The position numbers and the translations under genes were made by a program. Source: Telmatospirillum sp. (lineage in GTDB: Bacteria > Pseudomonadota > Alphaproteobacteria > Rhodospirillales > Magnetospirillaceae). Taken from it: DNA of 64,000 nt. Of this stretch, positions 1-64,000 are shown piece after piece (the first letter of the stretch is position 1; each line of letters opens with the position of its first letter). The notes below the pieces were generated by a model. It was not told the origin of the DNA and did no database searches. It saw only the letters and a program-made list of their open reading frames with translations. The stretch covers positions 35,767 to 99,766 of the forward strand of contig WASQ01000126.1 in NCBI GenBank assembly GCA_009712185.1. The letters are read 5' to 3'.

Positions 1-17
1 CGTGCCGTGCCCGGGCC

Positions 18-41
18 GGGGGGGGGGGGGGGGGGGGGGGG
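18..41. repeat. 24-base poly-G homopolymer
   Basis: An uninterrupted run of 24 G lies about 20 bp beyond the popZ stop codon, in the popZ 3' intergenic region. Such a run is far outside the normal composition of this DNA. It may be a real slippage-prone tract, or an artefact of sequencing or assembly near a contig edge. No gene is affected inside the window. Confidence 0.95.
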
Positions 42-60
42 CCGGCTGCAGAAGGAGGTT

Positions 61-717
61 TTAGAGCCTTTCGGCCCGGTTGACCATTTTCTCGATTTCT
101 TTTTTTACGATCCGCTCGATCATGTAGGGTAGATTTTCGTCAAGCCAGTCCTTGATCAGGCCCTTCAGGATGTCCCGGACGATATCCTCGATGGTGAGAC
201 CGCCATTGCCCACTCCCAGTCCGCGGTCACGGGCCACCGCGCGCGCCAGTTCGGCAAAAGACGTCGTCGAGGCGGCCTGAACCGGCGGCGACAAAAGGCT
301 CTCTTCCTCTTCCGGCCCGACCAGGGGCTCCGGCAGATGGGGATCCATCTCCTCCTCCATATGGAACGGTTCCGGCTCGAACACCGGTTCCGGTTCGATC
401 TCCGGGGCCGGTTCCTCCTCTTCCTCGGCGACCATATCGTCTGTCAGCTCAAGAACGTCCTCATCCTCGGCCGGCGGCTCCGGCTCGAGTTCGAAAACCG
501 GCTCGGGTTCGGGTTCGGGTTCCGGCTCCGGTTTCGGCTCCGGTTTCGGCGGAGGCTCCGGCTTTGGCGGCGGCGCGGCTTTCGCCGGCGCCGGCGGCTT
601 CGGCTGGACGGGTGGCGCCTTCACCGCCTCCTCGGCGTCATCCTCCGAGAGGATCCGGCGGATGGAGGCCAGGATGTCCTCCATTGATGGCTCTTGCTGC
701 GCCTTGTCGTCACTCAT
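61..717 (-). CDS. popZ: Polar organizing protein PopZ (DUF2497 family)
   Basis: The 218-residue protein has the two conserved blocks of the PopZ/DUF2497 family. The N-terminal helix contains MEDILASIRRILSEDD (about residues 12-27). The C-terminal helical oligomerisation region runs from about residue 175 and contains IVRDILKGLIKDWLDENLP. Between them is a long, disordered, Pro/Glu-rich stretch of repeated PEP/EPE units, as in Caulobacter PopZ. PopZ self-assembles at the cell pole and anchors the chromosome centromere (ParB-parS) and polar signalling proteins. The order pcm-tolC-popZ is common in alphaproteobacteria, where valS often follows; valS would lie beyond the left edge. The ATG is preceded by a GGGAAG Shine-Dalgarno-like sequence. 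Family assignment is firm; a polar role here is inferred from homology. Confidence 0.9.
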   Translation of the reverse strand: MSDDKAQQEPSMEDILASIRRILSEDDAEEAVKAPPVQPKPPAPAKAAPPPKPEPPPKPEPKPEPEPEPEPEPVFELEPEPPAEDEDVLELTDDMVAEEEEEPAPEIEPEPVFEPEPFHMEEEMDPHLPEPLVGPEEEESLLSPPVQAASTTSFAELARAVARDRGLGVGNGGLTIEDIVRDILKGLIKDWLDENLPYMIERIVKKEIEKMVNRAERL

Positions 718-792
718 GGCTCAAAACTTCCCAAGCTGGGCGTCGTCCCTGAAGCCGGGTGGCAACCCGGCTCCCCCCGAAACCCGTTCACG

Positions 793-2193
793 TCATTCCT
801 GACCATCGGCCGGCCCGGAACCAACCCCGATCCACTTGCCGCGCACCTCGTCATAGTGCTGCTGCGGATCGTAGACCTGCACCGGCAAGGCCAGCGCCTG
901 CGCGCTCATCTGCCCAAGGGTGCTCTTCAGTTGATAGGCGGCGACGGTCTCGTCATGCTGCGCCTGTACCAGATTGACGCGGGCGTTCAACAGTTCCTGC
1001 TCGGCATTGAGCACATCCAGCACCGTCCGCGATCCGACCTGGGATTCCCGCTGCACGCCCTCCAGCGCCACCTGGGCGGCGGTGATCTGATCGGTATAAG
1101 ACATGATGCGCGCACGCGCAGTGTCGAGCGCCTGCCAGGCCTTGGTCACCGATTCCGTCAAATCCCGGCGGGCGACGTCGACATCGGTCCGGGCCTGACT
1201 GGCCGTCTGCTTCTGCGCCCTCAATCGCGCATATTCCTGACCCGACTGGTAAATCGGAATACTGACATTGACCCCGGCCTGATAGACCCGTTGGAAAGTC
1301 TGAGGGCCCTGGTAGTCATAGCTTCGGATCATCTGCCCGTTCAGCGCCACGGTCGGCAGCAGTTCACCGGCAACCAGATCCACGCCGTGCCGGGCCGCCT
1401 CATAGCTGTGCTGGGCGCTGGTGACGGCGGGATTGCCGGCCAACGCCTGCCCCTGCGCATCATCGATCGAGGTCGGCAGGCCACCGATCGGTCCCGGCGG
1501 CACCGGATGATCGGGCGCGTGTCCCACGACATTAACATAATTGGCGACGGCCGCCCGCAATGTCCCTTCAGCCTGGGTCCGGTCCGCATGGGCGGCGGAC
1601 AGGCGCGATTCGGCCTGGGACACATCGGTCCGCGTCACCTCGCCAACCCGGAAACGGTCGTTTGTGGCGTCAAGCTGCCGTTGCAGAACCTGCTCGTTAT
1701 TGATGGTGAGATCGAGGACCGCCTGCCCCTGAACCACATTCATATAGGCGTTGACCACGTTCAGCAGAACGGTCTGCTCCGTTTCGGCCAACTGCGCCCG
1801 CCCGGCCAGGACCTGGGCCTCCGCCTGTTCGGTCTGGGCCACCGTCCGTCCACCCCGGAACAGGGGCTGCGAGATGGACAGCGTGGCGGTCTTGCCATTG
1901 GCGATGACGGTGCCGCTTTGAAGCTGCGTCCCGGCCAGCGTCATGGCAGGAGCCTTCTGGAAAGTGTTGGTGCGGTTGAGATCGCCGGTCAACGTGACCA
2001 CCGGCCGCCAGTTCGACAAGGCTTGCGGAACCTGTTCGTCGACGGCGCGAAGATGGGCGCGCTGGGATTGAAGCGTCGGATTTCCGACATAAGCGGATGC
2101 CAATGCCTCTTGCAGTGTCTCCGCACCGACAGAGCTTGAATAGCCGCAGACCGTCAGGATCAGTCCAAAAATCAGGCACGAGTTTCTTTGCAT
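793..2193 (-). CDS. tolC: TolC family outer-membrane efflux/type I secretion protein
   Basis: This 466-residue protein has a signal peptide (about residues 1-24, ending VGAETL) followed by two tandem repeats of the outer membrane efflux domain. Typical TolC features are the early LQEALASAYVGNPTLQ segment, SISQPLFRGGRT near residue 105, the mid-protein VPIYQSGQ-like turn (seen as SIPIYQSGQE), and long Ala/Gln-rich coiled-coil helices. It should trimerise into a channel-tunnel that serves tripartite drug efflux or type I secretion. No membrane-fusion or inner-membrane partner is adjacent, so it is probably shared by several systems, as E. coli TolC is. It lies upstream of popZ on the same strand, 75 bp away. 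Confidence 0.9.
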   Translation of the reverse strand: MQRNSCLIFGLILTVCGYSSSVGAETLQEALASAYVGNPTLQSQRAHLRAVDEQVPQALSNWRPVVTLTGDLNRTNTFQKAPAMTLAGTQLQSGTVIANGKTATLSISQPLFRGGRTVAQTEQAEAQVLAGRAQLAETEQTVLLNVVNAYMNVVQGQAVLDLTINNEQVLQRQLDATNDRFRVGEVTRTDVSQAESRLSAAHADRTQAEGTLRAAVANYVNVVGHAPDHPVPPGPIGGLPTSIDDAQGQALAGNPAVTSAQHSYEAARHGVDLVAGELLPTVALNGQMIRSYDYQGPQTFQRVYQAGVNVSIPIYQSGQEYARLRAQKQTASQARTDVDVARRDLTESVTKAWQALDTARARIMSYTDQITAAQVALEGVQRESQVGSRTVLDVLNAEQELLNARVNLVQAQHDETVAAYQLKSTLGQMSAQALALPVQVYDPQQHYDEVRGKWIGVGSGPADGQE

Positions 2194-2457
2194 AGATCAC
2201 CTAGATGAGTGGGATAGCCTGCGGCAAATCGTAATCACCCCCACACAACAACATTGATACGATATCTGCCGATATAGAAATATCAAGCACTTTGCGAGTT
2301 CTTCTAAGACTGGACCGGGTCATATTGACGAAGACCGGACCTTATCGGAACAGGACAGGCCGGCGCGGTCAAAACGCCCGCGATGATCCTGCCGCAAATT
2401 GCTTCCCCCCCTTCTTCGCATGCGACAACTGAAAACCGGTATGACCGTTTCACCGGA

Positions 2458-3111
2458 TCAAAAGACAAAACTGGGCTTTCGTTCAAATCCCGGCAAGACA
2501 CGAACCGATATTTCGCGGACCTTGCGCGCTGAAAACGTCCCATTGGTTCTCGTCACCACGGCGGCCGCGCTGACCGGGCCATCCCGGACCACGGCGACCA
2601 GCCTCCCCCCCTCGGCAAGCTGGTTGAGAAGAGAATCGGGAATCCGTTCCACCGCCCCCTCCAGCACGATGACCTGATAGGGACTATGGGGAGCGTCGCC
2701 GTCAGCCAGCGCCCCTGCGCCGACCGCAACATTGTCGAAACCGAGTTCGCCCAGCAGGGCGCCGGCGCGCGCCGCCAGATCACGGTCGCTTTCCACCGCA
2801 ACGACGGTGCTCGCCAGACGCGACAGTACCGCCGCGGAGTAGCCGGTCGCGCACCCGAGGTCGAGCACGACGTCGCCGGAATCGATTGCGGCCGCCTGGA
2901 CCATGATCGCAAAAGCCAGAGGTTCCATGAGGAAGCGCCCCGCCCCCAGATCGATATCGCCGTCGATATAAGCCATACCGCGGAGCGGCTTCGGGACAAA
3001 AACCTCGCGCGGAATCTCGCCCAAAGCCGCGACAAGGCGCCGATCGGTCACATCGTTGGTCCGAATTTGTCCGTCGACCATGTGACGACGGGCGTCAGCG
3101 TAGTTCATCAT
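2458..3111 (-). CDS. pcm: Protein-L-isoaspartate O-methyltransferase family protein
   Basis: The 217-residue protein is a SAM-dependent methyltransferase of the Pcm family. It starts MMNYADARRHMVDGQIRTND, the typical alphaproteobacterial opening (MVDGQIR/NDVTDRRL), followed by IPREVFVP. The SAM-binding motif is VLDLGCATGYSAAVL, where the usual G-x-G-S/T-G-Y is present as GCATGY. I chose the ATG at 3111 because AAAGGGA lies at good spacing just before it and the conserved block begins there; the frame stays open further upstream but that extension is not conserved-looking. Pcm repairs isoaspartyl residues in damaged proteins. Alphaproteobacterial relatives next to tolC are often divergent at the substrate site, so enzymatic activity is likely but not certain. 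Confidence 0.85.
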   Translation of the reverse strand: MMNYADARRHMVDGQIRTNDVTDRRLVAALGEIPREVFVPKPLRGMAYIDGDIDLGAGRFLMEPLAFAIMVQAAAIDSGDVVLDLGCATGYSAAVLSRLASTVVAVESDRDLAARAGALLGELGFDNVAVGAGALADGDAPHSPYQVIVLEGAVERIPDSLLNQLAEGGRLVAVVRDGPVSAAAVVTRTNGTFSARKVREISVRVLPGFERKPSFVF

Positions 3112-3399
3112 CGTCGTTCCCTTTCCGCGATCAGGATGGTCCGGCTGGCAAATGATGCGCGGGGACATGATGCGCAATCCACGTTTGGCGGAGTTATAGC
3201 GGCCGGCCGGATGACTGACAATGCCGCTCTGGATGACAGAAAAGTGTATCATTGCCGGCGTTTGTCCGATGTCCCCGAAGGTTTTGGGGAAAGGTGACAA
3301 TTCCCCGCACGACTGCCCTTGACCAGGTCCCCGGGAATGTCTATAAACGGCCCCCTCACGACCGGGCGCCTCCATTCCAGATGCGGGCGTCCGGGCAGG

Positions 3400-3473
3400 G
3401 GCCGGGTGGCAGAGTGGCTATGCAGAGGACTGCAAATCCTTGTACGTCGGTTCGATTCCGGCCTCGGCCTCCA
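3400..3473 (+). tRNA. tRNA-Cys (GCA)
   Basis: A full cloverleaf can be folded. The acceptor stem pairs GGCCGGG (3400-3406) with CTCGGCC, the anticodon GCA is at 3432-3434 in a seven-base loop, and the T-arm contains GGTTCGATTCC. The discriminator is U and the 3' CCA is encoded (3471-3473). The T discriminator and GCA anticodon are both cysteine identity elements. Confidence 0.95.
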
Positions 3474-3643
3474 AACCCCGCCGGTCACGGTAAAGTTTGT
3501 TGCAAAAACTTGAAAAAAAGATTTGCAATGTACTTTCCGACCTTGGTATAAGGCGGGCCCTGCCGGCGCGATGCGAAAAGAAAGCGTCGCCCGGTCGTGA
3601 AAACAAAAGGAATTCGGTGGTTCGCCAATTGGTGGATCCCTGT

Positions 3644-3718
3644 TCCCAGGTAGCTCAGTGGTAGAGCAAGCGGCTGTTAACCGCTTGGCCGGGGGTTCGA
3701 ATCCCTCCCTGGGAGCCA
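3644..3718 (+). tRNA. tRNA-Asn (GTT)
   Basis: The cloverleaf has acceptor stem TCCCAGG (3644-3650) paired with CCTGGGA (3708-3714), D-arm TAGCTCAGTGGTAGAGCA, anticodon GTT at 3676-3678, T-arm GGGGGTTCGAATCCC, discriminator G and an encoded CCA. It lies 170 bp after tRNA-Cys and is followed directly by a strong terminator, so the two may be co-transcribed. Confidence 0.96.
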
Positions 3719-3722
3719 ATCA

Positions 3723-3755
3723 GGCCCGGAAAACGAAAGTTTTCCGGGCCTTTTC
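3723..3755 (+). terminator. Rho-independent terminator after tRNA-Asn
   Basis: A perfect 12-bp stem (3723-3734 with 3739-3750) closes a GAAA tetraloop and runs into TTTTCATTTTT. It starts five bases after the tRNA-Asn CCA end. Confidence 0.93.
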
Positions 3756-4001
3756 ATTTTTCCGCCACGCGAGCGCTACCGATCAGCCCCAGTTCATCCC
3801 CGGTTGCCCCATAATAGAAAAAACAAAACCACAAGTAAACATTCCTCCCGGAAGATGCGGCATCGACGCGTACATCATAAATCGCCGGCCAAATTCCTCT
3901 CCGTTGTGATGAGACCGTTTTTGTGCTGCCATTGGGCATCAACGGCAAACAACAATGATCATCACCGATGCCAATTCCGGCATAAGGCAGGGGGGAGGAC
4001 C

Positions 4002-4409
4002 ATGCAGAAAGCACCCGTTCTGGCCGCGACCATTCTATTCCTCAGCGGCTGCGCATCCGTCATCGAAGGAGACACTCAGGTTATCGGTGTCAGCACCAAT
4101 CCCACCGGGGCCTCCTGCACAATGACCCGCAACGGCGCCATTATTGCGCGGATCAATCCCACGCCGGGTATGGTCAGAATTGAGAAGACCAAGCACAACA
4201 TCACGGTTGAATGCGAACGGGACGGTTTTCAGCCCGCCGCGGTCACGGCCAGATCCGACGAGGCTGCGGCCACATTCGGAAATGTCCTGATCGGCGGGCT
4301 CATCGGATGGATCGCGGACTCCGCCACGGGTTCGGACAACAAATATGACAGCGCCGTCAATATCACCCTTGCCCCGCTTTCCTCCGCCGAGGTGACGACC
4401 CGCCGCTGA
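4002..4409 (+). CDS. Putative PEGA-like lipoprotein
   Basis: The 135-residue product starts with a type II signal peptide whose lipobox is LSGCAS (cysteine at about residue 16), so it should be a lipid-anchored periplasmic or outer-membrane protein. The body resembles PEGA-type beta-sandwich domains: VSTNPTGASCTM, then a lysine-rich strand (RIEKTKHNITVECERDGF). A glycine-rich hydrophobic segment, NVLIGGLIGWIADSATGS, follows near residue 95. Start choice: ATG at 4002 directly follows GGGGGGAGGAC; the same frame is open upstream but has no such signal. Alphaproteobacterial genomes often carry such small lipoproteins with no known role. No operon partner is visible. Confidence 0.75.
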   Translation: MQKAPVLAATILFLSGCASVIEGDTQVIGVSTNPTGASCTMTRNGAIIARINPTPGMVRIEKTKHNITVECERDGFQPAAVTARSDEAAATFGNVLIGGLIGWIADSATGSDNKYDSAVNITLAPLSSAEVTTRR

Positions 4410-4420
4410 CCTCCGTCTCT

Positions 4421-4462
4421 CCCTGATCCCTGATCCCCGATCCCCGATCCCCGATCCCGAAC
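4421..4462. repeat. Short tandem repeat of GATCCC(C/T) units
   Basis: About five consecutive 7-base units of the form CTGATCC/CCGATCC lie just 3' of the lipoprotein gene. It is a simple low-complexity tract; I see no hairpin or gene in it. Confidence 0.8.
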
Positions 4463-4580
4463 CGGCACACTCCCGATAACGCGATGCCGCCATATTTTCG
4501 TCATTTTGTCGCAGATGATGGGGGTATTCGGCGGCTGAGGGATCGGCCGCGACCGCCGATGACAGGGAAAGAGTTTAAGG

Positions 4581-5312
4581 ATGGACGCCCGGAATGGCTC
4601 CAGGGGATCGGACCCCACCGAATCCGCGGACACACCGCCCGGCTTTTCCACGGTCATTCTCCTGTCCGCGGGTTCCGGCATCAAGGAGCTTTCCACTTTC
4701 CTGACAAAGGCCCGGCCCGACATCGACATTCATCCTGTCAAAAGCCGCGACGCTCTTGACCGGGTCACCGAATATGCGAATTTGTCCCGCACCCGGCTGA
4801 TCGCCTTCGGCACCGATGTGGTGGTTTCGGAGGAACTGCTCTCCAGGCTGGGATTCGGCGCCTACAATTTCCACCCCGGTCCGCCTGACTATCCCGGCTG
4901 GGCCCCGGCCTCTTTCGCGGTTTATGACGGCGCGCGAAGTTTTGGCGCCACCGCCCATGTGATGACCGCCAAAGTGGACGCCGGGCCGATCGTCGGTGTC
5001 CGCCTGTTCCCGGTCCCGCCGCGAATGACGGCGAACCAGCTCGCCCTTGGCGCCCTTGTCGCCGCGCTGGAACTGTTCCGTGAACTGGGCCCCCTCCTCG
5101 TCAACGCCTCCGACCCGCTGCCGGTCGTGCCGCTGTCCTGGAGCAGGCGTAAACATACACGGGCGGAGTTCCGGCAGATGTGCGACCTGCCACCCGATAT
5201 CACGGAGGACGAACTGAAACGCCGGACGGCGGCCTTCGATATCGATGAGCCCTGGGCTCCCGGCCTGTTCCGCTCCCTGACCGGGGATCGGACTCCGCCG
5301 AACCGGTCCTGA
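4581..5312 (+). CDS. Formyltransferase-fold protein (methionyl-tRNA formyltransferase-like N-terminal domain)
   Basis: The 243-residue protein matches the Formyl_trans_N fold. The conserved loop appears as YNFHPGPPDYPGWAP (about residues 94-108), where the His is the catalytic residue of the family. The acidic motif is MTAKVDAGPIVG (about 129-140), matching the family DxG motif. It has no C-terminal tRNA-binding domain, so it is not the housekeeping Fmt, which is about 310 residues. Related stand-alone enzymes formylate amino sugars or small molecules using N10-formyl-THF, or are uncharacterised. There is no sugar-modifying operon next to it, so the acceptor is unknown. GGGAAAGAG precedes the ATG. 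Confidence 0.7.
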   Translation: MDARNGSRGSDPTESADTPPGFSTVILLSAGSGIKELSTFLTKARPDIDIHPVKSRDALDRVTEYANLSRTRLIAFGTDVVVSEELLSRLGFGAYNFHPGPPDYPGWAPASFAVYDGARSFGATAHVMTAKVDAGPIVGVRLFPVPPRMTANQLALGALVAALELFRELGPLLVNASDPLPVVPLSWSRRKHTRAEFRQMCDLPPDITEDELKRRTAAFDIDEPWAPGLFRSLTGDRTPPNRS

Positions 5313-5354
5313 CAGGCATCGCCGCCCCCAGTCCCGTATTCTTCTTCCGTTGCG

Positions 5355-5375
5355 ACCGCTCTCAAAAAGAGAGCG
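5355..5375 (+). promoter_or_regulatory. Palindromic element upstream of the Tsx-like gene
   Basis: The sequence reads ACCGCTCTC, five A, GAGAGCG: a 7-bp inverted repeat (CGCTCTC/GAGAGCG) around an A5 centre, about 100 bp before the porin start. A copy with one mismatch occurs in the same orientation upstream of the adenine-deaminase-like gene (11651-11671). It has no T tract on the coding strand, so it does not look like a terminator. It may be a shared operator or leader hairpin; this is inference. Confidence 0.55.
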
Positions 5376-5476
5376 CTACGCAGCAAATACGGCGCTACTC
5401 TAAAACAAAAAATTCAGTTTTATATATCGGTGCGAAGCGATCAAAGAAGTCGCTGACAACACCTAAGGGGGGTTTC

Positions 5477-6577
5477 ATGTCATTTCGCACCGCGTTTTTT
5501 GCGGCCACCACACCGCTATTTATAGCTATTCCATCTCTTGCTGCGGATTCTGGAAACATCGCATCCGCGCAGACTGAGACAAAGTCGGGGACAGACGCGC
5601 CGATTTTTACCGTCAACGACAATAAGCTGACGTTTGCCTATATCTTCAGTGGCACCGATCCCGGAACCTTTTCGGTTAAGCAAGGGGGAGGATACAACGG
5701 CAAAACAACCAAGCAGACCTACCAGTTTTCCCATTTCGATGGTTGGAAATACGGGACAAACTCGCTTCTGATCTCCATGTACAAGTCCAGTCACAATGAT
5801 CCGGCCTCCCCCTGCACACAACCGGGCCAGTTGATCAACGGAGCGAAGGCCGATTGCGCGGGATCGACGCAGATCTACGGATTATGGCGCAGCACGTTCG
5901 GCCTGAACGAGATCACGGGCACCAGGACGTTTGCCATTGGCCCGCTTCGCAATCTGTCACTTGAAATCGGCGGGGACGCCAGCACCCAGAACACCTATTT
6001 CGCGACCGACAAGCGCGTCTTCGTCGGGGGGCTGCAATTCGCCTTCGACCTGCCTTATCGGGGCTTCTTCAATGTGGCTCCGCTCTATTACAAGGAAAAC
6101 AACCACAAGGCTTTCGCCCAATGCGGCCTGTTCGGGCCGGGGAATCCTGGCGTGAGCTGTCTTTCGGATGGCAATGTCCGATATCACGGAACCTGGGCGA
6201 TCGAGACCAATTATTCCATGGAACTCGATTTCCTGCCGGACAGCATGCGTTTCTTTTCGATCAGCGGACGCGCGGCCTGGTATGGCCCCAAGGGCGACCA
6301 GAACGCCCCCCTTCCCACCAGAGGCGTCGGCCCCAACAGCACGGCCACGAAAACCGAATTCTCAAGCGAGCCGATCCGCCTGACGTTCGACGCGAGCAAG
6401 GCATTCTGGGGACGCGACCGGTCTCATTTTGTCGATATGTGGGTGGCTTATCGCTATTGGCAGAACAAATTCGGACTTGACCACAACGCCTCCCCCGGAA
6501 CCTGCATCGTGGCCGGTGTCAACACCAAGTCCTGCACGGAATCGTCGCTGTTTTCCGGCGTTACCGTGAAATTCTGA
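5477..6577 (+). CDS. Outer-membrane beta-barrel protein, probably Tsx-like nucleoside channel
   Basis: The 366-residue protein has a signal peptide (about 1-22, ending SLAAD), alternating hydrophobic strands and a C-terminal phenylalanine (VTVKF), all typical of an outer-membrane barrel. The early pattern [19 protein letters not shown] resembles the Tsx family, whose barrels pass nucleosides and deoxynucleosides. [14 protein letters not shown] and [18 protein letters not shown] also resemble Tsx-type strands. Four Cys residues in loops could form disulfides. AAGGGGGG lies at good spacing before the ATG. The barrel call is firm; the Tsx assignment is from pattern memory and moderate. The palindrome it shares with the deaminase-like gene fits a nucleoside theme. 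Confidence 0.65.
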
Positions 6578-6600
6578 ACGGTCGGATTTTTTCGATCCCG

Positions 6601-6632
6601 GACGCCGCGTCATTCCTGCCGCGGCGTCTTTC
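6601..6632 (+). terminator. Terminator of the Tsx-like gene
   Basis: A 9-bp stem, GACGCCGCG (6601-6609) with CGCGGCGTC (6620-6628), is followed by TTT, 24 bp after the stop codon. Confidence 0.8.
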
Positions 6633-6827
6633 GCATTCCGGCAAGGCCGTGCGACCCGACGCGGGGCGCGCCGTCCATGCCCGGCGCCATCCTGGTGGTG
6701 GAAAGCTGGCAGGTGGTGCCTTCGCCATCTGTCAGGTTTTCACCACAACTCACATCGTTGGCGATCCAGCCTGTCCAGACGCCCGGGTGTCTGGCGTCAG
6801 GGCCGGGCCACCAGGGGAACTCCCATC

Positions 6828-8501
6828 ATGTTCCGATTTTCAACCATCCGCGGACGTCTGTTTCTGGGATTTGGCATCCAACTGGGCCTGATTATCGCCC
6901 TGGCCGGATGGACCGTGCTTTCCAGCGCCCGGGTCACCAACGCCGTCTCCGAGGCCGGCCGGACCACGGCCATCGTCATCGGGCTGAAGGAGGCGCTTCT
7001 CAGCGTCAGGCAGGGACATGCCGCCACCTGGGCCTATCTCGCCACCGGCGACGAAACCGCCCTGGAGCGGAGAAACGCTGCCTTCGAACGGTTCACCGGA
7101 CAGTATTCCGAGGCTCTGTCCCGGATCAAAACCGCCCATGGCCGACAGGTCGCGGGCGATTTCCACCGATCGGTTGAACACTCCCTGCTGACCTCCGATA
7201 GGCTGATCGACCTCAGGCGGCGGGGAGTGGCGGCCGCTACTCCCGCCTTTCTGAAAGCCGTTGCCGATTTCAGAGCGTCGGAGGACAACGATGTCGCGAC
7301 GAACGAAATAGCGGCCCGTTTTTATCATGACTTCGCCATCGAGGATGGCGCGACCGCGGATAGCCATAGTCACGGCGCGGGCAGAGCCGCCCTGTTCGCC
7401 GGTGTCGTCGCCATACTCCTGGGAATTGCCTCCGCCTTGTCGATTTCGGCCGGCATCTCCGGTCCGGTCAGGGCGATGACCGGTGCGATGGCGGCGCTTG
7501 CCGGAGGCGATCTTTCCGTGGAGATTCCGGCCAGTGGAACCCGTGACGAAATCGGCGCGATGGCCAAAGCCATGGCGACCTTCAAAGAAAATGCTCTCCA
7601 TGCCGAACAACTTCGCGCCGAGCAGACACGGCACCAGGATCTGCGCGAAAGCCGCGGCCGGCGGATCGAAACACTGACAAAGGGATTCAACGAACGCTGT
7701 GCAGGCATGATCGGCGCGATGGCCGACGCCAGCAAAGACCTTGAAAACACGGCCCGCTCCATGACGGCGACCGCCGAACGGGCCGCCCTCCAGGCGACGA
7801 CAGTGACAACATCCACGGAGCTGGCTTCGGCACATGTCGAGACCGTGGCGACGGCCGCCGGACAATTGTCCGCGTCGATCGGCGATATTGCGCGCCAAGT
7901 GTCAGAGGCCGCCCGCATATCCACGGCGGCCGCGGAAGAGGCCTTGCGCACGAACGACATGATCCAGGGTCTGGCCCTGTCGGCCGACCGGATCGGCGCC
8001 ATCGTCGAGATGATCAACAATATCGCGGGCCAGACCAATCTCCTCGCCTTGAACGCGGCTATCGAGGCGGCCCGCGCGGGCGAAACCGGCAGGGGCTTCG
8101 CGGTCGTGGCGAACGAGGTGAAATCCCTCGCCAGTCAGACCGGACATGCCACCGACGAAATCGCCGCCCAGATCGTCACGGTCCAGACGGAGGTCCGTCT
8201 CGCTGTCGAGAGGGTCAGGGGGATCGGCCAGACCATCGAGACGGTCAGGCGGATCAATTCGGGAATTGCGGCGTCGGTCGAGGAGCAAAGCGCGGCCACC
8301 CGCGAAATAGCACGCAGTGTCCGGCAAGCCGCGGAAGGAACGCATCAGGTTTCCCAAACCATCGGCGGCGTCACGGAGGCCGCGGCCATGACGGGAACGG
8401 CGGCCGGCCACGTCCTGACCTCCGCCGCCGGTCTGGCAAAAAACGTGCAACAGTTGCGACATGCGGTTGATGCGTTCATCGCCACAGTGAAAGCGGCCTG
8501 A
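6828..8501 (+). CDS. Methyl-accepting chemotaxis protein (orphan receptor)
   Basis: The 557-residue protein has a first membrane helix at about residues 12-33 and a periplasmic helical sensor to about 180 (four-helix-bundle or CHASE3-like, rich in Arg/Glu). A second membrane helix lies at about 186-210, a HAMP domain follows ([20 protein letters not shown]), and a long cytoplasmic signalling domain completes it. The hairpin tip is canonical: [20 protein letters not shown], then [12 protein letters not shown]. This tip docks CheA and CheW, so it probably feeds the flagellar chemotaxis pathway, in contrast to the receptor of the 22-32 kb operon. There is no C-terminal CheR-binding pentapeptide (it ends FIATVKAA). 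It is monocistronic and no ligand can be predicted. Confidence 0.93.
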
Positions 8502-8521
8502 GGGCCCGTCGATAAATAATA

Positions 8522-8556
8522 CCGACCGGCAACGAGGATGATCCATCGCCGGTCGG
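8522..8556 (+). terminator. Hairpin after the chemoreceptor gene
   Basis: CCGACCGGC (8522-8530) pairs with GCCGGTCGG (8548-8556) around a 17-base loop, 21 bp after the stop codon. No clear T tract follows, so it may be a weak or Rho-assisted terminator. Confidence 0.5.
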
Positions 8557-8601
8557 CTCTCCCGATGAGGGCCCGTGAGGTGATCCGGGCGATGGCCCAA
8601 G

Positions 8602-8661
8602 GGTTCCGGAGAAATCCGCCTGGGCCGAGGCCTGCGCCGATCGGTTCCGATCAGCGCAGGC
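8602..8661. repeat. Composite hairpin element, copy 1
   Basis: GGTTCCGGAGAAATCC (8602-8617), itself a mini-hairpin with a GAAA loop, is followed by a 15-bp stem (8630-8644 with 8647-8661) with a two-base TT loop and one C-A mismatch. The same arrangement occurs at 18101-18168. The long stem lies directly 3' of the YczE-type gene on the minus strand and could act as its terminator. Confidence 0.7.
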
Positions 8662-8666
8662 TGGTC

Positions 8667-9401
8667 TTAATGAGCCAGTGTCTGTTGGCCCGGCTCGGCA
8701 ACAGGATCAGCATTTTTCGGCGACGCCGACACTTTCCAGACCTGGATCTTTTTGAACAGGAAGAAATAGAGCTTGATGAACTGGCCCACCAGAATGGCAT
8801 TAATGATCGTCCCCTCGCGGATGAAGGTCACTTTACCAAGGAACAACAGGCCGATACCGGCGGCGATAGCCAGCAGGGAACAATCAAAAACCGTCTTGAT
8901 GTTGCCCCATTTCCATCCGGTCCGCTTGAAAACGGTATCGACGAACATATCCACCGGCATCAGGATAAGATTGGCACGGATCATCAGGAACAGACCGAAG
9001 GCCAGGGCCATATCTGCGAAGACCAGAAGGGCGACCCGGACATAATAGATATCGATCTGAATGATCGACGTCAGATAAAGATTGAAGTCCAGGCATGCTG
9101 CCGCCACGAATGCGGGGATCAATGACGCGAAACTCTTCAGGCTGAAGTCTTTTGGCAGGACCAGATATGTCAGGAACAGCATGATCATTTCGAGTATGAA
9201 ATTGTATGTTCCTTGCGTCAGCGGTGGATAAACCAACGTCATCGTTCTGGTCAGACTGCTTTGCGGCGATATGCCGATGCCGGCCCGCACCATCAGGCTG
9301 ACACCGAGCGTCAGGATGTAAATCCCGATCACATAGACGATCCAGCGGCGTGTCCTGTTCCCCGTATCCGCGATTTGCAGGTCGTCGGAATTGTGCGACA
9401 T
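8667..9401 (-). CDS. YczE/YyaS/YitT-type integral membrane protein
   Basis: This 244-residue protein has about six membrane segments, beginning WIVYVIGIYILTLGVSLMV and followed by RAGIGISPQSSL. That glycine/proline loop after the first helix, and the later MIRANLILMPVDMFVD, are characteristic of the YczE/YitT (DUF6198) family, whose members are of largely unknown function. The start at 9401 is preceded by GGGGAGGGAC; the frame upstream of it lacks a better signal. It sits 220 bp downstream of the adenine-deaminase-like gene on the same strand, with no terminator apparent between them, so the two may be co-transcribed. It could then be a transporter or accessory for that enzyme's substrate, which is inference. 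Confidence 0.8.
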   Translation of the reverse strand: MSHNSDDLQIADTGNRTRRWIVYVIGIYILTLGVSLMVRAGIGISPQSSLTRTMTLVYPPLTQGTYNFILEMIMLFLTYLVLPKDFSLKSFASLIPAFVAAACLDFNLYLTSIIQIDIYYVRVALLVFADMALAFGLFLMIRANLILMPVDMFVDTVFKRTGWKWGNIKTVFDCSLLAIAAGIGLLFLGKVTFIREGTIINAILVGQFIKLYFFLFKKIQVWKVSASPKNADPVAEPGQQTLAH

Positions 9402-9621
9402 TTTTCGTCCCTCCCCTGTAATTCTTTTGGCGGGCATTGTTGCGTCTCCCGCCCGCCGGTTTTTCTCCATTCATCGGACCGTCCCTCGCCGGACTGGCCG
9501 GGTGGCGGTGGGCTGGCGTCGCCTGACGCGTCAGGGAATGCCCTGTTCCGGAACCGCCGGCCATCCGGCCCGCCAGGACAACAGCATCCCCTGATATGCA
9601 AGTCGGCGCCAGCCGGCACCG

Positions 9622-11349
9622 TCAGGCCATCAGACGGAAGCGATGGAGCGAAATGAACAAACTCTGAAGCTTGTTGACGACGGGCTCGCCCTCGTTGTGG
9701 TTCCCGAGATCTTCGAGAGCCGCGTCGATGGCGCGCGTGCTGGCGGTCAATTCGTCCACACTCATGTTGGCCATGACGCCGTGGATATCGAGCGGCATCA
9801 CGGCCCTGCTGATCCGGTTCTCCGTCACGATGCATCCCCCGGCGTAGCCGTCGAGCTGCTTCAGGCAGTGACAGATCTCGCCGCTGTCCCGGCCGACCGC
9901 CACGAAATAGGGCGTCGGGGCCGGCCAGAAGGTGGCAACCGCCCCCCGATCGATGGAGACTCCTTTGAACAGACCGTTCAGCACATGACGTTTCCCTGTG
10001 GCATAGCGCTGCACGACCGACAGCCGGCTCAACGTCACCCCGTCATGGACGGGGACGACCTTGCCATCCACCAGCGGCACCCAGATCTCCTGATGGAACC
10101 TGGCATGTCCACGGCCATAGACGTCGAACAGATAGATTTTCGCCTGCCGCCCATCAGCGGAAATCTCGAGCGGCACAATCTCCAACTGCTCCGGCGTCAG
10201 ATCGCCAAGGCCCGGAACGCCCTTCTTGCACATCGCGGAATAGTCGATCTCGGCATGTTTCAAAAGCTTGCGGTCACGGGCGATGAGCTCACCATCCTTG
10301 AACACATAGAGCGGATTGATTTTCGACAGGCTGTCGGTCAGGACGATATCCGCGAAACGACCCGGCGCCAGGGATCCGATCCTGTCCTCCATATGGAACG
10401 AGCGGGCGGTATTGTAGGTGGCCATCTTGATGGCATGGATCGGATTGATTCCCATTTCGACGCAAAGGGAAATGATCCAGTCCATATGTCCCATCGTTTG
10501 CAGACGCTGGACCGAGATATTGTCCGAACACAGCGTGAAATTGTCGGTGGGCCATTTGCGGTTGACGATGGCGCGCAGCAGCGCCTTGATCACCTCGCTG
10601 CTGCCGACCCCGAACTTGATCTGCGTCGGGAACCCGTAACGGATGCTTTTCGCGATGTCGTTTTCGTTCCAGACATCGTGATTGTTGGAAAAGCCGACGG
10701 CGGGCAGATAGTTCAGCATCATGTCGGACAGGGCGGTGATGCCCCAGTGCGCGTTCATGAAGCCGCCCCGGGCCCGGGCCCAGGCCACCTTCCGGAAGTC
10801 GTCGTCATCGCCCGAACTGTAGGTGAAATGTTCGAATTCGCCGAGACCGATGACCGGCTCCATGTCCAGAACCGCCTTCGTCACCGACGCCGCGGTTTTT
10901 TTCCCCGGTGCGAACGCGAAAAGCCGGTAGGGCAGCCGCTGATAGTCCTTGAACAGGGTGCGGGCCGCGTCCACGCCTTCCTCTCCCGCCGCGCCAAGCA
11001 GATCCAGGCACTCGGCATAGATCGTGGTGGTGCCGCAGGGAACCATCGCCTCGGCCAGGGCCGCCGGATGCGCCAGTTGAGAGTCGAAATGCAGATGCGC
11101 GTCAATCAGTCCCGGTATGGCGTAAAGACCATTGCCGTCAAAAACTTCCCTCACCTTCAGAATAGTCTCGTCAGGATTAAGCGCGATGATACGCTTGTCA
11201 TAAACAAGAAGAGATCCTTGATAAACCGTTTCCCCATGGACATCGAGAATGTTCAAATTCTTCAGAAGAAGATCCGCCTCCTTCTTTCCATTCAGGATGT
11301 CAAAGATGGCGCGCGCTTTTTCGTATTGGACGGCTTCAGTCGAATTCAC
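9622..11349 (-). CDS. Adenine-deaminase-like amidohydrolase with altered active-site motifs
   Basis: The 575-residue protein aligns by eye with adenine deaminase (Ade/AdeC) throughout. It retains the metal-binding HxH in IDAHLHFDS (H85, H87), CGTTTIYAE, CSDN and GHMD, and the C-terminal GGCIVTENR region. Two signature motifs of true adenine deaminases are changed: the DPHE after the GTTT motif is AECLD here, and the AHDSHN near the C terminus is replaced by WPAPTPY. The enzyme may therefore use another substrate or be inactive as an adenine deaminase. GTG at 11349 is the start, with GGAGG seven bases upstream. It is divergent from a LysR gene, its likely regulator, and followed by the YczE-type gene. 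A palindrome 300 bp upstream is shared with the Tsx-like porin. Confidence 0.75.
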   Translation of the reverse strand: MNSTEAVQYEKARAIFDILNGKKEADLLLKNLNILDVHGETVYQGSLLVYDKRIIALNPDETILKVREVFDGNGLYAIPGLIDAHLHFDSQLAHPAALAEAMVPCGTTTIYAECLDLLGAAGEEGVDAARTLFKDYQRLPYRLFAFAPGKKTAASVTKAVLDMEPVIGLGEFEHFTYSSGDDDDFRKVAWARARGGFMNAHWGITALSDMMLNYLPAVGFSNNHDVWNENDIAKSIRYGFPTQIKFGVGSSEVIKALLRAIVNRKWPTDNFTLCSDNISVQRLQTMGHMDWIISLCVEMGINPIHAIKMATYNTARSFHMEDRIGSLAPGRFADIVLTDSLSKINPLYVFKDGELIARDRKLLKHAEIDYSAMCKKGVPGLGDLTPEQLEIVPLEISADGRQAKIYLFDVYGRGHARFHQEIWVPLVDGKVVPVHDGVTLSRLSVVQRYATGKRHVLNGLFKGVSIDRGAVATFWPAPTPYFVAVGRDSGEICHCLKQLDGYAGGCIVTENRISRAVMPLDIHGVMANMSVDELTASTRAIDAALEDLGNHNEGEPVVNKLQSLFISLHRFRLMA

Positions 11350-11650
11350 GAGCTTTCCTCCAGGTTAAGTCCCGGCCCAAGTCCTGGCGGCAACGCCTTC
11401 GGATCGGACCCTGCTCCGAGAGACGGAGGCACCCGGACGGCGAGGGCCGGGGGGGTGCGCAAGGCGGCGCCTCCTTGAAGACACGTCCCCGGAACAGCCA
11501 TCCGGCATCGCGCATCGGACGGGCAGCGCCCATTGCGGCGAACCGTCTCTTTTGGGCGACAGGACCGGATCCCTCCGAATGCCCCTCATCTCTCTGTGAC
11601 TATAAGAGGTCACGGCATTGCTTCCGAAAAGCAGTATTTATCGCACGCTA

Positions 11651-11671
11651 CGCTCTCTTTTTTAGAGCGGT
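11651..11671 (-). promoter_or_regulatory. Palindromic element upstream of the amidohydrolase gene
   Basis: Read on the minus strand this is ACCGCTCT, six A, GAGAGCG; it matches the element at 5355-5375 in 20 of 21 positions and in the same orientation relative to the downstream gene. Both are followed within about 20 bp by an AAATAC segment. It may be an operator or leader structure of a two-gene regulon; this is inference. Confidence 0.55.
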
Positions 11672-11789
11672 AACGGTCACGCGCGAAAAGGCGATGTGGA
11701 GGGCTGATGTGGAGCAGAGGACGCCGCCCGATCGCGGACGACGATCCATCATCGAAGGATGATCAACCGCTTCTGAATTCCGGCCAACA

Positions 11790-11799
11790 CACTATAGTG
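11790..11799. promoter_or_regulatory. Candidate LysR binding palindrome
   Basis: CACTATAGTG is a perfect 10-bp dyad about 30 bp upstream of the LysR gene, in the intergenic region with the amidohydrolase gene. LysR regulators commonly bind such dyads to autoregulate and to control the divergent gene. This is unproven. Confidence 0.4.
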
Positions 11800-11832
11800 C
11801 TGTCAAATCGTGAGCACTGACCGGAGGCATGC

Positions 11833-12759
11833 GTGCTTCATTCGAAACTTCTGAGGTATCTGGACGAGGTCGCGCGCAGTGGCTCGATCCGGGCCGCGGC
11901 CGCGCGGCTCAATGTCGCATCCTCGGCCGTCAACAAGCAGGTCCTGATGATCGAGAAGGAAATCGGCGTCCCGCTGTTCGAGCGTCTGCCGCGCGGTCTC
12001 AGGCTGACGCCGGCGGGTGAATTGATGCTGGCTCACATCCGCCAGACCATCAACGACTACAAAAACGTCGAAGCCGATATCCGCGACCTTCAGGACACCC
12101 AGAGCGGGGAACTGACGCTGTGCACGACCAACGGCCTTGCGGGAGGAATTGCCCCCCAGGTCGCCGCCCAGTTCAGCGAGCGCTATCCCAGAATCCGGAT
12201 CCATGTCCGTGTCCAGTTCATCCGCGACATCATGAGCGCGGTCATCAATGGCGACGCCGATCTGGGGCTGGCCTACAACCTGCCCACCGATCCGTCACTG
12301 CGCATCCTTGAAAAAATGGAGGCCCGCCTTGGCGCGGTGATGTCCCCCGGCCACCCGCTCGCGGCCATGGGCTCCGTACCCCTGTCCTACTGCGCCAGCT
12401 ATCCGCTGATCTTCGCCGACAAGGCCATGCTGCTGAACAGCATCATGACGGACGCCTTCGCCGGCGCCGGAGTGGAGGTCAGACCGACGTTTTCCACCAA
12501 CTCCATCGAGACGATGAAATTTCTCGCCATGGCGGGCCGTGGCATCGCCTTCCTCAGCAGGTTCGATATCGCCGAGGAGCTTCGCATGGGCCTTCTGACC
12601 TATGTCCATATCCGCGGCAACACGGTCGGCAGCAATAGTCTGACCCTGGTGCAGCGCGACAAGCGATCGCTGGGCGTCGCAGCCAGGCTGTTTGCGGAGG
12701 ACCTGTTCAACGCCTTGCATTCAACGGTCGACGATAACGGCCGCAACGGCGGCAAATAG
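11833..12759 (+). CDS. LysR family transcriptional regulator
   Basis: The 308-residue protein has an N-terminal winged helix-turn-helix (about residues 3-62: LRYLDEVARSGSIRAAAARL, then SAVNKQVLMIEKEIGVPLFE). It continues with the two-lobed periplasmic-binding-like effector domain (about 90-300). GTG at 11833 is the start, with GGAGG six bases before it and the HTH beginning at once. Its position, divergent from the adenine-deaminase-like gene, makes that gene and perhaps the YczE-type gene its probable targets. The inducer would then be that enzyme's substrate or product. Confidence 0.9.
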   Translation: MLHSKLLRYLDEVARSGSIRAAAARLNVASSAVNKQVLMIEKEIGVPLFERLPRGLRLTPAGELMLAHIRQTINDYKNVEADIRDLQDTQSGELTLCTTNGLAGGIAPQVAAQFSERYPRIRIHVRVQFIRDIMSAVINGDADLGLAYNLPTDPSLRILEKMEARLGAVMSPGHPLAAMGSVPLSYCASYPLIFADKAMLLNSIMTDAFAGAGVEVRPTFSTNSIETMKFLAMAGRGIAFLSRFDIAEELRMGLLTYVHIRGNTVGSNSLTLVQRDKRSLGVAARLFAEDLFNALHSTVDDNGRNGGK

Positions 12760-12774
12760 CGGCCCCCGCGATAG

Positions 12775-12797
12775 GGACCGGCCAGACCGGCCGGTCC
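12775..12797. terminator. Bidirectional hairpin between LysR and DUF2235 genes
   Basis: GGACCGGCC (12775-12783) pairs with GGCCGGTCC (12789-12797) around a five-base loop, between convergent genes and abutting the DUF2235 stop codon. The T tract is weak on both strands. Confidence 0.6.
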
Positions 12798-13964
12798 TCA
12801 CGGAAGATTTGCGGGACGATAGATGCCGGTGATGGGACCGGGCCGTTGCGGTGTTCCAGAGGTGCCGGTATCGAACACCACTGCCGAGGCATGCTCCCTT
12901 GCCGCGATGGAACTGTCGGGGAGGATATCGGTTCTGCCTGCGAAACTGCGCGTGGAACAGGTGAAGACCGGCCGGGTCCACGGCGAATAAAGCCATTGCT
13001 GATGCGCCGGACCGGCGGGATCGGGGGCCGGATGAGACAAAGCGGACGGGTAGAGCATCAGTCCCTGGCTGCTCAATTTGTCCAGCATCCAGACCAGTGC
13101 ACCATCAGACAACCCTGATTCCGAGTAGCCGCCCCCCACATCGCAATGGCCTCCGGGAAACAGTCCCTGAACGACATTGGCGGCCGCATCCCATAGAACG
13201 GGTGTGAAGACATTGCGCCGCTCATCCAGCGAAACCGCCTGGAATCCTCGCTGCACTCTCAGGCTCAGTCTGGTGTTGGCCAACGGCAGCAGATCGGATT
13301 TGTCGCCGTCATTGCCGGCGGCCGCGTCCAGAAGATAGGAGCTGACCGTATCCCAGACGCCGATGGCCCGGATGCTGTCGACCGGAATGTACCGGCCGGG
13401 CGGAGTGGTGAAGATCCCAGGCAGTCCGGCAATGATCTTGTCGAAGGTCCCCAGCCAGCCGCCGTTCACAGCAACCGTCTGCTGATATCGGTACCAGGCA
13501 CCGGCCGCCAGGGCATAGGCGGCGGATTTGTCCCCCGAATCATAGGAACTGCGGTCCATCAGGCCGGAAAACAGAACCAGCCCCGCCAATGCGCGAACGG
13601 TGTAGGCGCCGCGACTGAAGCCAACCAGGAAAATGGCGTCGCCAGGGTCGTAGACGCGGGAAAGATAGGTGTAGCCACGCACGATTCGCGCGGCAAGCCC
13701 GGCACCGACGGCACTGCCAAACAGCCGCTCGACGGGACCGCCGGAATCGCCGACACCGTTGATATAGCGCGAGGATTGCACGACGGTGCCGGCCGCGTCC
13801 GTCTCGCTCGCCTCCTGCTCATTCGAGCCGGGATCAGCCGGCGCCCGGCTGCACAGCCGCACATAGAGCTTGTAGACGTTGGTATCGGACGGCAGAAGCG
13901 TGTCATCCGTCTCGCCCGGCCCGTTACAGGTGCCGTCAGCACAGAAGACAATGTTTTTTGCCAT
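12798..13964 (-). CDS. DUF2235 alpha/beta hydrolase (Tle1-like phospholipase fold)
   Basis: The 388-residue protein begins MAKNIVFCADGTCNGPGETD, the typical DUF2235 opening (FxDGTxN). It carries the nucleophile elbow GFSRGAY (Ser117) at the expected place, after YLSRVYDPGDAIFLV. DUF2235 is the catalytic domain of Tle1 type VI secretion phospholipases, but stand-alone members are widespread in alphaproteobacteria and their substrates are unknown. No VgrG, Hcp, immunity lipoprotein or other T6SS gene is near, so an effector role is not supported here. The ATG at 13964 follows GGAGGTGGGG; an in-frame GTG six bases earlier is less well placed. Confidence 0.8.
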   Translation of the reverse strand: MAKNIVFCADGTCNGPGETDDTLLPSDTNVYKLYVRLCSRAPADPGSNEQEASETDAAGTVVQSSRYINGVGDSGGPVERLFGSAVGAGLAARIVRGYTYLSRVYDPGDAIFLVGFSRGAYTVRALAGLVLFSGLMDRSSYDSGDKSAAYALAAGAWYRYQQTVAVNGGWLGTFDKIIAGLPGIFTTPPGRYIPVDSIRAIGVWDTVSSYLLDAAAGNDGDKSDLLPLANTRLSLRVQRGFQAVSLDERRNVFTPVLWDAAANVVQGLFPGGHCDVGGGYSESGLSDGALVWMLDKLSSQGLMLYPSALSHPAPDPAGPAHQQWLYSPWTRPVFTCSTRSFAGRTDILPDSSIAAREHASAVVFDTGTSGTPQRPGPITGIYRPANLP

Positions 13965-14135
13965 CCCCACCTCCCCCCTCCAAAGTCGTTGAATTCACGC
14001 TATCGCGCAGTCGAATCGACTTCAAGTTGTGAGTGTCCGGGCACCACATCCTTTTTGAGCGGACGTTCCGGTCTCGGCTTTCCTCCCGCGGTCGTGTAGC
14101 GTGGCGGGCCGACAGGACAGAGGAGGCCGGGAACC

Positions 14136-14576
14136 GTGGTGCAGGATGACAGACTTCTGGAGGGAGAGGAGCCGTCGGGCTTTCAGAAACTGCTGGGTTA
14201 TCGCCTGGTCGAGTGGCAGGAGGGACGGGCAGTTCTGGAGCTCGCCTCCGAAGCCATTCACACCAACCGCGCCGGACTGGTTCATGGCGGCGTTCTGACG
14301 ACGCTGATCGATACGGCCTGTGGCTTTTCCGCGACCTGGTGCCCGTTCCCGGGGCGCGTCCGGCGTGTTCTGACCTTGTCGCTGACCACCACCTTCACGG
14401 GACAGGCACGGGGTGGCGTCCTGAGGGCGACCGGTCTGCGCCGGGGCGGCGGGCGGAAAATCATCACCTGTAGCGGCGAAATCCTGGACGCCGCCGGAAA
14501 CCTGATCGCCATCGGCGAGGGCACCTATCGCTATCACGGGGGAAGCGAACACCCCGAGGGCGTTCCCTTGCCCTGA
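14136..14576 (+). CDS. PaaI-type hotdog-fold thioesterase
   Basis: The 146-residue protein has the PaaI/YbgC-like hotdog pattern. NRAGLVHGGVLTTLIDTACG (about residues 47-66) contains the HGG loop at the active site and the D in the central helix, and the following strands contain LTLSLTTTFTGQAR. The family hydrolyses acyl-CoA thioesters, often as salvage or housekeeping enzymes. GTG at 14136 follows AGGAGG; a second in-frame-looking GTG three bases later is possible. It is monocistronic and its substrate cannot be told from sequence. Confidence 0.88.
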   Translation: MVQDDRLLEGEEPSGFQKLLGYRLVEWQEGRAVLELASEAIHTNRAGLVHGGVLTTLIDTACGFSATWCPFPGRVRRVLTLSLTTTFTGQARGGVLRATGLRRGGGRKIITCSGEILDAAGNLIAIGEGTYRYHGGSEHPEGVPLP

Positions 14577-14585
14577 TACCGGCCC

Positions 14586-14612
14586 GCGCCGACTGGAACC
14601 GGTCAGCGCAGT
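14586..14612. repeat. Hairpin related to the composite element
   Basis: GCGC-C-GACTGG, AA, CCGGTC-A-GCGC forms a stem with the same layout as the long hairpins at 8630 and 18131 (GCGC, one C/T-A position, six bases, two-base loop). It lacks the GGAGAAATCC box. It lies 10 bp after the thioesterase stop. Confidence 0.5.
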
Positions 14613-14629
14613 TCTCACGTGCCCCCGGA

Positions 14630-14664
14630 CGTCAGGCGGATTGCGATCTCTCGTCCGCCTGACG
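14630..14664. terminator. Terminator hairpin between convergent thioesterase and Omp genes
   Basis: CGTCAGGCGGA (14630-14640) pairs perfectly with TCCGCCTGACG (14654-14664) around a 13-base loop, midway between two convergent genes. Confidence 0.75.
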
Positions 14665-14708
14665 CCCTCGTCACGCCCTGACGACGGGCACTGCCGCGGG
14701 ACGGACCG

Positions 14709-15434
14709 TCAGAACCGCCAGCGGAGCGCCGTCACCAGTTCGCTGGTCACGAGACTGGTCCGCAACGGATCCACCGGCTGAGACACCCCATCGCCGCTGA
14801 GAACGCCGCCGCTTCGGACCGATCCGGCGTCGATGTAATGGTAACTGACGTCCAGCGTGATCCGGTCCGTGACGTCATAGCCGAGCCCCGCCACCGCCTG
14901 CCATGCGAAATGGTTCCGCGTCGCTCCATTGATCGTGAACTGGCTCGCGAAGGTCGGCGCGGTCAGGTCCGTGACCGCGACATTGGCGAGCCGGTTCCGG
15001 GTCATCCCGACGCCGAAACCGACATAGGGATTGATGGCGGCGGGCACCACCCCCGACAGAAGGGGCTGGCCGTCGACATAGCCGGTCACGAACCCGCGCA
15101 GCGAGCTTTCCTTGACCTTGTACAACAGACCAGCTCCGTTGTCGGTGTGCGTCAGCGCCGATTCCGGACGGTAGGACAGGGAAAGGTCGAGGCGGAGCAG
15201 AGGGGAAAAGCGATAGCCCGCCCCCAGACCGACGACCGCCTGGGTGGTGGTGCCCGCGTCAAAGGACTGACTGAGGTCGGAACTCTTCCAGTCGTTGGCG
15301 TGGGACACCGACGCCCCCGCATCCAAGCGGAGATAGAAACCGTTCTCCCCGGCCATCGCGGAAACGGACGTGACCAGAAGAGATCCCGCCAGCAGGGAGG
15401 AGGCGACCACGGACGATTTGATGGAAAAAGACAT
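14709..15434 (-). CDS. Outer-membrane beta-barrel protein (Omp25/31-like)
   Basis: The 241-residue protein has a signal peptide (about 1-28, ending SAMAG). Mature strands alternate as in eight-stranded barrels: GFYLRLDAGASVSHANDW, VVGLGAGYRFSPLLRLDLSL, NPYVGFGVGMTRN, FAWQAVAGLGYDVTDRITLD. It ends LRWRF, with the terminal aromatic needed for Bam insertion. This is the usual pattern of the alphaproteobacterial Omp25/31 (OmpA-barrel) family, structural proteins with no enzyme activity. It starts 12 bp after the oligomer hydrolase gene ends, so the two are probably one transcript. Confidence 0.85.
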   Translation of the reverse strand: MSFSIKSSVVASSLLAGSLLVTSVSAMAGENGFYLRLDAGASVSHANDWKSSDLSQSFDAGTTTQAVVGLGAGYRFSPLLRLDLSLSYRPESALTHTDNGAGLLYKVKESSLRGFVTGYVDGQPLLSGVVPAAINPYVGFGVGMTRNRLANVAVTDLTAPTFASQFTINGATRNHFAWQAVAGLGYDVTDRITLDVSYHYIDAGSVRSGGVLSGDGVSQPVDPLRTSLVTSELVTALRWRF

Positions 15435-15446
15435 GGTGCGCCCCCT

Positions 15447-17555
15447 TCACTGCGGAATGACAAGGGAGTTGCCGGTGAAGCCGATCTGACTTCCCGGTGC
15501 CGGACCGGCCGCGATGTCCGGCAGGTAGGATTTGGCATTGACGCTGGTGAGAGCGGTCGTCCCGCGTGGCGTCGTATGAACCACCTGGCTGGGCGGAAGC
15601 GGGGTTCCCGACCGCAGATAGGCCAGCATCGCGTCCAGCGCCCGCGTGTAGTAGGGATGCAAGGGCGCATAGGCGGCGATGCCGCCCGGGCTCAACGCCG
15701 TGATCGCGGTGTCGAAATGCTGGGCGTTGGTGACCTCGATATATCGCGCATTGCTATGCGATCCTTCGACCACCTGATTGAGGCCGAAATAGGCGCGGCC
15801 GGTTGAGTTGGGGGCCAGCACCTCGTCGGCGCGGCCTTGCAGGATGAGCGTCGGCAGCCCGTGCAGGTTGCCGCTGGCGCGCAACGCCGCCACCCCCTGC
15901 TGGACGCGCGCGATATTGACCTTGTCGCGCATGGAGAGCCGCTGTCCCGGCGCTGCCCGTCCGGTCGCCAGAGACCGGAAACAGAGGTCCCCGTCGATAT
16001 TGAGATCCTTGCGGCCGGTGCTGGGCGAGGTCGACGCCTGTTCCAGAATCGATCCTTCGACCGCCCAGTCATTGATGATGTTGATACCCCCGGATGGCGG
16101 CAGAATATTGCCGGCCGCGAACATGTTGGCGGCTGTGGCGGCGGCCAGCGGAGCCGGACGCAGGGTCGCATCGGTGGCGGCGAAACTGGTTCCGCAGAGA
16201 TTGTCCTGAACCCTGAACCGGCCGGCATCCGACGGATAGGTATTGACGATCTGTTTGTAGGCCCCGGCATAGGTCATATAAGGCAGAAGGCCGTTTGCTT
16301 CGGCGAGGAAACCGTAGCTGTTGAGGATCGCCAGCGCCTCGGTCGCCTGCGCCGGCACTGTTGTTGAGGACAGAAGCCCCTTGTCTTTCAGCGAGGCGCA
16401 GCGGTTCGCCCGGACGGAGACGCCGGCCGGCGTCCCGGCGGGTTCGAGAGACTGCAAGGCGGTTCCGGTCAGCGAGGAGGCCAGGGCCGCGCAAGGCGCA
16501 TAAAGTGCCTGCGCCGTATAGTAATCAACCATCGACCGGCTGTGGTCAGACAGAACGGCACCGTTGTAGGAGATGGTAAAAGCCCTGCTGGGCGTGGGTT
16601 GGATGTTCGGTTCGTCCGCGACGACCCCCCGGATCCATCCGGCGGCATCAAGTTCGGCGGCCTGGAGGACGGCGCCGCCGCCATTGGACACCCCGGAGGC
16701 GATGACAATGGTGTTGGCCGGCGTGAAACGCTGGGTCCCGCCTCCCAGATAGTCATTCAGGGCGAAAAAACCGAACTGGATCGATTGGAGGACATATCGC
16801 CCCCAGTTGGATTCGACGTTCTTGCCGGAGTGAGCCTGCTTGTAAGCGAACCGGTTGGGTTTCACGGCCGCGAAATTCTGCAGATCGAACGTTACCGGGG
16901 CTGCGAAATTGGTCAGCGCCCCGATCGTCGCGCGCGGCCCCAACAGCCCGCGGTCGTCATAGACAGTGTCGCGGGTGAGGTCGTGATAGGCGTTGCCGGT
17001 TCCCTTGTCGACATAGGCGACGGCACAGCCGTTGCGGAACGCCCATTCGCCGGTCGAGCCCACCGCCCCGTAAATATTCCGGGATCCCGACGCCGGCCCG
17101 GTCACAAGACAGGGCGAGGCGGTGTTGAACGTCGCCGGAATTTGCACCATGACGGTCTGGAAATTCGCCCCCGTGCCGTCATCGGCCAGGGCCAGATATT
17201 CCCGTCCCGCAACCAGTCCCTGACTGCCGGTGTCCCGGTAAGACGCGTCGAGATTGGGTCCCCAGAGGACGCCATAGCCACCGCCGGGGGTCATATCCAC
17301 CAGTCCCCGGTAGGCATTCCAAAGGGCATTGCGGCGCAACTCGGCCACAGTCGGACTGAGTGGATTGGCATAGGACGGCGCGACCGCCTGGGCAAGGCCC
17401 GTGGCACCAAGACCGGCCGACAGCAGATCGTTGCTCTGCCCGTCATAGTCTGTTGAGATCAAAGTGCCGGGAACGACGAAGCCGGGCAAAGATTGCGCGA
17501 CCGCGGCGGAGCTGACGAGGGCCAGCGCCGCCCCCGCGACTATTCTTCGAATCAT
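15447..17555 (-). CDS. D-(-)-3-hydroxybutyrate oligomer hydrolase
   Basis: The 702-residue protein carries a Sec signal peptide (about 1-20, ending AVAQS). It matches the 3HB-oligomer hydrolase family in length (about 700) and signature blocks, including SNDLLSAGLG and LRRNALWNAYRGLVDMTP. The nucleophile elbow is GVSNGGG, with Ser290 as the likely catalytic serine; the characteristic NGGG replaces the GxSxG of PHB depolymerases. The enzyme cuts oligomers of 3-hydroxybutyrate to monomers, completing extracellular or periplasmic polyhydroxybutyrate breakdown. The signal peptide suggests an exported enzyme here. A strong GGAGGAGAAA precedes the ATG. The downstream outer-membrane barrel may be co-expressed. 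No PHB depolymerase is in the window. Confidence 0.88.
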   Translation of the reverse strand: MIRRIVAGAALALVSSAAVAQSLPGFVVPGTLISTDYDGQSNDLLSAGLGATGLAQAVAPSYANPLSPTVAELRRNALWNAYRGLVDMTPGGGYGVLWGPNLDASYRDTGSQGLVAGREYLALADDGTGANFQTVMVQIPATFNTASPCLVTGPASGSRNIYGAVGSTGEWAFRNGCAVAYVDKGTGNAYHDLTRDTVYDDRGLLGPRATIGALTNFAAPVTFDLQNFAAVKPNRFAYKQAHSGKNVESNWGRYVLQSIQFGFFALNDYLGGGTQRFTPANTIVIASGVSNGGGAVLQAAELDAAGWIRGVVADEPNIQPTPSRAFTISYNGAVLSDHSRSMVDYYTAQALYAPCAALASSLTGTALQSLEPAGTPAGVSVRANRCASLKDKGLLSSTTVPAQATEALAILNSYGFLAEANGLLPYMTYAGAYKQIVNTYPSDAGRFRVQDNLCGTSFAATDATLRPAPLAAATAANMFAAGNILPPSGGINIINDWAVEGSILEQASTSPSTGRKDLNIDGDLCFRSLATGRAAPGQRLSMRDKVNIARVQQGVAALRASGNLHGLPTLILQGRADEVLAPNSTGRAYFGLNQVVEGSHSNARYIEVTNAQHFDTAITALSPGGIAAYAPLHPYYTRALDAMLAYLRSGTPLPPSQVVHTTPRGTTALTSVNAKSYLPDIAAGPAPGSQIGFTGNSLVIPQ

Positions 17556-18130
17556 TTTCTCCTCCGTGTAAAAACCGTCATTTAAAATTTGCGGTTTTAT
17601 TCTTGCGTCGGAGCAGTGTGTCTGATGTTGTCGTGACCCGCCACCGGAATCTGATCAAAGGATCAGGAATCACTTTAAGAATATTTCAACTAATACGTGA
17701 CGTAAAAAATGGCTTTGATTGCTTCCTGAATTGACATTTTCGGCAGATTTGATGCCATCCAGACCAACCGCCTGGAAACGTTACCGTTGCATGACAACAG
17801 TCCTCCCAAGGTCGCCCGCGCCCGATTCCTGAGCGCCGCCGCGCCTTCCGCGCCGCCAAGGCGTCCGGACGGTCACAACAATCATGGGTAGTCGTTTTTT
17901 TAGGAAATCGCGGAAGCTCGCCCGTTGCGGGGCGGAAGGACGTTCGGGCGCCCGGGGAGACCCCGGCGTCCATCCGGTACCGGTGTCGCACGCCGGTGGG
18001 CAAGTCCGCGGCTGAGCCCCCTTGCCGCCGAACAGCCTGTGGCAACGGCAGACCGCCGCCAATCCGTCAAAGTCCGGCCAGGGCCGGTCGAGGCCCGGGA
18101 GGTTCGGAGAAATCCTTGGCAAGCCATGCC
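17556..18130. other. Intergenic region between oligomer hydrolase and transaldolase genes
   Basis: Both flanking genes are on the minus strand. The 150 bp nearest the hydrolase is AT-richer and contains an AAAACCG/CGGTTTT inverted repeat (17571-17598) just upstream of its start, where its promoter should lie. The rest is GC-rich without a convincing gene; open frames here have no conserved features. Confidence 0.55.
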
Positions 18131-18168
18131 CGATCCGGCGCTGATCGGTCCCGATCAGCGCCGGATCG
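18101..18168. repeat. Composite hairpin element, copy 2
   Basis: GGTTCGGAGAAATCC (18101-18115) is followed by a perfect 18-bp stem (18131-18148 with 18151-18168) with a two-base TC loop. It lies four bases 3' of the tal stop on the minus strand. The pair of modules matches copy 1 at 8602-8661; the core GCGC(T/C)GATCGG and CCGATCAGCGC is the same. Confidence 0.8.
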
Positions 18169-18171
18169 TCG

Positions 18172-19125
18172 TCACAGCCAGCCGTCGACCAGCGCGCGCA
18201 GCTTGCCGAGATCTTTGGCGAAAGCGCGAATGCCCTCGGCCAGTTTCTCGGTTGCCATCGCATCCTCGTTCATCGCCCAGCGGAAGGCTTTCTCGTCGAA
18301 GGAGAGACGGGCCGGCATCGGATCGGACCGCCCCGGAGCCAGGCGGCGGGCCAACTCCCCCTGGTCGTTCGAAAGCGCGTCGAGAAGCGCTGGCGACACG
18401 GTCAGCCGGTCGCAGCCGGCCAGGGCCTCGACCTCCGCGGCGGACCGGAAAGACGCTGCCATCACCACGGTCTGGATGTCATAGGCCTTGAAGTAATCGT
18501 AAATCCGGCGCACCGACAGAACGCCCGGGTCCTCTTCCGGCCCGAAGGCTTTTCCCGTCGCTTTCACATGCCAGTCGAGAATGCGCCCGACAAAGGGGGA
18601 AATCAGGAAAACGCCGGCGGCGGCGCAGGCAACCGCCTGGGCAAGCGAGAACACCAGGGTCAGATTGCAGTCGATCTCTTCCTGTTGCAGCGCCTCGGCG
18701 GCCTGGATTCCCTCCCAGGTGGCGGCAACCTTGATCAGGATCCGGTCGCGGCCGATTCCGCGTTCGGCATAGGCACCGATGATCTGACGGGCTTTGGCGA
18801 TCGTCCCTTCGCGGTCGAAGGACAGATCGGCATCCACTTCGGTGGACACGCGGCCCGGCACCAGCGACGCGAGTTCCGCACCGACCGTGATGGCGATCCG
18901 GTCCGCGACCGCCCGCACCACGGCTTCCCGGCTGCCGCTGCGGGACCGCCCCCAGCGAAGGGCCTCCGCCACCGTTTCGGCATGCGAGGGCAGTTCCACC
19001 GCCTTCAGCACCAGGGTGGGGTTGGTCGTGCAGTCCACAGGTTGAAAGGTTCGGATGGCATCGATGTCGCCGGTATCCGCAACGACCGTCGACATGCCAC
19101 GGAGTTGGTCGAGCTTGGAAGACAC
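18172..19125 (-). CDS. tal: Transaldolase
   Basis: The 317-residue protein matches class I transaldolases of the TalB type in length and sequence. It begins [19 protein letters not shown], then [11 protein letters not shown], and has the Schiff-base lysine in [12 protein letters not shown] and the late motif [11 protein letters not shown]. It transfers a dihydroxyacetone unit between sedoheptulose-7-P and glyceraldehyde-3-P in the pentose phosphate pathway. I place the start at the GTG at 19125, with GGAAAGGGA upstream, because it gives the exact TalB N terminus; the 44-residue upstream extension is not conserved. No other pentose phosphate gene is adjacent. Confidence 0.95.
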
Positions 19126-19260
19126 GTCTGTTTTCCCTTTCCGCTGTTGGGGCATCGCCGGCGCGGACCGCCGGCCGGCGTCGAACGAAACCCAGCGTAA
19201 CCCTTTGGCGCCCGCGCTTATACCGCAAAGAGCGAATGGGGTACGGAACGCCTCCACCGG

Positions 19261-19668
19261 TCATTCCTTGGGCGACAAGGCCTCGATGATCCGGCATTGG
19301 GCGATCGAGCCTGAACCGCATTGATCGATCATGCTGTCGAGTTCCCGCCGTAAGGCCTGCAAATCAGCGATCTTCCGGTCAACTTCGGCCAGATGCTCCT
19401 TGGCGATCGCGTCGACCGCGTCGCAGGACCAGTCCCGATGCAAGGCGAGATCCAGAAGTGCGCGGACCTGATCCAGGGAGAACCCGAGATCGCGCGACCG
19501 GCGCACAAAACTCAGGCGGCGCAGATGGTCCTGACCGTAGCTGCGGTAATTGCCGGCAGTGCGCACGGGTTCGGCCAGCAGCCCGATCTTTTCATAATAG
19601 CGAATGGTCTCAACCTTGCTGTTGGTCCGCCGGGCCAGTTCGCCGATCGTCATCGATAGGTTCGTCAT
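19261..19668 (-). CDS. MerR family heavy-metal regulator (ZntR/CadR/PbrR type)
   Basis: The 135-residue protein has an N-terminal MerR HTH (MTIGELARRTNSKVETIRYY, then EKIGLL), a long dimerisation helix and three Cys: C82, C117 and C125. Counting from the inner Met6 these become C77, C112 and C120, very close to the C77/C112/C119 triad of the CadR/PbrR group that binds Cd or Pb, and different from ZntR's C114-C115 pair. It is divergent from the P-type ATPase and their shared spacer holds a near-consensus MerR dyad. It should bend the DNA between suboptimally spaced promoter elements and activate the pump when metal binds. Either Met1 or Met6 could be the start. Confidence 0.9.
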   Translation of the reverse strand: MTNLSMTIGELARRTNSKVETIRYYEKIGLLAEPVRTAGNYRSYGQDHLRRLSFVRRSRDLGFSLDQVRALLDLALHRDWSCDAVDAIAKEHLAEVDRKIADLQALRRELDSMIDQCGSGSIAQCRIIEALSPKE

Positions 19669-19671
19669 CGC

Positions 19672-19702
19672 TTGACTCTGTAGTTACTCCAGGGTCCATA
19701 TG
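19672..19702 (+). promoter_or_regulatory. MerR-controlled promoter/operator of the metal pump
   Basis: The -35-like TTGACT (19672-19677) is followed by the dyad ACTCTGTAGTTACTCC plus AGGGT (19675-19695), close to the MerR-family consensus of a CTGTAGT/CTACAG dyad. A weak -10-like CATATG lies near 19697, with a 19-base spacer. The long spacer is what makes such promoters dependent on a MerR protein. Its place between the MerR gene and the ATPase supports the reading. Confidence 0.8.
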
Positions 19703-19734
19703 AGCTGTCACGTCGAATTTGTCGAGGTGACATT

Positions 19735-22107
19735 ATGGCCAACGCCAGTCTGTTGACGCTGCGCATCGAAGGCATGGACTGCGGGTCCTGCGGGATCAAG
19801 ATCGAAAACGCGTTGAACCGCCTGCCGGGAATCGATGCCGTTCGCCTGAACTTTCTGGCTCAGATCCTGACCTGTTCCCTGGACGAAAGCCGGACCCCGC
19901 GCAGCCGGGTGGAGAAGGAAATCCGCGCCCTGGGATTCACGCCTTTTCCTCTATCCTCTCCGGATACCCCGGAAGATCGCGACACGCCGGACAGCCCGCC
20001 GGGCTCAGATCAGGGCGAGGGATGCGGCCACAAGCATGAGCACGGGCATGAGCACGGGCATGAGCATGAGCATGAGAATGGGCATGGGCATGGGCATCCC
20101 GGAGGTCATGCCCATGGTGGCTGCTGCCATGGCGACGACTGCCGGACGGAAGGCCGGAAAACCGCGGGGGCGCAGAAGGCCATCCCGTCACCGGCCGCTC
20201 CCGCCTGGTGGTCCACGGCGAAGGGACGACAGGCGCTGGTCAGCGGCGTTCTGCTGGCGGCCGCCTATGGCCTCTCCCTGGTCTGGCCGCAGCCCTGGAT
20301 GTTCGCCGCCGCCGCCCTGATCGGCGTTCTTCCGGTGGCCCGTCACGCCCTGGCGGGAATCAGGACGGGAACGCCCTTCGGCATTGAAACATTGATGGTG
20401 GTCGCGGTCGCCGGTGCCATCGCGATTGGCGAGACGGAGGAGGCGGCGGTCGTCGTATTCCTGTTTTCGGTGGGGGAGCTTCTGGAAGGGATCGCAGCCG
20501 GACGCGCCAGGGCGGGTATCGCCTCCCTGGTCAGCCTCATTCCGCAAACGGCGCGCCGCCGGCGGGGAGAGACGATCGAGACGATCCCGGCCGACCGGCT
20601 TGCTGTCGGGGACATCGTGCTCGTCAGTCCGGGCGAACGCGTGCCGTCGGATGGCATTGTCATCAGGGGCGACTCCGATGTCGATGAAGCCGCGATCACC
20701 GGGGAATCCACCCCGGTCACCAAGGGGGCCGGCGCACCTGTCTATGCCGGCAGTATCAATGCCAACGGCAGCCTGGAGATCGAAATCACCCGTGCGGCGG
20801 CGGACAACACGATCTCAAGGATCGTTCAACTGGTCGCCGAAGCCCAGGCGGCGAAAGCGCCGACCGCCCGCGCGATCGAACGGTTCAGCCGCTGGTATAC
20901 GCCGGCGGCCATGATCGTGGCCCTGCTGGTTGTCACGGTCCCGCCCCTGGTGCTGGGCGCCCCCTGGACGGTCTGGATCTATCGCGGGCTGTCCGTCCTC
21001 CTGATTTCCTGCCCCTGCGCCCTGGTGATCTCGACACCGGCCGCCATCGCGTCGGGTCTGACCGGCGCGGCCAGGCGCGGCCTGCTGATCAAGGGCGGGC
21101 AGGCGCTGGAGATGCTGGGACAGATCAGGACCGTCAGTTTCGACAAGACCGGCACGCTGACCGAGGGACGCCCCCGCATCACGGGGCTGTTCCCCGTCGG
21201 CGCCGACGGCGACGAGGTGCTGGTCAAGGCCGCCGCCGTGGAACAGGGATCCAGCCACCCCCTCGGCCGGGCCATCGTTGCCGAGGCCCGGTCGCGCGGT
21301 CTTTCGGTTCCCGAAGCGGAGGACCGCGCGGCGCTTCCCGGCAAGGCCGTCACGGGCCGCCTGGAGGGGAGGCTGATCTCGGTCGGCTCGCCCCGTCATT
21401 CCTCCCCGCTCGCCGGGATCGGAACCGCCCAGGATGGAGGCGCAGACGGGTTCGCGACCTTGCCCGACGATGTGGCCCGGACCCTGGAAAACCAGGAAAC
21501 CGCCGGACAGACGGTCGTTCTGGTCCGGGAGGACGGTCGCCTGCTGGGCCTGATCGCGCTTCGCGACGAACCGCGCTCCGATGCCCGCGAAGCGCTGGCC
21601 GCGCTCCGGTCGCTTGCGATCCGTCCGGTCATGCTGACCGGAGACAACGCCCGGACGGCCGCGGCGATCGCCCGCGATCTGGCGATCGACGCCCGGGCCG
21701 AACTGATGCCCGATGGCAAAAGAGCGGTGATCGCCGACCTTGTGGCCGAGGCCCCGGTGGCCATGGTGGGGGACGGGATCAATGACGCGCCCGCCCTTGC
21801 CGCGGCCTCGGTCGGAATAGCGATGAGCGGAGGCACCGATGTGGCGCTGGAGACAGCCGACGTGACGCTGATGCACAACCGCATCCTGGGTGTCGCCGAA
21901 CTGATCGCTCTTTCGCGTGCCACGATCGGCGTGATCCGCCAGAACATCGGTGTCACGCTGGCGCTGAAATGTCTTGTCCTGGTGACCGCCCTGATCGGGA
22001 TCACGCCGCTCTGGATGGCGATTCTCGCCGACACGGGCGCCACCGTCCTTGTCACCGCCAATGCGCTCAGGCTGATCCGGTTCCGCTGGAACGCCATGCC
22101 GGCCTGA
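19735..22107 (+). CDS. zntA: Heavy-metal translocating P1B-type ATPase (ZntA/CadA type)
   Basis: The 790-residue pump has one N-terminal HMA domain (GMDCGSCG, C16 and C19). A His-rich linker follows (about residues 99-140: repeated HEHGH units, then GGCCHGDDC), then six to eight membrane helices. The transmembrane metal site is SCPCAL (C426-P-C428), phosphorylation is at D470 in DKTGTLTEG, the HP motif is SSHPLG, and the hinge is GDGINDAPAL. CPC with His-rich N termini is typical of the Zn/Cd/Pb-exporting P1B-2 group, agreeing with the divergent CadR/PbrR-like regulator. It is about 60 residues longer than E. coli ZntA, due to the His-rich linker. It should export divalent soft metals from the cytoplasm. 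Confidence 0.93.
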   Translation: MANASLLTLRIEGMDCGSCGIKIENALNRLPGIDAVRLNFLAQILTCSLDESRTPRSRVEKEIRALGFTPFPLSSPDTPEDRDTPDSPPGSDQGEGCGHKHEHGHEHGHEHEHENGHGHGHPGGHAHGGCCHGDDCRTEGRKTAGAQKAIPSPAAPAWWSTAKGRQALVSGVLLAAAYGLSLVWPQPWMFAAAALIGVLPVARHALAGIRTGTPFGIETLMVVAVAGAIAIGETEEAAVVVFLFSVGELLEGIAAGRARAGIASLVSLIPQTARRRRGETIETIPADRLAVGDIVLVSPGERVPSDGIVIRGDSDVDEAAITGESTPVTKGAGAPVYAGSINANGSLEIEITRAAADNTISRIVQLVAEAQAAKAPTARAIERFSRWYTPAAMIVALLVVTVPPLVLGAPWTVWIYRGLSVLLISCPCALVISTPAAIASGLTGAARRGLLIKGGQALEMLGQIRTVSFDKTGTLTEGRPRITGLFPVGADGDEVLVKAAAVEQGSSHPLGRAIVAEARSRGLSVPEAEDRAALPGKAVTGRLEGRLISVGSPRHSSPLAGIGTAQDGGADGFATLPDDVARTLENQETAGQTVVLVREDGRLLGLIALRDEPRSDAREALAALRSLAIRPVMLTGDNARTAAAIARDLAIDARAELMPDGKRAVIADLVAEAPVAMVGDGINDAPALAAASVGIAMSGGTDVALETADVTLMHNRILGVAELIALSRATIGVIRQNIGVTLALKCLVLVTALIGITPLWMAILADTGATVLVTANALRLIRFRWNAMPA

Positions 22108-22176
22108 CCTCCGGTCGGACGCCCCGGCCGGGCATCCCCGTTCGGCCTCGCCGGGTCATGTCTCCCGTCGGCCGGA

Positions 22177-22557
22177 TCATAGGGGATCAATGCGGGTGGG
22201 ATCGATAATCAGCACCACGCCGTCCGCGTCCAGGGCCAGCGCAGCCAATCCCGGCAGGCGGGTCCGGGCAGCCAGAAGGACCGGCAGGGGATGAATGGAC
22301 GCCGCGGGGAGGCTGTCGACACGGACGTCCCCGGCGAACTCCAGAAGCCGCTGCCCGCCCCCCATCGAAACGTCAAGAAGGCAGCGGCCGGCAGCGCCGC
22401 CGCCAGCCAGTCCGAGCCAGCTCTCGACCGACAGTTCCCGGTCCGGGACCGCAGGGCGCATGGCCAGCACATGGCGCGCCTCGATCGCGAAGCGGGCACC
22501 GGCGGCCTCGAAACGGACAACCCGTAACGCGTCCCCGTCCGACACGATCCTGGTCAC
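22177..22557 (-). CDS. Small CheW-like protein, last gene of the chemosensory operon
   Basis: The 126-residue product starts at a GTG that overlaps the stop of the preceding cheW (GTGA), so translation is coupled. It reads VVRFEAAGARFAIEARHVLA, then a variable middle, LPVLLAARTRLPGLAALALD and a final ADGVVLIIDPTRI. This follows the beta-strand order of the CheW fold but is shorter and divergent. In Wsp-type operons two CheW proteins (WspB and WspD) couple receptor and kinase, and this would be the second. Its identity rests on fold pattern and operon position. A specialised partner of the diguanylate cyclase is an alternative. Confidence 0.6.
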   Translation of the reverse strand: MTRIVSDGDALRVVRFEAAGARFAIEARHVLAMRPAVPDRELSVESWLGLAGGGAAGRCLLDVSMGGGQRLLEFAGDVRVDSLPAASIHPLPVLLAARTRLPGLAALALDADGVVLIIDPTRIDPL

Positions 22558-23075
22558 CCCAGACCCGCACGGTAGGCCTCGAACATCCGTCCCAGGCCCA
22601 GCACCGTCACAACCCGATCGCGATAGCTCATGATTCCGGTGACGACGGCACGGCGGCTTTCCGGCACGGTCTGCGGCGGCGCCTGAATCCGGCTTTGCGG
22701 GACATCCATCACTTCCTCGACCGCATCGACCCGGACGCCGGACCGCATGCCTCCCGCCTCGCATAACAGAATCCGCCGCCCCCGGTCCGCCGGCGGCGCG
22801 ATCCCCAGCAGGCCGCGCAGGTCGATGACCGTCTCGATGTCGCCGCGAACATTGATGACGCCGTCCATCGAGGCCGGACAACCCGGAAGATAGAACACCG
22901 GACAATCCGGCAGGACCTCGCGGACGAGGTCTCCGGGCACGGCGAACCATTCCTCACCAAGGGCGACGACCACCAGCTTCACCTCGGGTTCATCGACCGA
23001 AACGACGGTACCGTTCCGCTTCTCACGATCGGCGAGGATCCGGTCCAGCGACAGCTCACCGCTCGCCTCAGCCAT
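22554..23075 (-). CDS. cheW: CheW-type coupling protein
   Basis: The 173-residue protein has an N-terminal extension of about 30 residues, then a CheW domain: VKLVVVALGEEWFAVPGDLV, LPGCPASMDGVINVRGDIET, VIDLRGLLGI, and a final YRDRVVTVLGLGRMFE. CheW proteins link the receptor tip to the kinase P5 domain. The ATG at 23075 follows GGAGGATATC and overlaps the end of the diguanylate cyclase gene by eight bases. The next gene overlaps its own stop by four. Confidence 0.9.
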   Translation of the reverse strand: MAEASGELSLDRILADREKRNGTVVSVDEPEVKLVVVALGEEWFAVPGDLVREVLPDCPVFYLPGCPASMDGVINVRGDIETVIDLRGLLGIAPPADRGRRILLCEAGGMRSGVRVDAVEEVMDVPQSRIQAPPQTVPESRRAVVTGIMSYRDRVVTVLGLGRMFEAYRAGLG

Positions 23076-24837
23076 GTCCGATATCCTCCCTGCGTCCCAC
23101 CGCCACCGATGGAGCGGCGGGCGCCATCCTCTCCCCGGACGGCACGCCGCCCGGATCGCCGTCCCCGGCATACCCTTCGCAGACCCGGTTTCGTCCTGAC
23201 CTTTTGGCCCGGTACAGCGCCTGATCGGCCGTTTCCATCAGATGGTCCGAGGGGACCGCCGGAAAACCGGCGATGCCCGCGCTGAAGGTGCAGGAAAATC
23301 CCTGCTCCCCCGCCTGGAACGACAGACGGCCGAAATCCTCGCGCAGGCCGTCGATGATGGTGCGCGCTTCGGCCGGGCCGGTGTCCTGCATGATCACAGC
23401 GAACTCCTCGCCGCCATAGCGCCCGACCAGATCGGAGTGGCGCAGTCGCTGCTGCAACAGCCTGGACAGCGCGACCAGCACCTGATCCCCGGCCGGGTGA
23501 CCGAAACTGTCGTTGATTTCCTTGAAGTGGTCGATGTCCAGCATCGCAAGACTGACCTTGCGCGACTCCCGCGCAGCCGTCGCCAGGGTCGCCGAAAGAT
23601 ACTGCGACAGGAAAGTATGATTGAAGAGGCCGGTCAAGCCGTCCCGGACCATCAGGGACCGCAGGGTCCTCATTCTTTCGGCCCGCACCGCCACCGCGCT
23701 GATCAGGTCGTCGGGCTGGATCGGCTTGGTCAAAAATCCCTCGGCCCCGACCTTCAGGGCCGAAACCTGCATCACCTTGTTGGTCTCGTTGGACAGGAAC
23801 ACGATCGGCAGGCTGAGAAAATCGGGAATCTGCCGGATGATTTGCGCCAGATCGCGGCCACTACATACCGGCATATACATGTCCATCAGAACCAGATCCG
23901 GACGGAATTCGGCCAGCACGGACAGAATCGACGACGGTTCGTGCAACAGCCGCACGGTCATCCCCGCCTCCGACAGGATCAGTCCGTGGTACTGTGCAAC
24001 CTCCGGTTCGTCGTCGACGACAAGAACGCGATAGGGCTCCGGCTTCTCACGGTCGGTCAGCACATCCAGGGTCTCGACCAGTTCGGTCGCCTTGACCGGC
24101 TTGGTGAAATAGGCCTGCCCCCCCGCCTTGACCGCGCGCAACCGCGCCTCGAAATCCTTGCGGGCCGACAGGAACACGACCGGCGGCGGCGAAGGAAGTT
24201 CGCGGCGCATGCTTTCGATGATCTCGGTCCCGGCGTTCATGCCGTTCGGAAACATGATATCCATGATCACGGCGTCCGGCGTTTTGACGATCACCGCCGC
24301 GCGCAGGGCTCCGGTATCGGCAAAGGACACCACCTCATAGCCGAAACAGACCAGTTGCGCGGCAATCTGCTGTCCCGCCAGATCGTCGTCGTCGCACAGG
24401 AAGATCCGCTTTCCGTGCGACATTCCGGGATGGCTTCCCCCCACGGCGGCCAGCGTCTGCGCGTCGCCGCTTTCCGCGTTGGCGAGGATGGTTTCCGCCG
24501 CCAGAAGTTCGATCCGGTCAAAAAGGGCGATCAGTTCGTCGGCGATCCGGCCCGCATCAGAGAGAGGCCCGCCCCCGTCCCGGAACGCGGTGATCACCGC
24601 CTGACCGATCCCGGCCTGAAAACTGATCTCCTCGAACCCGAAGGAGGCTCCGGTTCCCTTGATGGTATGAAAGATCCGGTGCACCTCGTCGAGCGCGTCG
24701 GAAGAGACGGCCAGGGACGCCGAAAGGGTCCGGCCGCTCGCCGCCATCTGCGGCAGGCGGTCGAGGAAGGACTGCCTCAGTTGCCGCACCTTGGCGCGCA
24801 AGCTCGATTTCGGCCCGTCTGTTGTGAGGGGGGTCAT
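23068..24837 (-). CDS. Hpt-REC-REC-GGDEF diguanylate cyclase, output of the chemosensory operon
   Basis: The 589-residue protein has four domains. Residues 1-115 are an Hpt domain, with the phosphoryl-accepting His57 in FHTIKGTGAS. REC1 is about 142-255 (FLCDDDD, VIMDIMFP, FTKPV) and REC2 about 268-385 (VLVVDDEPE, VLMDMYMP, LTKPI); both keep the phospho-Asp and Lys. The GGDEF domain is about 395-560, with active-site GGEEF and an intact inhibitory site RHSD five residues upstream. It should make cyclic-di-GMP from GTP and be feedback-inhibited. The WspR output of Pseudomonas has one REC and no Hpt, so this version can both receive and relay phosphate. The start overlaps the REC gene's stop by ATGA. 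Confidence 0.92.
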   Translation of the reverse strand: MTPLTTDGPKSSLRAKVRQLRQSFLDRLPQMAASGRTLSASLAVSSDALDEVHRIFHTIKGTGASFGFEEISFQAGIGQAVITAFRDGGGPLSDAGRIADELIALFDRIELLAAETILANAESGDAQTLAAVGGSHPGMSHGKRIFLCDDDDLAGQQIAAQLVCFGYEVVSFADTGALRAAVIVKTPDAVIMDIMFPNGMNAGTEIIESMRRELPSPPPVVFLSARKDFEARLRAVKAGGQAYFTKPVKATELVETLDVLTDREKPEPYRVLVVDDEPEVAQYHGLILSEAGMTVRLLHEPSSILSVLAEFRPDLVLMDMYMPVCSGRDLAQIIRQIPDFLSLPIVFLSNETNKVMQVSALKVGAEGFLTKPIQPDDLISAVAVRAERMRTLRSLMVRDGLTGLFNHTFLSQYLSATLATAARESRKVSLAMLDIDHFKEINDSFGHPAGDQVLVALSRLLQQRLRHSDLVGRYGGEEFAVIMQDTGPAEARTIIDGLREDFGRLSFQAGEQGFSCTFSAGIAGFPAVPSDHLMETADQALYRAKRSGRNRVCEGYAGDGDPGGVPSGERMAPAAPSVAVGRREDIGHG

Positions 24838-25223
24838 TGCCTCGCGGCCCCCCGGCCGGCCATGGCCGCCGCTATGGCGTCGATCAGCGATGTTTCCAGC
24901 GTGAAGTCCTTGGCAAGGCAGCCATCCAGGCGCGGCTCCGCCGCCAGCACCGGCCCGGGGTCATCGCCGGTCAACAGGATGAAGGGAATTCCGTCTCCCT
25001 GATCCCTCAGGTTCCGGAACAGATCGACGCCGCTCACCAGCGGCATATGCATGTCCGAAACCACGAGATCGAAAGGATCCCCCCCCTTCTGACGCCCCTC
25101 GTCCAGACGGTCCGCGGCCTCGACCGCGTCACCGGCCAGAACGACGGTATGACCCGCATCCTCCAGGACCGCCGACGTCATCTCCCCGGCCAGCGAATCG
25201 TCGTCCACCACCAATATTTTCAT
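24834..25223 (-). CDS. Single-domain response regulator (CheY-like)
   Basis: The 129-residue receiver begins MKILVVDDDSLAGEM and has the phospho-Asp in LVVSDMHMP, Thr in FILLTGDD and Lys in GCLAKDF. The alpha/beta repeats are complete and there is no output domain. It lies between the hybrid CheA (24 bp away) and the Hpt-containing cyclase (4-bp overlap). It could carry phosphate from the kinase to the cyclase Hpt domain, or act as a phosphate sink. Confidence 0.9.
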   Translation of the reverse strand: MKILVVDDDSLAGEMTSAVLEDAGHTVVLAGDAVEAADRLDEGRQKGGDPFDLVVSDMHMPLVSGVDLFRNLRDQGDGIPFILLTGDDPGPVLAAEPRLDGCLAKDFTLETSLIDAIAAAMAGRGAARQ

Positions 25224-25247
25224 GGCTCACCGAGCCCCCTCTCCCTC

Positions 25248-27413
25248 TCAGCCCAGAAGACTGTGCAGTGTGTCCACCAGACTGTTCTGATCAAAATCAC
25301 CTTTGACGATGTAGGCATCGGCGCCCACCTCGATGCCGCGCCGCTTGTCCTCCTCCTTCTGCCGGGAGGTGACAATGATGATCGGTGTGTCGCGATAGCG
25401 CTCATCCTGCCGCAGGGCGGCCGTCAAGGAGAAGCCGTCCATATGGGGCATCTCGACGTCCGTCAGAATGGCGTCGAACGCTTCGCTCTGCGCCTTGGCC
25501 AGTCCGTCACGCCCGTCTTCCGCCAGGGTCACGACATAGCCATGCGCTTCCAGCACGTCCTTTTCGATTTCACGGGTGTTGAGAGAATCGTCGACCACCA
25601 GGATATGAGCGCCTTTCAGGGCGGTCTCGTCCGAAGCCACCCTGACCGCGCCGTCGCGGGCGCGGGCCGCCAGAGACAACAGGGCCGGCGTATGGAGAAT
25701 GCTGATCAGACGATTGCGCCCGTCCATCACCATCCCGGCGACCAGCGGCAGATGGCGCAGATGGGCGGGCAGCGGCTTGATCACCATGTCGCGCTCGTCC
25801 AGCAGGTCGTCGACCGCGAGCGCCAGCTTGCCGTTACGGACCGACACCACCACGAGAAGAACGGTCTCCCGCCGTTTTCCCTGATCCTGAAGCCCCAGAA
25901 GGGAGGCCAGCGGAACAACCGGCACGAATTCATTGTCGAGCACGACCGCTTCACGCCCGGCCGCCAGCAACAGCCGGCCGGCCGGGACCTCGATCAACTG
26001 GGCCACATACTGGCCGGTAAAGCCGAAGCTCTCACCGCCGGCGGAGACGAGCAGCACCCGCATGACCGCCAGCGACAACGGCAGACGCAGCATGAAGGTC
26101 GTCCCCCGGCCGGGCTCCGTATCGATCGAGATCACGCCTTGCATTTCGTCGACGATGGTGCGCTTCACCACGTCCATTCCGACACCGCGACCGGAAATCT
26201 CCGTGATGATCGAACTGGTGCTGAAACCGGGGGCGAAGATCAGATCGATCAGTTCCGATTCCGACATCGCTCCCGCCTGGGCGGCGGTGATCAGCCCCTT
26301 GCGCAGGGCCTTGTCCCTGATATCGGCGATGGCCAGTCCCCGTCCGTCATCGGCAATGCCGATGACCACCCAGCCGCCATCCTGCCTCGCCTCGATCCGG
26401 ATCGTTCCATGACGGGGCTTGCCGGCGGCGATCCGCTGGTCCGGCGACTCGATCCCGTGATCGACCGCATTGCGCAGAATATGCAAAATCGGATCGCCGA
26501 GGCCGTCGATCAATTGCCGGTCCAGTTCGATCTCCGTCCCGGTCACGACGCAGTCGACGTCCTTGTCGAGCGACCGCCCGAGATCCCGGATCAACCGCGC
26601 CGCCGGGTCGAGGACGACGGCCAGCGGCAGCATCCGCATCACCAGAGCCTTGGCGTGCAACTCCTCCATCAGCCGTTCCTGGATCGAGACATCGTCGCGC
26701 AGATCCCGGATGAAGCCGGTGATCTGGGGAACCGCCGGACCGTCAGTCATCCGCCGGCCGATCTGGCGGATGTCCACCAGACGCTGGCGCAGCCGCGCAT
26801 GGCTTGACACCACCTCGCCCATCAGACGGATCAGTTCGTCCAGCCGGACCAGCGGCACCCGCACTGTTTCCGACGATTTGAGGCGGATTTCGGGGGTCTC
26901 CACCGATGGCGGTTCGGCGGTCGCGGCCGCAGGCGCCGGCTCCGGCAGCGCCGCGGCCGGAGCGGCCGTGTCTCCACCGGATGCCGGCGCAGAAGGGGTT
27001 TCGCCGGCCGGGGACCCGGCGCCGGGCCCCGGCTGAAGGACCTCGCCCAGGGCGGCGATCAGATCGGGGCCTGCGGCGGCCGGTTCGCGTCCTTCAGCGA
27101 CGGCCTCCACCTGCGCCGCCACGGCGTCCACCGCACGCTGCAACAATCGCCGCAGGTCGCCGTCAAACAGCAGCACGCCATCCCGCAGCGCACCCAGGAT
27201 ATCCTCTGTCCGGTGAGCCAGATCGGCGATGGCCATCAGCTTCAGCATCCGCGCCGATCCCTTGACGGTGTGGGCGGAACGGAACAGCGCATTCACGGTC
27301 TCGCCGTCGGCGGGATTGCCGGCGAGCACGGTCAGCCCCTCGTCCAGGCGCCGCAGATGGTCCCGGGATTCCTCGACAAAGCGGGCGATGAAGCGTTTAA
27401 CGTCCAGCGCCAT
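25248..27413 (-). CDS. CheA-type hybrid histidine kinase (Hpt-dimer-ATPase-CheW-REC)
   Basis: The 721-residue kinase has a P1 Hpt domain with His48 in FRSAHTVKGSARM, then an Ala/Pro/Glu-rich linker (about 115-180). The P3 dimerisation and P4 ATPase domains follow, with ILRNAVDHGIE (N box), DDGRGL (G1), GRGVGMDVVK and GRGTTFMLRLPLSLA. A P5 CheW-like domain and a C-terminal receiver (about 605-721: ILVVDDSLN, ILTDVEMPHMDGF) complete it. This is the WspE/FrzE-type architecture of non-flagellar chemosensory systems. It starts three bases after the CheR-TPR gene, with GGGAGA as ribosome-binding site. It should phosphorylate its own REC, the free REC, the CheB receiver and the cyclase. Confidence 0.93.
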   Translation of the reverse strand: MALDVKRFIARFVEESRDHLRRLDEGLTVLAGNPADGETVNALFRSAHTVKGSARMLKLMAIADLAHRTEDILGALRDGVLLFDGDLRRLLQRAVDAVAAQVEAVAEGREPAAAGPDLIAALGEVLQPGPGAGSPAGETPSAPASGGDTAAPAAALPEPAPAAATAEPPSVETPEIRLKSSETVRVPLVRLDELIRLMGEVVSSHARLRQRLVDIRQIGRRMTDGPAVPQITGFIRDLRDDVSIQERLMEELHAKALVMRMLPLAVVLDPAARLIRDLGRSLDKDVDCVVTGTEIELDRQLIDGLGDPILHILRNAVDHGIESPDQRIAAGKPRHGTIRIEARQDGGWVVIGIADDGRGLAIADIRDKALRKGLITAAQAGAMSESELIDLIFAPGFSTSSIITEISGRGVGMDVVKRTIVDEMQGVISIDTEPGRGTTFMLRLPLSLAVMRVLLVSAGGESFGFTGQYVAQLIEVPAGRLLLAAGREAVVLDNEFVPVVPLASLLGLQDQGKRRETVLLVVVSVRNGKLALAVDDLLDERDMVIKPLPAHLRHLPLVAGMVMDGRNRLISILHTPALLSLAARARDGAVRVASDETALKGAHILVVDDSLNTREIEKDVLEAHGYVVTLAEDGRDGLAKAQSEAFDAILTDVEMPHMDGFSLTAALRQDERYRDTPIIIVTSRQKEEDKRRGIEVGADAYIVKGDFDQNSLVDTLHSLLG

Positions 27414-27416
27414 GGC

Positions 27417-28949
27417 CTATCTCCCGGCCTTGGCGGCGTGACGCGGCTGAAGATGGCGTTCGCACAGGAACACGACCTCCGGCACAGGAAGATTGAGAGG
27501 CAGCAGCAGCCCGCCGTCCGGATCCGGATTGGTCCTGATCTGTTGCAAGGCGACACGGTAGCACCGTTGTGCCTGCGCCGGAACATCCTCGCCCCGATAC
27601 AGATCGCCCAGGTAAAAATGCACCGGCCAGCAGACCTGCCGGCAGTAGACCGCCTGGCGGAACCAGCGGATCGCCTCCGCCGGGCGCCCGTCCCATTTTG
27701 CCGCCAGCCCCAGCAGCACCATGGCGTCAACGGACCATTCGTCGGCCTGCAATGCCCGATCCGCCAGCAAAGCCGCCCCTGAAAAATCACGGGCCATCAA
27801 TTGGCCATATCCCTCCAGCACCAGAAGCGCCGGATCATCCGGAACCGGCGGCGTCGCGTCGCCCGCAGCCGCCCGTCCGCGGGATAACAGAACCCTGGCC
27901 TGTTCAAAGTGTTTCTCACGCAAAAGGGAACGGATCCGGTCCAGGTCCGGCGGCATTTGCGCGGGCGACGACGGCGCGACGGCGGCATGCGGGGCGAAGA
28001 CCAACGGGGATGCGAGTCCTCCGATCGGCAGAACCCGGCCCGGCATGGAGGAGGTGTCGCTCCCGGCCTCCACCGGCATCGCGGGCGGGCGGGCAACGAC
28101 GTGCGGCAGAGGTGGGACGACCGCCTGACGGCCGGGATCACGGGCGAAGTGGAACGCGCCGTCCTCCTCCACCATGGTCAGCACACCCAAATCGTTCGCC
28201 AGCGTTTCGGCCGCCCCCGTGATCAGCAGACCCCGGTGCGACATCGCATCGCGCAATGTCGCCAGAATTTCCCGTCGCGTCGGTTCATCGAAATAAATCG
28301 AGACATTCCGGAAAAAAACGACGTCAAGATCCTCGAATCCCGGTGGCAGGCTGCCCGCCCTCAGATTGACATGATGGAAACGAACCATCGACGCGACCTG
28401 GGGATCGATGGCATATCCACCGTCCGACATGCGACGGAAATAACGCCCCCGCAACGGCGCCGGCAGAGCGCGGAACGAAAACGGGCTGAAGCGCCCTTCC
28501 CGGGCCCGGGCCAGGGCATAATGATCGATGTCGCCGGCGACGATCTCAACCAGACGGACCACCGATTCGCCATAGCGTTCCAGAAGGGCGATGGCGATGG
28601 AATAAGGTTCTTCACCGGTCGAACAGCCGGCTGAGAAAATGCGGACGGGAAGACGGGCGTTCTCCTCCGCCAGCATTCTGGGCAACAGACGGTCCACCAG
28701 CAGGTCGAGCTGCTCGGGTTCACGAAAAAAATAGGTTTCATTGATGGTCAGAAGACTGATGAATTCCTGGAACTCATCCTCCCGGGCCATCAGCGTTGCA
28801 AAATAGAGCGCCGGCGCACCGGCTCCGGTCGCCGCCATGCGACGGTCGATGGCCTCCACCAGTGTCTCCTCGGCCAGTCCGTCGAGGACCAGACCGCACC
28901 GCTCGCGGATCATCTCCTTGAAGGGGACCAGATCGACGGGGGGCGTCAT
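27417..28949 (-). CDS. cheR: CheR-type receptor methyltransferase with C-terminal TPR-like region
   Basis: The 510-residue protein has a CheR domain (about 1-265): INETYFFREPEQLDLL, then the SAM motif SAGCSTGEEPYSIAIAL and VFFRNVSIYFD. After a Pro-rich linker, residues about 370-500 are helical repeats of TPR type (ARVLLSRGRAAAG, ALLADRALQADEWSVDAMVL, AIRWFRQAVYCRQ, YLGDLYRGED). This matches WspC/FrzF-type CheR, where the TPR part replaces the receptor pentapeptide as docking device. The receptor in this operon indeed lacks an NWETF-type tail. The ATG at 28949 overlaps the cheB stop (ATGA). Confidence 0.92.
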   Translation of the reverse strand: MTPPVDLVPFKEMIRERCGLVLDGLAEETLVEAIDRRMAATGAGAPALYFATLMAREDEFQEFISLLTINETYFFREPEQLDLLVDRLLPRMLAEENARLPVRIFSAGCSTGEEPYSIAIALLERYGESVVRLVEIVAGDIDHYALARAREGRFSPFSFRALPAPLRGRYFRRMSDGGYAIDPQVASMVRFHHVNLRAGSLPPGFEDLDVVFFRNVSIYFDEPTRREILATLRDAMSHRGLLITGAAETLANDLGVLTMVEEDGAFHFARDPGRQAVVPPLPHVVARPPAMPVEAGSDTSSMPGRVLPIGGLASPLVFAPHAAVAPSSPAQMPPDLDRIRSLLREKHFEQARVLLSRGRAAAGDATPPVPDDPALLVLEGYGQLMARDFSGAALLADRALQADEWSVDAMVLLGLAAKWDGRPAEAIRWFRQAVYCRQVCWPVHFYLGDLYRGEDVPAQAQRCYRVALQQIRTNPDPDGGLLLPLNLPVPEVVFLCERHLQPRHAAKAGR

Positions 28950-30058
28950 GGCACCCCCCCAACCGGCAGCCGCGGCAGACCGGCAAGGAGATCGGCCAGG
29001 GCGTCGAGCGGCAGAACCCGCTGCACCCATCCCTTTTCGATCGCGATGGCGTTCATCCCGAAGATCACCGAACTGGCCTCGTCCTGGGCCAGGGTCATGC
29101 CGCCGGCGGCCCGGATTGCCTCCATGCCGCTGACACCATCCGATCCCATTCCGGTCAGGATCAACCCCATCGCCTGCCGTCCGCAGGCCTGCGCGACACT
29201 GGTCAGCAGCGCGTCGCAACTGGGCCGGTAGACCTGCCCGGGCTGGCGGGGAGAAAGGTCAATCCGCCGGAACTTCGAGACCGTCATATTGTGTTCGGAC
29301 GGAGACAGATAGACGACGCCGGGCGTCAGGGACTCCCCCGCCCGTCCCAGCCGGACCGGCAGACGGGTGATCGATGCCAGCCAGTCGACCAGTCCCGGGG
29401 CAAAACCGTCGGCGATATGCTGGGCGATGACGATGGGGCTTGCGAATCCGGGCGACAGCCGGCCCAGGATATGGGCCAGCGCCTGCGGCCCGCCGGTCGA
29501 GGCCGCGATGGCGACCACCCGCTCCGCCCCGGATGCCCCGGCCGCTGTCACCGGGGCCGACGATTGCGGGGCCAGGGACTGCGGGGTAAGGGACTGCGGG
29601 GTAAGGGACTGCGGAGACCGCGGCGCGTCGGCCGTGTCCGGCGACACCCGGCGGATCCGCACATGGGTGATCACAGGAATGCTGGCCACCAGACGCGCCT
29701 TGTCGACAAAATCGGCAATGTCCGACGCCGAAACACCCGGTTTGCTGACCACCTCGATGGCGCCCCGGGCGACCGCGGTATAGGCCTTCTGGGCATCGGC
29801 GACACTGGAGACCACGAGGATAGGGACGGCCTTCACCCCCATGATCTCCTCGATGGCATCAAGCCCGCCCATCACCGGCATCTCAAGATCCATGGTGATC
29901 AGATCGGGCCTCAGCCTCTGGGCCTGGATCACCGCGTCGCGGCCGTTGCCGGCCTCGGCGACAACCTGGAAGCCTCCATCATCCTCAAAAATGGACCGCA
30001 GCATCGCACGGGCAAGACTGCTGTCGTCAACGATCAGGACGCGGATGGGAGCGGCCAT
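28946..30058 (-). CDS. cheB: CheB-type receptor methylesterase (REC + methylesterase)
   Basis: The 370-residue protein has a receiver (residues 1-120: IRVLIVDDSSLARAM, LITMDLEMPVMGG, VVSKP). A linker containing repeated SLTPQ units follows, then the methylesterase domain (about 185-355) with its Ser in AIAASTGGPQAL, His in IVIAQHIADGF and the late Asp region ILTGMGSDGVSGM. It removes methyl groups from receptor glutamates and is activated by phosphorylation. It is the WspF equivalent. The gene ends in a 4-bp overlap with cheR and starts 13 bp after the receptor gene ends. Confidence 0.95.
   Translation of the reverse strand: MAAPIRVLIVDDSSLARAMLRSIFEDDGGFQVVAEAGNGRDAVIQAQRLRPDLITMDLEMPVMGGLDAIEEIMGVKAVPILVVSSVADAQKAYTAVARGAIEVVSKPGVSASDIADFVDKARLVASIPVITHVRIRRVSPDTADAPRSPQSLTPQSLTPQSLAPQSSAPVTAAGASGAERVVAIAASTGGPQALAHILGRLSPGFASPIVIAQHIADGFAPGLVDWLASITRLPVRLGRAGESLTPGVVYLSPSEHNMTVSKFRRIDLSPRQPGQVYRPSCDALLTSVAQACGRQAMGLILTGMGSDGVSGMEAIRAAGGMTLAQDEASSVIFGMNAIAIEKGWVQRVLPLDALADLLAGLPRLPVGGVP
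29575..29619 (-). repeat. 15-bp tandem repeat in the cheB linker
   Basis: About three copies of a GGGACTGCGGGGTAA unit (plus-strand reading) encode the repeated PQSLT peptides between the receiver and the catalytic domain. As an in-frame 15-bp repeat it can change linker length without a frameshift. Confidence 0.8.
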
Positions 30059-30071
30059 CGGCCAGATCCCC

Positions 30072-32057
30072 TCAGGCCGTCTGAATGGTGGAGCGCAAAG
30101 AGCGGGTGGTTGTGCCGGCACCCTCTCCGCCGGCCCCGCCATCGAGCTTGAAATGATCGACGAGATCGTCGAGTTCGGCCGACATGCGGGCCATATCGCG
30201 ACTGATCTCCGAGATGCGCGCGATCGACTGCGCCGTGTGACTGCTGGCCGACACGATCTCGCGCAGCGCCACCACCACCTGATTGCTGGCGGTCTTCTGC
30301 TGCTGGGTCGACAGCGAGATCTGCTGCGCCGCATTGGTCGTCTGGCGCGCCGCCCCGACCATCGTGCCCAGCAGCGTCGCGGTGTTGGCGGTCGCCGCCA
30401 TGCCGTCCGCGGTTCCCGTCACACCTTTTTCCGACGTGATGATCAGACGGCTGATGGAATCCTGAATCTGGCTGATCTTGGTTTCGATCTCGCCGGTGGA
30501 ATCGGTGACGCTGTCGGCAAGCCGGCGGATCTCAGCGGCGACGACGCCGAACCGCCGTCCGGCCTCGCCGGCGCTGGCCGCCTCAAGCGCGGCGTTGAAG
30601 GCGATCAGCTTGGTCTGGTCGGCAATGGTGTTGATGATGCCCATCACCTTGCTGATTTCCTTGGACCGGGTGCCCAGTTCCATGATCTCGGCGAGGCTGG
30701 TCTGGTTGTCCTCCTGGATCTCCCTCATCTTCGTCATGACCAGATCCATCGCCTGGGCCCCCTTCTTGCTTTCCTCCCAGGTCTGATTGGCGATGTCGAC
30801 GACGGATTTCGAATGTTCGGCGATCTGGGTGGAGGAGGCCGACAGTTCCTCCGTGGTGGAGGTGATTTCGGCAACAGAAGCGGACATCTGGCTCGACGTG
30901 GCCGCCTGCCCTTCCACCGCGCCGGAAATCTCCTGCGCGGCCTTATGCACGGCGACGGCATGCGACCGGAGTTCGACCACCAGGCTGTGCAGTTGTGAGC
31001 GCATGTCCTGGGCTGCGTGCCCCAGGCGCCCGACCTCGTCCGCGCCTTTCAGGGCGATGTCCACCGACAGATCACCACGCGCCACCCGGTGAACGCCGTC
31101 AACCAGGATCTGGAGGCGGCCGGTGATGTTGCGCGCCGCCAGAGCAGCCAGCGACAGCCCCACGGCCAGGGCGATCGCCGCCATCAAAAGCGCGGTGGAC
31201 CGCGCATCCGACAGGGCCCCGGCGAAACGGCCGCGATCCTGCGCAAGCTCGATCACGCCGATCCGGCGGCCGGAGAAATCGACCAGCGGCGCCGCATAGA
31301 CCGCACGCCCCGCGCCCGCCCCGGTCTGAACCTCGGCAAACAGGGGCTCGGAGGAAAGAACCTTGGCGATCTTCGCCGCTGGCAACAGGGATGCCCCCCC
31401 CATGGTGGAGGCGAAGGTGGTCATTTTATCGCCTTCAAACAGATAAAGGGCGACATCAACGTCGCGCCTGGCCTTGAACGCGTCGAAGAAACCCTGGCCG
31501 AAGCCGGCGCCGAACTCGACGGACCCCAGCGGGCGCCCTCCCGGCCCGGTCACGGGAACCACCCCCCGGATCCCCAGGCCGGCGACGCCGCCCTCAAGCC
31601 CCTGGGTCGGCTTATGGGTCTGGTTGGTACGAACCACCGTCTGGCGGAAAGAGGAGAGGTCGTCGCCGAACCGCTCAGGCTTGTGAACGCGCAGAAGGGA
31701 GACGGCCGACGGCGTATGGAACTGGAACTGGTCGATCCCGAACTCCCCCGCCAGTGCCTGGAAAGCCGGCTGATACAGGGAAAGCAGTCCCGCCCGGTCG
31801 TTGGCGGCGACCCGGTCCTGTGTCACCGACAGGGAGGCCACCAGCGTCGCCAAAGCCTCCGACATGCGGCTTTCCTGCGCAATGCTGTCCGACAGGGCGC
31901 GGAAATGTCCCTCCAGCTCACTATGTTCGGCGGTCGTAATCACCGTCTCCATCGTGCGCAGATTGCTGTAGGTCAGCACGGCCGCGACCAGAAGGATCGC
32001 CCCACCGGTCGTCAGCATCAGCTTCGTGCCGAGGTGGAGATTATGGAACAAGCTCAT
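30072..32057 (-). CDS. Methyl-accepting chemotaxis protein, receptor of the chemosensory operon
   Basis: From the ATG at 32057 the protein has 661 residues. A membrane helix lies at about 8-32 (KLMLTTGGAILLVAAVLTYS), then a large periplasmic double-Cache-like sensor (about 33-295). A second membrane helix (TALLMAAIALAVGLSLAALA), HAMP (ILVDGVHRVARGDLSVDI) and the signalling domain follow. Its tip reads IADQTKLIAFNAALEAASAG, then GRRFGVVAAEIRRLADS. It differs from the [17 protein letters not shown] tip of the 6.8 kb receptor, consistent with use by a separate kinase array. The frame stays open to a GTG at 32204, but those 49 extra residues are hydrophilic with no ribosome-binding site. It is the first gene of the operon. 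Confidence 0.92.
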   Translation of the reverse strand: MSLFHNLHLGTKLMLTTGGAILLVAAVLTYSNLRTMETVITTAEHSELEGHFRALSDSIAQESRMSEALATLVASLSVTQDRVAANDRAGLLSLYQPAFQALAGEFGIDQFQFHTPSAVSLLRVHKPERFGDDLSSFRQTVVRTNQTHKPTQGLEGGVAGLGIRGVVPVTGPGGRPLGSVEFGAGFGQGFFDAFKARRDVDVALYLFEGDKMTTFASTMGGASLLPAAKIAKVLSSEPLFAEVQTGAGAGRAVYAAPLVDFSGRRIGVIELAQDRGRFAGALSDARSTALLMAAIALAVGLSLAALAARNITGRLQILVDGVHRVARGDLSVDIALKGADEVGRLGHAAQDMRSQLHSLVVELRSHAVAVHKAAQEISGAVEGQAATSSQMSASVAEITSTTEELSASSTQIAEHSKSVVDIANQTWEESKKGAQAMDLVMTKMREIQEDNQTSLAEIMELGTRSKEISKVMGIINTIADQTKLIAFNAALEAASAGEAGRRFGVVAAEIRRLADSVTDSTGEIETKISQIQDSISRLIITSEKGVTGTADGMAATANTATLLGTMVGAARQTTNAAQQISLSTQQQKTASNQVVVALREIVSASSHTAQSIARISEISRDMARMSAELDDLVDHFKLDGGAGGEGAGTTTRSLRSTIQTA

Positions 32058-32238
32058 TTGCGCATACGCTCCCGCTGCTGGCCCCCGCGTTTCAGCACGA
32101 GGACCGTCCCCGACAACCCGGCCCTGCTCTGTTGGCTTGGGGGATGTGGCGAAATTCCCGGTCTTGAGGTCGGCGATTTTAGATGGTTTGTTGCCCATGA
32201 CCACAAGAGAATCACGTTCATGAAGCGATGATCACCGC

Positions 32239-34125
32239 TTACTGGATCATTATTGCCCTGCCCGCCGCCGGGTAATGCGCCGCGATCCAGTCGGAGAACG
32301 CCTCGCACATCGCGGTCTCGGACCGGTGGTTGTCGGCCAGAAGATCGGCGCCGTCCACGATCCGGATCGTCGCGTCGAGGCTTGGAAATTCCTCAAGCGG
32401 AGGACGCGGACGAATTTCCGCGGCGGCGATGGCCGCCGCTGCCTCACTCCAGGCATCATCGACGGTCCGGTTGCAGACCTCCGCCAGATAACGGGCTCCG
32501 AACCCCTCGCCGGTCAGCGACCGCAGAGTGGCATCGTGGGAGACACTGTTGCCCGGCGCCCAGTAATGCCGGGCCAGAAGCGGGCCGATCCGGGGATTGT
32601 CGGTCAGATAGCCGAACGTTTTAAGGAAATGAGCGCGGGTCTGGTAGACCGCCATATTCGCCAGGAGATACCCGTGGTAGGACGCAGCGGATTCCTGATT
32701 AAGCAGATGCGGGATCGCCAGCAGCGGACGTGGAGACGGTGACACGCCGAGGATCCGTTGCTCCATGCTCCGAGCAAGCGCCAGAACGGCGTCAGGCGTC
32801 CGCTCCTCGTCGGACATGGCATAAAGGGCGCGCTCGAAATAGGGCACAACAAGAATTGAGCGCTCCTGGAACGCACGGAAGGGCTGGGTCGCCTCGATCT
32901 GCGCCCGGATCAGCTCGTCCGGAATGGGATTGCCGGCATCGTCGACGGCGTAAAGCTTCAACCAGTCGCCGTCCTCGAGAAGGCTGTCGCAGAACATCGA
33001 CTGGGTCTCGGCATAAGCCATCGAGGTTGGCGGGAACTCCTGCGAGAAACAGGGCGCATTGCCGGTCACATTGGCGAAGTGGGCCGCGTGCCCTCCCTCA
33101 TGGAACAGTGTTTTAATCGCACGGGCGCCGCTTCCCACCTGATCCGGGCGGCCTTCCGCGGTGAAATTGATATGACCGGCCACCCAGCGTCCGTCACCGT
33201 CGAAAAACGCCGGAACCGGACCGTGGCAGAAACCGTTCTGGTATTTGCCCTTCCGCTCCAGCAGATCAAGCTGCAAAACCGCGCCACGGTAGGTGATACC
33301 CAGACGCCGGAAACTCTCGACCCAGCGGTCGAGCGCTTTCGAAAAGGGCAAATAGGGATCCATGCGCCGCACGACGCCGCCGCTCATATGAAAGCGCAGA
33401 TTGAAGGGCGCCAGGGCTTCGGCCCCCTGTTCCGCCACCAGCGCGTCCAGGGTCCGGCTGTTCGCGTCGCGGGTACGGACCTCGAAATCCTCCAGGATCG
33501 CGAATAGCTGGGCGGTGGTCATGCGCTCGTTCTTCGCCACCTTGTAGTCGAAATAGGTGGCATACCCGAGGGCGCGGGCCAGGGCATTGCGCTTGGCAAC
33601 GATGTCGGGAAAGCCGTTGTCGAGAACCCACCGCTCCAGCCCCATCAGCGCGTCATGCGAGCTTTTGCGCGCGACCCTGTCGGGATTGGTGCCGAGGTTG
33701 ACCGTCGCGCTGGACAACGTCGCCTCTTCGGACCTGCCGGCCTCCGTCACATGCATCATCTGGAAGGAGGCGCGCTTCGCAAACAGTGCCGCCTCCATTG
33801 CGATCAGATCGGCCTGGAGGGATTTTGCCTCCTCCGTCTCGACGCTGTTACAGGCGAACAGCGCCTTCCACCCCTTGAGCCCCCGGCCCAGTTCCTCCTT
33901 TCCGGGAGCCTCCGGAAGACCCTCGAGCCGCCCCAGCAAGTCATCGACCCAGCTTCGCCGCGCCGGATCGGAGATAAAGGCCTTATAGGCGGTCTCGGCC
34001 TCCGCGAAAGCCGCGTGATCGTCACTGACGGCCATATAGGTCTGCCAGAACAGTTCCTCCTTGGCGGTATGGACGGCCAGATAGTCCTGGTTGAGACGGT
34101 CGAAAGCGGCGCGAATGCGATCCAT
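32239..34125 (-). CDS. M3/M2-like zinc metallopeptidase
   Basis: The 628-residue protein is alpha-helical and has a gluzincin site: HEGGH at residues 342-346 (in TLFHEGGHAAH), followed after about 25 residues by SMAYAETQSMFCD, which supplies a Glu ligand. It has no signal peptide, so it is probably a cytoplasmic oligopeptidase that degrades peptides. The HEGGH differs from the HEFGH of classical M3 enzymes such as OpdA and PepF; such variants occur in M3/M2-related peptidases of proteobacteria. ATG at 34125 follows GGAAGA. It is upstream of the chemosensory operon on the same strand with a 181-bp gap, so a functional link is not implied. Confidence 0.8.
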   Translation of the reverse strand: MDRIRAAFDRLNQDYLAVHTAKEELFWQTYMAVSDDHAAFAEAETAYKAFISDPARRSWVDDLLGRLEGLPEAPGKEELGRGLKGWKALFACNSVETEEAKSLQADLIAMEAALFAKRASFQMMHVTEAGRSEEATLSSATVNLGTNPDRVARKSSHDALMGLERWVLDNGFPDIVAKRNALARALGYATYFDYKVAKNERMTTAQLFAILEDFEVRTRDANSRTLDALVAEQGAEALAPFNLRFHMSGGVVRRMDPYLPFSKALDRWVESFRRLGITYRGAVLQLDLLERKGKYQNGFCHGPVPAFFDGDGRWVAGHINFTAEGRPDQVGSGARAIKTLFHEGGHAAHFANVTGNAPCFSQEFPPTSMAYAETQSMFCDSLLEDGDWLKLYAVDDAGNPIPDELIRAQIEATQPFRAFQERSILVVPYFERALYAMSDEERTPDAVLALARSMEQRILGVSPSPRPLLAIPHLLNQESAASYHGYLLANMAVYQTRAHFLKTFGYLTDNPRIGPLLARHYWAPGNSVSHDATLRSLTGEGFGARYLAEVCNRTVDDAWSEAAAAIAAAEIRPRPPLEEFPSLDATIRIVDGADLLADNHRSETAMCEAFSDWIAAHYPAAGRAIMIQ

Positions 34126-34373
34126 GACGGGGCTCTTCCGGTTGATGGCGAGGGATCGGGGGCATTCCGGGGAATGCGTCGACAGAGCGGTCAATCTGAT
34201 GACAGGCCGTCGCTTCGTCAAGGCGGGATGCCCGGACCGGCCGCCGGCCGGTTCGCCGGGACCCCCCGAAAATTCGGCATGAGGCCTTTGCCGGGAGCCG
34301 GCGTATGCTGCCGGGGGGATCCCCGGCACTCTGTCCAGCCGCCCCCCGGCCCACCGTCTCAGGAGCGCGCCCC

Positions 34374-34766
34374 GTGATTTTCCTTCTCAATCTTATCTGG
34401 CTGGTGTTCGGTGGCGGGTTCCTCGCGGCCGTCGGTTGGGCCGTCGCCGCCCTCCTCATGGCGGTCAGCATCATCGGACTGCCCTGGACACCGGCCGCCC
34501 TGCGCGTGGCCGAATATTCGCTGCTGCCGTTCGGACGGCGGATCGTGTCGGCGGGCGCGCCCCCCCTCAGCACCATCGGCAATATCCTGTGGTTTGTCGT
34601 CGCCGGCTGGTGGCTGGCGCTCGGCCACCTCTGTCTGGCCGCCGGTCTGTTCGTCACCGTCATCGGCATTCCCTTCGCCTGGGCCCATCTCAAACTCGCC
34701 CGGCTCACACTTGCTCCGGTCGGCACCGCGATAGAAACCGTCGGTTTACGCCTCCCCCGCCACTGA
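34374..34766 (+). CDS. yccF: YccF family inner-membrane protein
   Basis: The 130-residue protein has the two-fold repeated YccF (DUF307) pattern. LLNLIWLVFGGGFLAAVGW and VSIIGLPWTPAALRVAEYSLLPFG come first; STIGNILWFVVAGWWLALGH and TVIGIPFAWAHLKLARLTLAP mirror it, giving four membrane segments. The family is conserved but has no established function. GTG at 34374 is the start, with AGGAG eight bases before it. Confidence 0.88.
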   Translation: MIFLLNLIWLVFGGGFLAAVGWAVAALLMAVSIIGLPWTPAALRVAEYSLLPFGRRIVSAGAPPLSTIGNILWFVVAGWWLALGHLCLAAGLFVTVIGIPFAWAHLKLARLTLAPVGTAIETVGLRLPRH

Positions 34767-35019
34767 CGTCGCCCAATCCCACAACCCGAAGGGGCAGACC
34801 AATGTCCGTGCCCCCGGATGCCCTTTCATCAGACCGCACGAAAGGCCGGATACGGCGCATCCATTTGCGCGAATAACCAAACCTTAAAAAAGGTAAATTT
34901 TTCCTGAAGATTCTACGCCAGGTTTCGTTCGTCCAGCCGTACCACCGTTGTAGCACATTGAGAATCGCGATCTTCTCCTTCTCGCAGAGCGACGGGGCTG
35001 TCCCGTAACGGGGGTTACC

Positions 35020-35847
35020 ATGCCGGTGATTTCGACAAATAATGCGGCCAACTCCGCATTGAACTATCTGAACCGCAACTCAAGTCAGGAGACGAATCTC
35101 CTGTCCAAGCTGGCGTCAGGGTCACGCATCGTGCAGGCGTCCGACGATGCCGCCGGGCTTGCCATCGGCACGCAGTTGAACGCCAACGTCACGGTCTATC
35201 AGCAGGACCAGACCAACGTGCAACAGGGCACGGCCATCCTGCAGACCGCCGACGGCGCCCTGGCCCAGATCAGCAATGTGCTGCAGCGCATGATGGCGCT
35301 GGCGACTGAGGCCGCATCGGGCCAGGTTACCAACACCCAGCGCAGCCAGGACATCAACACGGAATACTCGCAGCTCAAGAGCGAGATCACCAGCATCGTC
35401 AGCAGCACGACCTATGCCGGTCAGACCCTGTTGTCGGGCTCGTTCCTGTCCAATGTGAAGTTCCTGGTCGGCACGCTGTCCACCAACTTCATCACCGTAT
35501 CGGTGGCCTCGGTCTCGGTGACCGGCCTTCTGGGCTCATCCTCGACGGTCAGCACGGCCGCCGCGGCGCTCACCGCCATCAACAAGGTGAACTCGGCGAT
35601 CAATACGATCACCCAGGACCGGGCGAAGATCGGCGCCTATGAATCGCAGTTCAATTTCAGCGGACAGGCCATCGCGACCAATATCCAGAACATCACCGCG
35701 GCCGCGTCGGTGGTGATGGACGCCGACGTCGCTCAGGTGAAGTCGCAATTGTCCTCGGTCGACGTGAAAACCCAGGCCTCCGTCGCGGCCCTGACCCAGG
35801 CGTCGCAACTGCCGCAGGAACTGCTGAAACTGATCCAGGCGGCCTGA
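35020..35847 (+). CDS. Flagellin
   Basis: The 275-residue protein has the conserved D0/D1 helices of flagellin at both ends. The N terminus is PVISTNNAANSALNYLNRNS, then KLASGSRIVQASDDAAGLAIG. The C terminus has a Gln/Ala-rich helix ending QLPQELLKLIQAA. The variable centre is very short (about residues 140-190, Ser/Val/Thr-rich), as in many alphaproteobacterial flagellins of 270-280 residues. It polymerises into the filament after export by the flagellar type III apparatus. It is monocistronic; the 253 bp before it are AT-richer and should hold its promoter, but I could not identify a clear sigma28 or sigma54 site. No other filament or hook gene is near. Confidence 0.95.
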   Translation: MPVISTNNAANSALNYLNRNSSQETNLLSKLASGSRIVQASDDAAGLAIGTQLNANVTVYQQDQTNVQQGTAILQTADGALAQISNVLQRMMALATEAASGQVTNTQRSQDINTEYSQLKSEITSIVSSTTYAGQTLLSGSFLSNVKFLVGTLSTNFITVSVASVSVTGLLGSSSTVSTAAAALTAINKVNSAINTITQDRAKIGAYESQFNFSGQAIATNIQNITAAASVVMDADVAQVKSQLSSVDVKTQASVAALTQASQLPQELLKLIQAA

Positions 35848-35944
35848 CGGCGGAACCGTCGGACAAGACCGACCCGGGCGGTGACGCCGGGTAGGGTCAT
35901 CCCTGGCGGGGGGTTCTGTGGGAAGATGAAGGTGGCACCGGCAC

Positions 35945-35972
35945 CGGCGCGAACGAAATGTCGTTCGCGCCG
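35945..35972. terminator. Bidirectional hairpin between flagellin and GGDEF genes
   Basis: CGGCGCGAACGA (35945-35956) pairs perfectly with TCGTTCGCGCCG (35961-35972) around a four-base loop, between convergent genes. It has no long T tract. Confidence 0.7.
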
Positions 35973-35993
35973 CAGCCGTTGCGGCAGACCGCC

Positions 35994-36767
35994 TCAGGCG
36001 GCGACAGGCTGCATGCGCCCGCTCGGCCGGGCTTTGCGGATGCCGTCCTTACCGGACGCCTTGGCGCGGTACATGGCAAGATCGGCGGCCCGCAAAAGCT
36101 GGTCCGCCGCAATGCCGTTGTCCGGGTAGGAGGCGAGGCCGACACTGGCCGTCACCGTCACTTCGGTTCCCATCACCAGAAACGGCTGGCGCAACACGTC
36201 GGTCAGCCGTTCGGCAAACCGTCGCATTCCCTGGGCAGAGTCGCCCCGCATCATCACCACGAACTCGTCGCCGCCGAGACGGCCGCCGCAATCGCTGGCC
36301 CGGATCATTCCGGATATCCGCCGTCCGACCTCGCGCAGCAACTGATCCCCGGCCTGATGGCCGTGCCTGTCGTTGATCCCCTTGAATCCGTCAAGATCGA
36401 TGAAGGCCACACCGACCTTGCCCTGATCGCGCGCCGCCCCGGCCACCGCCTTTTCCAGATGTTCGACGAAACAGGCCCGGTTCAGCAGTCCGGTCAGGGG
36501 ATCATGAACCGCCATCGCCCGGAGATCCCGCTCCACCGCATCCCGGCGGGCCGCTTCACGGGCGATCAGGGCATAAAGCAGGGCGGAACTCGCCAACAGG
36601 AAGACGACCATCTTACAGATACCGGCGTCCACAAGTTCCGCCGGCGCCATCTGGGCGAAAAACCAGTCTGCGCCGGAAATCCAGGCGGACCCTGCACACA
36701 GATAGGCCACGGTGATTTTTATGGCCGGACTCATTCCGATCATCCCAACATTGGATATCGAAAACAT
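35994..36767 (-). CDS. Membrane-anchored diguanylate cyclase
   Basis: From 36767 the protein has about 257 residues: two membrane helices (IKITVAYLCAGSAWISGADW; LVDAGICKMVVFLLASSALL), a short linker and a GGDEF domain (about 100-245). The latter begins HDPLTGLLNRACF and has the active site GGDEF with the I-site RASD five residues upstream. It should synthesise cyclic-di-GMP and be product-inhibited. No sensor domain is apparent. The start is uncertain: Met codons at 36767, 36743 and 36734 are all possible, and the longest frame (36839) adds residues unlikely to be translated. It is convergent with flagellin. Confidence 0.85.
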   Translation of the reverse strand: MFSISNVGMIGMSPAIKITVAYLCAGSAWISGADWFFAQMAPAELVDAGICKMVVFLLASSALLYALIAREAARRDAVERDLRAMAVHDPLTGLLNRACFVEHLEKAVAGAARDQGKVGVAFIDLDGFKGINDRHGHQAGDQLLREVGRRISGMIRASDCGGRLGGDEFVVMMRGDSAQGMRRFAERLTDVLRQPFLVMGTEVTVTASVGLASYPDNGIAADQLLRAADLAMYRAKASGKDGIRKARPSGRMQPVAA

Positions 36768-36980
36768 TTTCCATAGAAAGAGTGTATGATCAGTTAATAT
36801 TTGCGCCCTGGTTGCTTCCTTTGCATGAAGAGGACGCAAGGCAAAGACCGGACACAGGAAATCCCGCCGCCGGATGCCCGATCGGCCGGACTGGCGAAGA
36901 CGGACAGGAACAGCATCCGGCAGGACAGGACGGGGGAGCCCGTCGCAGTGACCGGTCCCCGGAAAGATCCGGGTCCAGGT

Positions 36981-37205
36981 CTATCGGGCGGCGCCTTTTC
37001 CGCCTTTGTCGCTGTCGGTCTCGGCTGGCGTCTGTCCGGGGACGAAACCACATTTCGGACAGGGCACGCCTTTCAGTCGTTTTGACTTGCGGCACGCCCC
37101 CAGCAGAGATCCCTTGGCGGACGACCCGCATCCGCGCTCTCTGATTTCCCAGCGGCGACTGCCGCACCAGGGACATCCGGACAAACAGTCAGGACATTTC
37201 TCCAA
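36981..37205 (-). CDS. Small zinc-ribbon-like protein
   Basis: The 74-residue product MEKCPDCLSGCPWCGSRRWE and onward has three CxxC pairs (CPDC, CPWC, CPKC) and two further Cys, arranged as in zinc-ribbon proteins, with a basic middle (SLLGACRKSKRLKG). A GGAGAA sits two bases before the ATG, with AGGAGG slightly further upstream. I do not recognise the family, and GC-rich DNA gives chance frames. The regular CxxC spacing and ribosome-binding site make a real gene more likely than not. It would bind one or two Zn ions and act with nucleic acid or protein partners. Confidence 0.5.
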   Translation of the reverse strand: MEKCPDCLSGCPWCGSRRWEIRERGCGSSAKGSLLGACRKSKRLKGVPCPKCGFVPGQTPAETDSDKGGKGAAR

Positions 37206-37288
37206 GACGCTTTCCTCCTGTTCCCCCCCACCCCCAGGGAATCCGGAAACGGCGCCCTCTGGCGGCCGGACCGATGGGGGGACGGGTT

Positions 37289-37481
37289 TTAAGGACCTGT
37301 CGCGATATCATCGCTCCAAGCCCTTGCGCTTTCCTCTGCCGCTTCCGCTCCGCGAAAGCGGGGCTCAAACGCCGCTCGGGCTTAAGGACCTGTCGCGATA
37401 ACATCGCTCCAAGCCCTTGCGCTTTCCTCTGCCGCTTCCGCTCCGCGGAAGCGGGGCTCAAACGCCGCTCGGGCTTAAGGA
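37289..37481 (-). repeat. 93-bp tandem repeat, two copies plus 7 bp
   Basis: Copy 1 is 37289-37381 and copy 2 is 37382-37474, differing at about three positions; a third copy breaks off after TTAAGGA (37475-37481). Each unit contains complementary segments (CCGCTT/AAGCGG, CGCTTTC/GAAAGCG) and ends CTCAAACGCCGCTCGGGCTT. The same core occurs in the 106-bp repeat at 46385. It lies 34 bp 3' of gph on the minus strand. Confidence 0.9.
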
Positions 37482-37515
37482 ACGACCTGCTGATCAGCTC
37501 TGTGACCGGCGGGCC

Positions 37516-38232
37516 CTAAAGCAGACGCGACAAGCTCTCCGGCAGATCGGTGTAACGGTCGATGACCGCGTCGGCGCCCATGGTCGCAGGCGGTGCCTGA
37601 CAATATCCGAAACCGACAAGAATGACAGGAAGTCCGGCCGCGCGCGCCGATGCCACATCATTGCGGCTGTCCCCCACCATCACGGCGCCGGGCCGGCCGG
37701 TCACCGCCTCCGCGCCAGAGCCGCCCATGGCCGTCAGGGTGGCACGAAGATGGTCGGGATGAGGCTTCCGGTTGGGAATCGCATCCCCGCCGACCACTGC
37801 GGAAAACAGATCGCCGAACCCCAACTCGCGCAGGATCAGCAGGGACAGGCTGGTGGGCTTGTTGGTGCAGACCCCCAACCGCAGGCCCGCCGCCTTCAGC
37901 GTCGTCAGAGTAGGCAGCACATCCGGATAGACCCGGCTGTCGACGGCGGCATGTCCGCCGTAAAGCTCGAGGAACCGGGCGACCAGGGTCGGCAGGGTGG
38001 TGCCCGCGCCCTTCGCCGGAACGCCGCCGGTCGCCGTCAGTCCCCGTTCCACCAGCACGGAGACGCCGTCGCCCACCCAGGAGCGCACATCCTCCGCGGA
38101 GGCCGGAGGACGCCCCAGTTCCGACAACACCTCATTCATCGCCCATCCCAGGTCCGGAAGGCTGTCGACCAGGGTTCCGTCAAGATCGAAGAGAACGGCG
38201 GCGCCCGCCGGAAGGGATAGAAGAGGGGTCAT
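37516..38232 (-). CDS. gph: Phosphoglycolate phosphatase (HAD superfamily)
   Basis: The 238-residue protein is a HAD hydrolase with a helical cap. Motif I is FDLDGTLVDSLPD (nucleophile Asp and acid Asp), motif II Thr is in LGVCTNKP, motif III Lys is in NRKPHPD, and motif IV is VMVGDSRND. This matches Gph in length and motif detail. Gph hydrolyses 2-phosphoglycolate formed by DNA repair or Rubisco oxygenation. ATG at 38232 follows AGGAG at seven bases; the longer open frame upstream has no support. It is divergent from the fliN-like gene. Confidence 0.9.
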   Translation of the reverse strand: MTPLLSLPAGAAVLFDLDGTLVDSLPDLGWAMNEVLSELGRPPASAEDVRSWVGDGVSVLVERGLTATGGVPAKGAGTTLPTLVARFLELYGGHAAVDSRVYPDVLPTLTTLKAAGLRLGVCTNKPTSLSLLILRELGFGDLFSAVVGGDAIPNRKPHPDHLRATLTAMGGSGAEAVTGRPGAVMVGDSRNDVASARAAGLPVILVGFGYCQAPPATMGADAVIDRYTDLPESLSRLL

Positions 38233-38395
38233 AGGATCTCCTGAAAGCGCGGCCGTTTTGCCACCTGACCGCCGCGAGGGCAAGCACTCCCGTGGAAAAA
38301 GTAACGACTTTTTTACAACGATAACGACATGGTGACTTTGACGTTCGAAAAGATACAATATGTTGGTCGGGCTTTAGGCATGGGAGACGCTTCAG

Positions 38396-38686
38396 ATGGC
38401 CGATGAGGACAATGACGCCGACGGCACGTCGGGCGGATCGGTGGCCCGCGAGGCCGCTTACGATATCCAGGTCGAGCTTTACGCGGTTCTGGGCCACGCC
38501 AATGTTCAGGTCAAACAGCTTCTGAAGCTGGGGCGCGGAGCCGTGGTCGAACTTGACCGCAAGATCAACGAGCCGATCGACCTGCTCGTCAACAAAACAC
38601 TGGTGGGACGTGGTGAGGTGGTGGTCGTCGACGACCGTCTCGGCGTTACCGTCACCGACATGTTGAAAGGCCAGAGGGGCAACTAA
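38396..38686 (+). CDS. fliN: FliN-type flagellar motor switch protein (orphan)
   Basis: The 96-residue protein consists of one SpoA/FliN domain with a short acidic N terminus. IQVELYAVLGHANVQVKQLL, then LGRGAVVELDRKINEPIDLL, VNKTLVGRGEVVVVDDRLGV and TVTDML follow FliN closely. FliN forms the base of the flagellar C-ring, where it binds CheY-P and export components. Here it stands alone between gph and the acetyltransferase gene rather than in a fliG-fliH-fliN operon. It could be the genome's only fliN or a second copy. GGGAGACGC precedes the ATG. Confidence 0.88.
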   Translation: MADEDNDADGTSGGSVAREAAYDIQVELYAVLGHANVQVKQLLKLGRGAVVELDRKINEPIDLLVNKTLVGRGEVVVVDDRLGVTVTDMLKGQRGN

Positions 38687-38712
38687 CCCCCCGCCGCAGA
38701 GCGAGGCTGTGG

Positions 38713-41400
38713 ATGACCGTTCGCAACCTGAGCGCGCTGTTTCGTCCCAAATCCGTTGCCGTCATCGGCGCCGCCGAGCAGGAGAAATCCATCGGCGCGG
38801 TCGCCATGCGCAACCTCATGCAGGGCGGTTTCTCCGGACCGATCATGCCGGTCACGGGGAAACAACAGGCCGTTGCCGGCGTGCTGGCCTATCCTGACGT
38901 GCAAAGTCTTCCCGTCGTCCCCGATCTCGGCGTCATCTGCGTGCCGGCCCGCGACGTGCCGGATCAGATCGAGGAACTGGGGCGCAAGGGAACCCGCGCG
39001 GCGATCATCCTGTCGCGCGGACTTGACTCCCAGCATGCGGCCAATGGCGACAGTTTCCAGGCGATGACCATGGAGCGGGCACGGCGGCACGGGATGCGAA
39101 TCCTGGGCTCGTCCAGTCTGGGACTGCTGGTTCCGGCCATCGGTCTCAATGCCAGTTATGCCCGGCAATCGGCCCTGCCCGGCCGGATAGCGTTCATCTC
39201 GCAGTCTGGCGCGCTCTGCGATGCGGTCCTGGACTGGGCGAAACCGAAAGGAATCGGCTTTTCCTATTTCGTCTCTCTGGGTCATGCGGCCGACGTCGAC
39301 TTCGGCGACCTGCTCGACTATCTGGGCTCGGATCCATCGACGCGGGCGATCCTGCTTTACATCGAAAGCATTCGCGAACGGCGCAACTTCATGTCGGCGG
39401 CGCGTGCCGCCGCCCGCAACAAGCCGGTTCTCGCCATCAAGGCGGGCAGGCAGGCGGCCGGCGCCCGTGCCGCAGCGACCCATACCGGCGCCCTGGCCGG
39501 GAGCGACGCCGTCTATGACGCTGCGCTGCGCCGGGCGGGGATGCTGCGCGTCTATGATCTGGACGAAATGTTCACCGCGGTCGAAACTTTGTCGCGGTCG
39601 CGGCCGTCGCGCGGAACCAATCTCACCATCGTGACCAACGGTGGCGGCATCGGTGTCATGGCCGTGGACGAACTGTCCGACATCGGGGGCGATCTGGCGG
39701 AGCTGTCCCCCGAGACCGTGGCGAAGCTGGACCGGGCTCTTCCCTCCTGGTCGGGATCGAACCCCGTTCATGTGGGTGGTGCCGACGGCGAGCCTTATGT
39801 CAAAGCGCTTGATGTTCTTTTCGACGCGCCCGAGGTCGAACAGGTGCTTGTCATGCATGCGCCAAGCGCCCTCTCCTCCGCCACCGAGGTCGCCGAACAG
39901 GTCGTCAAGTCGACAAAGGCGCACCGGGCCAATGTGATGGCCTGCTGGGTCGGGCAGGAGCAGGTATCGACCGGCCGGCACATTTTGCGCGAGGCCGGAA
40001 TTCCGGCTTATGAAACTCCGGGTGCGGCGGTCAGGGCCTTCATGCATCTGGTGAACTACCGCCGCAACCAGGACATGCTGATGGAAACGCCGGCCTCCGC
40101 GCTGGCCGATTTCACTCCCGATACCGGGACCGTCCGCAAGATCATCAAGGGAGCTTTGTCCGCCGGCCGGACCACTTTGAGCGAGCCCGAGGCCAAGGCG
40201 GTGCTGGCCGCCTATGGAATCCCGACCGTCGAGACCTTCACGGCCACGTCCCCGCGGGAAGCGAGCCGTCTCGCCGAAGACATCGGCGGACCGGTGGCGT
40301 TGAAAATTTTGTCCCCCGATATCATCCATAAGACCGACGTGGATGGCGTCGCCCTCAACCTTCAGGGGCCCGCCGAGGTCGAGAAGGCGGCGCGCCGCAT
40401 GAAGGAAACGGTCGCCCTGAAGCGTCCCGACGCGCGCATTGAGGGATTCACCGTCGAAAGCCAGGCCGGACAGCCCGGGGCGCAGGAAATCATCATCGGC
40501 GTCGCCACGGATCCCATCTTCGGACCCGTGGTCATGTTCGGTCAGGGCGGGATCGCCGTCGAGGTGATCGGCGACCGGGCGATCGGCCTGCCGCCGCTCA
40601 ACATGAGTCTGGCGCGGGAAATGGTGCAGCGGACCAGGGTGTGGAAGCTGCTTCAGGGATACCGGAACCGGCCGGCCACCGACATCGACGCCATCTGTAC
40701 CGCGCTGATGAAAGTGTCGCAGATTGTCGTCGACTTCCCGGAAATTACCGATATCGACATCAATCCGTTGTTCGCCGACGAGAACGGCATCCTGGCGGTC
40801 GACGCGAGGATCGGCATCGCCGCCACCGGCCCCGCCACCGATCATCTTGCGATCCGGCCCTACCCCAAGACGCTGGAGGAAACCCTCACCCTGCATGATG
40901 GACGCCATGTCCTGGTCCGCCCGATCCGACCCGAGGACGAGCCCAGCCATCATGTGTTCGTCTCCAAGCTGACGCCGGAGGACATCCGGTTCCGCTTTTT
41001 CGGGCTGGTGGGGGAGCTTCCCCATTCCGAAATGGCGCGGCTGACGCAGATCGATTACGACCGGGAAATGGCCTTCATCGCCGTGGTCTTTAAGAACGGC
41101 TGCGAGGGGGAAACCCTGGGCGTGGTCCGGACCGTGAGCGACCCTGACAATGAACGCGCCGAGTTTGCCGTCGTCGTCCGCTCCGACCTGAAGGGAACCG
41201 GACTGGGCCGGAAGCTGATGGCCAAGATGATCGACTATTGCCGCGCCCGCGGAACCGGTCAGATCATCGGTCAGGTTCTGACCGACAACACCCGCATGCT
41301 GAAATTCACCGAAAGCCTGGGGTTCAAACGCCTGCGCTATGTCGAGGGAGACATCATCGAAATCGCCCTAGACCTCCGGACGGCCGAACCGGCGCCGTGA
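38713..41400 (+). CDS. Bifunctional acyl-CoA-synthetase-like / GNAT protein acetyltransferase (Pat/PatZ type)
   Basis: The 895-residue protein combines an ADP-forming acyl-CoA synthetase-like part with a C-terminal GNAT domain, as in PatZ (YfiQ, 886 residues). The CoA-binding domain begins LFRPKSVAVIGAAEQEKSIG. The succinyl-CoA-ligase-like domain has GRIAFISQSGALCDAVLDW and an ATP-grasp region with LSEPEAKAVLAAYGIPTVET. GNAT starts near residue 730 (VLVRPIRPEDE) and has RSDLKGTGLGRKLM as the acetyl-CoA loop. Pat enzymes acetylate lysines of acetyl-CoA synthetase and other proteins, using the dead synthetase part as an acetyl-CoA sensor. It starts 26 bp after fliN and is probably co-transcribed. 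Confidence 0.88.
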   Translation: MTVRNLSALFRPKSVAVIGAAEQEKSIGAVAMRNLMQGGFSGPIMPVTGKQQAVAGVLAYPDVQSLPVVPDLGVICVPARDVPDQIEELGRKGTRAAIILSRGLDSQHAANGDSFQAMTMERARRHGMRILGSSSLGLLVPAIGLNASYARQSALPGRIAFISQSGALCDAVLDWAKPKGIGFSYFVSLGHAADVDFGDLLDYLGSDPSTRAILLYIESIRERRNFMSAARAAARNKPVLAIKAGRQAAGARAAATHTGALAGSDAVYDAALRRAGMLRVYDLDEMFTAVETLSRSRPSRGTNLTIVTNGGGIGVMAVDELSDIGGDLAELSPETVAKLDRALPSWSGSNPVHVGGADGEPYVKALDVLFDAPEVEQVLVMHAPSALSSATEVAEQVVKSTKAHRANVMACWVGQEQVSTGRHILREAGIPAYETPGAAVRAFMHLVNYRRNQDMLMETPASALADFTPDTGTVRKIIKGALSAGRTTLSEPEAKAVLAAYGIPTVETFTATSPREASRLAEDIGGPVALKILSPDIIHKTDVDGVALNLQGPAEVEKAARRMKETVALKRPDARIEGFTVESQAGQPGAQEIIIGVATDPIFGPVVMFGQGGIAVEVIGDRAIGLPPLNMSLAREMVQRTRVWKLLQGYRNRPATDIDAICTALMKVSQIVVDFPEITDIDINPLFADENGILAVDARIGIAATGPATDHLAIRPYPKTLEETLTLHDGRHVLVRPIRPEDEPSHHVFVSKLTPEDIRFRFFGLVGELPHSEMARLTQIDYDREMAFIAVVFKNGCEGETLGVVRTVSDPDNERAEFAVVVRSDLKGTGLGRKLMAKMIDYCRARGTGQIIGQVLTDNTRMLKFTESLGFKRLRYVEGDIIEIALDLRTAEPAP

Positions 41401-41418
41401 TTCCGCCCGGCGGCGGCA

Positions 41419-41450
41419 GCTTGCGCGGATCGGTTCCGTTCCGCGCAAGC
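41419..41450. terminator. Bidirectional hairpin between the acetyltransferase and GGDEF-EAL genes
   Basis: GCTTGCGCGGATCGG (41419-41433), TT, CCGTTCCGCGCAAGC (41436-41450): a 15-bp stem with one mismatch between convergent genes. Its loop region (GATCGG-TT-CCG) resembles the hairpins at 8630 and 18131. Confidence 0.75.
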
Positions 41451-41455
41451 CCGCA

Positions 41456-44400
41456 TTACGCCTTGACCCTGGGGGCGGCGGGACGCGTGTGCAGAACCGG
41501 GGCCAGCAGCATCGGCGGCACATCCTCGGCGGGAACCGGCCGGCTGAACAGGAATCCCTGAACGGCGTCGCATCCCTGGCGGCGCAGGTAGGAAAGCTGC
41601 TCCTCCGTTTCGACTCCCTCCGACACAACCCGCATGCCCAGGCTGTGGCCGAGTGTGATGATCGCCCTGGCGATCGCCGCATCGTCGCTTTTCTCGTCGG
41701 CCAGACTATGGACGAACACCCGGTCGATCTTGAGCTTGCTCACCGGGAAACGCTTCAGATAGTTGAGAGACGAATAGCCGGTCCCGAAATCGTCGATGGC
41801 GAGCTTGATTCCGAACCTGTCCAATGCGCGCAGCATTCGTTCCGCCGCCTCCGCATCGGCCATCAGACAGCTTTCGGTCAGTTCAAGTTCGATCCATTCC
41901 GGGCGGATACCGCTGTCGGACACAATCTGTGAGATCTCGGTGACGAATTCCTCCCGGTGAAGCTGAACCGCCGACAGATTGACCGCCACGGGGACCACCG
42001 GCAGTCCCTGCTGATGCCAGTCCCGGACCTGCCGGCAGGCAAGGCCCAGCACGATCTCGCCCAAAGGCACGATCAGCCCCGTTTCCTCGGCCAGCGGAAT
42101 GAAGCTGTCGGGATAGACCAACCCCTGCTCGGGATGGTTCCAGCGCACCAAAGCCTCCAGCCCGATCACCGATCCGGTCAGGACGTCCCGCTGCGGCTGG
42201 TAATGAAGGACGAATTCCTGGCGGGACAGGGCCAGACGCAGATCGCGTTCCAGGCCGTTGCGCCGCTGGACATCCTCGTTCATCGCATTCGAAAAGAAAC
42301 GATAGCCGTTGGGGACGTCATGGATGGCCCGGTACATGGCGATATCGGCATTTTTGATCAGCTGATCGGCGTCCTCGGCATCTTCCGGATAGAGCGAGAT
42401 CCCGATGCTGGCGCCCACATGCACATGGTGGCCGTCCAGTTCGTAAGGGGCAGTCACGACATCCAGCATGCGCCGTGCCAAATGGGCGACCGATTCTGTA
42501 TCCACACCCTCGTCGAGAAGGACGGCGAACTCGTCGCCGCCGACCCGCGCCAGCATGTCGGCAGACCGGGTCACGACGCCCAGACGATCGACGATGTCCG
42601 TCAGGAGCCGGTCGCCCAGGTCATGGCCCATCGTGTCATTGATGCGGCTGAACCGGTCGAGATCCAGGAACAGGACCGCCACAGGATGTCTGAGCGCCGC
42701 CCCCCGGGCCAGCGCCTGTGCCAACCTCTCGCGGAACAGGCCCCGGTTGGGCAGGCCGGTCATGGTGTCATAGTTGGACAGAAACCGGATCTTTTCCTCG
42801 GCCTGTTTGCGCCCGGTGATGTCTTCCTGCACGACAACGAAGTGGCTGACCATCTTCTGCCGGTCCAGCATCGGCGTGATCGTCTGCTCGACCGTGTAGA
42901 GCGATCCATCCTTGCCCCGCTCAATCAGTTCGCCGCGCCAGACCTCGCCGGACAGGATGGTCCGCCAGAGTTCCTTGTAAACCTCGCCGGTCTGGGCCCC
43001 GGAATGCAGAAGACGCGGCGACTGCCCCAGAACATCGTCGGCACAATAGCCGGACAGACGGACGAAAGCCTCGTTCACCCATTCGATCCGCCCGTTCCGG
43101 TCGGTGATGAAGATGGCGTTGGCCGCGGCGGCGATCGCCGCCCCCTGAAGGCGCATCCGCCGCTGATCCAGCATCATCTGCAAGGGAACGCTGAGGCGTT
43201 CCGCCAGACTTTCCAGCCGCAGCATCTGGTCTTCACGGAACGTGACCTCGGAATGCAGGACGATGACCCCGAGGACGTCCCGGTTGACCCGGAGCGGTGC
43301 GGCAAGCCCGGCAAGCCGCTGAAGCTGATCCCCGGTTTCCGCCGCCACCACCCGCCGGGCGACGCCCGACGCCAGGACATCGCCGGCCAGCCCCTCCGCG
43401 CCCCCGTCCCAGCGCAAATTGCCGCACAGAAGCCGGCGTTCCAGATCCTCCGGGCCGGCAACGCCGCGAATGGCGATGCCCCCGTCCTGCACCCTGGCGC
43501 CGATCCAGGCCATGCGCACGCCGAACAGGGCGACCAGCCGCCGGCAGACGAAGGGAGCCAGCGTGGAAATCTCCCCCCCTTCCAGAACACGCTGATTGAC
43601 GTCATTGACCAATGTGTCGACCGCGGCATTGCGTCGCTGGGCGCTGACGTCGCGCAGCATGGCGATCAGCAGGCTGCGCGGACCGTCGTTCACCTGACTG
43701 GCCGAGACCTCCAGGATCAGCGGCGCGCCATCCGCCCGGCGGACGGTGCAATCCCGGACCGTTTCGCGCCGCGCGATAAGCGCCGCGGGCAATCCGCCGG
43801 CCGAGGAAGGGAAATCGGGATCGGGCAGCAGATCGGCGATCGGACGCCCCAGCATGCTTCGTCCCGTCACGCCGAAAATGCGTTCCGCCACCGGATTCAG
43901 CGCGAAAATGCGGCCATTGTCGCTGGCCGTCACGACCCCGTCGGCCAGGTGATCGAGAATGACCGCAAGATGCCGCGCGCTGGTATCGGCAAGCCGGCGG
44001 CTCGCGGCCAGATCCGCACGCACGCGGGCGGCAAATCCGGCCTGAGACCGTTCGGCGAGAACGATCACGGCGACGGCCAGTGCGACCGAAAGAGCGTTGG
44101 TAACCAGCAGACGGGCCGGCTGGGCCCAGGAAAAGCCCCCCAGCAGCAGAAAATCGATCTTGTGCAACCCCCAGATCAGCAGCAGAACGCCCACCAGCCC
44201 ATATCCAAGGCCGGGAAAGCGCCGGCTGTGCCGCAGGAACAGCACCCCCGAGACCGTCATGCAAAGAAAGCCGAGAACGTAGGGCGGCCCCTCATGCCAC
44301 CAGGGCGAGACCGGTTTTCCGGCCACCAGGGCCAGGTACCCCACCAGGGCGACCCAGGCGATGGCAAGAACGGGCATGAAGCGCCCCGGCCGCCATAATT

Positions 44401-44662
44401 TCAGACTGCCGGACAGCAGCAGCAGATTGCTGGCACCATGCAGGGCCTCCGCGAAAACAAAGGTCATGCCCCCCTTTTCCGGCCAGAAAAGGAGAACAAG
44501 ATATCGCAAGACATTACAGGTGAAGGCGAAACCGAAATTGAGCGTTCCCTCCGGCGCGCCCGGCGAACGGGCAAGCAGAAAAATCGCTGCAACCAGGACG
44601 ACACATCCCAGAGTTGCGCCAATCATCGCATCCGGCACGGAAGGTGCGAGAACAGAGACCAT
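41456..44662 (-). CDS. Membrane PAS-GAF-PAS-GGDEF-EAL cyclic-di-GMP enzyme
   Basis: The 1068-residue protein starts with about seven membrane helices (residues 8-205). A PAS domain follows (about 225-345: [20 protein letters not shown]), then a GAF-like domain (about 355-505) and a second PAS (about 510-625: [20 protein letters not shown]). GGDEF is about 635-800, with [14 protein letters not shown] and I-site RSAD. EAL is about 815-1060, with [34 protein letters not shown] and KIDRVFV. All catalytic residues of both domains appear intact, so it could make or break cyclic-di-GMP. It is divergent from motA, suggesting local control of motility. Confidence 0.92.
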
Positions 44663-44849
44663 ACGCCTTTAAGGCCTTTCATTTTGATACTAGTCTAAAC
44701 GAATGGAACATGGACGCAAACTGTGTCCAGGCAAAAAATAACGAAGGATATGCGCCTTGTTCTTCGTATTGCCCGAAAGTCGATTATGCCTCACAATGGC
44801 GGTCCATTCGTATGCCGCCGGTTACCGGGCGTTAAAGGTATATTAAGCA

Positions 44850-45653
44850 ATGTCGTTTCCGACCCTTATTGGCTTTCTGTTGGGCATAGGGCTTTTCATA
44901 AGCTCAATCGTTCTCAGCACCGACAACTATATGATTTTCGTCCATCTCGCCGGATTCATCATGGTGATCGGCGGGACCACGGCAGCGACCTTCGTGGCCT
45001 TTGAACCCCGTTATGTTTCCCAGGCCGTCCGCATCACGATTTCCATTTTTTTCCAGCATAAGTTGGGCCGGGCCCAGCTCACCAACGAGGTGGGCCGGAT
45101 GATCCGGTGGGGCTACATGGTCCAGAAGGGCGGCCTTCCCGCCCTTGAATCGGACGCCAAGGCGTTGCGCAAGCAGGACAGCTTTCTGGCTTTCGGCATA
45201 GATCTGGTGATTTCCGGCTATACCGGCCAGGAGGTCCGCGACATTCTTTCCAACACCATCGAGACCACGTTCCACCGTCACATCGTGCCAGCCGACATTC
45301 TGCGCCAGATGGCGAACAACGCTCCTGCCTTCGGCATGATCGCCACACTGGTCGGCCTTGTGGTGATGCTGGACAAGATGGGCACCGATCCATCCCGCGT
45401 CGGACCGGGCATGGCCGTGGGCCTGATGGGCACCCTCTACGGCGTGACATTCGCGCGCATCATCCTGCTTCCCACGGCCAGCAAGGTGCAGCAGCGCGAG
45501 GAAATCGTCCGGTTCCGTCAATATCTGGTCGCCGAGGGACTGGCCCTGCTGGCCGAACGCCGCAGCCCGCGGTACATCCAGGACAAGATGAACAGTTTCC
45601 TTGACCCCTCCCTGCATTTCGATATCGATCGGATGCTGCGCAACAAGGCGTGA
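44850..45653 (+). CDS. motA: Flagellar motor stator protein MotA (PomA-like)
   Basis: The 267-residue protein has four membrane helices: FPTLIGFLLGIGLFISSIVL; FVHLAGFIMVIGGTTAATFV; MANNAPAFGMIATLVGLVVM; and GMAVGLMGTLYGVTFARIIL. The large cytoplasmic loop between helices 2 and 3 carries the charged residues that touch FliG. This is the PomA-like class rather than the longer E. coli MotA. With MotB it forms the ion-driven stator. Its stop overlaps the GTG upstream of motB. Confidence 0.95.
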   Translation: MSFPTLIGFLLGIGLFISSIVLSTDNYMIFVHLAGFIMVIGGTTAATFVAFEPRYVSQAVRITISIFFQHKLGRAQLTNEVGRMIRWGYMVQKGGLPALESDAKALRKQDSFLAFGIDLVISGYTGQEVRDILSNTIETTFHRHIVPADILRQMANNAPAFGMIATLVGLVVMLDKMGTDPSRVGPGMAVGLMGTLYGVTFARIILLPTASKVQQREEIVRFRQYLVAEGLALLAERRSPRYIQDKMNSFLDPSLHFDIDRMLRNKA

Positions 45654-45658
45654 CCGGC

Positions 45659-46324
45659 ATGGCCGACAAGCGATTCGAGCCGCCACAACATGAAGACAAG
45701 GAAGACTGGCTCATGTCCTACGCGGACATGATCACGCTGCTTCTGTCGTTCTTCGTCCTTCTTATTTCCATGTCCCATATCGACCCCGTGAAGTTCGAGA
45801 AGGTGCAGGGCGGCATGGCGCGCGACATCGGCCGCCATCAGACCGCCCAGCCGCTTCAGGAACTGAAGACCGAGATGGGGTCGGTCCTGCGCGGTCTCAA
45901 TATCGAGGACGATAAAGTCAGCCTGGGATCGGACCAGAGGGGCCTTGTGCTGGAACTGGACGGCGGCACTTTTTTCGAACCCGCCTCGGCAAAACTGAAG
46001 GACGAGTATCTGCCGGTTATCTCGAAAATGGCGGAAACTCTCAATTCTCCGCGATATTCGGCGTTCCAGATCGAAGTCCAGGGTCACACCGACGATACGC
46101 CGATCAACACACCGTCCTTCCCGTCGAACTGGGAACTGTCGGCGGCGCGCGCCACCGTCGTGGTGCGGACCTTCATCCAGAACGGCGTCGATCCGACCCG
46201 GCTGGCGGCGGAAGGGCTGGCCGATACGCGGCCCAAGGTCTCCAATCGCGATGTCAGCGGCCATCCGCTGTCGGCCAACCAGGCCATCAACCGGCGGGTC
46301 TCGATCCATATCTTCCCGCGCTGA
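45659..46324 (+). CDS. motB: Flagellar motor stator protein MotB (OmpA-family)
   Basis: The 221-residue protein has one N-terminal membrane helix with the ion-carrying Asp: WLMSYADMITLLLSFFVLLI. A plug/linker follows, then a C-terminal OmpA-like peptidoglycan-binding domain (about 95-220: IEVQGHTDDTPIN, NWELSAARATVVVR, RLAAEGLADTRPK). I use the ATG at 45659, which has AAGG ten bases upstream; a GTG at 45650 overlapping the motA stop would add three residues. The Tyr-Ala-Asp motif is shared by H+ and Na+ stators, so the ion is not determined. Confidence 0.95.
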   Translation: MADKRFEPPQHEDKEDWLMSYADMITLLLSFFVLLISMSHIDPVKFEKVQGGMARDIGRHQTAQPLQELKTEMGSVLRGLNIEDDKVSLGSDQRGLVLELDGGTFFEPASAKLKDEYLPVISKMAETLNSPRYSAFQIEVQGHTDDTPINTPSFPSNWELSAARATVVVRTFIQNGVDPTRLAAEGLADTRPKVSNRDVSGHPLSANQAINRRVSIHIFPR

Positions 46325-46344
46325 GCACCAATGGTCAGCGCGGG
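46315..46344 (+). terminator. Terminator hairpin at the end of motB
   Basis: CCCGCGCTGA (46315-46324, including the stop codon) pairs perfectly with TCAGCGCGGG (46335-46344) around a ten-base loop; only TT follows, so it may be Rho-assisted. Confidence 0.65.
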
Positions 46345-46384
46345 TTGGCATCAGCCTTCCGGCGCACTCACGCATTCAAAAGGT

Positions 46385-46596
46385 TCAATGCACCAGACTC
46401 TGCATGAGCGAAAAAGCTCCGCTTTTTCAATGCTCAAACGCCGCTCGGGCTGAGGTGCATTGACATGCCACACGACTCTGTTTGTTTGCGTCAATGCACC
46501 AAACTCTGCATGAGCGAAAAAGCTCCGCTTTTTCAATGCTCAAACGCCGCTCGGGCTGAGGTGCATTGACATGCCACACGACTCTGTTTGTTTGCG

Positions 46597-46606
<10 letters not shown>
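46385..46606 (-). repeat. 106-bp tandem repeat, two copies plus about 12 bp overlapping the nadE end
   Basis: Copy 1 is 46385-46490 and copy 2 is 46491-46596, with one visible difference. A third copy starts at 46597, exactly on the nadE stop codon, and matches its last codons for about 12 bases. In each unit a 10-bp inverted repeat (TCAATGCACC/GGTGCATTGA) bounds 79 bp. Inside is an 8-bp hairpin (GAAAAAGC-TCC-GCTTTTTC) and the CTCAAACGCCGCTCGGGCT core shared with the 93-bp repeat at 37289. Confidence 0.92.
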
Positions 46607-48711
<2,105 letters not shown>

Positions 48712-48818
48712 GGCGCCTTTGTGTCCGGACGGACCGGACCCTGTGGACGGGGAAAATACACCCTTGCCTCGTCCCTCCCAAGACGCCCTTTCGGAAAGAC
48801 GCGACGGCCCGGGAAGGC

Positions 48819-49646
48819 TCAGTCCAGCAGCACGGTCATCTGGTCGCGCGCCACGACCACACCATCCCAGGATTTTGTGGCCTCGCGTTCGATCTCCGCC
48901 ATCGCCCTGTCCTCGCGGTCGGGATCGTGATGAAAGATGGCGAGGCGCCGCGCGCGCGCCAAACGGCACAGCCGGATCCCCTCCTGCCAGGTGGAATGTC
49001 CCCAACCGATCCGGTCGGGAAACTCATCGTCGGTATAAGTGCTGTCGTAGATCACCAGATCGGCGCCTTCCATCAGACCGAGAACGGCCTCGTCAGGACG
49101 GCCGGGCACATGTTCGGTGTCCGTGACATAGGCAATGGACCGCCCGGCCAGGTCCAGACGGTAACCTGTCGCGCGGTTGGGATGATTGAGAGGCGCCGTC
49201 GACACCGTCAATCCCCGGCAGAGGCCGTCGAGTGTGGCGCCGGCCTCGAAGTCCTCATAGGCCATGTCGGCCTTGAGGGCGCTCAACGGGACGGGAAAGG
49301 TCGGTTCGGCCATCTGGCTGGTCAGAACGGAATGGATGCCGCCGGCGCCGGTCAGATGCCCGGCCAGGACGCGGATGCTCCAACCCGGCTGGTAGAGCGG
49401 TGCGAAAAAAGGAAATCCACCGATATGGTCCCAGTGGGTATGAGTCAGCAAAAGGATGCCCGATCCCATATGGTCGCGGACATAGTCGCGCCCCAGACCC
49501 CGAATTCCGGTTCCCGCGTCGAGAATGACATTGACGTCTCCCGAGGCGACCTCGACGCAGCTTGTGTTGCCTCCATAGACGACGTGGTTGGGGGAAGGAC
49601 AGGCGACACTTCCCCGGACACCCCAGAACTTCACCTTGATGGTCAT
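48819..49646 (-). CDS. Metallo-beta-lactamase-fold hydrolase (RNase Z/phosphodiesterase-like)
   Basis: The 275-residue protein has the MBL signature [10 protein letters not shown], later His and Asp ligands ([16 protein letters not shown]; a final FHHDPDRED) and no signal peptide. The opening [20 protein letters not shown] is typical of MBL hydrolases related to cyclic-nucleotide phosphodiesterases and RNase Z. Bacterial members of this exact type are mostly uncharacterised. It is upstream of nadE on the same strand, with a 107-bp gap. Confidence 0.85.
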
Positions 49647-49858
49647 GGGCCTGCTCCACGATCAGTTTCCGGACGGGTCTCCCGCCATGTGCCCGCCCGG
49701 GCCTGTAAAAAATCAGTAGCACAGGCCTCCGCGCCTGTGTTCAGGCGAAGCCGACGTTCAGAAAAACCGCCGCTTTCGCGACGGACTCCGGCAGGGACGC
49801 CGGAGGCACCGGGGGACTTCTTTCACATACTCTCCCGCTCCGCCACGCCACGCCTGCA

Positions 49859-50602
49859 TCAATGCAACGGCACGATCTCCACCGGCGCCCCGACCTCCAG
49901 TCCGAAGAACCGGTCGGCACGCCCGCGGTTGACCGCGATCTCCACCAGCCCGTTGGAATTTTCGTAACAGAACGGACACCCTTCCGGAACGTCGGAAAAA
50001 GTCCGCCCCCATGGCAAAATTGTCTCGTTGATCATCACGGCCGCTGCCTGGGGCATACGGGTGGCGCTGATCCCCGTCATCAGATTGCCGTAGTGATCGA
50101 CATACACAATCGCCGGAAGATCATCCGGCCAGTCCGGAAAGCGGGGTCCGTCTCCCGGAATCAGTCCGGCCTGTCCGGGGCTCTGGCCGGCGGCAAGCCG
50201 CGCGGCGGCGGGCGCGAACAGATCCCGGCCGTGAAAGCTGGGGGCCACCCCCTCCGTCGCCGGCGGGATCCGGAAACTGTCGATTTGGCGTCCGCGTCTC
50301 TGAACCAGTTCGAAAAGGCCGTTTCCCGGTCCAACGAACCATGTCCCGTCGACACGCAGGGCCAGCGCCGGGCGTTCGCCGCCGACTCCCGGATCGACCA
50401 CCGACAGAAAAACGCTGCCGGTCGGAAAAACGGATCCGCCGGCATAGGCCGCCAGCAGATAGGCGGCCTCCATCGGCCGTTGCGCCGGAGCGTCGGAGAA
50501 CAGATCGATCACCGGGACATCGGGCGCGTGACGGCAAAGAACGGCCTTCACCTGCCCCGTATAGGGGCCCTCCAATCCGAAATCGGAAAACAGGACAATC
50601 AT
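49859..50602 (-). CDS. SAM hydroxide adenosyltransferase / SAM hydrolase (DUF62)
   Basis: The 247-residue protein follows the DUF62 family from end to end. It starts IVLFSDFGLEGPYTGQVKAV, then LFSDAPAQRPMEAAYLLAAY, FLSVVDPGVGGERPALAL, FVGPGNGLFELVQ, and in the C-terminal domain VYVDHYGNLMTGI. DUF62 enzymes hydrolyse S-adenosylmethionine to adenosine and methionine using activated water. I place the start at 50602, six bases after GAGAGG; an ATG at 50608 is too close to that signal. An AT-rich region follows upstream. Confidence 0.88.
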   Translation of the reverse strand: MIVLFSDFGLEGPYTGQVKAVLCRHAPDVPVIDLFSDAPAQRPMEAAYLLAAYAGGSVFPTGSVFLSVVDPGVGGERPALALRVDGTWFVGPGNGLFELVQRRGRQIDSFRIPPATEGVAPSFHGRDLFAPAAARLAAGQSPGQAGLIPGDGPRFPDWPDDLPAIVYVDHYGNLMTGISATRMPQAAAVMINETILPWGRTFSDVPEGCPFCYENSNGLVEIAVNRGRADRFFGLEVGAPVEIVPLH

Positions 50603-51036
50603 CGCCATCCTCTCAGCGGCAAGATGATCAGAACAGATACTAGGCGGGGCCGGCAAGGACTCTCTAAAGACCGCGACGCCCCCTGTCAAAAACCATAAAT
50701 ATTTTATGACTTTTCCACAAAGTTGGCAGCGGATAATCAAGCATCTTATCAGTTTTAGGAATAATTTCTTTAAGTTCTTGCACTACCAATGAATAGATCA
50801 CTCCGTCAGTGAAGCTCAATAACAGATTTTACATGCAAAAACCGGTCAATCGTTTTCAAAATATTGAACCATTGGGCACAAATCAATTAACGGGTACCTC
50901 CGTGCAACGAACCTTTCCCTATTAACAACGTCCAAGTTTTTTGGCATAAATCATTGCACTATCTACGAAAGCTTTGACAAACATAAGGCCGAGTAGTTTA
51001 CATCGAAGATAACGATAAAGGGATGGAGGTCCCGAG
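50603..51036. other. AT-rich intergenic region
   Basis: These 434 bp separate the divergent SAM hydrolase and TetR genes. Most of the stretch (about 50690-51000) is markedly AT-richer than the rest of the window. I see no gene in it. A promoter for the TetR gene is visible at 50974-51002. Confidence 0.7.
50974..51002 (+). promoter_or_regulatory. Sigma70-type promoter of the TetR gene
   Basis: TTGACA (50974-50979), a 17-base spacer and TTTACA (50997-51002), 35 bp before the GTG start. Confidence 0.6.
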
Positions 51037-51687
51037 GTGAAGAGCGGAAATGCACATCGCAAACGGCTGCCGCGAGCCGAACGCGAACGTCTAATTGTCG
51101 AGGAGGCTGTCCGGTTTTTCGCGGAAGTGGGTTTTGAGGGACAAACGCGCGCGTTGGCGGAACGACTTGGCGTTACCCAACCCCTTCTATACCGGTATTT
51201 TGCCGACAAGGAGGCCCTGATCGACCGGGTCTTCGACGAAGTTTTCCTGAAGCGCTGGCGCCCGGAATGGGAGGATTTGCTGAGAGACCGGTCACGTCCG
51301 CTGACGGACCGGCTGACCGATTTTTACCAAAACTACTGCCGGACCATCTTTACGCCCGAATGGATCCGCATTTTCATGTTTGCCGGTCTGAAGGGCGAAA
51401 TCGCAAACCAGCACTATTTCGACATTGTTTTCAACAACGTCCTGAAACCCTGCTGCATCGAACTGCGCCACGACATGGGCCTTCCTTCGATCGAGGAAAA
51501 GCCGATCACGGAGACGGAGGTCGATCTGGCCTGGGCCCTGCATGGGGCGATTTCCTACATCGCCCTGCGCAAATGGATCTATAAGCTTCCGGTTCCGGAG
51601 AATATCGATCCGCTGATTGCCGTCTCGATCACGGCCTATATGCAGGGCAGTGGCGCCGCCCTGAAGCAGATCGCCGCCACCTTCTGA
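51037..51687 (+). CDS. TetR family transcriptional regulator
   Basis: The 216-residue protein begins with a basic tail and a TetR HTH (about residues 14-62: RLIVEEAVRFFAEVGFEGQT, then RALAERLGVTQPLLYRYFAD and KEALIDRVF). An all-helical ligand and dimerisation domain follows. GTG at 51037 is preceded by GGAGG. Its target is unknown: candidates are itself, the divergent SAM hydrolase gene or the downstream glycan genes. The ligand domain has two adjacent Cys (LKPCCIELRH). Confidence 0.9.
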   Translation: MKSGNAHRKRLPRAERERLIVEEAVRFFAEVGFEGQTRALAERLGVTQPLLYRYFADKEALIDRVFDEVFLKRWRPEWEDLLRDRSRPLTDRLTDFYQNYCRTIFTPEWIRIFMFAGLKGEIANQHYFDIVFNNVLKPCCIELRHDMGLPSIEEKPITETEVDLAWALHGAISYIALRKWIYKLPVPENIDPLIAVSITAYMQGSGAALKQIAATF

Positions 51688-51912
51688 CCGGGCCGGGCGC
51701 GCCGACGGGCCCTCAGCCCCCGTCCGCCGCCCTCCCCGGATCGGACCCGGACATCTCTTTCCCGGGCTGGCGTTCGTTCGGAACCGCCGGCCTTGACGCC
51801 CGGATAACGGACCGCTAGAGCTGGCAGCGCACGCCGTCCGGGCAGCCCGTCCGCCGGACGACGGCGGATCGGCTCCGGCAGGGAAAGAAGGCATGAACGG
51901 TAGGAGAGTCCA

Positions 51913-53535
51913 GTGACCGCGCCCCGAGGCAGCTCTCCGGGCAACACCCGGACCGTCGTGTTCCCCCTGCTGTTCGTCATCGCTCCCCTCGCCTTTGGTG
52001 GTCTCGCCCTGGCGCTTGGCATGGACGCCGACTGGGATCTTCGCAACTACCACTATTACAATGCCTGGGCTTTTCTGACAGACCGCTATCGGTCTGACAT
52101 CGCGGTCGCCCAGATTCCCACCTTCTATAATCCGTTTCTCGACATTCCCTATTTCCTGCTGGCGCAGGCAATGCCGGCGCGCGCCCTCGCTTTTCTTCTG
52201 GGGGCCCTTCATGGCCTGAATGTCATCCTGCTGGCGCTGCTGGGCGAACGCCTGATCCCGATCCGTGACACTGGCCGCCGACGGCTTCTGGCCGCCGCTG
52301 CGGCCGTTGCCGGAGCCTGCGGGGCGATGGCCCTGTCAGAGGTCGGAACGGTCTTTTACGATAACCTGCTCAGCCTCGGTTTCCTGGCCACCCTCCTGCT
52401 GACGATCCGGGCCTGGGACCGTCTGGCTGTCTCCGGCCGCGGCGCGGCGGTGGCGGCGGCGTTTCTTACGGGACTGCCTGTCGGCCTCGCCTTCGGCCTG
52501 AAACTGACCACCGTGACGTTCTGCGCCGGCCATTGCGTGGCCCTGCTGCTCTGCCTGCCGGCCGCCCCGTCACGCCGCTTCCTGGTGGCCTTCAGCGCCG
52601 GCATCGGCGTACTGGCGGGTCTCGCCGCCGGGGGCGGCTACTGGATGGGTCATCTGTGGTCTCTTTACGGCAATCCGCTGTTCCCGATGTTCAATCAGGT
52701 TTTCCAGTCCCCGTGGGGCCTGCCGGATGCCTATCGCGATACACAATTCCTCGATGGCGGGCTGTTTCGGCGTCTCGTCTACCCCATCATTTTCAGTATC
52801 GACAGCCGTGAGGCGGGAGAGGTCCTGTTCCGCGACTATCGGATCCTGCTGGCGTTTCTGCTGGTTCCGGCTTCGGGCATCGCCATCCTGGCCCGGCGCC
52901 GGCGGGCCGTGACCGGCACCGGGACGGCACCGGGAACCGGTTACACGCTGACCGCCGTGGCGATCGCCTATGGCGTCTGGTTGCAGATGTTTGCGCTTTA
53001 CCGCTACATCACCGCAATCGAGATGCTGGCGCCCCTTCTGGTGGTCCTGTCCCTGGGTCTGCTGTGGCCGGGAACGACAAAATGGCGTCCCACCGCCCTG
53101 GCGCTGCTGGCCGCCATGATTCTCACGACCCGCCCGGGCGACTGGATCCGCGTCCCCTTCACCGGCCGGGCAGTGGAAGTCGCGGTCCCCGCGATCGCCG
53201 ATCCGGACCATACCATCGTTCTGCTGGCCGGCCACGAACCATTGTCTTTCCTGCTTCCGTCATTCCCGGACGGCATGCGGTTCCTCAGGATCGACAGCAC
53301 CTTCACCAATCCCGACCAGCGCGATGTCCGTTTCAATCAGGTCATGCGCCGGCAGGTGGCCGGCCATCAGGGCCCGCTGATGGCCCTGTTCATTCCGACG
53401 GAACGCCATGACGTGGTCCGCCGGCTGGGCGACTATGGCCTCGCCCTGGCCAACACCCCTTGCGCCGAAGTGACCTCGCCGATCGGCGCGGCCCCTTACG
53501 CGCTTTGCCCCCTCGAACGCCGGTTCATCCAGTAG
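51913..53535 (+). CDS. Polytopic membrane protein, putative GT-C-fold glycosyltransferase
   Basis: The 540-residue protein has about ten to eleven membrane helices. Just after the first helix comes an acidic loop, GMDADWDLRNYHYYNAW, of the kind that carries the catalytic Asp in GT-C enzymes using polyprenyl-phosphate sugars. A short C-terminal soluble part (about 430-540) follows the last helix. I do not recognise a named family. Its neighbours GH17, GT39 and GT2 support a glycan role. GTG at 51913 follows AGGAGAG. Its last 40 bases overlap the convergent GH17-like gene. Confidence 0.6.
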   Translation: MTAPRGSSPGNTRTVVFPLLFVIAPLAFGGLALALGMDADWDLRNYHYYNAWAFLTDRYRSDIAVAQIPTFYNPFLDIPYFLLAQAMPARALAFLLGALHGLNVILLALLGERLIPIRDTGRRRLLAAAAAVAGACGAMALSEVGTVFYDNLLSLGFLATLLLTIRAWDRLAVSGRGAAVAAAFLTGLPVGLAFGLKLTTVTFCAGHCVALLLCLPAAPSRRFLVAFSAGIGVLAGLAAGGGYWMGHLWSLYGNPLFPMFNQVFQSPWGLPDAYRDTQFLDGGLFRRLVYPIIFSIDSREAGEVLFRDYRILLAFLLVPASGIAILARRRRAVTGTGTAPGTGYTLTAVAIAYGVWLQMFALYRYITAIEMLAPLLVVLSLGLLWPGTTKWRPTALALLAAMILTTRPGDWIRVPFTGRAVEVAVPAIADPDHTIVLLAGHEPLSFLLPSFPDGMRFLRIDSTFTNPDQRDVRFNQVMRRQVAGHQGPLMALFIPTERHDVVRRLGDYGLALANTPCAEVTSPIGAAPYALCPLERRFIQ

Positions 53536-55208
53536 GGAACCGCCATGATCAGCAGCATGACCGCCCAGAGGATCATCTCGCGGTTGCTGATCATCGCTTT
53601 CAGGACTAACGGGACCTGTTCGGAAAGGGTCGGATGATCCTTGGAGAAGTCCTCGCCGATCACCGCCGTTCCCTCGCTGACCAGGGCCAGCACGGCCGAC
53701 AGCGAAAGAGCCGACGCCATCCACAGGGACCGGCGGGCCGACAACAATTTATCGAACAGTCCGTCGAAGGACAGGGCCACCGCCATCGTCGTTCCCGCCG
53801 GCCGGGCCAGCGCCGCCCGGATGAGGAGCAGGGCGGCAAGTCCGAAGGCCGGAACGGACAGGTCGATCACCGGAATGTCGCGATAACGGCCGTCAAGGAA
53901 CAGCAACAGCGTCCAGACAACCGCATAAGCGGCAGAAAACAGGCTTAAGGCACCGCCATACCAGCGGTCGGGGGCTGCGGCGAGGGGTACTGCCGGCAGG
54001 ATGGTTTTCGGATCGGCCATGAAAACGGCGGCGCGCGCGATTATCGCGATCCCAAGCAACACCGGCAAACCGCCCCGCAAAAAGGCCCAGACATCCTGCC
54101 ACCAGCGGAAGCTCACGGCCTCGGCATGGAACGCCGATGTGACCGCCAGCCACGCCATCGCCTGGGCCAGCAACGCCAGGGTGAAGCACCGGATGCCGCC
54201 CTGCAGGGCGCGCCCGAACAACAGCGTCAGAAGAGCGCCGGCCCCGATGGCGATGGCCGCGCGCAAGGGCCAGTCGGCCACCTCCACCACCGGACCGCTC
54301 ATCGAGAACTTGGCTTTGCGATCGATATCGAACACTCCCCAGGAGGCGCCGACGGTATTCTCCAGGGCGGCCTTCCAGGGCTGATCGAACGCCTCGACGA
54401 TATTGTAGTCAAAGTCATGGCGGGCCGCGATCTCGGCCATCCGCCGGACGAACCGCGCCTCATTGACCGTGTTGACCACCGCCGGTCCGCGATCCCGGCC
54501 AAGCGACGGCCACCCCGCCTCCCCGATCAAAATGGGCTTGCCCGGAAAGGCGGCCCGGATTTTGTCGACGATACGGACGACGTGCTCCTCGACATGGTCG
54601 ATATCGACCGGCTCATCCTCCCAGAACGGCAGGATATGAATGGTGATGAAGTCCACCTCGCGGCCGACCTCGGGATATTTCAGATAGAAGGCCCAGACAT
54701 CGGCATAGGACACCGGCTGGCGCACCTGCGTCTTGACCTTGCGGATATAGGAAATCAGTTCGTCGGGCTTCAGGTCGCGGCGCAACAGCACCTCATTGCC
54801 GACAAGAACCCGGTCGATGGAGCCGGGGTGGGCGTTGGCTGCCTTGATCAACGCGTCCACTTCGAGGTCATTGGTCTCCTTCTTCGTTCCCAGCCAGGCG
54901 CCGAAGGTCACCTTCAGGCCATATCGGGCCGCCAGGTCCGGCACCACATCCATCCCCTCCCGCGAGGTGTAGGTGCGGATCCCGCTTGTGAAGCCGACCA
55001 GCGACTTCAGATCCTCCTCGACCTGGGCGGGCGTCGGGTAGGTCTTGGTCAGCGGACTCTGGCCGCGCCGGAACGGGGCGAAGGAGACGCTGCGCAAGGG
55101 TTCGTTCCAGGATGGCTCAACCGGAACGGGACGGTCGCACACGAACCAGAAAAGAAGGGCCACGGCGGCGGAGGCCACGATGGCAAGGAGAAGGGAGAAA
55201 GAGCGCAT
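53496..55208 (-). CDS. GH17-like membrane-anchored beta-1,3-glucan hydrolase/transferase
   Basis: The 570-residue protein has an N-terminal membrane anchor (about 5-23). A glycoside hydrolase family 17-like domain (about 40-310) has the two expected catalytic glutamates: E139 in VLVGNEVLLRRD and E230 in ILIGEAGWPSLGRDR. About seven membrane helices follow (320-565). Similar GH17 domains occur in alphaproteobacterial cyclic or linear beta-glucan systems such as NdvB/NdvC, where they trim or transfer beta-1,3-glucan in the periplasm. It is the third gene of the minus-strand GT2-GT39-GH17 set, with a 5-bp gap to the GT39 gene. Confidence 0.8.
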   Translation of the reverse strand: MRSFSLLLAIVASAAVALLFWFVCDRPVPVEPSWNEPLRSVSFAPFRRGQSPLTKTYPTPAQVEEDLKSLVGFTSGIRTYTSREGMDVVPDLAARYGLKVTFGAWLGTKKETNDLEVDALIKAANAHPGSIDRVLVGNEVLLRRDLKPDELISYIRKVKTQVRQPVSYADVWAFYLKYPEVGREVDFITIHILPFWEDEPVDIDHVEEHVVRIVDKIRAAFPGKPILIGEAGWPSLGRDRGPAVVNTVNEARFVRRMAEIAARHDFDYNIVEAFDQPWKAALENTVGASWGVFDIDRKAKFSMSGPVVEVADWPLRAAIAIGAGALLTLLFGRALQGGIRCFTLALLAQAMAWLAVTSAFHAEAVSFRWWQDVWAFLRGGLPVLLGIAIIARAAVFMADPKTILPAVPLAAAPDRWYGGALSLFSAAYAVVWTLLLFLDGRYRDIPVIDLSVPAFGLAALLLIRAALARPAGTTMAVALSFDGLFDKLLSARRSLWMASALSLSAVLALVSEGTAVIGEDFSKDHPTLSEQVPLVLKAMISNREMILWAVMLLIMAVPYWMNRRSRGQSA

Positions 55209-55213
55209 GGCCT

Positions 55214-56899
55214 CTACTTGGTCTTGTTCTTGAGATAACGGCGGTCCTTGACCACCGACAAGGCGACCCCGAAGCGTTCGACCGAAATGATCTGGCGCCC
55301 CTCGAAATGGCGGTGGCAGTTGGCCTGGGTGAAGGCCACCAGAAAATCCGCATCCTCAAGGTTTTTTGTGAATTCCATATATTCGGGGAAGAAATAGGCC
55401 GCCGACAGACGATGACCGCACACGGCCACCTTATAGACACGCGTGATCGGCTTGTCGCCGTTCTCCATCGCGATGTATTCGGCCAGGTCTTTCGTCGCCT
55501 CGACCAGCGAATTGCCCCAGTAGTCCAGTTCGTAGGCGCCCTGCGCCCCTTTCACCCCGCCGGTCAGGACGTTGTAATAAACATATTCGTCGGGATGGAG
55601 CTGCGCCATCACCCATCCCTGGGTCACGAGCAACAGGGTCAGGGCTGTGGCGAACAGGCGTCCCAGACGGTCGTTGAAGCGGGTTATCCCGGACCAGACG
55701 CGGTCCATTCCAAGCGCGGAGATCACCGCCAGCGGCGGCACCACGAACAGGAAATGGCGGATGCCGTTATAGGCCGTCGGCTTGTAGAAAATGAAAAAGA
55801 CGATGGGGAAGAACGCAGCCAGCGACAGCACCAGGATCTGGATCCGGCGCATTTCCGCGACGGTTGTCGCACCCGGGAACATGTCCCGGTGACGGATCCG
55901 CCCGATGGCCCAGATCACGGCGGCCGCGCCCGAGGACACCAGCCCGAACAGCACGAATTCCGGCATATTCACCAGCAGATAGTCGGGCAGATAATCCCTT
56001 GGCACCTGGGTCGCCTTGACCCAGATGCCGGCCACCAGCGTGTCGATATTGATCGGCAGCTTGGAGAAGTCCCGCAATGCCTCGAACGGATTGAGGGGGC
56101 TCATCACGCCCCAGGGCCAGAACACCCCCATCAGGAGATAGGCTGCGACGGCCGCCGGCCAGATCCGCCGCAACAGGACACCGAAACGTCGGAGCGCCGC
56201 GCCGGCATCGCGGTTCTCGCGCCAGGATGCGAAAAGATAAAGAACCACACCCGCGGCCAGATAGGGCCCGACCAGAACCGCCGCCACCCGAATCCCCAGC
56301 GCGACACCCAGCGTCAGGCCCAGTTTGATCACCAGACGCAGCGGCGGCGACGGCAGGGTCGCGATAACCCGGCACAGATAATAAAGCGTCCAGACCATGG
56401 CGGCCGCGAAGGGGCCATCCTTTGGATTATTGAAGCTGTGTCCGTAATAGGCGGGGGTCAGAAGCAGAAACACCAGGGCCAGAAATCCGACCCGCTGGCC
56501 GCCGAGGTGCCGGCCCAGCCGCCAGGCCCCGGCAAGACCGACAACGCCGATCAGTCCCCCCAGCAAATGACGCGTCTCATATTCGCCGAAGGGCGATATC
56601 TGGTTCAGCAGGGCCGCCAGCAGGTCGAAAAACCCGCCATAGCGGAACAGGTCCAGGTAATTGAACGCCGACATGTCCTTGAAAAAGGACGCGTAGAACG
56701 CCAGAAGCTTGATTCCGTAGACGTTCTGAACCTCTTCATCGTTGGTGATGCCATAGTCCTCGAACGTCAGCATCACCAGCAATGCCACACCCAGCAGCAG
56801 CAGGCGCGACAGATCGTTGAACACCAACCCCCATTGTCGGTTGCTCGCGGTTTCCGGTCTGGGAGAGCTGTCTCCCGGCAACGAACTGTCAGTCATCAT
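55214..56899 (-). CDS. GT39/ArnT-like membrane glycosyltransferase
   Basis: The protein (561 residues from 56899) has about ten membrane helices and a C-terminal soluble region of about 110 residues. After the first helix comes FEDYGITNDEEVQNVYGIKL, the acidic loop of PMT/ArnT-type GT-C enzymes, and later YYGHSFNNPKDGPFAAAMVW, also common in the family. These enzymes transfer sugars from undecaprenyl-phosphate donors on the periplasmic side. The GT2 upstream, 57 bp away, could make the donor. The frame continues to a TTG at 56935, which could be the true start as ribosome-binding sites are weak for all candidates. Confidence 0.8.
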   Translation of the reverse strand: MMTDSSLPGDSSPRPETASNRQWGLVFNDLSRLLLLGVALLVMLTFEDYGITNDEEVQNVYGIKLLAFYASFFKDMSAFNYLDLFRYGGFFDLLAALLNQISPFGEYETRHLLGGLIGVVGLAGAWRLGRHLGGQRVGFLALVFLLLTPAYYGHSFNNPKDGPFAAAMVWTLYYLCRVIATLPSPPLRLVIKLGLTLGVALGIRVAAVLVGPYLAAGVVLYLFASWRENRDAGAALRRFGVLLRRIWPAAVAAYLLMGVFWPWGVMSPLNPFEALRDFSKLPINIDTLVAGIWVKATQVPRDYLPDYLLVNMPEFVLFGLVSSGAAAVIWAIGRIRHRDMFPGATTVAEMRRIQILVLSLAAFFPIVFFIFYKPTAYNGIRHFLFVVPPLAVISALGMDRVWSGITRFNDRLGRLFATALTLLLVTQGWVMAQLHPDEYVYYNVLTGGVKGAQGAYELDYWGNSLVEATKDLAEYIAMENGDKPITRVYKVAVCGHRLSAAYFFPEYMEFTKNLEDADFLVAFTQANCHRHFEGRQIISVERFGVALSVVKDRRYLKNKTK

Positions 56900-56956
56900 G
56901 GGAGAAGGGTAATCTCCGGCATTGTCTTTCTTCAATTCCGGGCTTTGGGGCCGGCA

Positions 56957-57895
56957 TCACTTTTTCTGCCGGGCAACGGCGGCCGGCGACGGAAACGCCA
57001 GATAGACCAGCCTTTTGAATTCGCGACGGCCGCGCGTGACATTGTCCAGAATGAAACCGCACACCAGCGACAGGAATCCCAACAACATGATCCCGGTGGA
57101 CAGCAGGGCGGTCGGCAGGCGTGGCACCAGACCGGTTTCGAAGAATGTCACCAGGACGGGGGCCGCCAAAAGCACACTGATGATCGCCAGCAGCAGACAC
57201 AACAGCGAGAAGAAGGCCAGCGGCTTTTCCTCCTTGAACAGGAGTCCGATCATGAACAGGATCCTGAATCCGTCGCGATAGGTCCTGAGCTTGCTGGTCG
57301 ATCCTTCCGGCCGCGCCCCGTAGGGCGTCTCGACTTCCGCCACCGGCATCCGGAGGCTGAGGGCATGGACCGCAAGCTCGGTTTCGGTTTCAAAGCCGGC
57401 CGACACCGCCGGGAAGGATTTGACGAAGCGGCGGGAAAAGACGCGGTACCCCGACAGCATATCCCGGAACCGGTCGCCGAAAATCCGTGACACCGCCCCG
57501 GTCAGCAAACGGTTGCCAAAATGATGGCCGGCGCGGAAGGCCTCGCTCACATCGGTCTTGAGGCGGCTCCCCACCACCATGTCAAGATTCTCGGAAACCA
57601 GCTTCTCGATCATCATCGGCGCACTGGGGGCATGGTAGGTTTCGTCGCCATCGGTCATCACATAGATGTCGGCCTCGATGTCGGCGAACATCCGGCGAAC
57701 CACATTGCCTTTTCCCTGAAGGGGCTCGGACCTGACAATCGCGCCGGCGGCCCGCGCCACTTCGACAGTCCGGTCCCCGGAATTGTTGTCATAGACATAG
57801 ATGTCGGCATCCGGCAGGGCCGCGCGGAAGGACCGGATCACCGAGGCGACGGCCTTTTCTTCATTGTAACACGGGATCAGGACGGCGGTTTTCAT
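56957..57895 (-). CDS. GT2 glycosyltransferase, polyprenyl-phosphate sugar synthase type
   Basis: The 312-residue protein has a GT-A domain (about 1-230): AVLIPCYNEEKAVASVIRSF, VYDNNSGDRTVEVARAAGA, the metal-binding DGDETY, and SGYRVFSRRFVKSFP. Two C-terminal membrane helices follow (about 235-260 and 270-295). This layout is that of DPM1/GtrB-like enzymes, which load a sugar onto polyprenyl phosphate for a GT-C partner. The downstream GT39-like protein is the obvious partner. ATG at 57895 follows GGAG/GGAA; the frame open to 57946 lacks a good signal. Confidence 0.88.
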   Translation of the reverse strand: MKTAVLIPCYNEEKAVASVIRSFRAALPDADIYVYDNNSGDRTVEVARAAGAIVRSEPLQGKGNVVRRMFADIEADIYVMTDGDETYHAPSAPMMIEKLVSENLDMVVGSRLKTDVSEAFRAGHHFGNRLLTGAVSRIFGDRFRDMLSGYRVFSRRFVKSFPAVSAGFETETELAVHALSLRMPVAEVETPYGARPEGSTSKLRTYRDGFRILFMIGLLFKEEKPLAFFSLLCLLLAIISVLLAAPVLVTFFETGLVPRLPTALLSTGIMLLGFLSLVCGFILDNVTRGRREFKRLVYLAFPSPAAVARQKK

Positions 57896-58282
57896 CGGTT
57901 CCGGGCTCTCCAATAACTCGTCCGCGCGAATAGCGTCGGGTGTCAAGGCCTGCGCAGCATGCCGACGCCGGCAGGTCCCGTCAATGGCGCGGATGCCCTG
58001 GCCCGGCCCCCTGGCGAACCAATGGAAGACCGTGACATTTCAGAGGCATGATTGATCCCTGTCGCGGGCCGGAACGCAGAGGCCCACCCGCCGCCCGGAC
58101 GAACGCGAAACGCGAGACCCTTTCCGCCCAAGGTGACGGCACCCGTTGGTGATATCCGCTCCGCGAGCCTCGACACACCCACAAATTCCGTATGAGAATC
58201 ATGTTGACACATCTCGAATCTGGCAATATTTAGTCGCAACTAAGAGTTATTATCATTTGGCAGACTACCGAAGGAGGACCTG
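57896..58282. other. Divergent intergenic region between GT2 and OprB genes
   Basis: These 387 bp hold the OprB promoter and dyad at their right end. The left 250 bp is GC-rich with no gene I can support; the GT2 promoter should lie in it but is not recognisable. Confidence 0.6.
58204..58243 (+). promoter_or_regulatory. Sigma70-type promoter overlapped by a dyad, upstream of OprB operon
   Basis: TTGACA (58204-58209), a 17-base spacer and TATTTA (58227-58232) form a good promoter. TTAGT-CGCA-ACTAA (58230-58243) is a perfect 5-bp dyad covering the end of the -10 and the likely start site, a position suited to repression. Because the operon resembles iron-uptake genes, a Fur- or Irr-type repressor is a reasonable candidate, but the sequence is not a textbook box. 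Confidence 0.6.
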
Positions 58283-59758
58283 TTGAACCGTCCGTCACTG
58301 CCGAAAGGCCTTTCCACCCTCGCCTTTTGCCTTGTCACGTCCTCCCTCTGGTCCGCCCAGGCCTACGCCACGCCGCCAACGGCCATGGTGACGCCCTACG
58401 ATCCGATGGCACCGCAGACCAACACCCGCCAGGACGGAGTGTTCGGGTTCGTCGACGGGATCTCGCGCAGCAGTATGCTGCTGGGGGACATGTGGGGCCT
58501 GCGACCGTTCCTGGCGCGTTATGGCGCCACCCTCACCATCCAGGAAACCAGCGAAATCCTCGGCAACGCCACCGGCGGCATACATAAGGGCGCGGCTTAT
58601 GACGGGCTGACCCAGGCCACGCTTCAGGTCGATACCCAGCGCGCCTTCGGCCTAAAAGGGGGGACATTCAATGTCAGCGGCCTTCAGATTCACGGCCGCA
58701 ATCTCAGCGCCGACAACCTGCAAAGCCTGCAGACCGCGAGCGGGATCGAGGCCGACCGCGCGACCCGGTTGTGGGAACTGTGGTACCAGCAGAAGTTTCT
58801 TGATGAGGACCGGCTGGATATCAAGATCGGCCAGCAAAGCATCGACCAGGAATTCATGACCAGCCAGAATTCGGCGTTGTTCGTGAACACCATGTTCGGA
58901 TGGCCGATGCTGCCGTCCGCCGACATGCCCGACGGCGGACCGGCTTACCCGTTGTCGGCGCTGGGCGTCCGGGTCCGGGCCCGACCGACCGATTCGGTGA
59001 CGGTGCTGGCTGGCGTGTTCAACGGCCGGCCGACCTCCAAAGCCAGCGGCGATTCCCAGAAGGAAAACAGTTCCGGGACCAGTTTCCCGCTGAATGGCGG
59101 CGCCCTCATCATCGGCGAACTGCAATATGCCTACCCGTCGCTCAGCACGATGGTCATGGCGGATGAAAGCGAGCCGCTGGCCCATGTGTTCAAGCTGGGG
59201 GCCTGGTACGACACGGAACGGTTCGCCGACCAGCGTTACGATCAGTCCGGCCTGTCCCTGGCCGATCCGGCCAGCGACGGCAACGCGCTGACCCATCGCG
59301 GCAATATGGCGGTTTACGCGGTGGCCGATCAGATGGTCTGGCGCTCCCCCGAAGAGCCCGACCGCACGGCCAATGTCTTCATGCGGGTCATGGGAACGCC
59401 GGACGACGACCGGAATGTCATCGATTTCAGCCTGAACGCCGGAATCACCATCCATGAACCGATCCTGCACCGCGACGACGACACCTTCGGCATCGGCATG
59501 GGCTATGCCCGGGTCAGCAGCCGCGCCAGCGGCCTGGACCGCGACAACCGCCTGCTGACCGGCGCCTACCGCCCGGTGCGCAGCGGCGAGACCTTTGTCG
59601 AGATCACCTACCAGTACCAGGTCACGCCCTGGTGGCAGGTCCAGCCGGACATCCAGTACGTCTTCAATGTCGGCGGCGGACTTCCCGACCCGAACCAGTC
59701 CGGTCAGCGCATCGGCAATGAGACGATTTTCGGCGCAAGGACCAACATCCTCTTCTGA
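58283..59758 (+). CDS. OprB family carbohydrate-selective porin
   Basis: The 491-residue protein has a signal peptide (about 1-29, ending AYATPP). The OprB pattern follows: LRPFLARYGATLTIQETSEI, DGLTQATLQVDTQRAFGLKG, then LWELWYQQKFLDEDRLDIKI and GQQSIDQEF. It ends as a barrel with ARTNILF. OprB porins pass sugars and other small molecules. Similar porins are often found in operons with DyP peroxidases and cupredoxins, so its cargo here may not be a sugar. TTG at 58283 is the start, five bases after AAGGAGGA. Confidence 0.88.
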   Translation: MNRPSLPKGLSTLAFCLVTSSLWSAQAYATPPTAMVTPYDPMAPQTNTRQDGVFGFVDGISRSSMLLGDMWGLRPFLARYGATLTIQETSEILGNATGGIHKGAAYDGLTQATLQVDTQRAFGLKGGTFNVSGLQIHGRNLSADNLQSLQTASGIEADRATRLWELWYQQKFLDEDRLDIKIGQQSIDQEFMTSQNSALFVNTMFGWPMLPSADMPDGGPAYPLSALGVRVRARPTDSVTVLAGVFNGRPTSKASGDSQKENSSGTSFPLNGGALIIGELQYAYPSLSTMVMADESEPLAHVFKLGAWYDTERFADQRYDQSGLSLADPASDGNALTHRGNMAVYAVADQMVWRSPEEPDRTANVFMRVMGTPDDDRNVIDFSLNAGITIHEPILHRDDDTFGIGMGYARVSSRASGLDRDNRLLTGAYRPVRSGETFVEITYQYQVTPWWQVQPDIQYVFNVGGGLPDPNQSGQRIGNETIFGARTNILF

Positions 59759-59793
59759 ATTCGGACCACCTCTCTGGAAAAGGAACCTTTTTC

Positions 59794-60945
59794 ATGGCGC
59801 CCGTTTTGCGATCAAGCGTTGCCTCCCTTGCTCTCCTCGTCGCGGTCGCGGGGGCTCCGCCACCCGCGGCGGCCGATGGACCGAAAGGGTTGCTGGAAAC
59901 GATCCACCGGCATGTGACGCTGACCTCGACCATTCCTGACAATGCCGATCTCAACCCCTATGCGGTGGTGGTGGCCCCTGTCAGCGCCGGACGCATCCAG
60001 AAGGACGACGTGCTGGTCGACAATTTCAACAATGTCTCCAACCTGCAGGGAACCGGCGGCTCGATCATCGACTACAACCCGGCGACCCGCAAGACGACCC
60101 TGTTCGCCAAGCTTCCTCAGCATCTGCCGCAATGTCCGGGCGGCATCGGCCTGTCGACGGCCATGACCATGCTGAAAAGCGGCTGGGTGATCGTCGGCAG
60201 CGCGCCCAGTACTGACGGGACCACCCGCACCAAGGGCGACGGCTGCCTGCTGGTCCTGGATCCCAACGGCCAGCTTGCCGCCGCCTGGACCGGCCCGGAC
60301 ATCAATTTTCCCTGGGGCAATATGGCAACCGTCGACAACGGCGACAGCGCGGCAATCTTCGTCAGCATGGCCGGATTCGACATCCCCGGACCGGAGGTCC
60401 TGGATCCCGTGACCCACTATCCCGTGGTCATCAACAAATCCAAGGTCGTCCGCTTCGATCTGGCCATCGAGGACGGCAAGCCGCCGGAGATCCGGAACAG
60501 AACCGTGGTGGCCGACGGGTTCGGCGCGCGCGCCGACAAGGATGTGTTTCTGATCGGTCCGACGGGACTGGCCCTGACGCCGGAGGGAACGCTTTATGTC
60601 TCCGACGCCGTGGAAAACCGGATCGTCGCCATCGATAACGCGGTGACGAGGACCGACAGCGCCGGCACCGGCCGTCCGGTGGTGAAAGACGGCCTGATGC
60701 AACGGCCGCTCGCCATGGCGCTGACGCCAGAGGGCCATCTGCTGGCCTGCAATGCCAAGAACGGCCAGGTGGTGGAGATCGATCCGGTGGCCGGAAAGCA
60801 GCTCTACGCCCAATGGATCGACGCCGATCAGGCGCAGTCGCCGCCCGGCAATGGCGACCTGTTCGGGATCGCCATGCGTCCCGACGGTCGCGGATTTTAT
60901 TACGTCGAGGACGACGTGAACACTCTGGTGGAGGCCACGCCATGA
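59794..60945 (+). CDS. Exported NHL/SMP-30-like beta-propeller protein
   Basis: The 383-residue protein has a signal peptide (about 1-27, ending PAAADG) and repeated propeller blades such as LALTPEGTLYVSDAVENRIV, MALTPEGHLLACNAKNGQVV and DLFGIAMRPDGRGFYYVEDD. NHL/SMP-30-like propellers bind ligands or metals and some are lactonases; no catalytic set is recognisable. It lies 35 bp after OprB with AAAGGAACC as ribosome-binding site, and its stop overlaps the DyP start (ATGA). A periplasmic scaffold or binding role in the operon is inference. Confidence 0.75.
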   Translation: MAPVLRSSVASLALLVAVAGAPPPAAADGPKGLLETIHRHVTLTSTIPDNADLNPYAVVVAPVSAGRIQKDDVLVDNFNNVSNLQGTGGSIIDYNPATRKTTLFAKLPQHLPQCPGGIGLSTAMTMLKSGWVIVGSAPSTDGTTRTKGDGCLLVLDPNGQLAAAWTGPDINFPWGNMATVDNGDSAAIFVSMAGFDIPGPEVLDPVTHYPVVINKSKVVRFDLAIEDGKPPEIRNRTVVADGFGARADKDVFLIGPTGLALTPEGTLYVSDAVENRIVAIDNAVTRTDSAGTGRPVVKDGLMQRPLAMALTPEGHLLACNAKNGQVVEIDPVAGKQLYAQWIDADQAQSPPGNGDLFGIAMRPDGRGFYYVEDDVNTLVEATP

Positions 60946-62237
60946 CCGATTCCAACACCACCAGCCGCCGGGGCTTCCTGACCGGCGCGGCCGGTCTTCT
61001 GGCCGCCACGGGAGTTGCCCAGGCCACCCCGGCCGAGGCGAAATCCAAAACCGGAGCGCCCCCTGCCCCGCCGGCCTCGGCAGCGAAGGGGACCGCGGAG
61101 CCATTCTGGGGACCGCATCAGAGCGGAATTCTGACACCGGCGCAGACCCATACCTATTTCGCGGCCTTCGACATCACCGCAGAACGCCGTGAGGACGTCA
61201 TCGCCATGCTGACGCGCTGGACCGAGGCGACGGCCCGTATGACCGCCGGTCGGACGGCCCGGGACCTGCCGGCCGACCTCGCCGACACCACAGCCGATTC
61301 GGCCGATGTTCTCGAATTGCCGCCATCGCGCCTCACGCTGACATTCGGTTTCGGCGCCACCCTGTTCGTGAAGGACGGCAAGGACCGGTTCGGGCTGGCG
61401 GCCCACCGCCCCGAGGCGCTGGTGGACATGCCGGTGTTTCCCGGCGACCAGTTGGTGGAGGCGATGACCGGCGGCGACATCTCCGTGCAGGCCTGTGCCG
61501 ACGACCCGCAGGTCGCATTCCACGCGGTGCGGCAACTGGCCCGGATCGCCTATGACACCGCCGCGATCCGATGGGTCCAGTCGGGTTTCCTGGGCGGGTT
61601 CGACGCCAAGGAAACGCCTCGCAATCTGATGGGCTTCAAGGACGGCACGGGCAACCCGCCGGTCAACGATCCCGAGGAGATGCGGAAATTTGTCTGGGTC
61701 GGCACGGAGGGGCCGGACTGGATGCGGGGCGGCAGCTACCTCGTGGTCCGGCGGTCCCGTATGGCGCTGGAGCATTGGGACCGGATGAAGGTCTCTTTCC
61801 AGGAACAGACCTTCGGCCGCAGGAAATATTCCGGCGCGCCCCTGACGGGACATAAGGAAACCGACGCTCTCGATCTCGATGCAACGGACGGTGATGGCAA
61901 TCCCGTCCTGCCGGAAAACTCCCACGTCCGGCTGGCGACGGCGGCCAGCAACGACGGGGCCAAGATCCTGCGGCGGTCCTATTCCTATAATGACGGGGCC
62001 AATGTGGTCGCCGAACGCTGGCCCCCGTGGCGCCAGGGACTGGAATATGACGCCGGCCTGATCTTCGTCTGCTATCAGAAGGATCCCCGCACCGGCTTCA
62101 TCCCGATGTTCGAAAAGCTGTCGCGCTTCGACATGATGAACCAGTTTGTCACCAATGTCGGCAGCGGCCTGTTCGCCTGCCCCGAAGGGGTGACAAAGGG
62201 CGGATTCATCGGCCAGCGCCTGTTCGAGAAGGCCTGA
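60942..62237 (+). CDS. Tat-exported DyP-type haem peroxidase (EfeB-like)
   Basis: The 431-residue protein begins with a twin-arginine signal, SRRGFLTGAAGLLAATG, followed by an Ala/Pro-rich linker. The DyP domain contains FDITAERREDVIAMLTRWTE, the GxxDG signature in LMGFKDGTGNP (about residue 230), and MRGGSYLVVRR. The distal Arg region is ILRRSYSYNDG and the C terminus is FEKLSRFDMMNQFVTNVGS. This is the EfeB/YcdB subgroup, exported folded with haem. EfeB works with the EfeO cupredoxin and EfeU permease in acid-induced ferrous iron uptake. The cupredoxin gene follows with a one-base overlap, but no EfeU permease is present. Confidence 0.93.
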   Translation: MTDSNTTSRRGFLTGAAGLLAATGVAQATPAEAKSKTGAPPAPPASAAKGTAEPFWGPHQSGILTPAQTHTYFAAFDITAERREDVIAMLTRWTEATARMTAGRTARDLPADLADTTADSADVLELPPSRLTLTFGFGATLFVKDGKDRFGLAAHRPEALVDMPVFPGDQLVEAMTGGDISVQACADDPQVAFHAVRQLARIAYDTAAIRWVQSGFLGGFDAKETPRNLMGFKDGTGNPPVNDPEEMRKFVWVGTEGPDWMRGGSYLVVRRSRMALEHWDRMKVSFQEQTFGRRKYSGAPLTGHKETDALDLDATDGDGNPVLPENSHVRLATAASNDGAKILRRSYSYNDGANVVAERWPPWRQGLEYDAGLIFVCYQKDPRTGFIPMFEKLSRFDMMNQFVTNVGSGLFACPEGVTKGGFIGQRLFEKA

Positions 62238-62632
62238 TGGAGATGGCTGTTTTCTCCCCCTCCCGGCCAAACGGCGGACGTCCGGTCCGTCCGCTGTTGC
62301 TGGCCCTGGCGTTGTTGCTGGGCCCTTACGCCGAGGTGGTCGCCGCCGAAGAGGCGCCCCCGCCGACCGAGATCATCCTCAAGGACCACCGGTTCACCCC
62401 GGCCGAGGTCCATGTGCCAAGCGGCAAGCCGGCCTTTCTCAAGATCGTCAACCAGGACGAGACCGCGGAAGAGTTCGAGGTCCGCCAACTGGCCATCGAG
62501 AAGGTGGTGGCAGGCGGCGGATCGGTCATCGTCCGCATCCGTCCGCTTGGCCCGGGGCGCTATTCCTTCGTGGGCGAGTATCACGAGGATCAGGCCAGGG
62601 GCGTGATCGTCGCTGATCCGAAAGCGGACTAA
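62237..62632 (+). CDS. Exported cupredoxin-like protein (EfeO/P19-type)
   Basis: The 131-residue protein has a signal sequence with hydrophobic core LLLALALLLGPYAEVVA and a cupredoxin fold: ILKDHRFTPAEVHVPSGKPA, FLKIVNQDETAEEFEV, VVAGGGSVIVRIRPLGPGRY, SFVGEYHEDQARGVIV. It has no cysteine, so it cannot form a type 1 copper centre. That fits the EfeO N-terminal and P19-like cupredoxins that handle iron and copper through His, Glu and Met. Its start overlaps the DyP stop (TGATG), coupling the two. Confidence 0.85.
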   Translation: MEMAVFSPSRPNGGRPVRPLLLALALLLGPYAEVVAAEEAPPPTEIILKDHRFTPAEVHVPSGKPAFLKIVNQDETAEEFEVRQLAIEKVVAGGGSVIVRIRPLGPGRYSFVGEYHEDQARGVIVADPKAD

Positions 62633-62637
62633 GTCCA

Positions 62638-62666
62638 ACGGGCGATGAGCAGAACTCATCGCCCGT
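62638..62666. terminator. Bidirectional terminator between cupredoxin and M13 genes
   Basis: ACGGGCGATGAG (62638-62649) pairs perfectly with CTCATCGCCCGT (62655-62666) around a five-base loop between convergent genes. Confidence 0.85.
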
Positions 62667-62685
62667 CAGAACCATTCCCCGCGCG

Positions 62686-64000
62686 TTACCAGACCTTGCA
62701 GGGCTGCTTCGACACCATCGGATCGGACGGTTTGCAGCCGAACGCCTTGGCGAATTCCGGCATGTTGGAGATCGTGCCGTTCACGCGATATTCGGCGATG
62801 GAGTGCGGATCGGTCTGGGCCTGGAGGCGCTTCGCCTCCGGCCGCGTGTTCTCACACCACACCCGGGCAAGCCCCAGGAAATAGCGCTGTTCCGGGGTGA
62901 ATCCGTCGATCTTCCCAACCTTCTTTCCGTCGAGATAAGTCTTCAGCGCCCAATAGGCGATCCGCGCGCCGCCATTGTCGGCGGTGTTCTCGCCCAGCGT
63001 CAGCTTGCCATTCTGCTTGACGTCCCCGTCGGCGACGAAGCCGCCATATTCCTTGACCAGGCACTGGCTCCTGGCTTCGAACCGCTTGGCATCCGCTTTG
63101 CTCCACCAATCGGCCAGATTGCCCTTGCCGTCGTACTGGCGCCCCTCATCGTCGAAGCCATGCGTCATCTCATGGCCGATCACCATGCCGATAGCCCCGA
63201 AATTGACCGCGTCGTCGGCATCCTTGTCGAAGAAAGGCGGCTGCAGAATGCCCGCCGGGAAGTTGATGTCGTTATTCTCACCGGAATAGTAGGCATTGAC
63301 GGTCGGCGGGGTCATATCCCACTCGCTGCGATCGACATCCGTGCCGATCTTTTTAAGATCGCGCGCGGTTTCGAAGGCGGCGGCCCGTTGATAGTTGCCG
63401 ATGGCGTCGTCGCGCGCCACCACCACCTGGGAATAATCGCGCCAGTGATCGGGATAACCGATCTTGGACGCCATCATAGCCAGTTTCGCCTGGGCCTTGG
63501 CCTTGGTGGCCGGCGCCATCCAGTCGACCTTGTCGATCAGGCGGCCGAAGGAGGCGTGCACCGCCTGAACCAGATCCGCCATCCGCTGCTTGGCTTCCGG
63601 CGGATAGTATTTCGCCACGAACAACTGCCCCAGATCCTCTCCGAGGGCGTGATCGGTCATCTGGGCGCACCGCTTCCAACGGGGCTGCAAGGCCAGCTGG
63701 CCGGACAGCGTGTGACCGTAAAAGGCGAAGGTCTCGTCAACAAACGCCTTGGGCAGAAGTTTTGAACTGGCGTGCAGGGCGTGCCAACGCAGATAGCTTT
63801 TGAGATCCTCCATCGGAACGGCGGCCAGGATGCCCCCCAGCTTCGACAGATAGACGGACGACTGATCATTGATGCGGTCGAAAGCCGGGGCTCCCGCCGC
63901 CTTCACATAAGCGGCCCAGTCCAGGCCCGCAGCCTCGCTTTCGAAGCGGGCAAGGGTCATCGGCTTGTTGACCTTTTGCGGGTCGCGGCGCGAAACACGG
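62686..64000 (-). CDS. M13 family metallopeptidase (neprilysin/PepO-like), 5' end outside the window
   Basis: The visible C-terminal 438 codons contain the M13 signatures. INFPAGILQPPFF is followed by GHEMTHGFDDEGRQYDG, with the zinc His pair and catalytic Glu. The third zinc Glu is in LGENTADNGG, and the protein ends KQPCKVW (M13 enzymes end CxVW). The frame stays open across the right edge with DPQKVNKP, a conserved stretch, so the gene starts beyond 64000. Bacterial M13 peptidases are usually exported and cut oligopeptides in the periplasm; the signal peptide would be outside the window. Confidence 0.92.
   Translation of the reverse strand, partial: RVSRRDPQKVNKPMTLARFESEAAGLDWAAYVKAAGAPAFDRINDQSSVYLSKLGGILAAVPMEDLKSYLRWHALHASSKLLPKAFVDETFAFYGHTLSGQLALQPRWKRCAQMTDHALGEDLGQLFVAKYYPPEAKQRMADLVQAVHASFGRLIDKVDWMAPATKAKAQAKLAMMASKIGYPDHWRDYSQVVVARDDAIGNYQRAAAFETARDLKKIGTDVDRSEWDMTPPTVNAYYSGENNDINFPAGILQPPFFDKDADDAVNFGAIGMVIGHEMTHGFDDEGRQYDGKGNLADWWSKADAKRFEARSQCLVKEYGGFVADGDVKQNGKLTLGENTADNGGARIAYWALKTYLDGKKVGKIDGFTPEQRYFLGLARVWCENTRPEAKRLQAQTDPHSIAEYRVNGTISNMPEFAKAFGCKPSDPMVSKQPCKVW

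Follow-up and report, generated by a model that had tools for sequence, protein, structure and literature searches.

An eight-gene chemosensory operon of the Halomonas titanicae cluster 2 type, with a probable cyclic-di-GMP output, in Telmatospirillum sp.

The chemosensory operon closest in make-up to the one described here is 'chemosensory cluster 2' of Halomonas titanicae, reported in 2018 (PMC5907407). In strain KHS3 its genes run in the order MCP-CheB-CheR(TPR)-CheA(REC)-CheY-DGC-CheW-CheW3, and the report, which contrasts the cluster with wsp, also places the type in Rhodospirillales. The output of Wsp is a single-REC GGDEF protein (WspR), and both WspB and WspD are described as complete CheW proteins (PMC5907407). 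Phosphotransfer has been measured in a third system, Che3 (CheA3-CheS3-CheY3) of R. centenum, which like the operon analysed here is alphaproteobacterial and non-flagellar and includes a CheA-REC, a free REC and a tandem-REC partner (PMC3868531).

The window, a stretch of 64,000 nucleotides from Telmatospirillum sp. (contig WASQ01000126.1), carries the same eight genes as H. titanicae cluster 2 in the same order. According to the 2018 report the cluster has a 40H receptor set apart from the genome's other receptors, a CheR-TPR, a CheA-REC described without P2, a small aberrant CheW, and a cyclase whose Hpt, REC1 and REC2 sites are intact and which has A- and I-sites (PMC5907407); each of these features was found again in the window. 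The differences lie in sequence and in the dCache_3 sensor of the window receptor. We are thus all but certain that the operon belongs to the cluster 2 type. A sequence-only reading of the window had proposed a distinct new chemosensory class; since the same operon type was already published for H. titanicae, the type is known, and the window operon adds a member to it.

Eight ORFs on the minus strand span positions 22177-32057. The ORF list and the junctions confirmed the coordinates of that reading to the base, and with them its eight-gene set, the single direction, gaps of 3-24 bp and overlaps of 4-8 bp. The chemoreceptor (30072..32057, 661 aa, ATG at 32057), which matches the Pfam models dCache_3, HAMP and MCPsignal, is separated by a 13 bp gap from CheB (28946..30058, 370 aa), a REC-methylesterase protein by Pfam whose phospho-acceptor Asp and catalytic Ser/His/Asp are all intact in the conservation alignment. 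CheB overlaps by 4 bp with the CheR-TPR methyltransferase (27417..28949, 510 aa), in which the TPR repeats are C-terminal; the CheR model passes its Pfam cut-off, and the TPR models (slightly) and CheR_N remain below theirs. After a 3 bp gap follows the CheA-REC hybrid kinase (25248..27413, 721 aa), laid out as Hpt(P1)-P3-P4-P5-REC, with Pfam matches for the Hpt, dimerisation, ATPase, CheW and REC domains and none for P2. A gap of 24 bp leads to the free REC (24834..25223, 129 aa), a CheY2-like receiver with a Pfam REC match and an intact Asp57, and a 4 bp overlap to the diguanylate cyclase Hpt-REC1-REC2-GGDEF (23068..24837, 589 aa), for which Pfam, conservation and a predicted model were used. 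The cyclase overlaps by 8 bp with the CheW coupling protein (22554..23075, 173 aa; Pfam), which in turn overlaps by 4 bp with the small CheW-fold protein, CheW3-like (22177..22557, 126 aa, GTG start).

By Pfam, none of the eight genes encodes a CheZ, a CheD, a flagellar protein or a DNA-binding protein. The sequence-only reading had claimed that there is no CheY/CheZ/CheD-type motility output; the absence of CheZ and CheD stands, and that of CheY was put too loosely, the free REC being a single-domain receiver like CheY. Base composition gave no signal of horizontal transfer (operon GC 0.645-0.669, surroundings 0.616-0.689). A promoter scan gave no more sites than chance would (2, with 1.1 expected). 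Terminator-like sites exceeded shuffled sequence (13 against 5.8), and none of the 13 lies just after the last operon gene.

The neighbourhood is conserved; the sequence-only reading had named a lack of conservation in related genomes as a ground for its refutation, and it was not refuted on this ground. All eight genes occur in the same order at 56 of 80 CheA-matched loci, so that the arrangement is not a product of chance, although the 80 are not independent (28 are Halomonas/Vreelandella). CheA, REC and cyclase are in order at 64 of the 80, and this cyclase stands beside CheA in none of ten loci with other CheA types. A REC-REC-GGDEF frame was present in 57/59 non-family and 15/16 family loci scanned; the three misses are cut contigs, and a few frames are shortened. 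The small CheW was undetected at two otherwise complete loci of the 80 (L123 and L141). Close downstream of three other loci lies a GGDEF-EAL gene, which we count in favour of a cyclic-di-GMP function. A plasmid search for the cyclase returned at least 15 matches, two regions of which were examined: a Halomonas replicon (L193) carries the whole operon with the cyclase frame split in two, and Azospirillum argentinense (L192) carries an orphan cyclase homologue.

The CheAs of this operon type formed one clade with 100/100 support in two trees (25/48 rows in the first; 14/38 in the second, which includes further references). A flagellar CheA was the second ground on which the sequence-only reading could have been refuted; for F5 and F7, the F classes with a labelled reference, it was not, as the clade lies apart from both sets of references. 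It is also separate from the Wsp reference in the second tree. Halomonas/Vreelandella CheAs lay inside the clade with support of 100/100 (L103, L106 and L119 in the first tree, L106 and L119 in the second), and the membership of Halomonas CheA2 was judged from these rows, used in place of the H. titanicae sequence. Over the best segment, the 28 Halomonas/Vreelandella CheAs are 51-55% identical to the window CheA, with one broken one at 64%. In the second tree the branches of R_L190, R_L154, R_L148 and R_L191 are long, and support is weak (78/46) for placing the system jointly beside L146, L148, L152, L154 and L191. The window CheA does not share a clade with that of L190, the single reference with the full Wsp order; the long branch of L190 is of unsure place, and the separation from Wsp kinases is accordingly tentative. 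The features given for the ACF class, namely multidomain response regulators and a CheR-TPR in the cluster (PMC3447774), are present by Pfam.

The tip of the receptor signalling domain reads ADQTKLIAFNAALEA. Aligned with the 36H E. coli Tar, its arms are longer by 14 residues each, which corresponds to the 40H length class. Among seven relatives' receptors the C-terminal arm is likewise +14 in all seven, and the N-terminal arm is +14 in five and +28/+29 in two. The genome holds 69 receptor-like matches; the operon receptor scores 580 bits, and the next best scores 60 bits and is 29% identical. In length and tip the operon receptor is unlike the five other receptors of the same genome that were aligned. 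Sensor domains vary among relatives: of 46 receptors belonging to the operon type, 25 match dCache_3. Purine ligands of the Halomonas receptor have reportedly been studied.

The small CheW-fold protein gave no Pfam match, and its relative in L045 matched the Pfam CheW model weakly (E 0.023). An IHPLP stretch is conserved in its relatives, as an alignment of 28 sequences shows. The predicted model (mean pLDDT 89.5) has the CheW fold, with a best Z of 14.0.

The operon would work in the manner of Wsp, with which it has in common CheB, CheR, a CheA-REC, a pair of CheW-fold proteins, a GGDEF output that contains REC, and the 40H receptor; in the Wsp system of Cupriavidus metallidurans CH34, too, the receptor is of the 40H class by alignment. 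However, the Wsp order on the CH34 megaplasmid (L190), MCP-CheW-CheR-CheW-CheA-CheB-REC/GGDEF, is not that of the window operon, which adds a free REC as well as an Hpt and a second REC on the cyclase and has a shortened second CheW. That gene order and extra receiver depart from Wsp was already part of the sequence-only reading. Its broader picture, in which the operon is Wsp-like and non-flagellar and the likely output of this chemosensory system is a diguanylate cyclase, is supported. Che3 of R. centenum differs in that its output is a histidine kinase and its partner is described without an Hpt; the CheS3 receiver reported to be without an aspartate is REC2 and not REC1 (PMC3868531). Comamonas Flm was considered as a relative and dropped, being described as of the Tfp class with a single-domain output (PMC8880074).

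Conservation of the phospho-sites was counted over rows with a letter at the position. Left out were L079-L083 and L155 (same genomes as family loci), L086, L089, L093 and L095 (repeat genomes or a variant), and L149 (broken) together with ten unrelated CheA loci. CheA His48 is kept in 71/71, CheA-REC Asp652 in 73/73, free REC Asp57 in 72/72 and cyclase REC2 Asp319 in 72/72. The cyclase Hpt His57 is kept in 71/71, a count that is partly alignment-only because the Hpt was undetected in L098, L132 and L147 and the motif of L147 deviates at Lys60. The GGEEF (A-site) and the RxxD I-site are kept in 71/71. In the window cyclase, His57, Asp193, Asp319, GGEEF and the RxxD I-site are all intact. PleD and WspR are among the PDB sequence relatives of the cyclase, which resembles the former in its REC-REC-GGDEF core and the latter in REC-GGDEF. 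Unlike PleD, for which the 2018 report gives no Hpt (PMC5907407), it has this domain, and in contrast to both its REC2, adjoining GGDEF, holds the phospho-acceptor conserved in all 72 rows.

REC1 Asp193, on the other hand, is kept in 69/72, the three losses being those of G036, G025 and G017. That REC1 has lost its aspartate in three of 72 sequences, and the Hpt His and REC2 Asp have been lost in none with a letter, suggests that the signal runs through Hpt and REC2. The same three genomes also encode a protein in which a kinase core is joined to an Hpt-REC-REC module; in G036 this module is itself without the REC1 aspartate. A fourth genome with such a fusion (G034) has an intact REC1. Of the four fused modules, two are unlinked to the operon, and all four resemble CheS3 in layout only. 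As the three losses fall in one CheA clade, they may represent one or two events. A Fisher test of REC1 loss (3/4 vs 0/12) was set aside, since one of the 12 had no readable REC1 and independence of the genomes cannot be assumed. Seven orphan cyclase homologues keep the Hpt His and REC2 Asp in 7/7, and the aligned REC1 Asp is absent in 3/7. What is new here is the loss of REC1 with the Hpt His and REC2 Asp retained, together with the kinase-fused Hpt-REC-REC modules.

For this operon type we found no phosphotransfer, ligand or phenotype in the open-licence literature. We propose that a surface receptor probably controls cellular cyclic-di-GMP production through the eight genes; each transfer of phosphate, which way control runs and how c-di-GMP responds are inferences. 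The array would be self-contained, with one dedicated 40H receptor, a CheW, a truncated CheW-fold protein and the CheA-REC, and adaptation would fall to a CheB and a CheR-TPR of its own. A ligand at the dCache_3 sensor would set CheA autophosphorylation on His48. The phosphate would next be taken up by Asp652 of the CheA-REC or by Asp57 of the free REC, handed on to His57 in the Hpt of the cyclase, and finally transferred to REC2 Asp319. Phosphorylation of Asp319 would bring about dimerisation and activation of GGDEF, c-di-GMP bound to the I-site would keep the product in check, and REC1 may sit on a branch off the main path, where it tunes the signal or drains it. Taken as a whole, a cluster 2-type array with a cyclic-di-GMP output and this mechanism is in our view the likely explanation of the operon. 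Hpt and REC2 are somewhat favoured as the carriers of the activating path.

The route by which phosphate would reach REC2 admits another account, a two-step control in which CheA P1 passes phosphate straight to REC2 (or REC1) of the cyclase, with no forward His-Asp-His-Asp relay; the CheA-REC and free REC would then drain phosphate, and the Hpt would serve as a reservoir or back-acceptor. The phosphorelay suggested in the sequence-only reading is not proven by the domain list, because in R. centenum the REC of CheA3 is reported to be a sink and CheA3 to phosphorylate CheS3 REC1 directly (PMC3868531). Direct transfer would also fit a window CheA that has no P2 match and has its own Hpt (P1), so that a second Hpt would be unneeded for the direct step, as well as the three related cyclases in which the Hpt went undetected. 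However, the second Hpt His is kept throughout the 71 rows, also where REC1 has decayed, which suggests a role on the path; more frequent decay would be expected of a domain that acted purely as a sink. We regard direct transfer as a serious possibility, short of an even one, and put the chance of a true four-step relay at about even. A wider reading joins a four-step His-Asp-His-Asp relay to REC2 with an Hpt-REC-REC cassette that is transferable, was duplicated and kinase-fused in one sublineage of this family, and may let the array drive c-di-GMP and kinase arms at once; as a joint claim it is tentative and rather doubtful. REC1 phospho-acceptor loss in three of the four genomes with a kinase-fused module is included in that joint reading.

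If instead the free REC were the main output, acting for example on a motor or transcription factor, the cyclase would be auxiliary. The free REC is indeed as conserved as the cyclase, and FlmD, the free REC of another biofilm chemosensory system, is reported to be its output, acting through SoxR (PMC8880074). Yet the REC-REC-GGDEF frame recurs at nearly all loci scanned, and the eight conserved genes include no DNA-binding or flagellar protein; such an output is improbable, and the cyclase is very probably the main one. An accessory flagellar chemotaxis system, whose receptors and CheY pools would be common to it and the genome's other che systems, is the least credible account, and we consider it most improbable. 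In its favour, family members are motile, and the genome does contain many receptors and four CheAs; against this, the CheA lies outside the F5 and F7 references, the receptor differs in length and tip from the five others aligned, and no flagellar gene is found among the eight.

The operon type is widespread in Proteobacteria. Its natural variants, that is, REC1 loss, the Hpt His and REC2 Asp kept, and the kinase-fused copy, narrow the question of which phospho-sites carry the signal to a few substitutions. Beside Wsp, it would offer a second, differently wired model for array control of c-di-GMP.

The eight genes of the operon (22177-32057) were all confirmed on the minus strand where the sequence-only reading had placed them, and inspection of frames and junctions indicated that they follow each other nearly without intergenic space. 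Pfam recognised the receptor (dCache_3, HAMP, MCPsignal), CheB, CheR with TPR, the free REC, CheW and the Hpt-REC-REC-GGDEF cyclase, as well as a CheA with a C-terminal REC in which P2 was not matched. The last frame, encoding 126 aa, gave no Pfam match. Its AlphaFold model, built from 28 aligned sequences with a mean pLDDT of 89.5, resembled CheW and the CheA P5 domain over almost the full length (Foldseek, E 4.9e-06), and VIA-align returned Z 14.0 with an rmsd of 2.7 over 123 residues, the first unrelated row reaching Z 3.2. Because the model matches CheW and CheA P5 nearly end to end, the frame is predicted to encode a shortened CheW-fold protein. An IHPLP stretch is common to its relatives.

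The window lies on contig C84, in a genome of 6.1 Mb. The operon is flanked by a convergent heavy-metal P-type ATPase gene (window 19735-22107), whose product has an HMA domain at the N-terminus and a long histidine-rich stretch, and by a co-oriented peptidase M3 gene that lies upstream, 181 bp from the receptor gene. Four CheA genes were observed in this genome, on contigs C84, C86, C116 and C137, the last of which also encodes three CheW domains within one frame.

The sequence-only reading regarded the operon as a distinct chemosensory class. This was not borne out, as the same operon has been published as 'chemosensory cluster 2' of H. titanicae (PMC5907407). According to that paper, cluster 2 comprises a 40H chemoreceptor, CheB2, CheR2-TPR, a CheA2-REC that lacks P2, CheY2, a cyclase bearing an Hpt and a pair of RECs, CheW2, and CheW3, an aberrant protein whose second subdomain is incomplete. 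The paper reports 83 cyclases of Hpt-REC-REC-GGDEF architecture, the same gene order in 16 of 18 contexts inspected and an occurrence in Rhodospirillales; it also compares the cluster with wsp and considers the function speculative pending experiments. Later work on the mechanism of this type was not found in the open-licence literature.

Alignment of the receptor with E. coli Tar revealed 14 additional residues on each arm of the cytoplasmic hairpin (40H), the same length class as the CH34 Wsp receptor. Seven aligned relatives all share the +14 on the C-arm, while the N-arm is extended by 14 residues in five and by 28 or 29 in two. The sensor domain varies within the type, dCache_3 being present in 25 of 46 receptors scanned. 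The signalling half matches 69 places in its own genome with E values of 1e-8 or below. The receptor itself scored 580 bits, and the next match 60 bits (29% identical). The earlier idea of an array with its own receptor type was upheld, the orphan receptor at 6.8 kb differing in both tip and length in the alignment. The inference of an insulated operon array is therefore well supported.

When the cyclase was used as query against 54 genomes of the family, a counterpart at ≥47% identity was found in 15, a contig end truncating it in one case. CheA, REC and cyclase stand in order in 12 of the 15 fetched regions; in one the cyclase runs off the contig after CheA and REC, in one the contig stops within CheA, and in G034 the cluster is altered. 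Two family genomes, G016 and G019, have a 45% cyclase homologue alongside which CheA, CheB and CheR were not detected. Among 44 genomes from the order but outside the family, 12 have a long homologue (35-45%); wider regions were fetched for 11 of these 12, and in none of them was any of these three genes detected. In a search of species genomes with CheA as query, 209 stretches matched a pattern; relatives are encoded by 172 of these, from which the 80 best were retained. All eight genes are in order in 56 of these best 80, in line with the conserved neighbourhood proposed earlier, and CheA, free REC and cyclase are in order in 64. Of the 24 loci short of the full set, some lie on cut contigs or have a broken or variant operon, in two the small CheW was not detected, and 10 carry unrelated CheA types, none of which has this cyclase beside CheA. 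Halomonas or Vreelandella labels apply to 28 of the 80 loci; the other 52 are labelled alpha-, beta-, gamma- or deltaproteobacteria, many being metagenome bins with unsure labels.

A Telmatospirillum bin carries a related cluster (L086:141-5639), which consists of a CheR fragment at the contig start, a receptor, CheA and small CheW; free REC and cyclase were not detected there, and the downstream frames scanned carry no signalling output domain. Operon genes that are shortened or split into several frames, through either decay or sequencing errors, were seen in L149 (Halomonas sulfidaeris), L110 and L132 (Vreelandella) and L193 (a Halomonas replicon).

Trees of CheA cores group the CheAs of this type (25 of 48 and 14 of 38 rows) on a single branch, supported at 100/100. 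As expected from the sequence-only reading, the operon CheA branches apart from the F-class references, which represent F5 and F7. The F5 label follows an architecture rule in PMC10782961, and in MSR-1 cheOp1 is F5 and cheOp4 is F7, both linked to aerotaxis (PMC12442639). ACF, whose markers are CheR-TPR and multidomain regulators (PMC3447774), is the natural provisional label for the operon because it has both. The CH34 megaplasmid locus L190, the sole reference with the full Wsp gene order, lies on a long branch of uncertain placement. The E. coli CheA reference belongs to F7, and its MSR-1-like neighbour in the tree would be cheOp4, F7. Genomes G051 and G029 may be M. magneticum AMB-1 and M. 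gryphiswaldense MSR-1, respectively; if so, the present operon would correspond to one of the two che operons that MSR-1 has besides cheOp1 and cheOp4.

Residue conservation was counted over rows with a letter, the alignments holding between 69 and 73 sequences. CheA His48, CheA-REC Asp652, free REC Asp57, cyclase Hpt His57 and REC2 Asp319 are without substitution, as are the GGEEF and RxxD inhibition sites of the cyclase; every step retains the residues it requires. A caution on the Hpt count is that no such domain was detected in L098, L132 or L147, and L147 departs from the motif at Lys60. In the cyclase model (mean pLDDT 83.3), a four-helix Hpt is predicted at residues 13-122, and the last REC2 helix (375-397) reaches up to GGDEF. 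REC1 Asp193, together with the acidic pocket, is replaced in 3 of 72 cyclases, namely L048, L050 and L051 (genomes G036, G025 and G017). Since the three belong to one CheA clade in the tree, these losses would count as one or two events, not three.

In the proposed relay, phosphate would pass from CheA His48 via an aspartate to cyclase Hpt His57 and on to REC2 Asp319. As CheA already has a phosphotransfer domain, so rare a loss of the second Hpt makes most sense with an aspartate between the two. However, in R. centenum the REC of CheA3 serves as a sink for phosphate, and CheA3 acts directly on a REC of its partner, in which REC2 is the degenerate receiver (PMC3868531). We therefore regard the four-step relay as about evenly balanced, and the Hpt-REC2 path as somewhat better placed than that. 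Close downstream of the operon in three other loci lies a GGDEF-EAL gene (L122:15625-18318, L140:15395-18664, L147:15743-17851), possibly the matching c-di-GMP phosphodiesterase, which is in keeping with c-di-GMP as the output.

The cyclase input half also has homologues elsewhere. When 23 family genomes of our choosing were queried with an Hpt-REC-REC stretch, four (G017, G025, G034, G036) proved to have a second, kinase-fused copy, that of G034 as fragments at contig ends. The modules with a histidine kinase core lie at L048:12529-14847 (minus strand, HisKA not matched), L070:1344-4154 and L071:11589-14393 (both plus strand) and L072:5819-8059 (minus strand, cut at the contig end), the latter three with a HisKA match and a further REC. 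All three genomes with a dead REC1 carry the fused copy, while G034 has it yet keeps REC1; the REC1 site is lost in none of the 11 readable operon genomes without the copy. In G036 the fused gene follows the operon, yet its own REC1 aspartate is lost, and the copies in G017 and G025 keep theirs. Orphan Hpt-REC-REC-GGDEF homologues were also observed at L053, L055, L057, L058, L059, L061 and L062, with che genes not detected nearby. Neither the Hpt histidine nor the REC2 aspartate is lost in any of the seven; several have a degenerate REC1, the aligned aspartate missing in three and most others showing further REC1 motif changes. It is a tentative and rather unlikely prospect, slightly weakened by this comparison of REC1 sites in fused copies and orphans, that one array may drive a c-di-GMP arm and a kinase arm at once.
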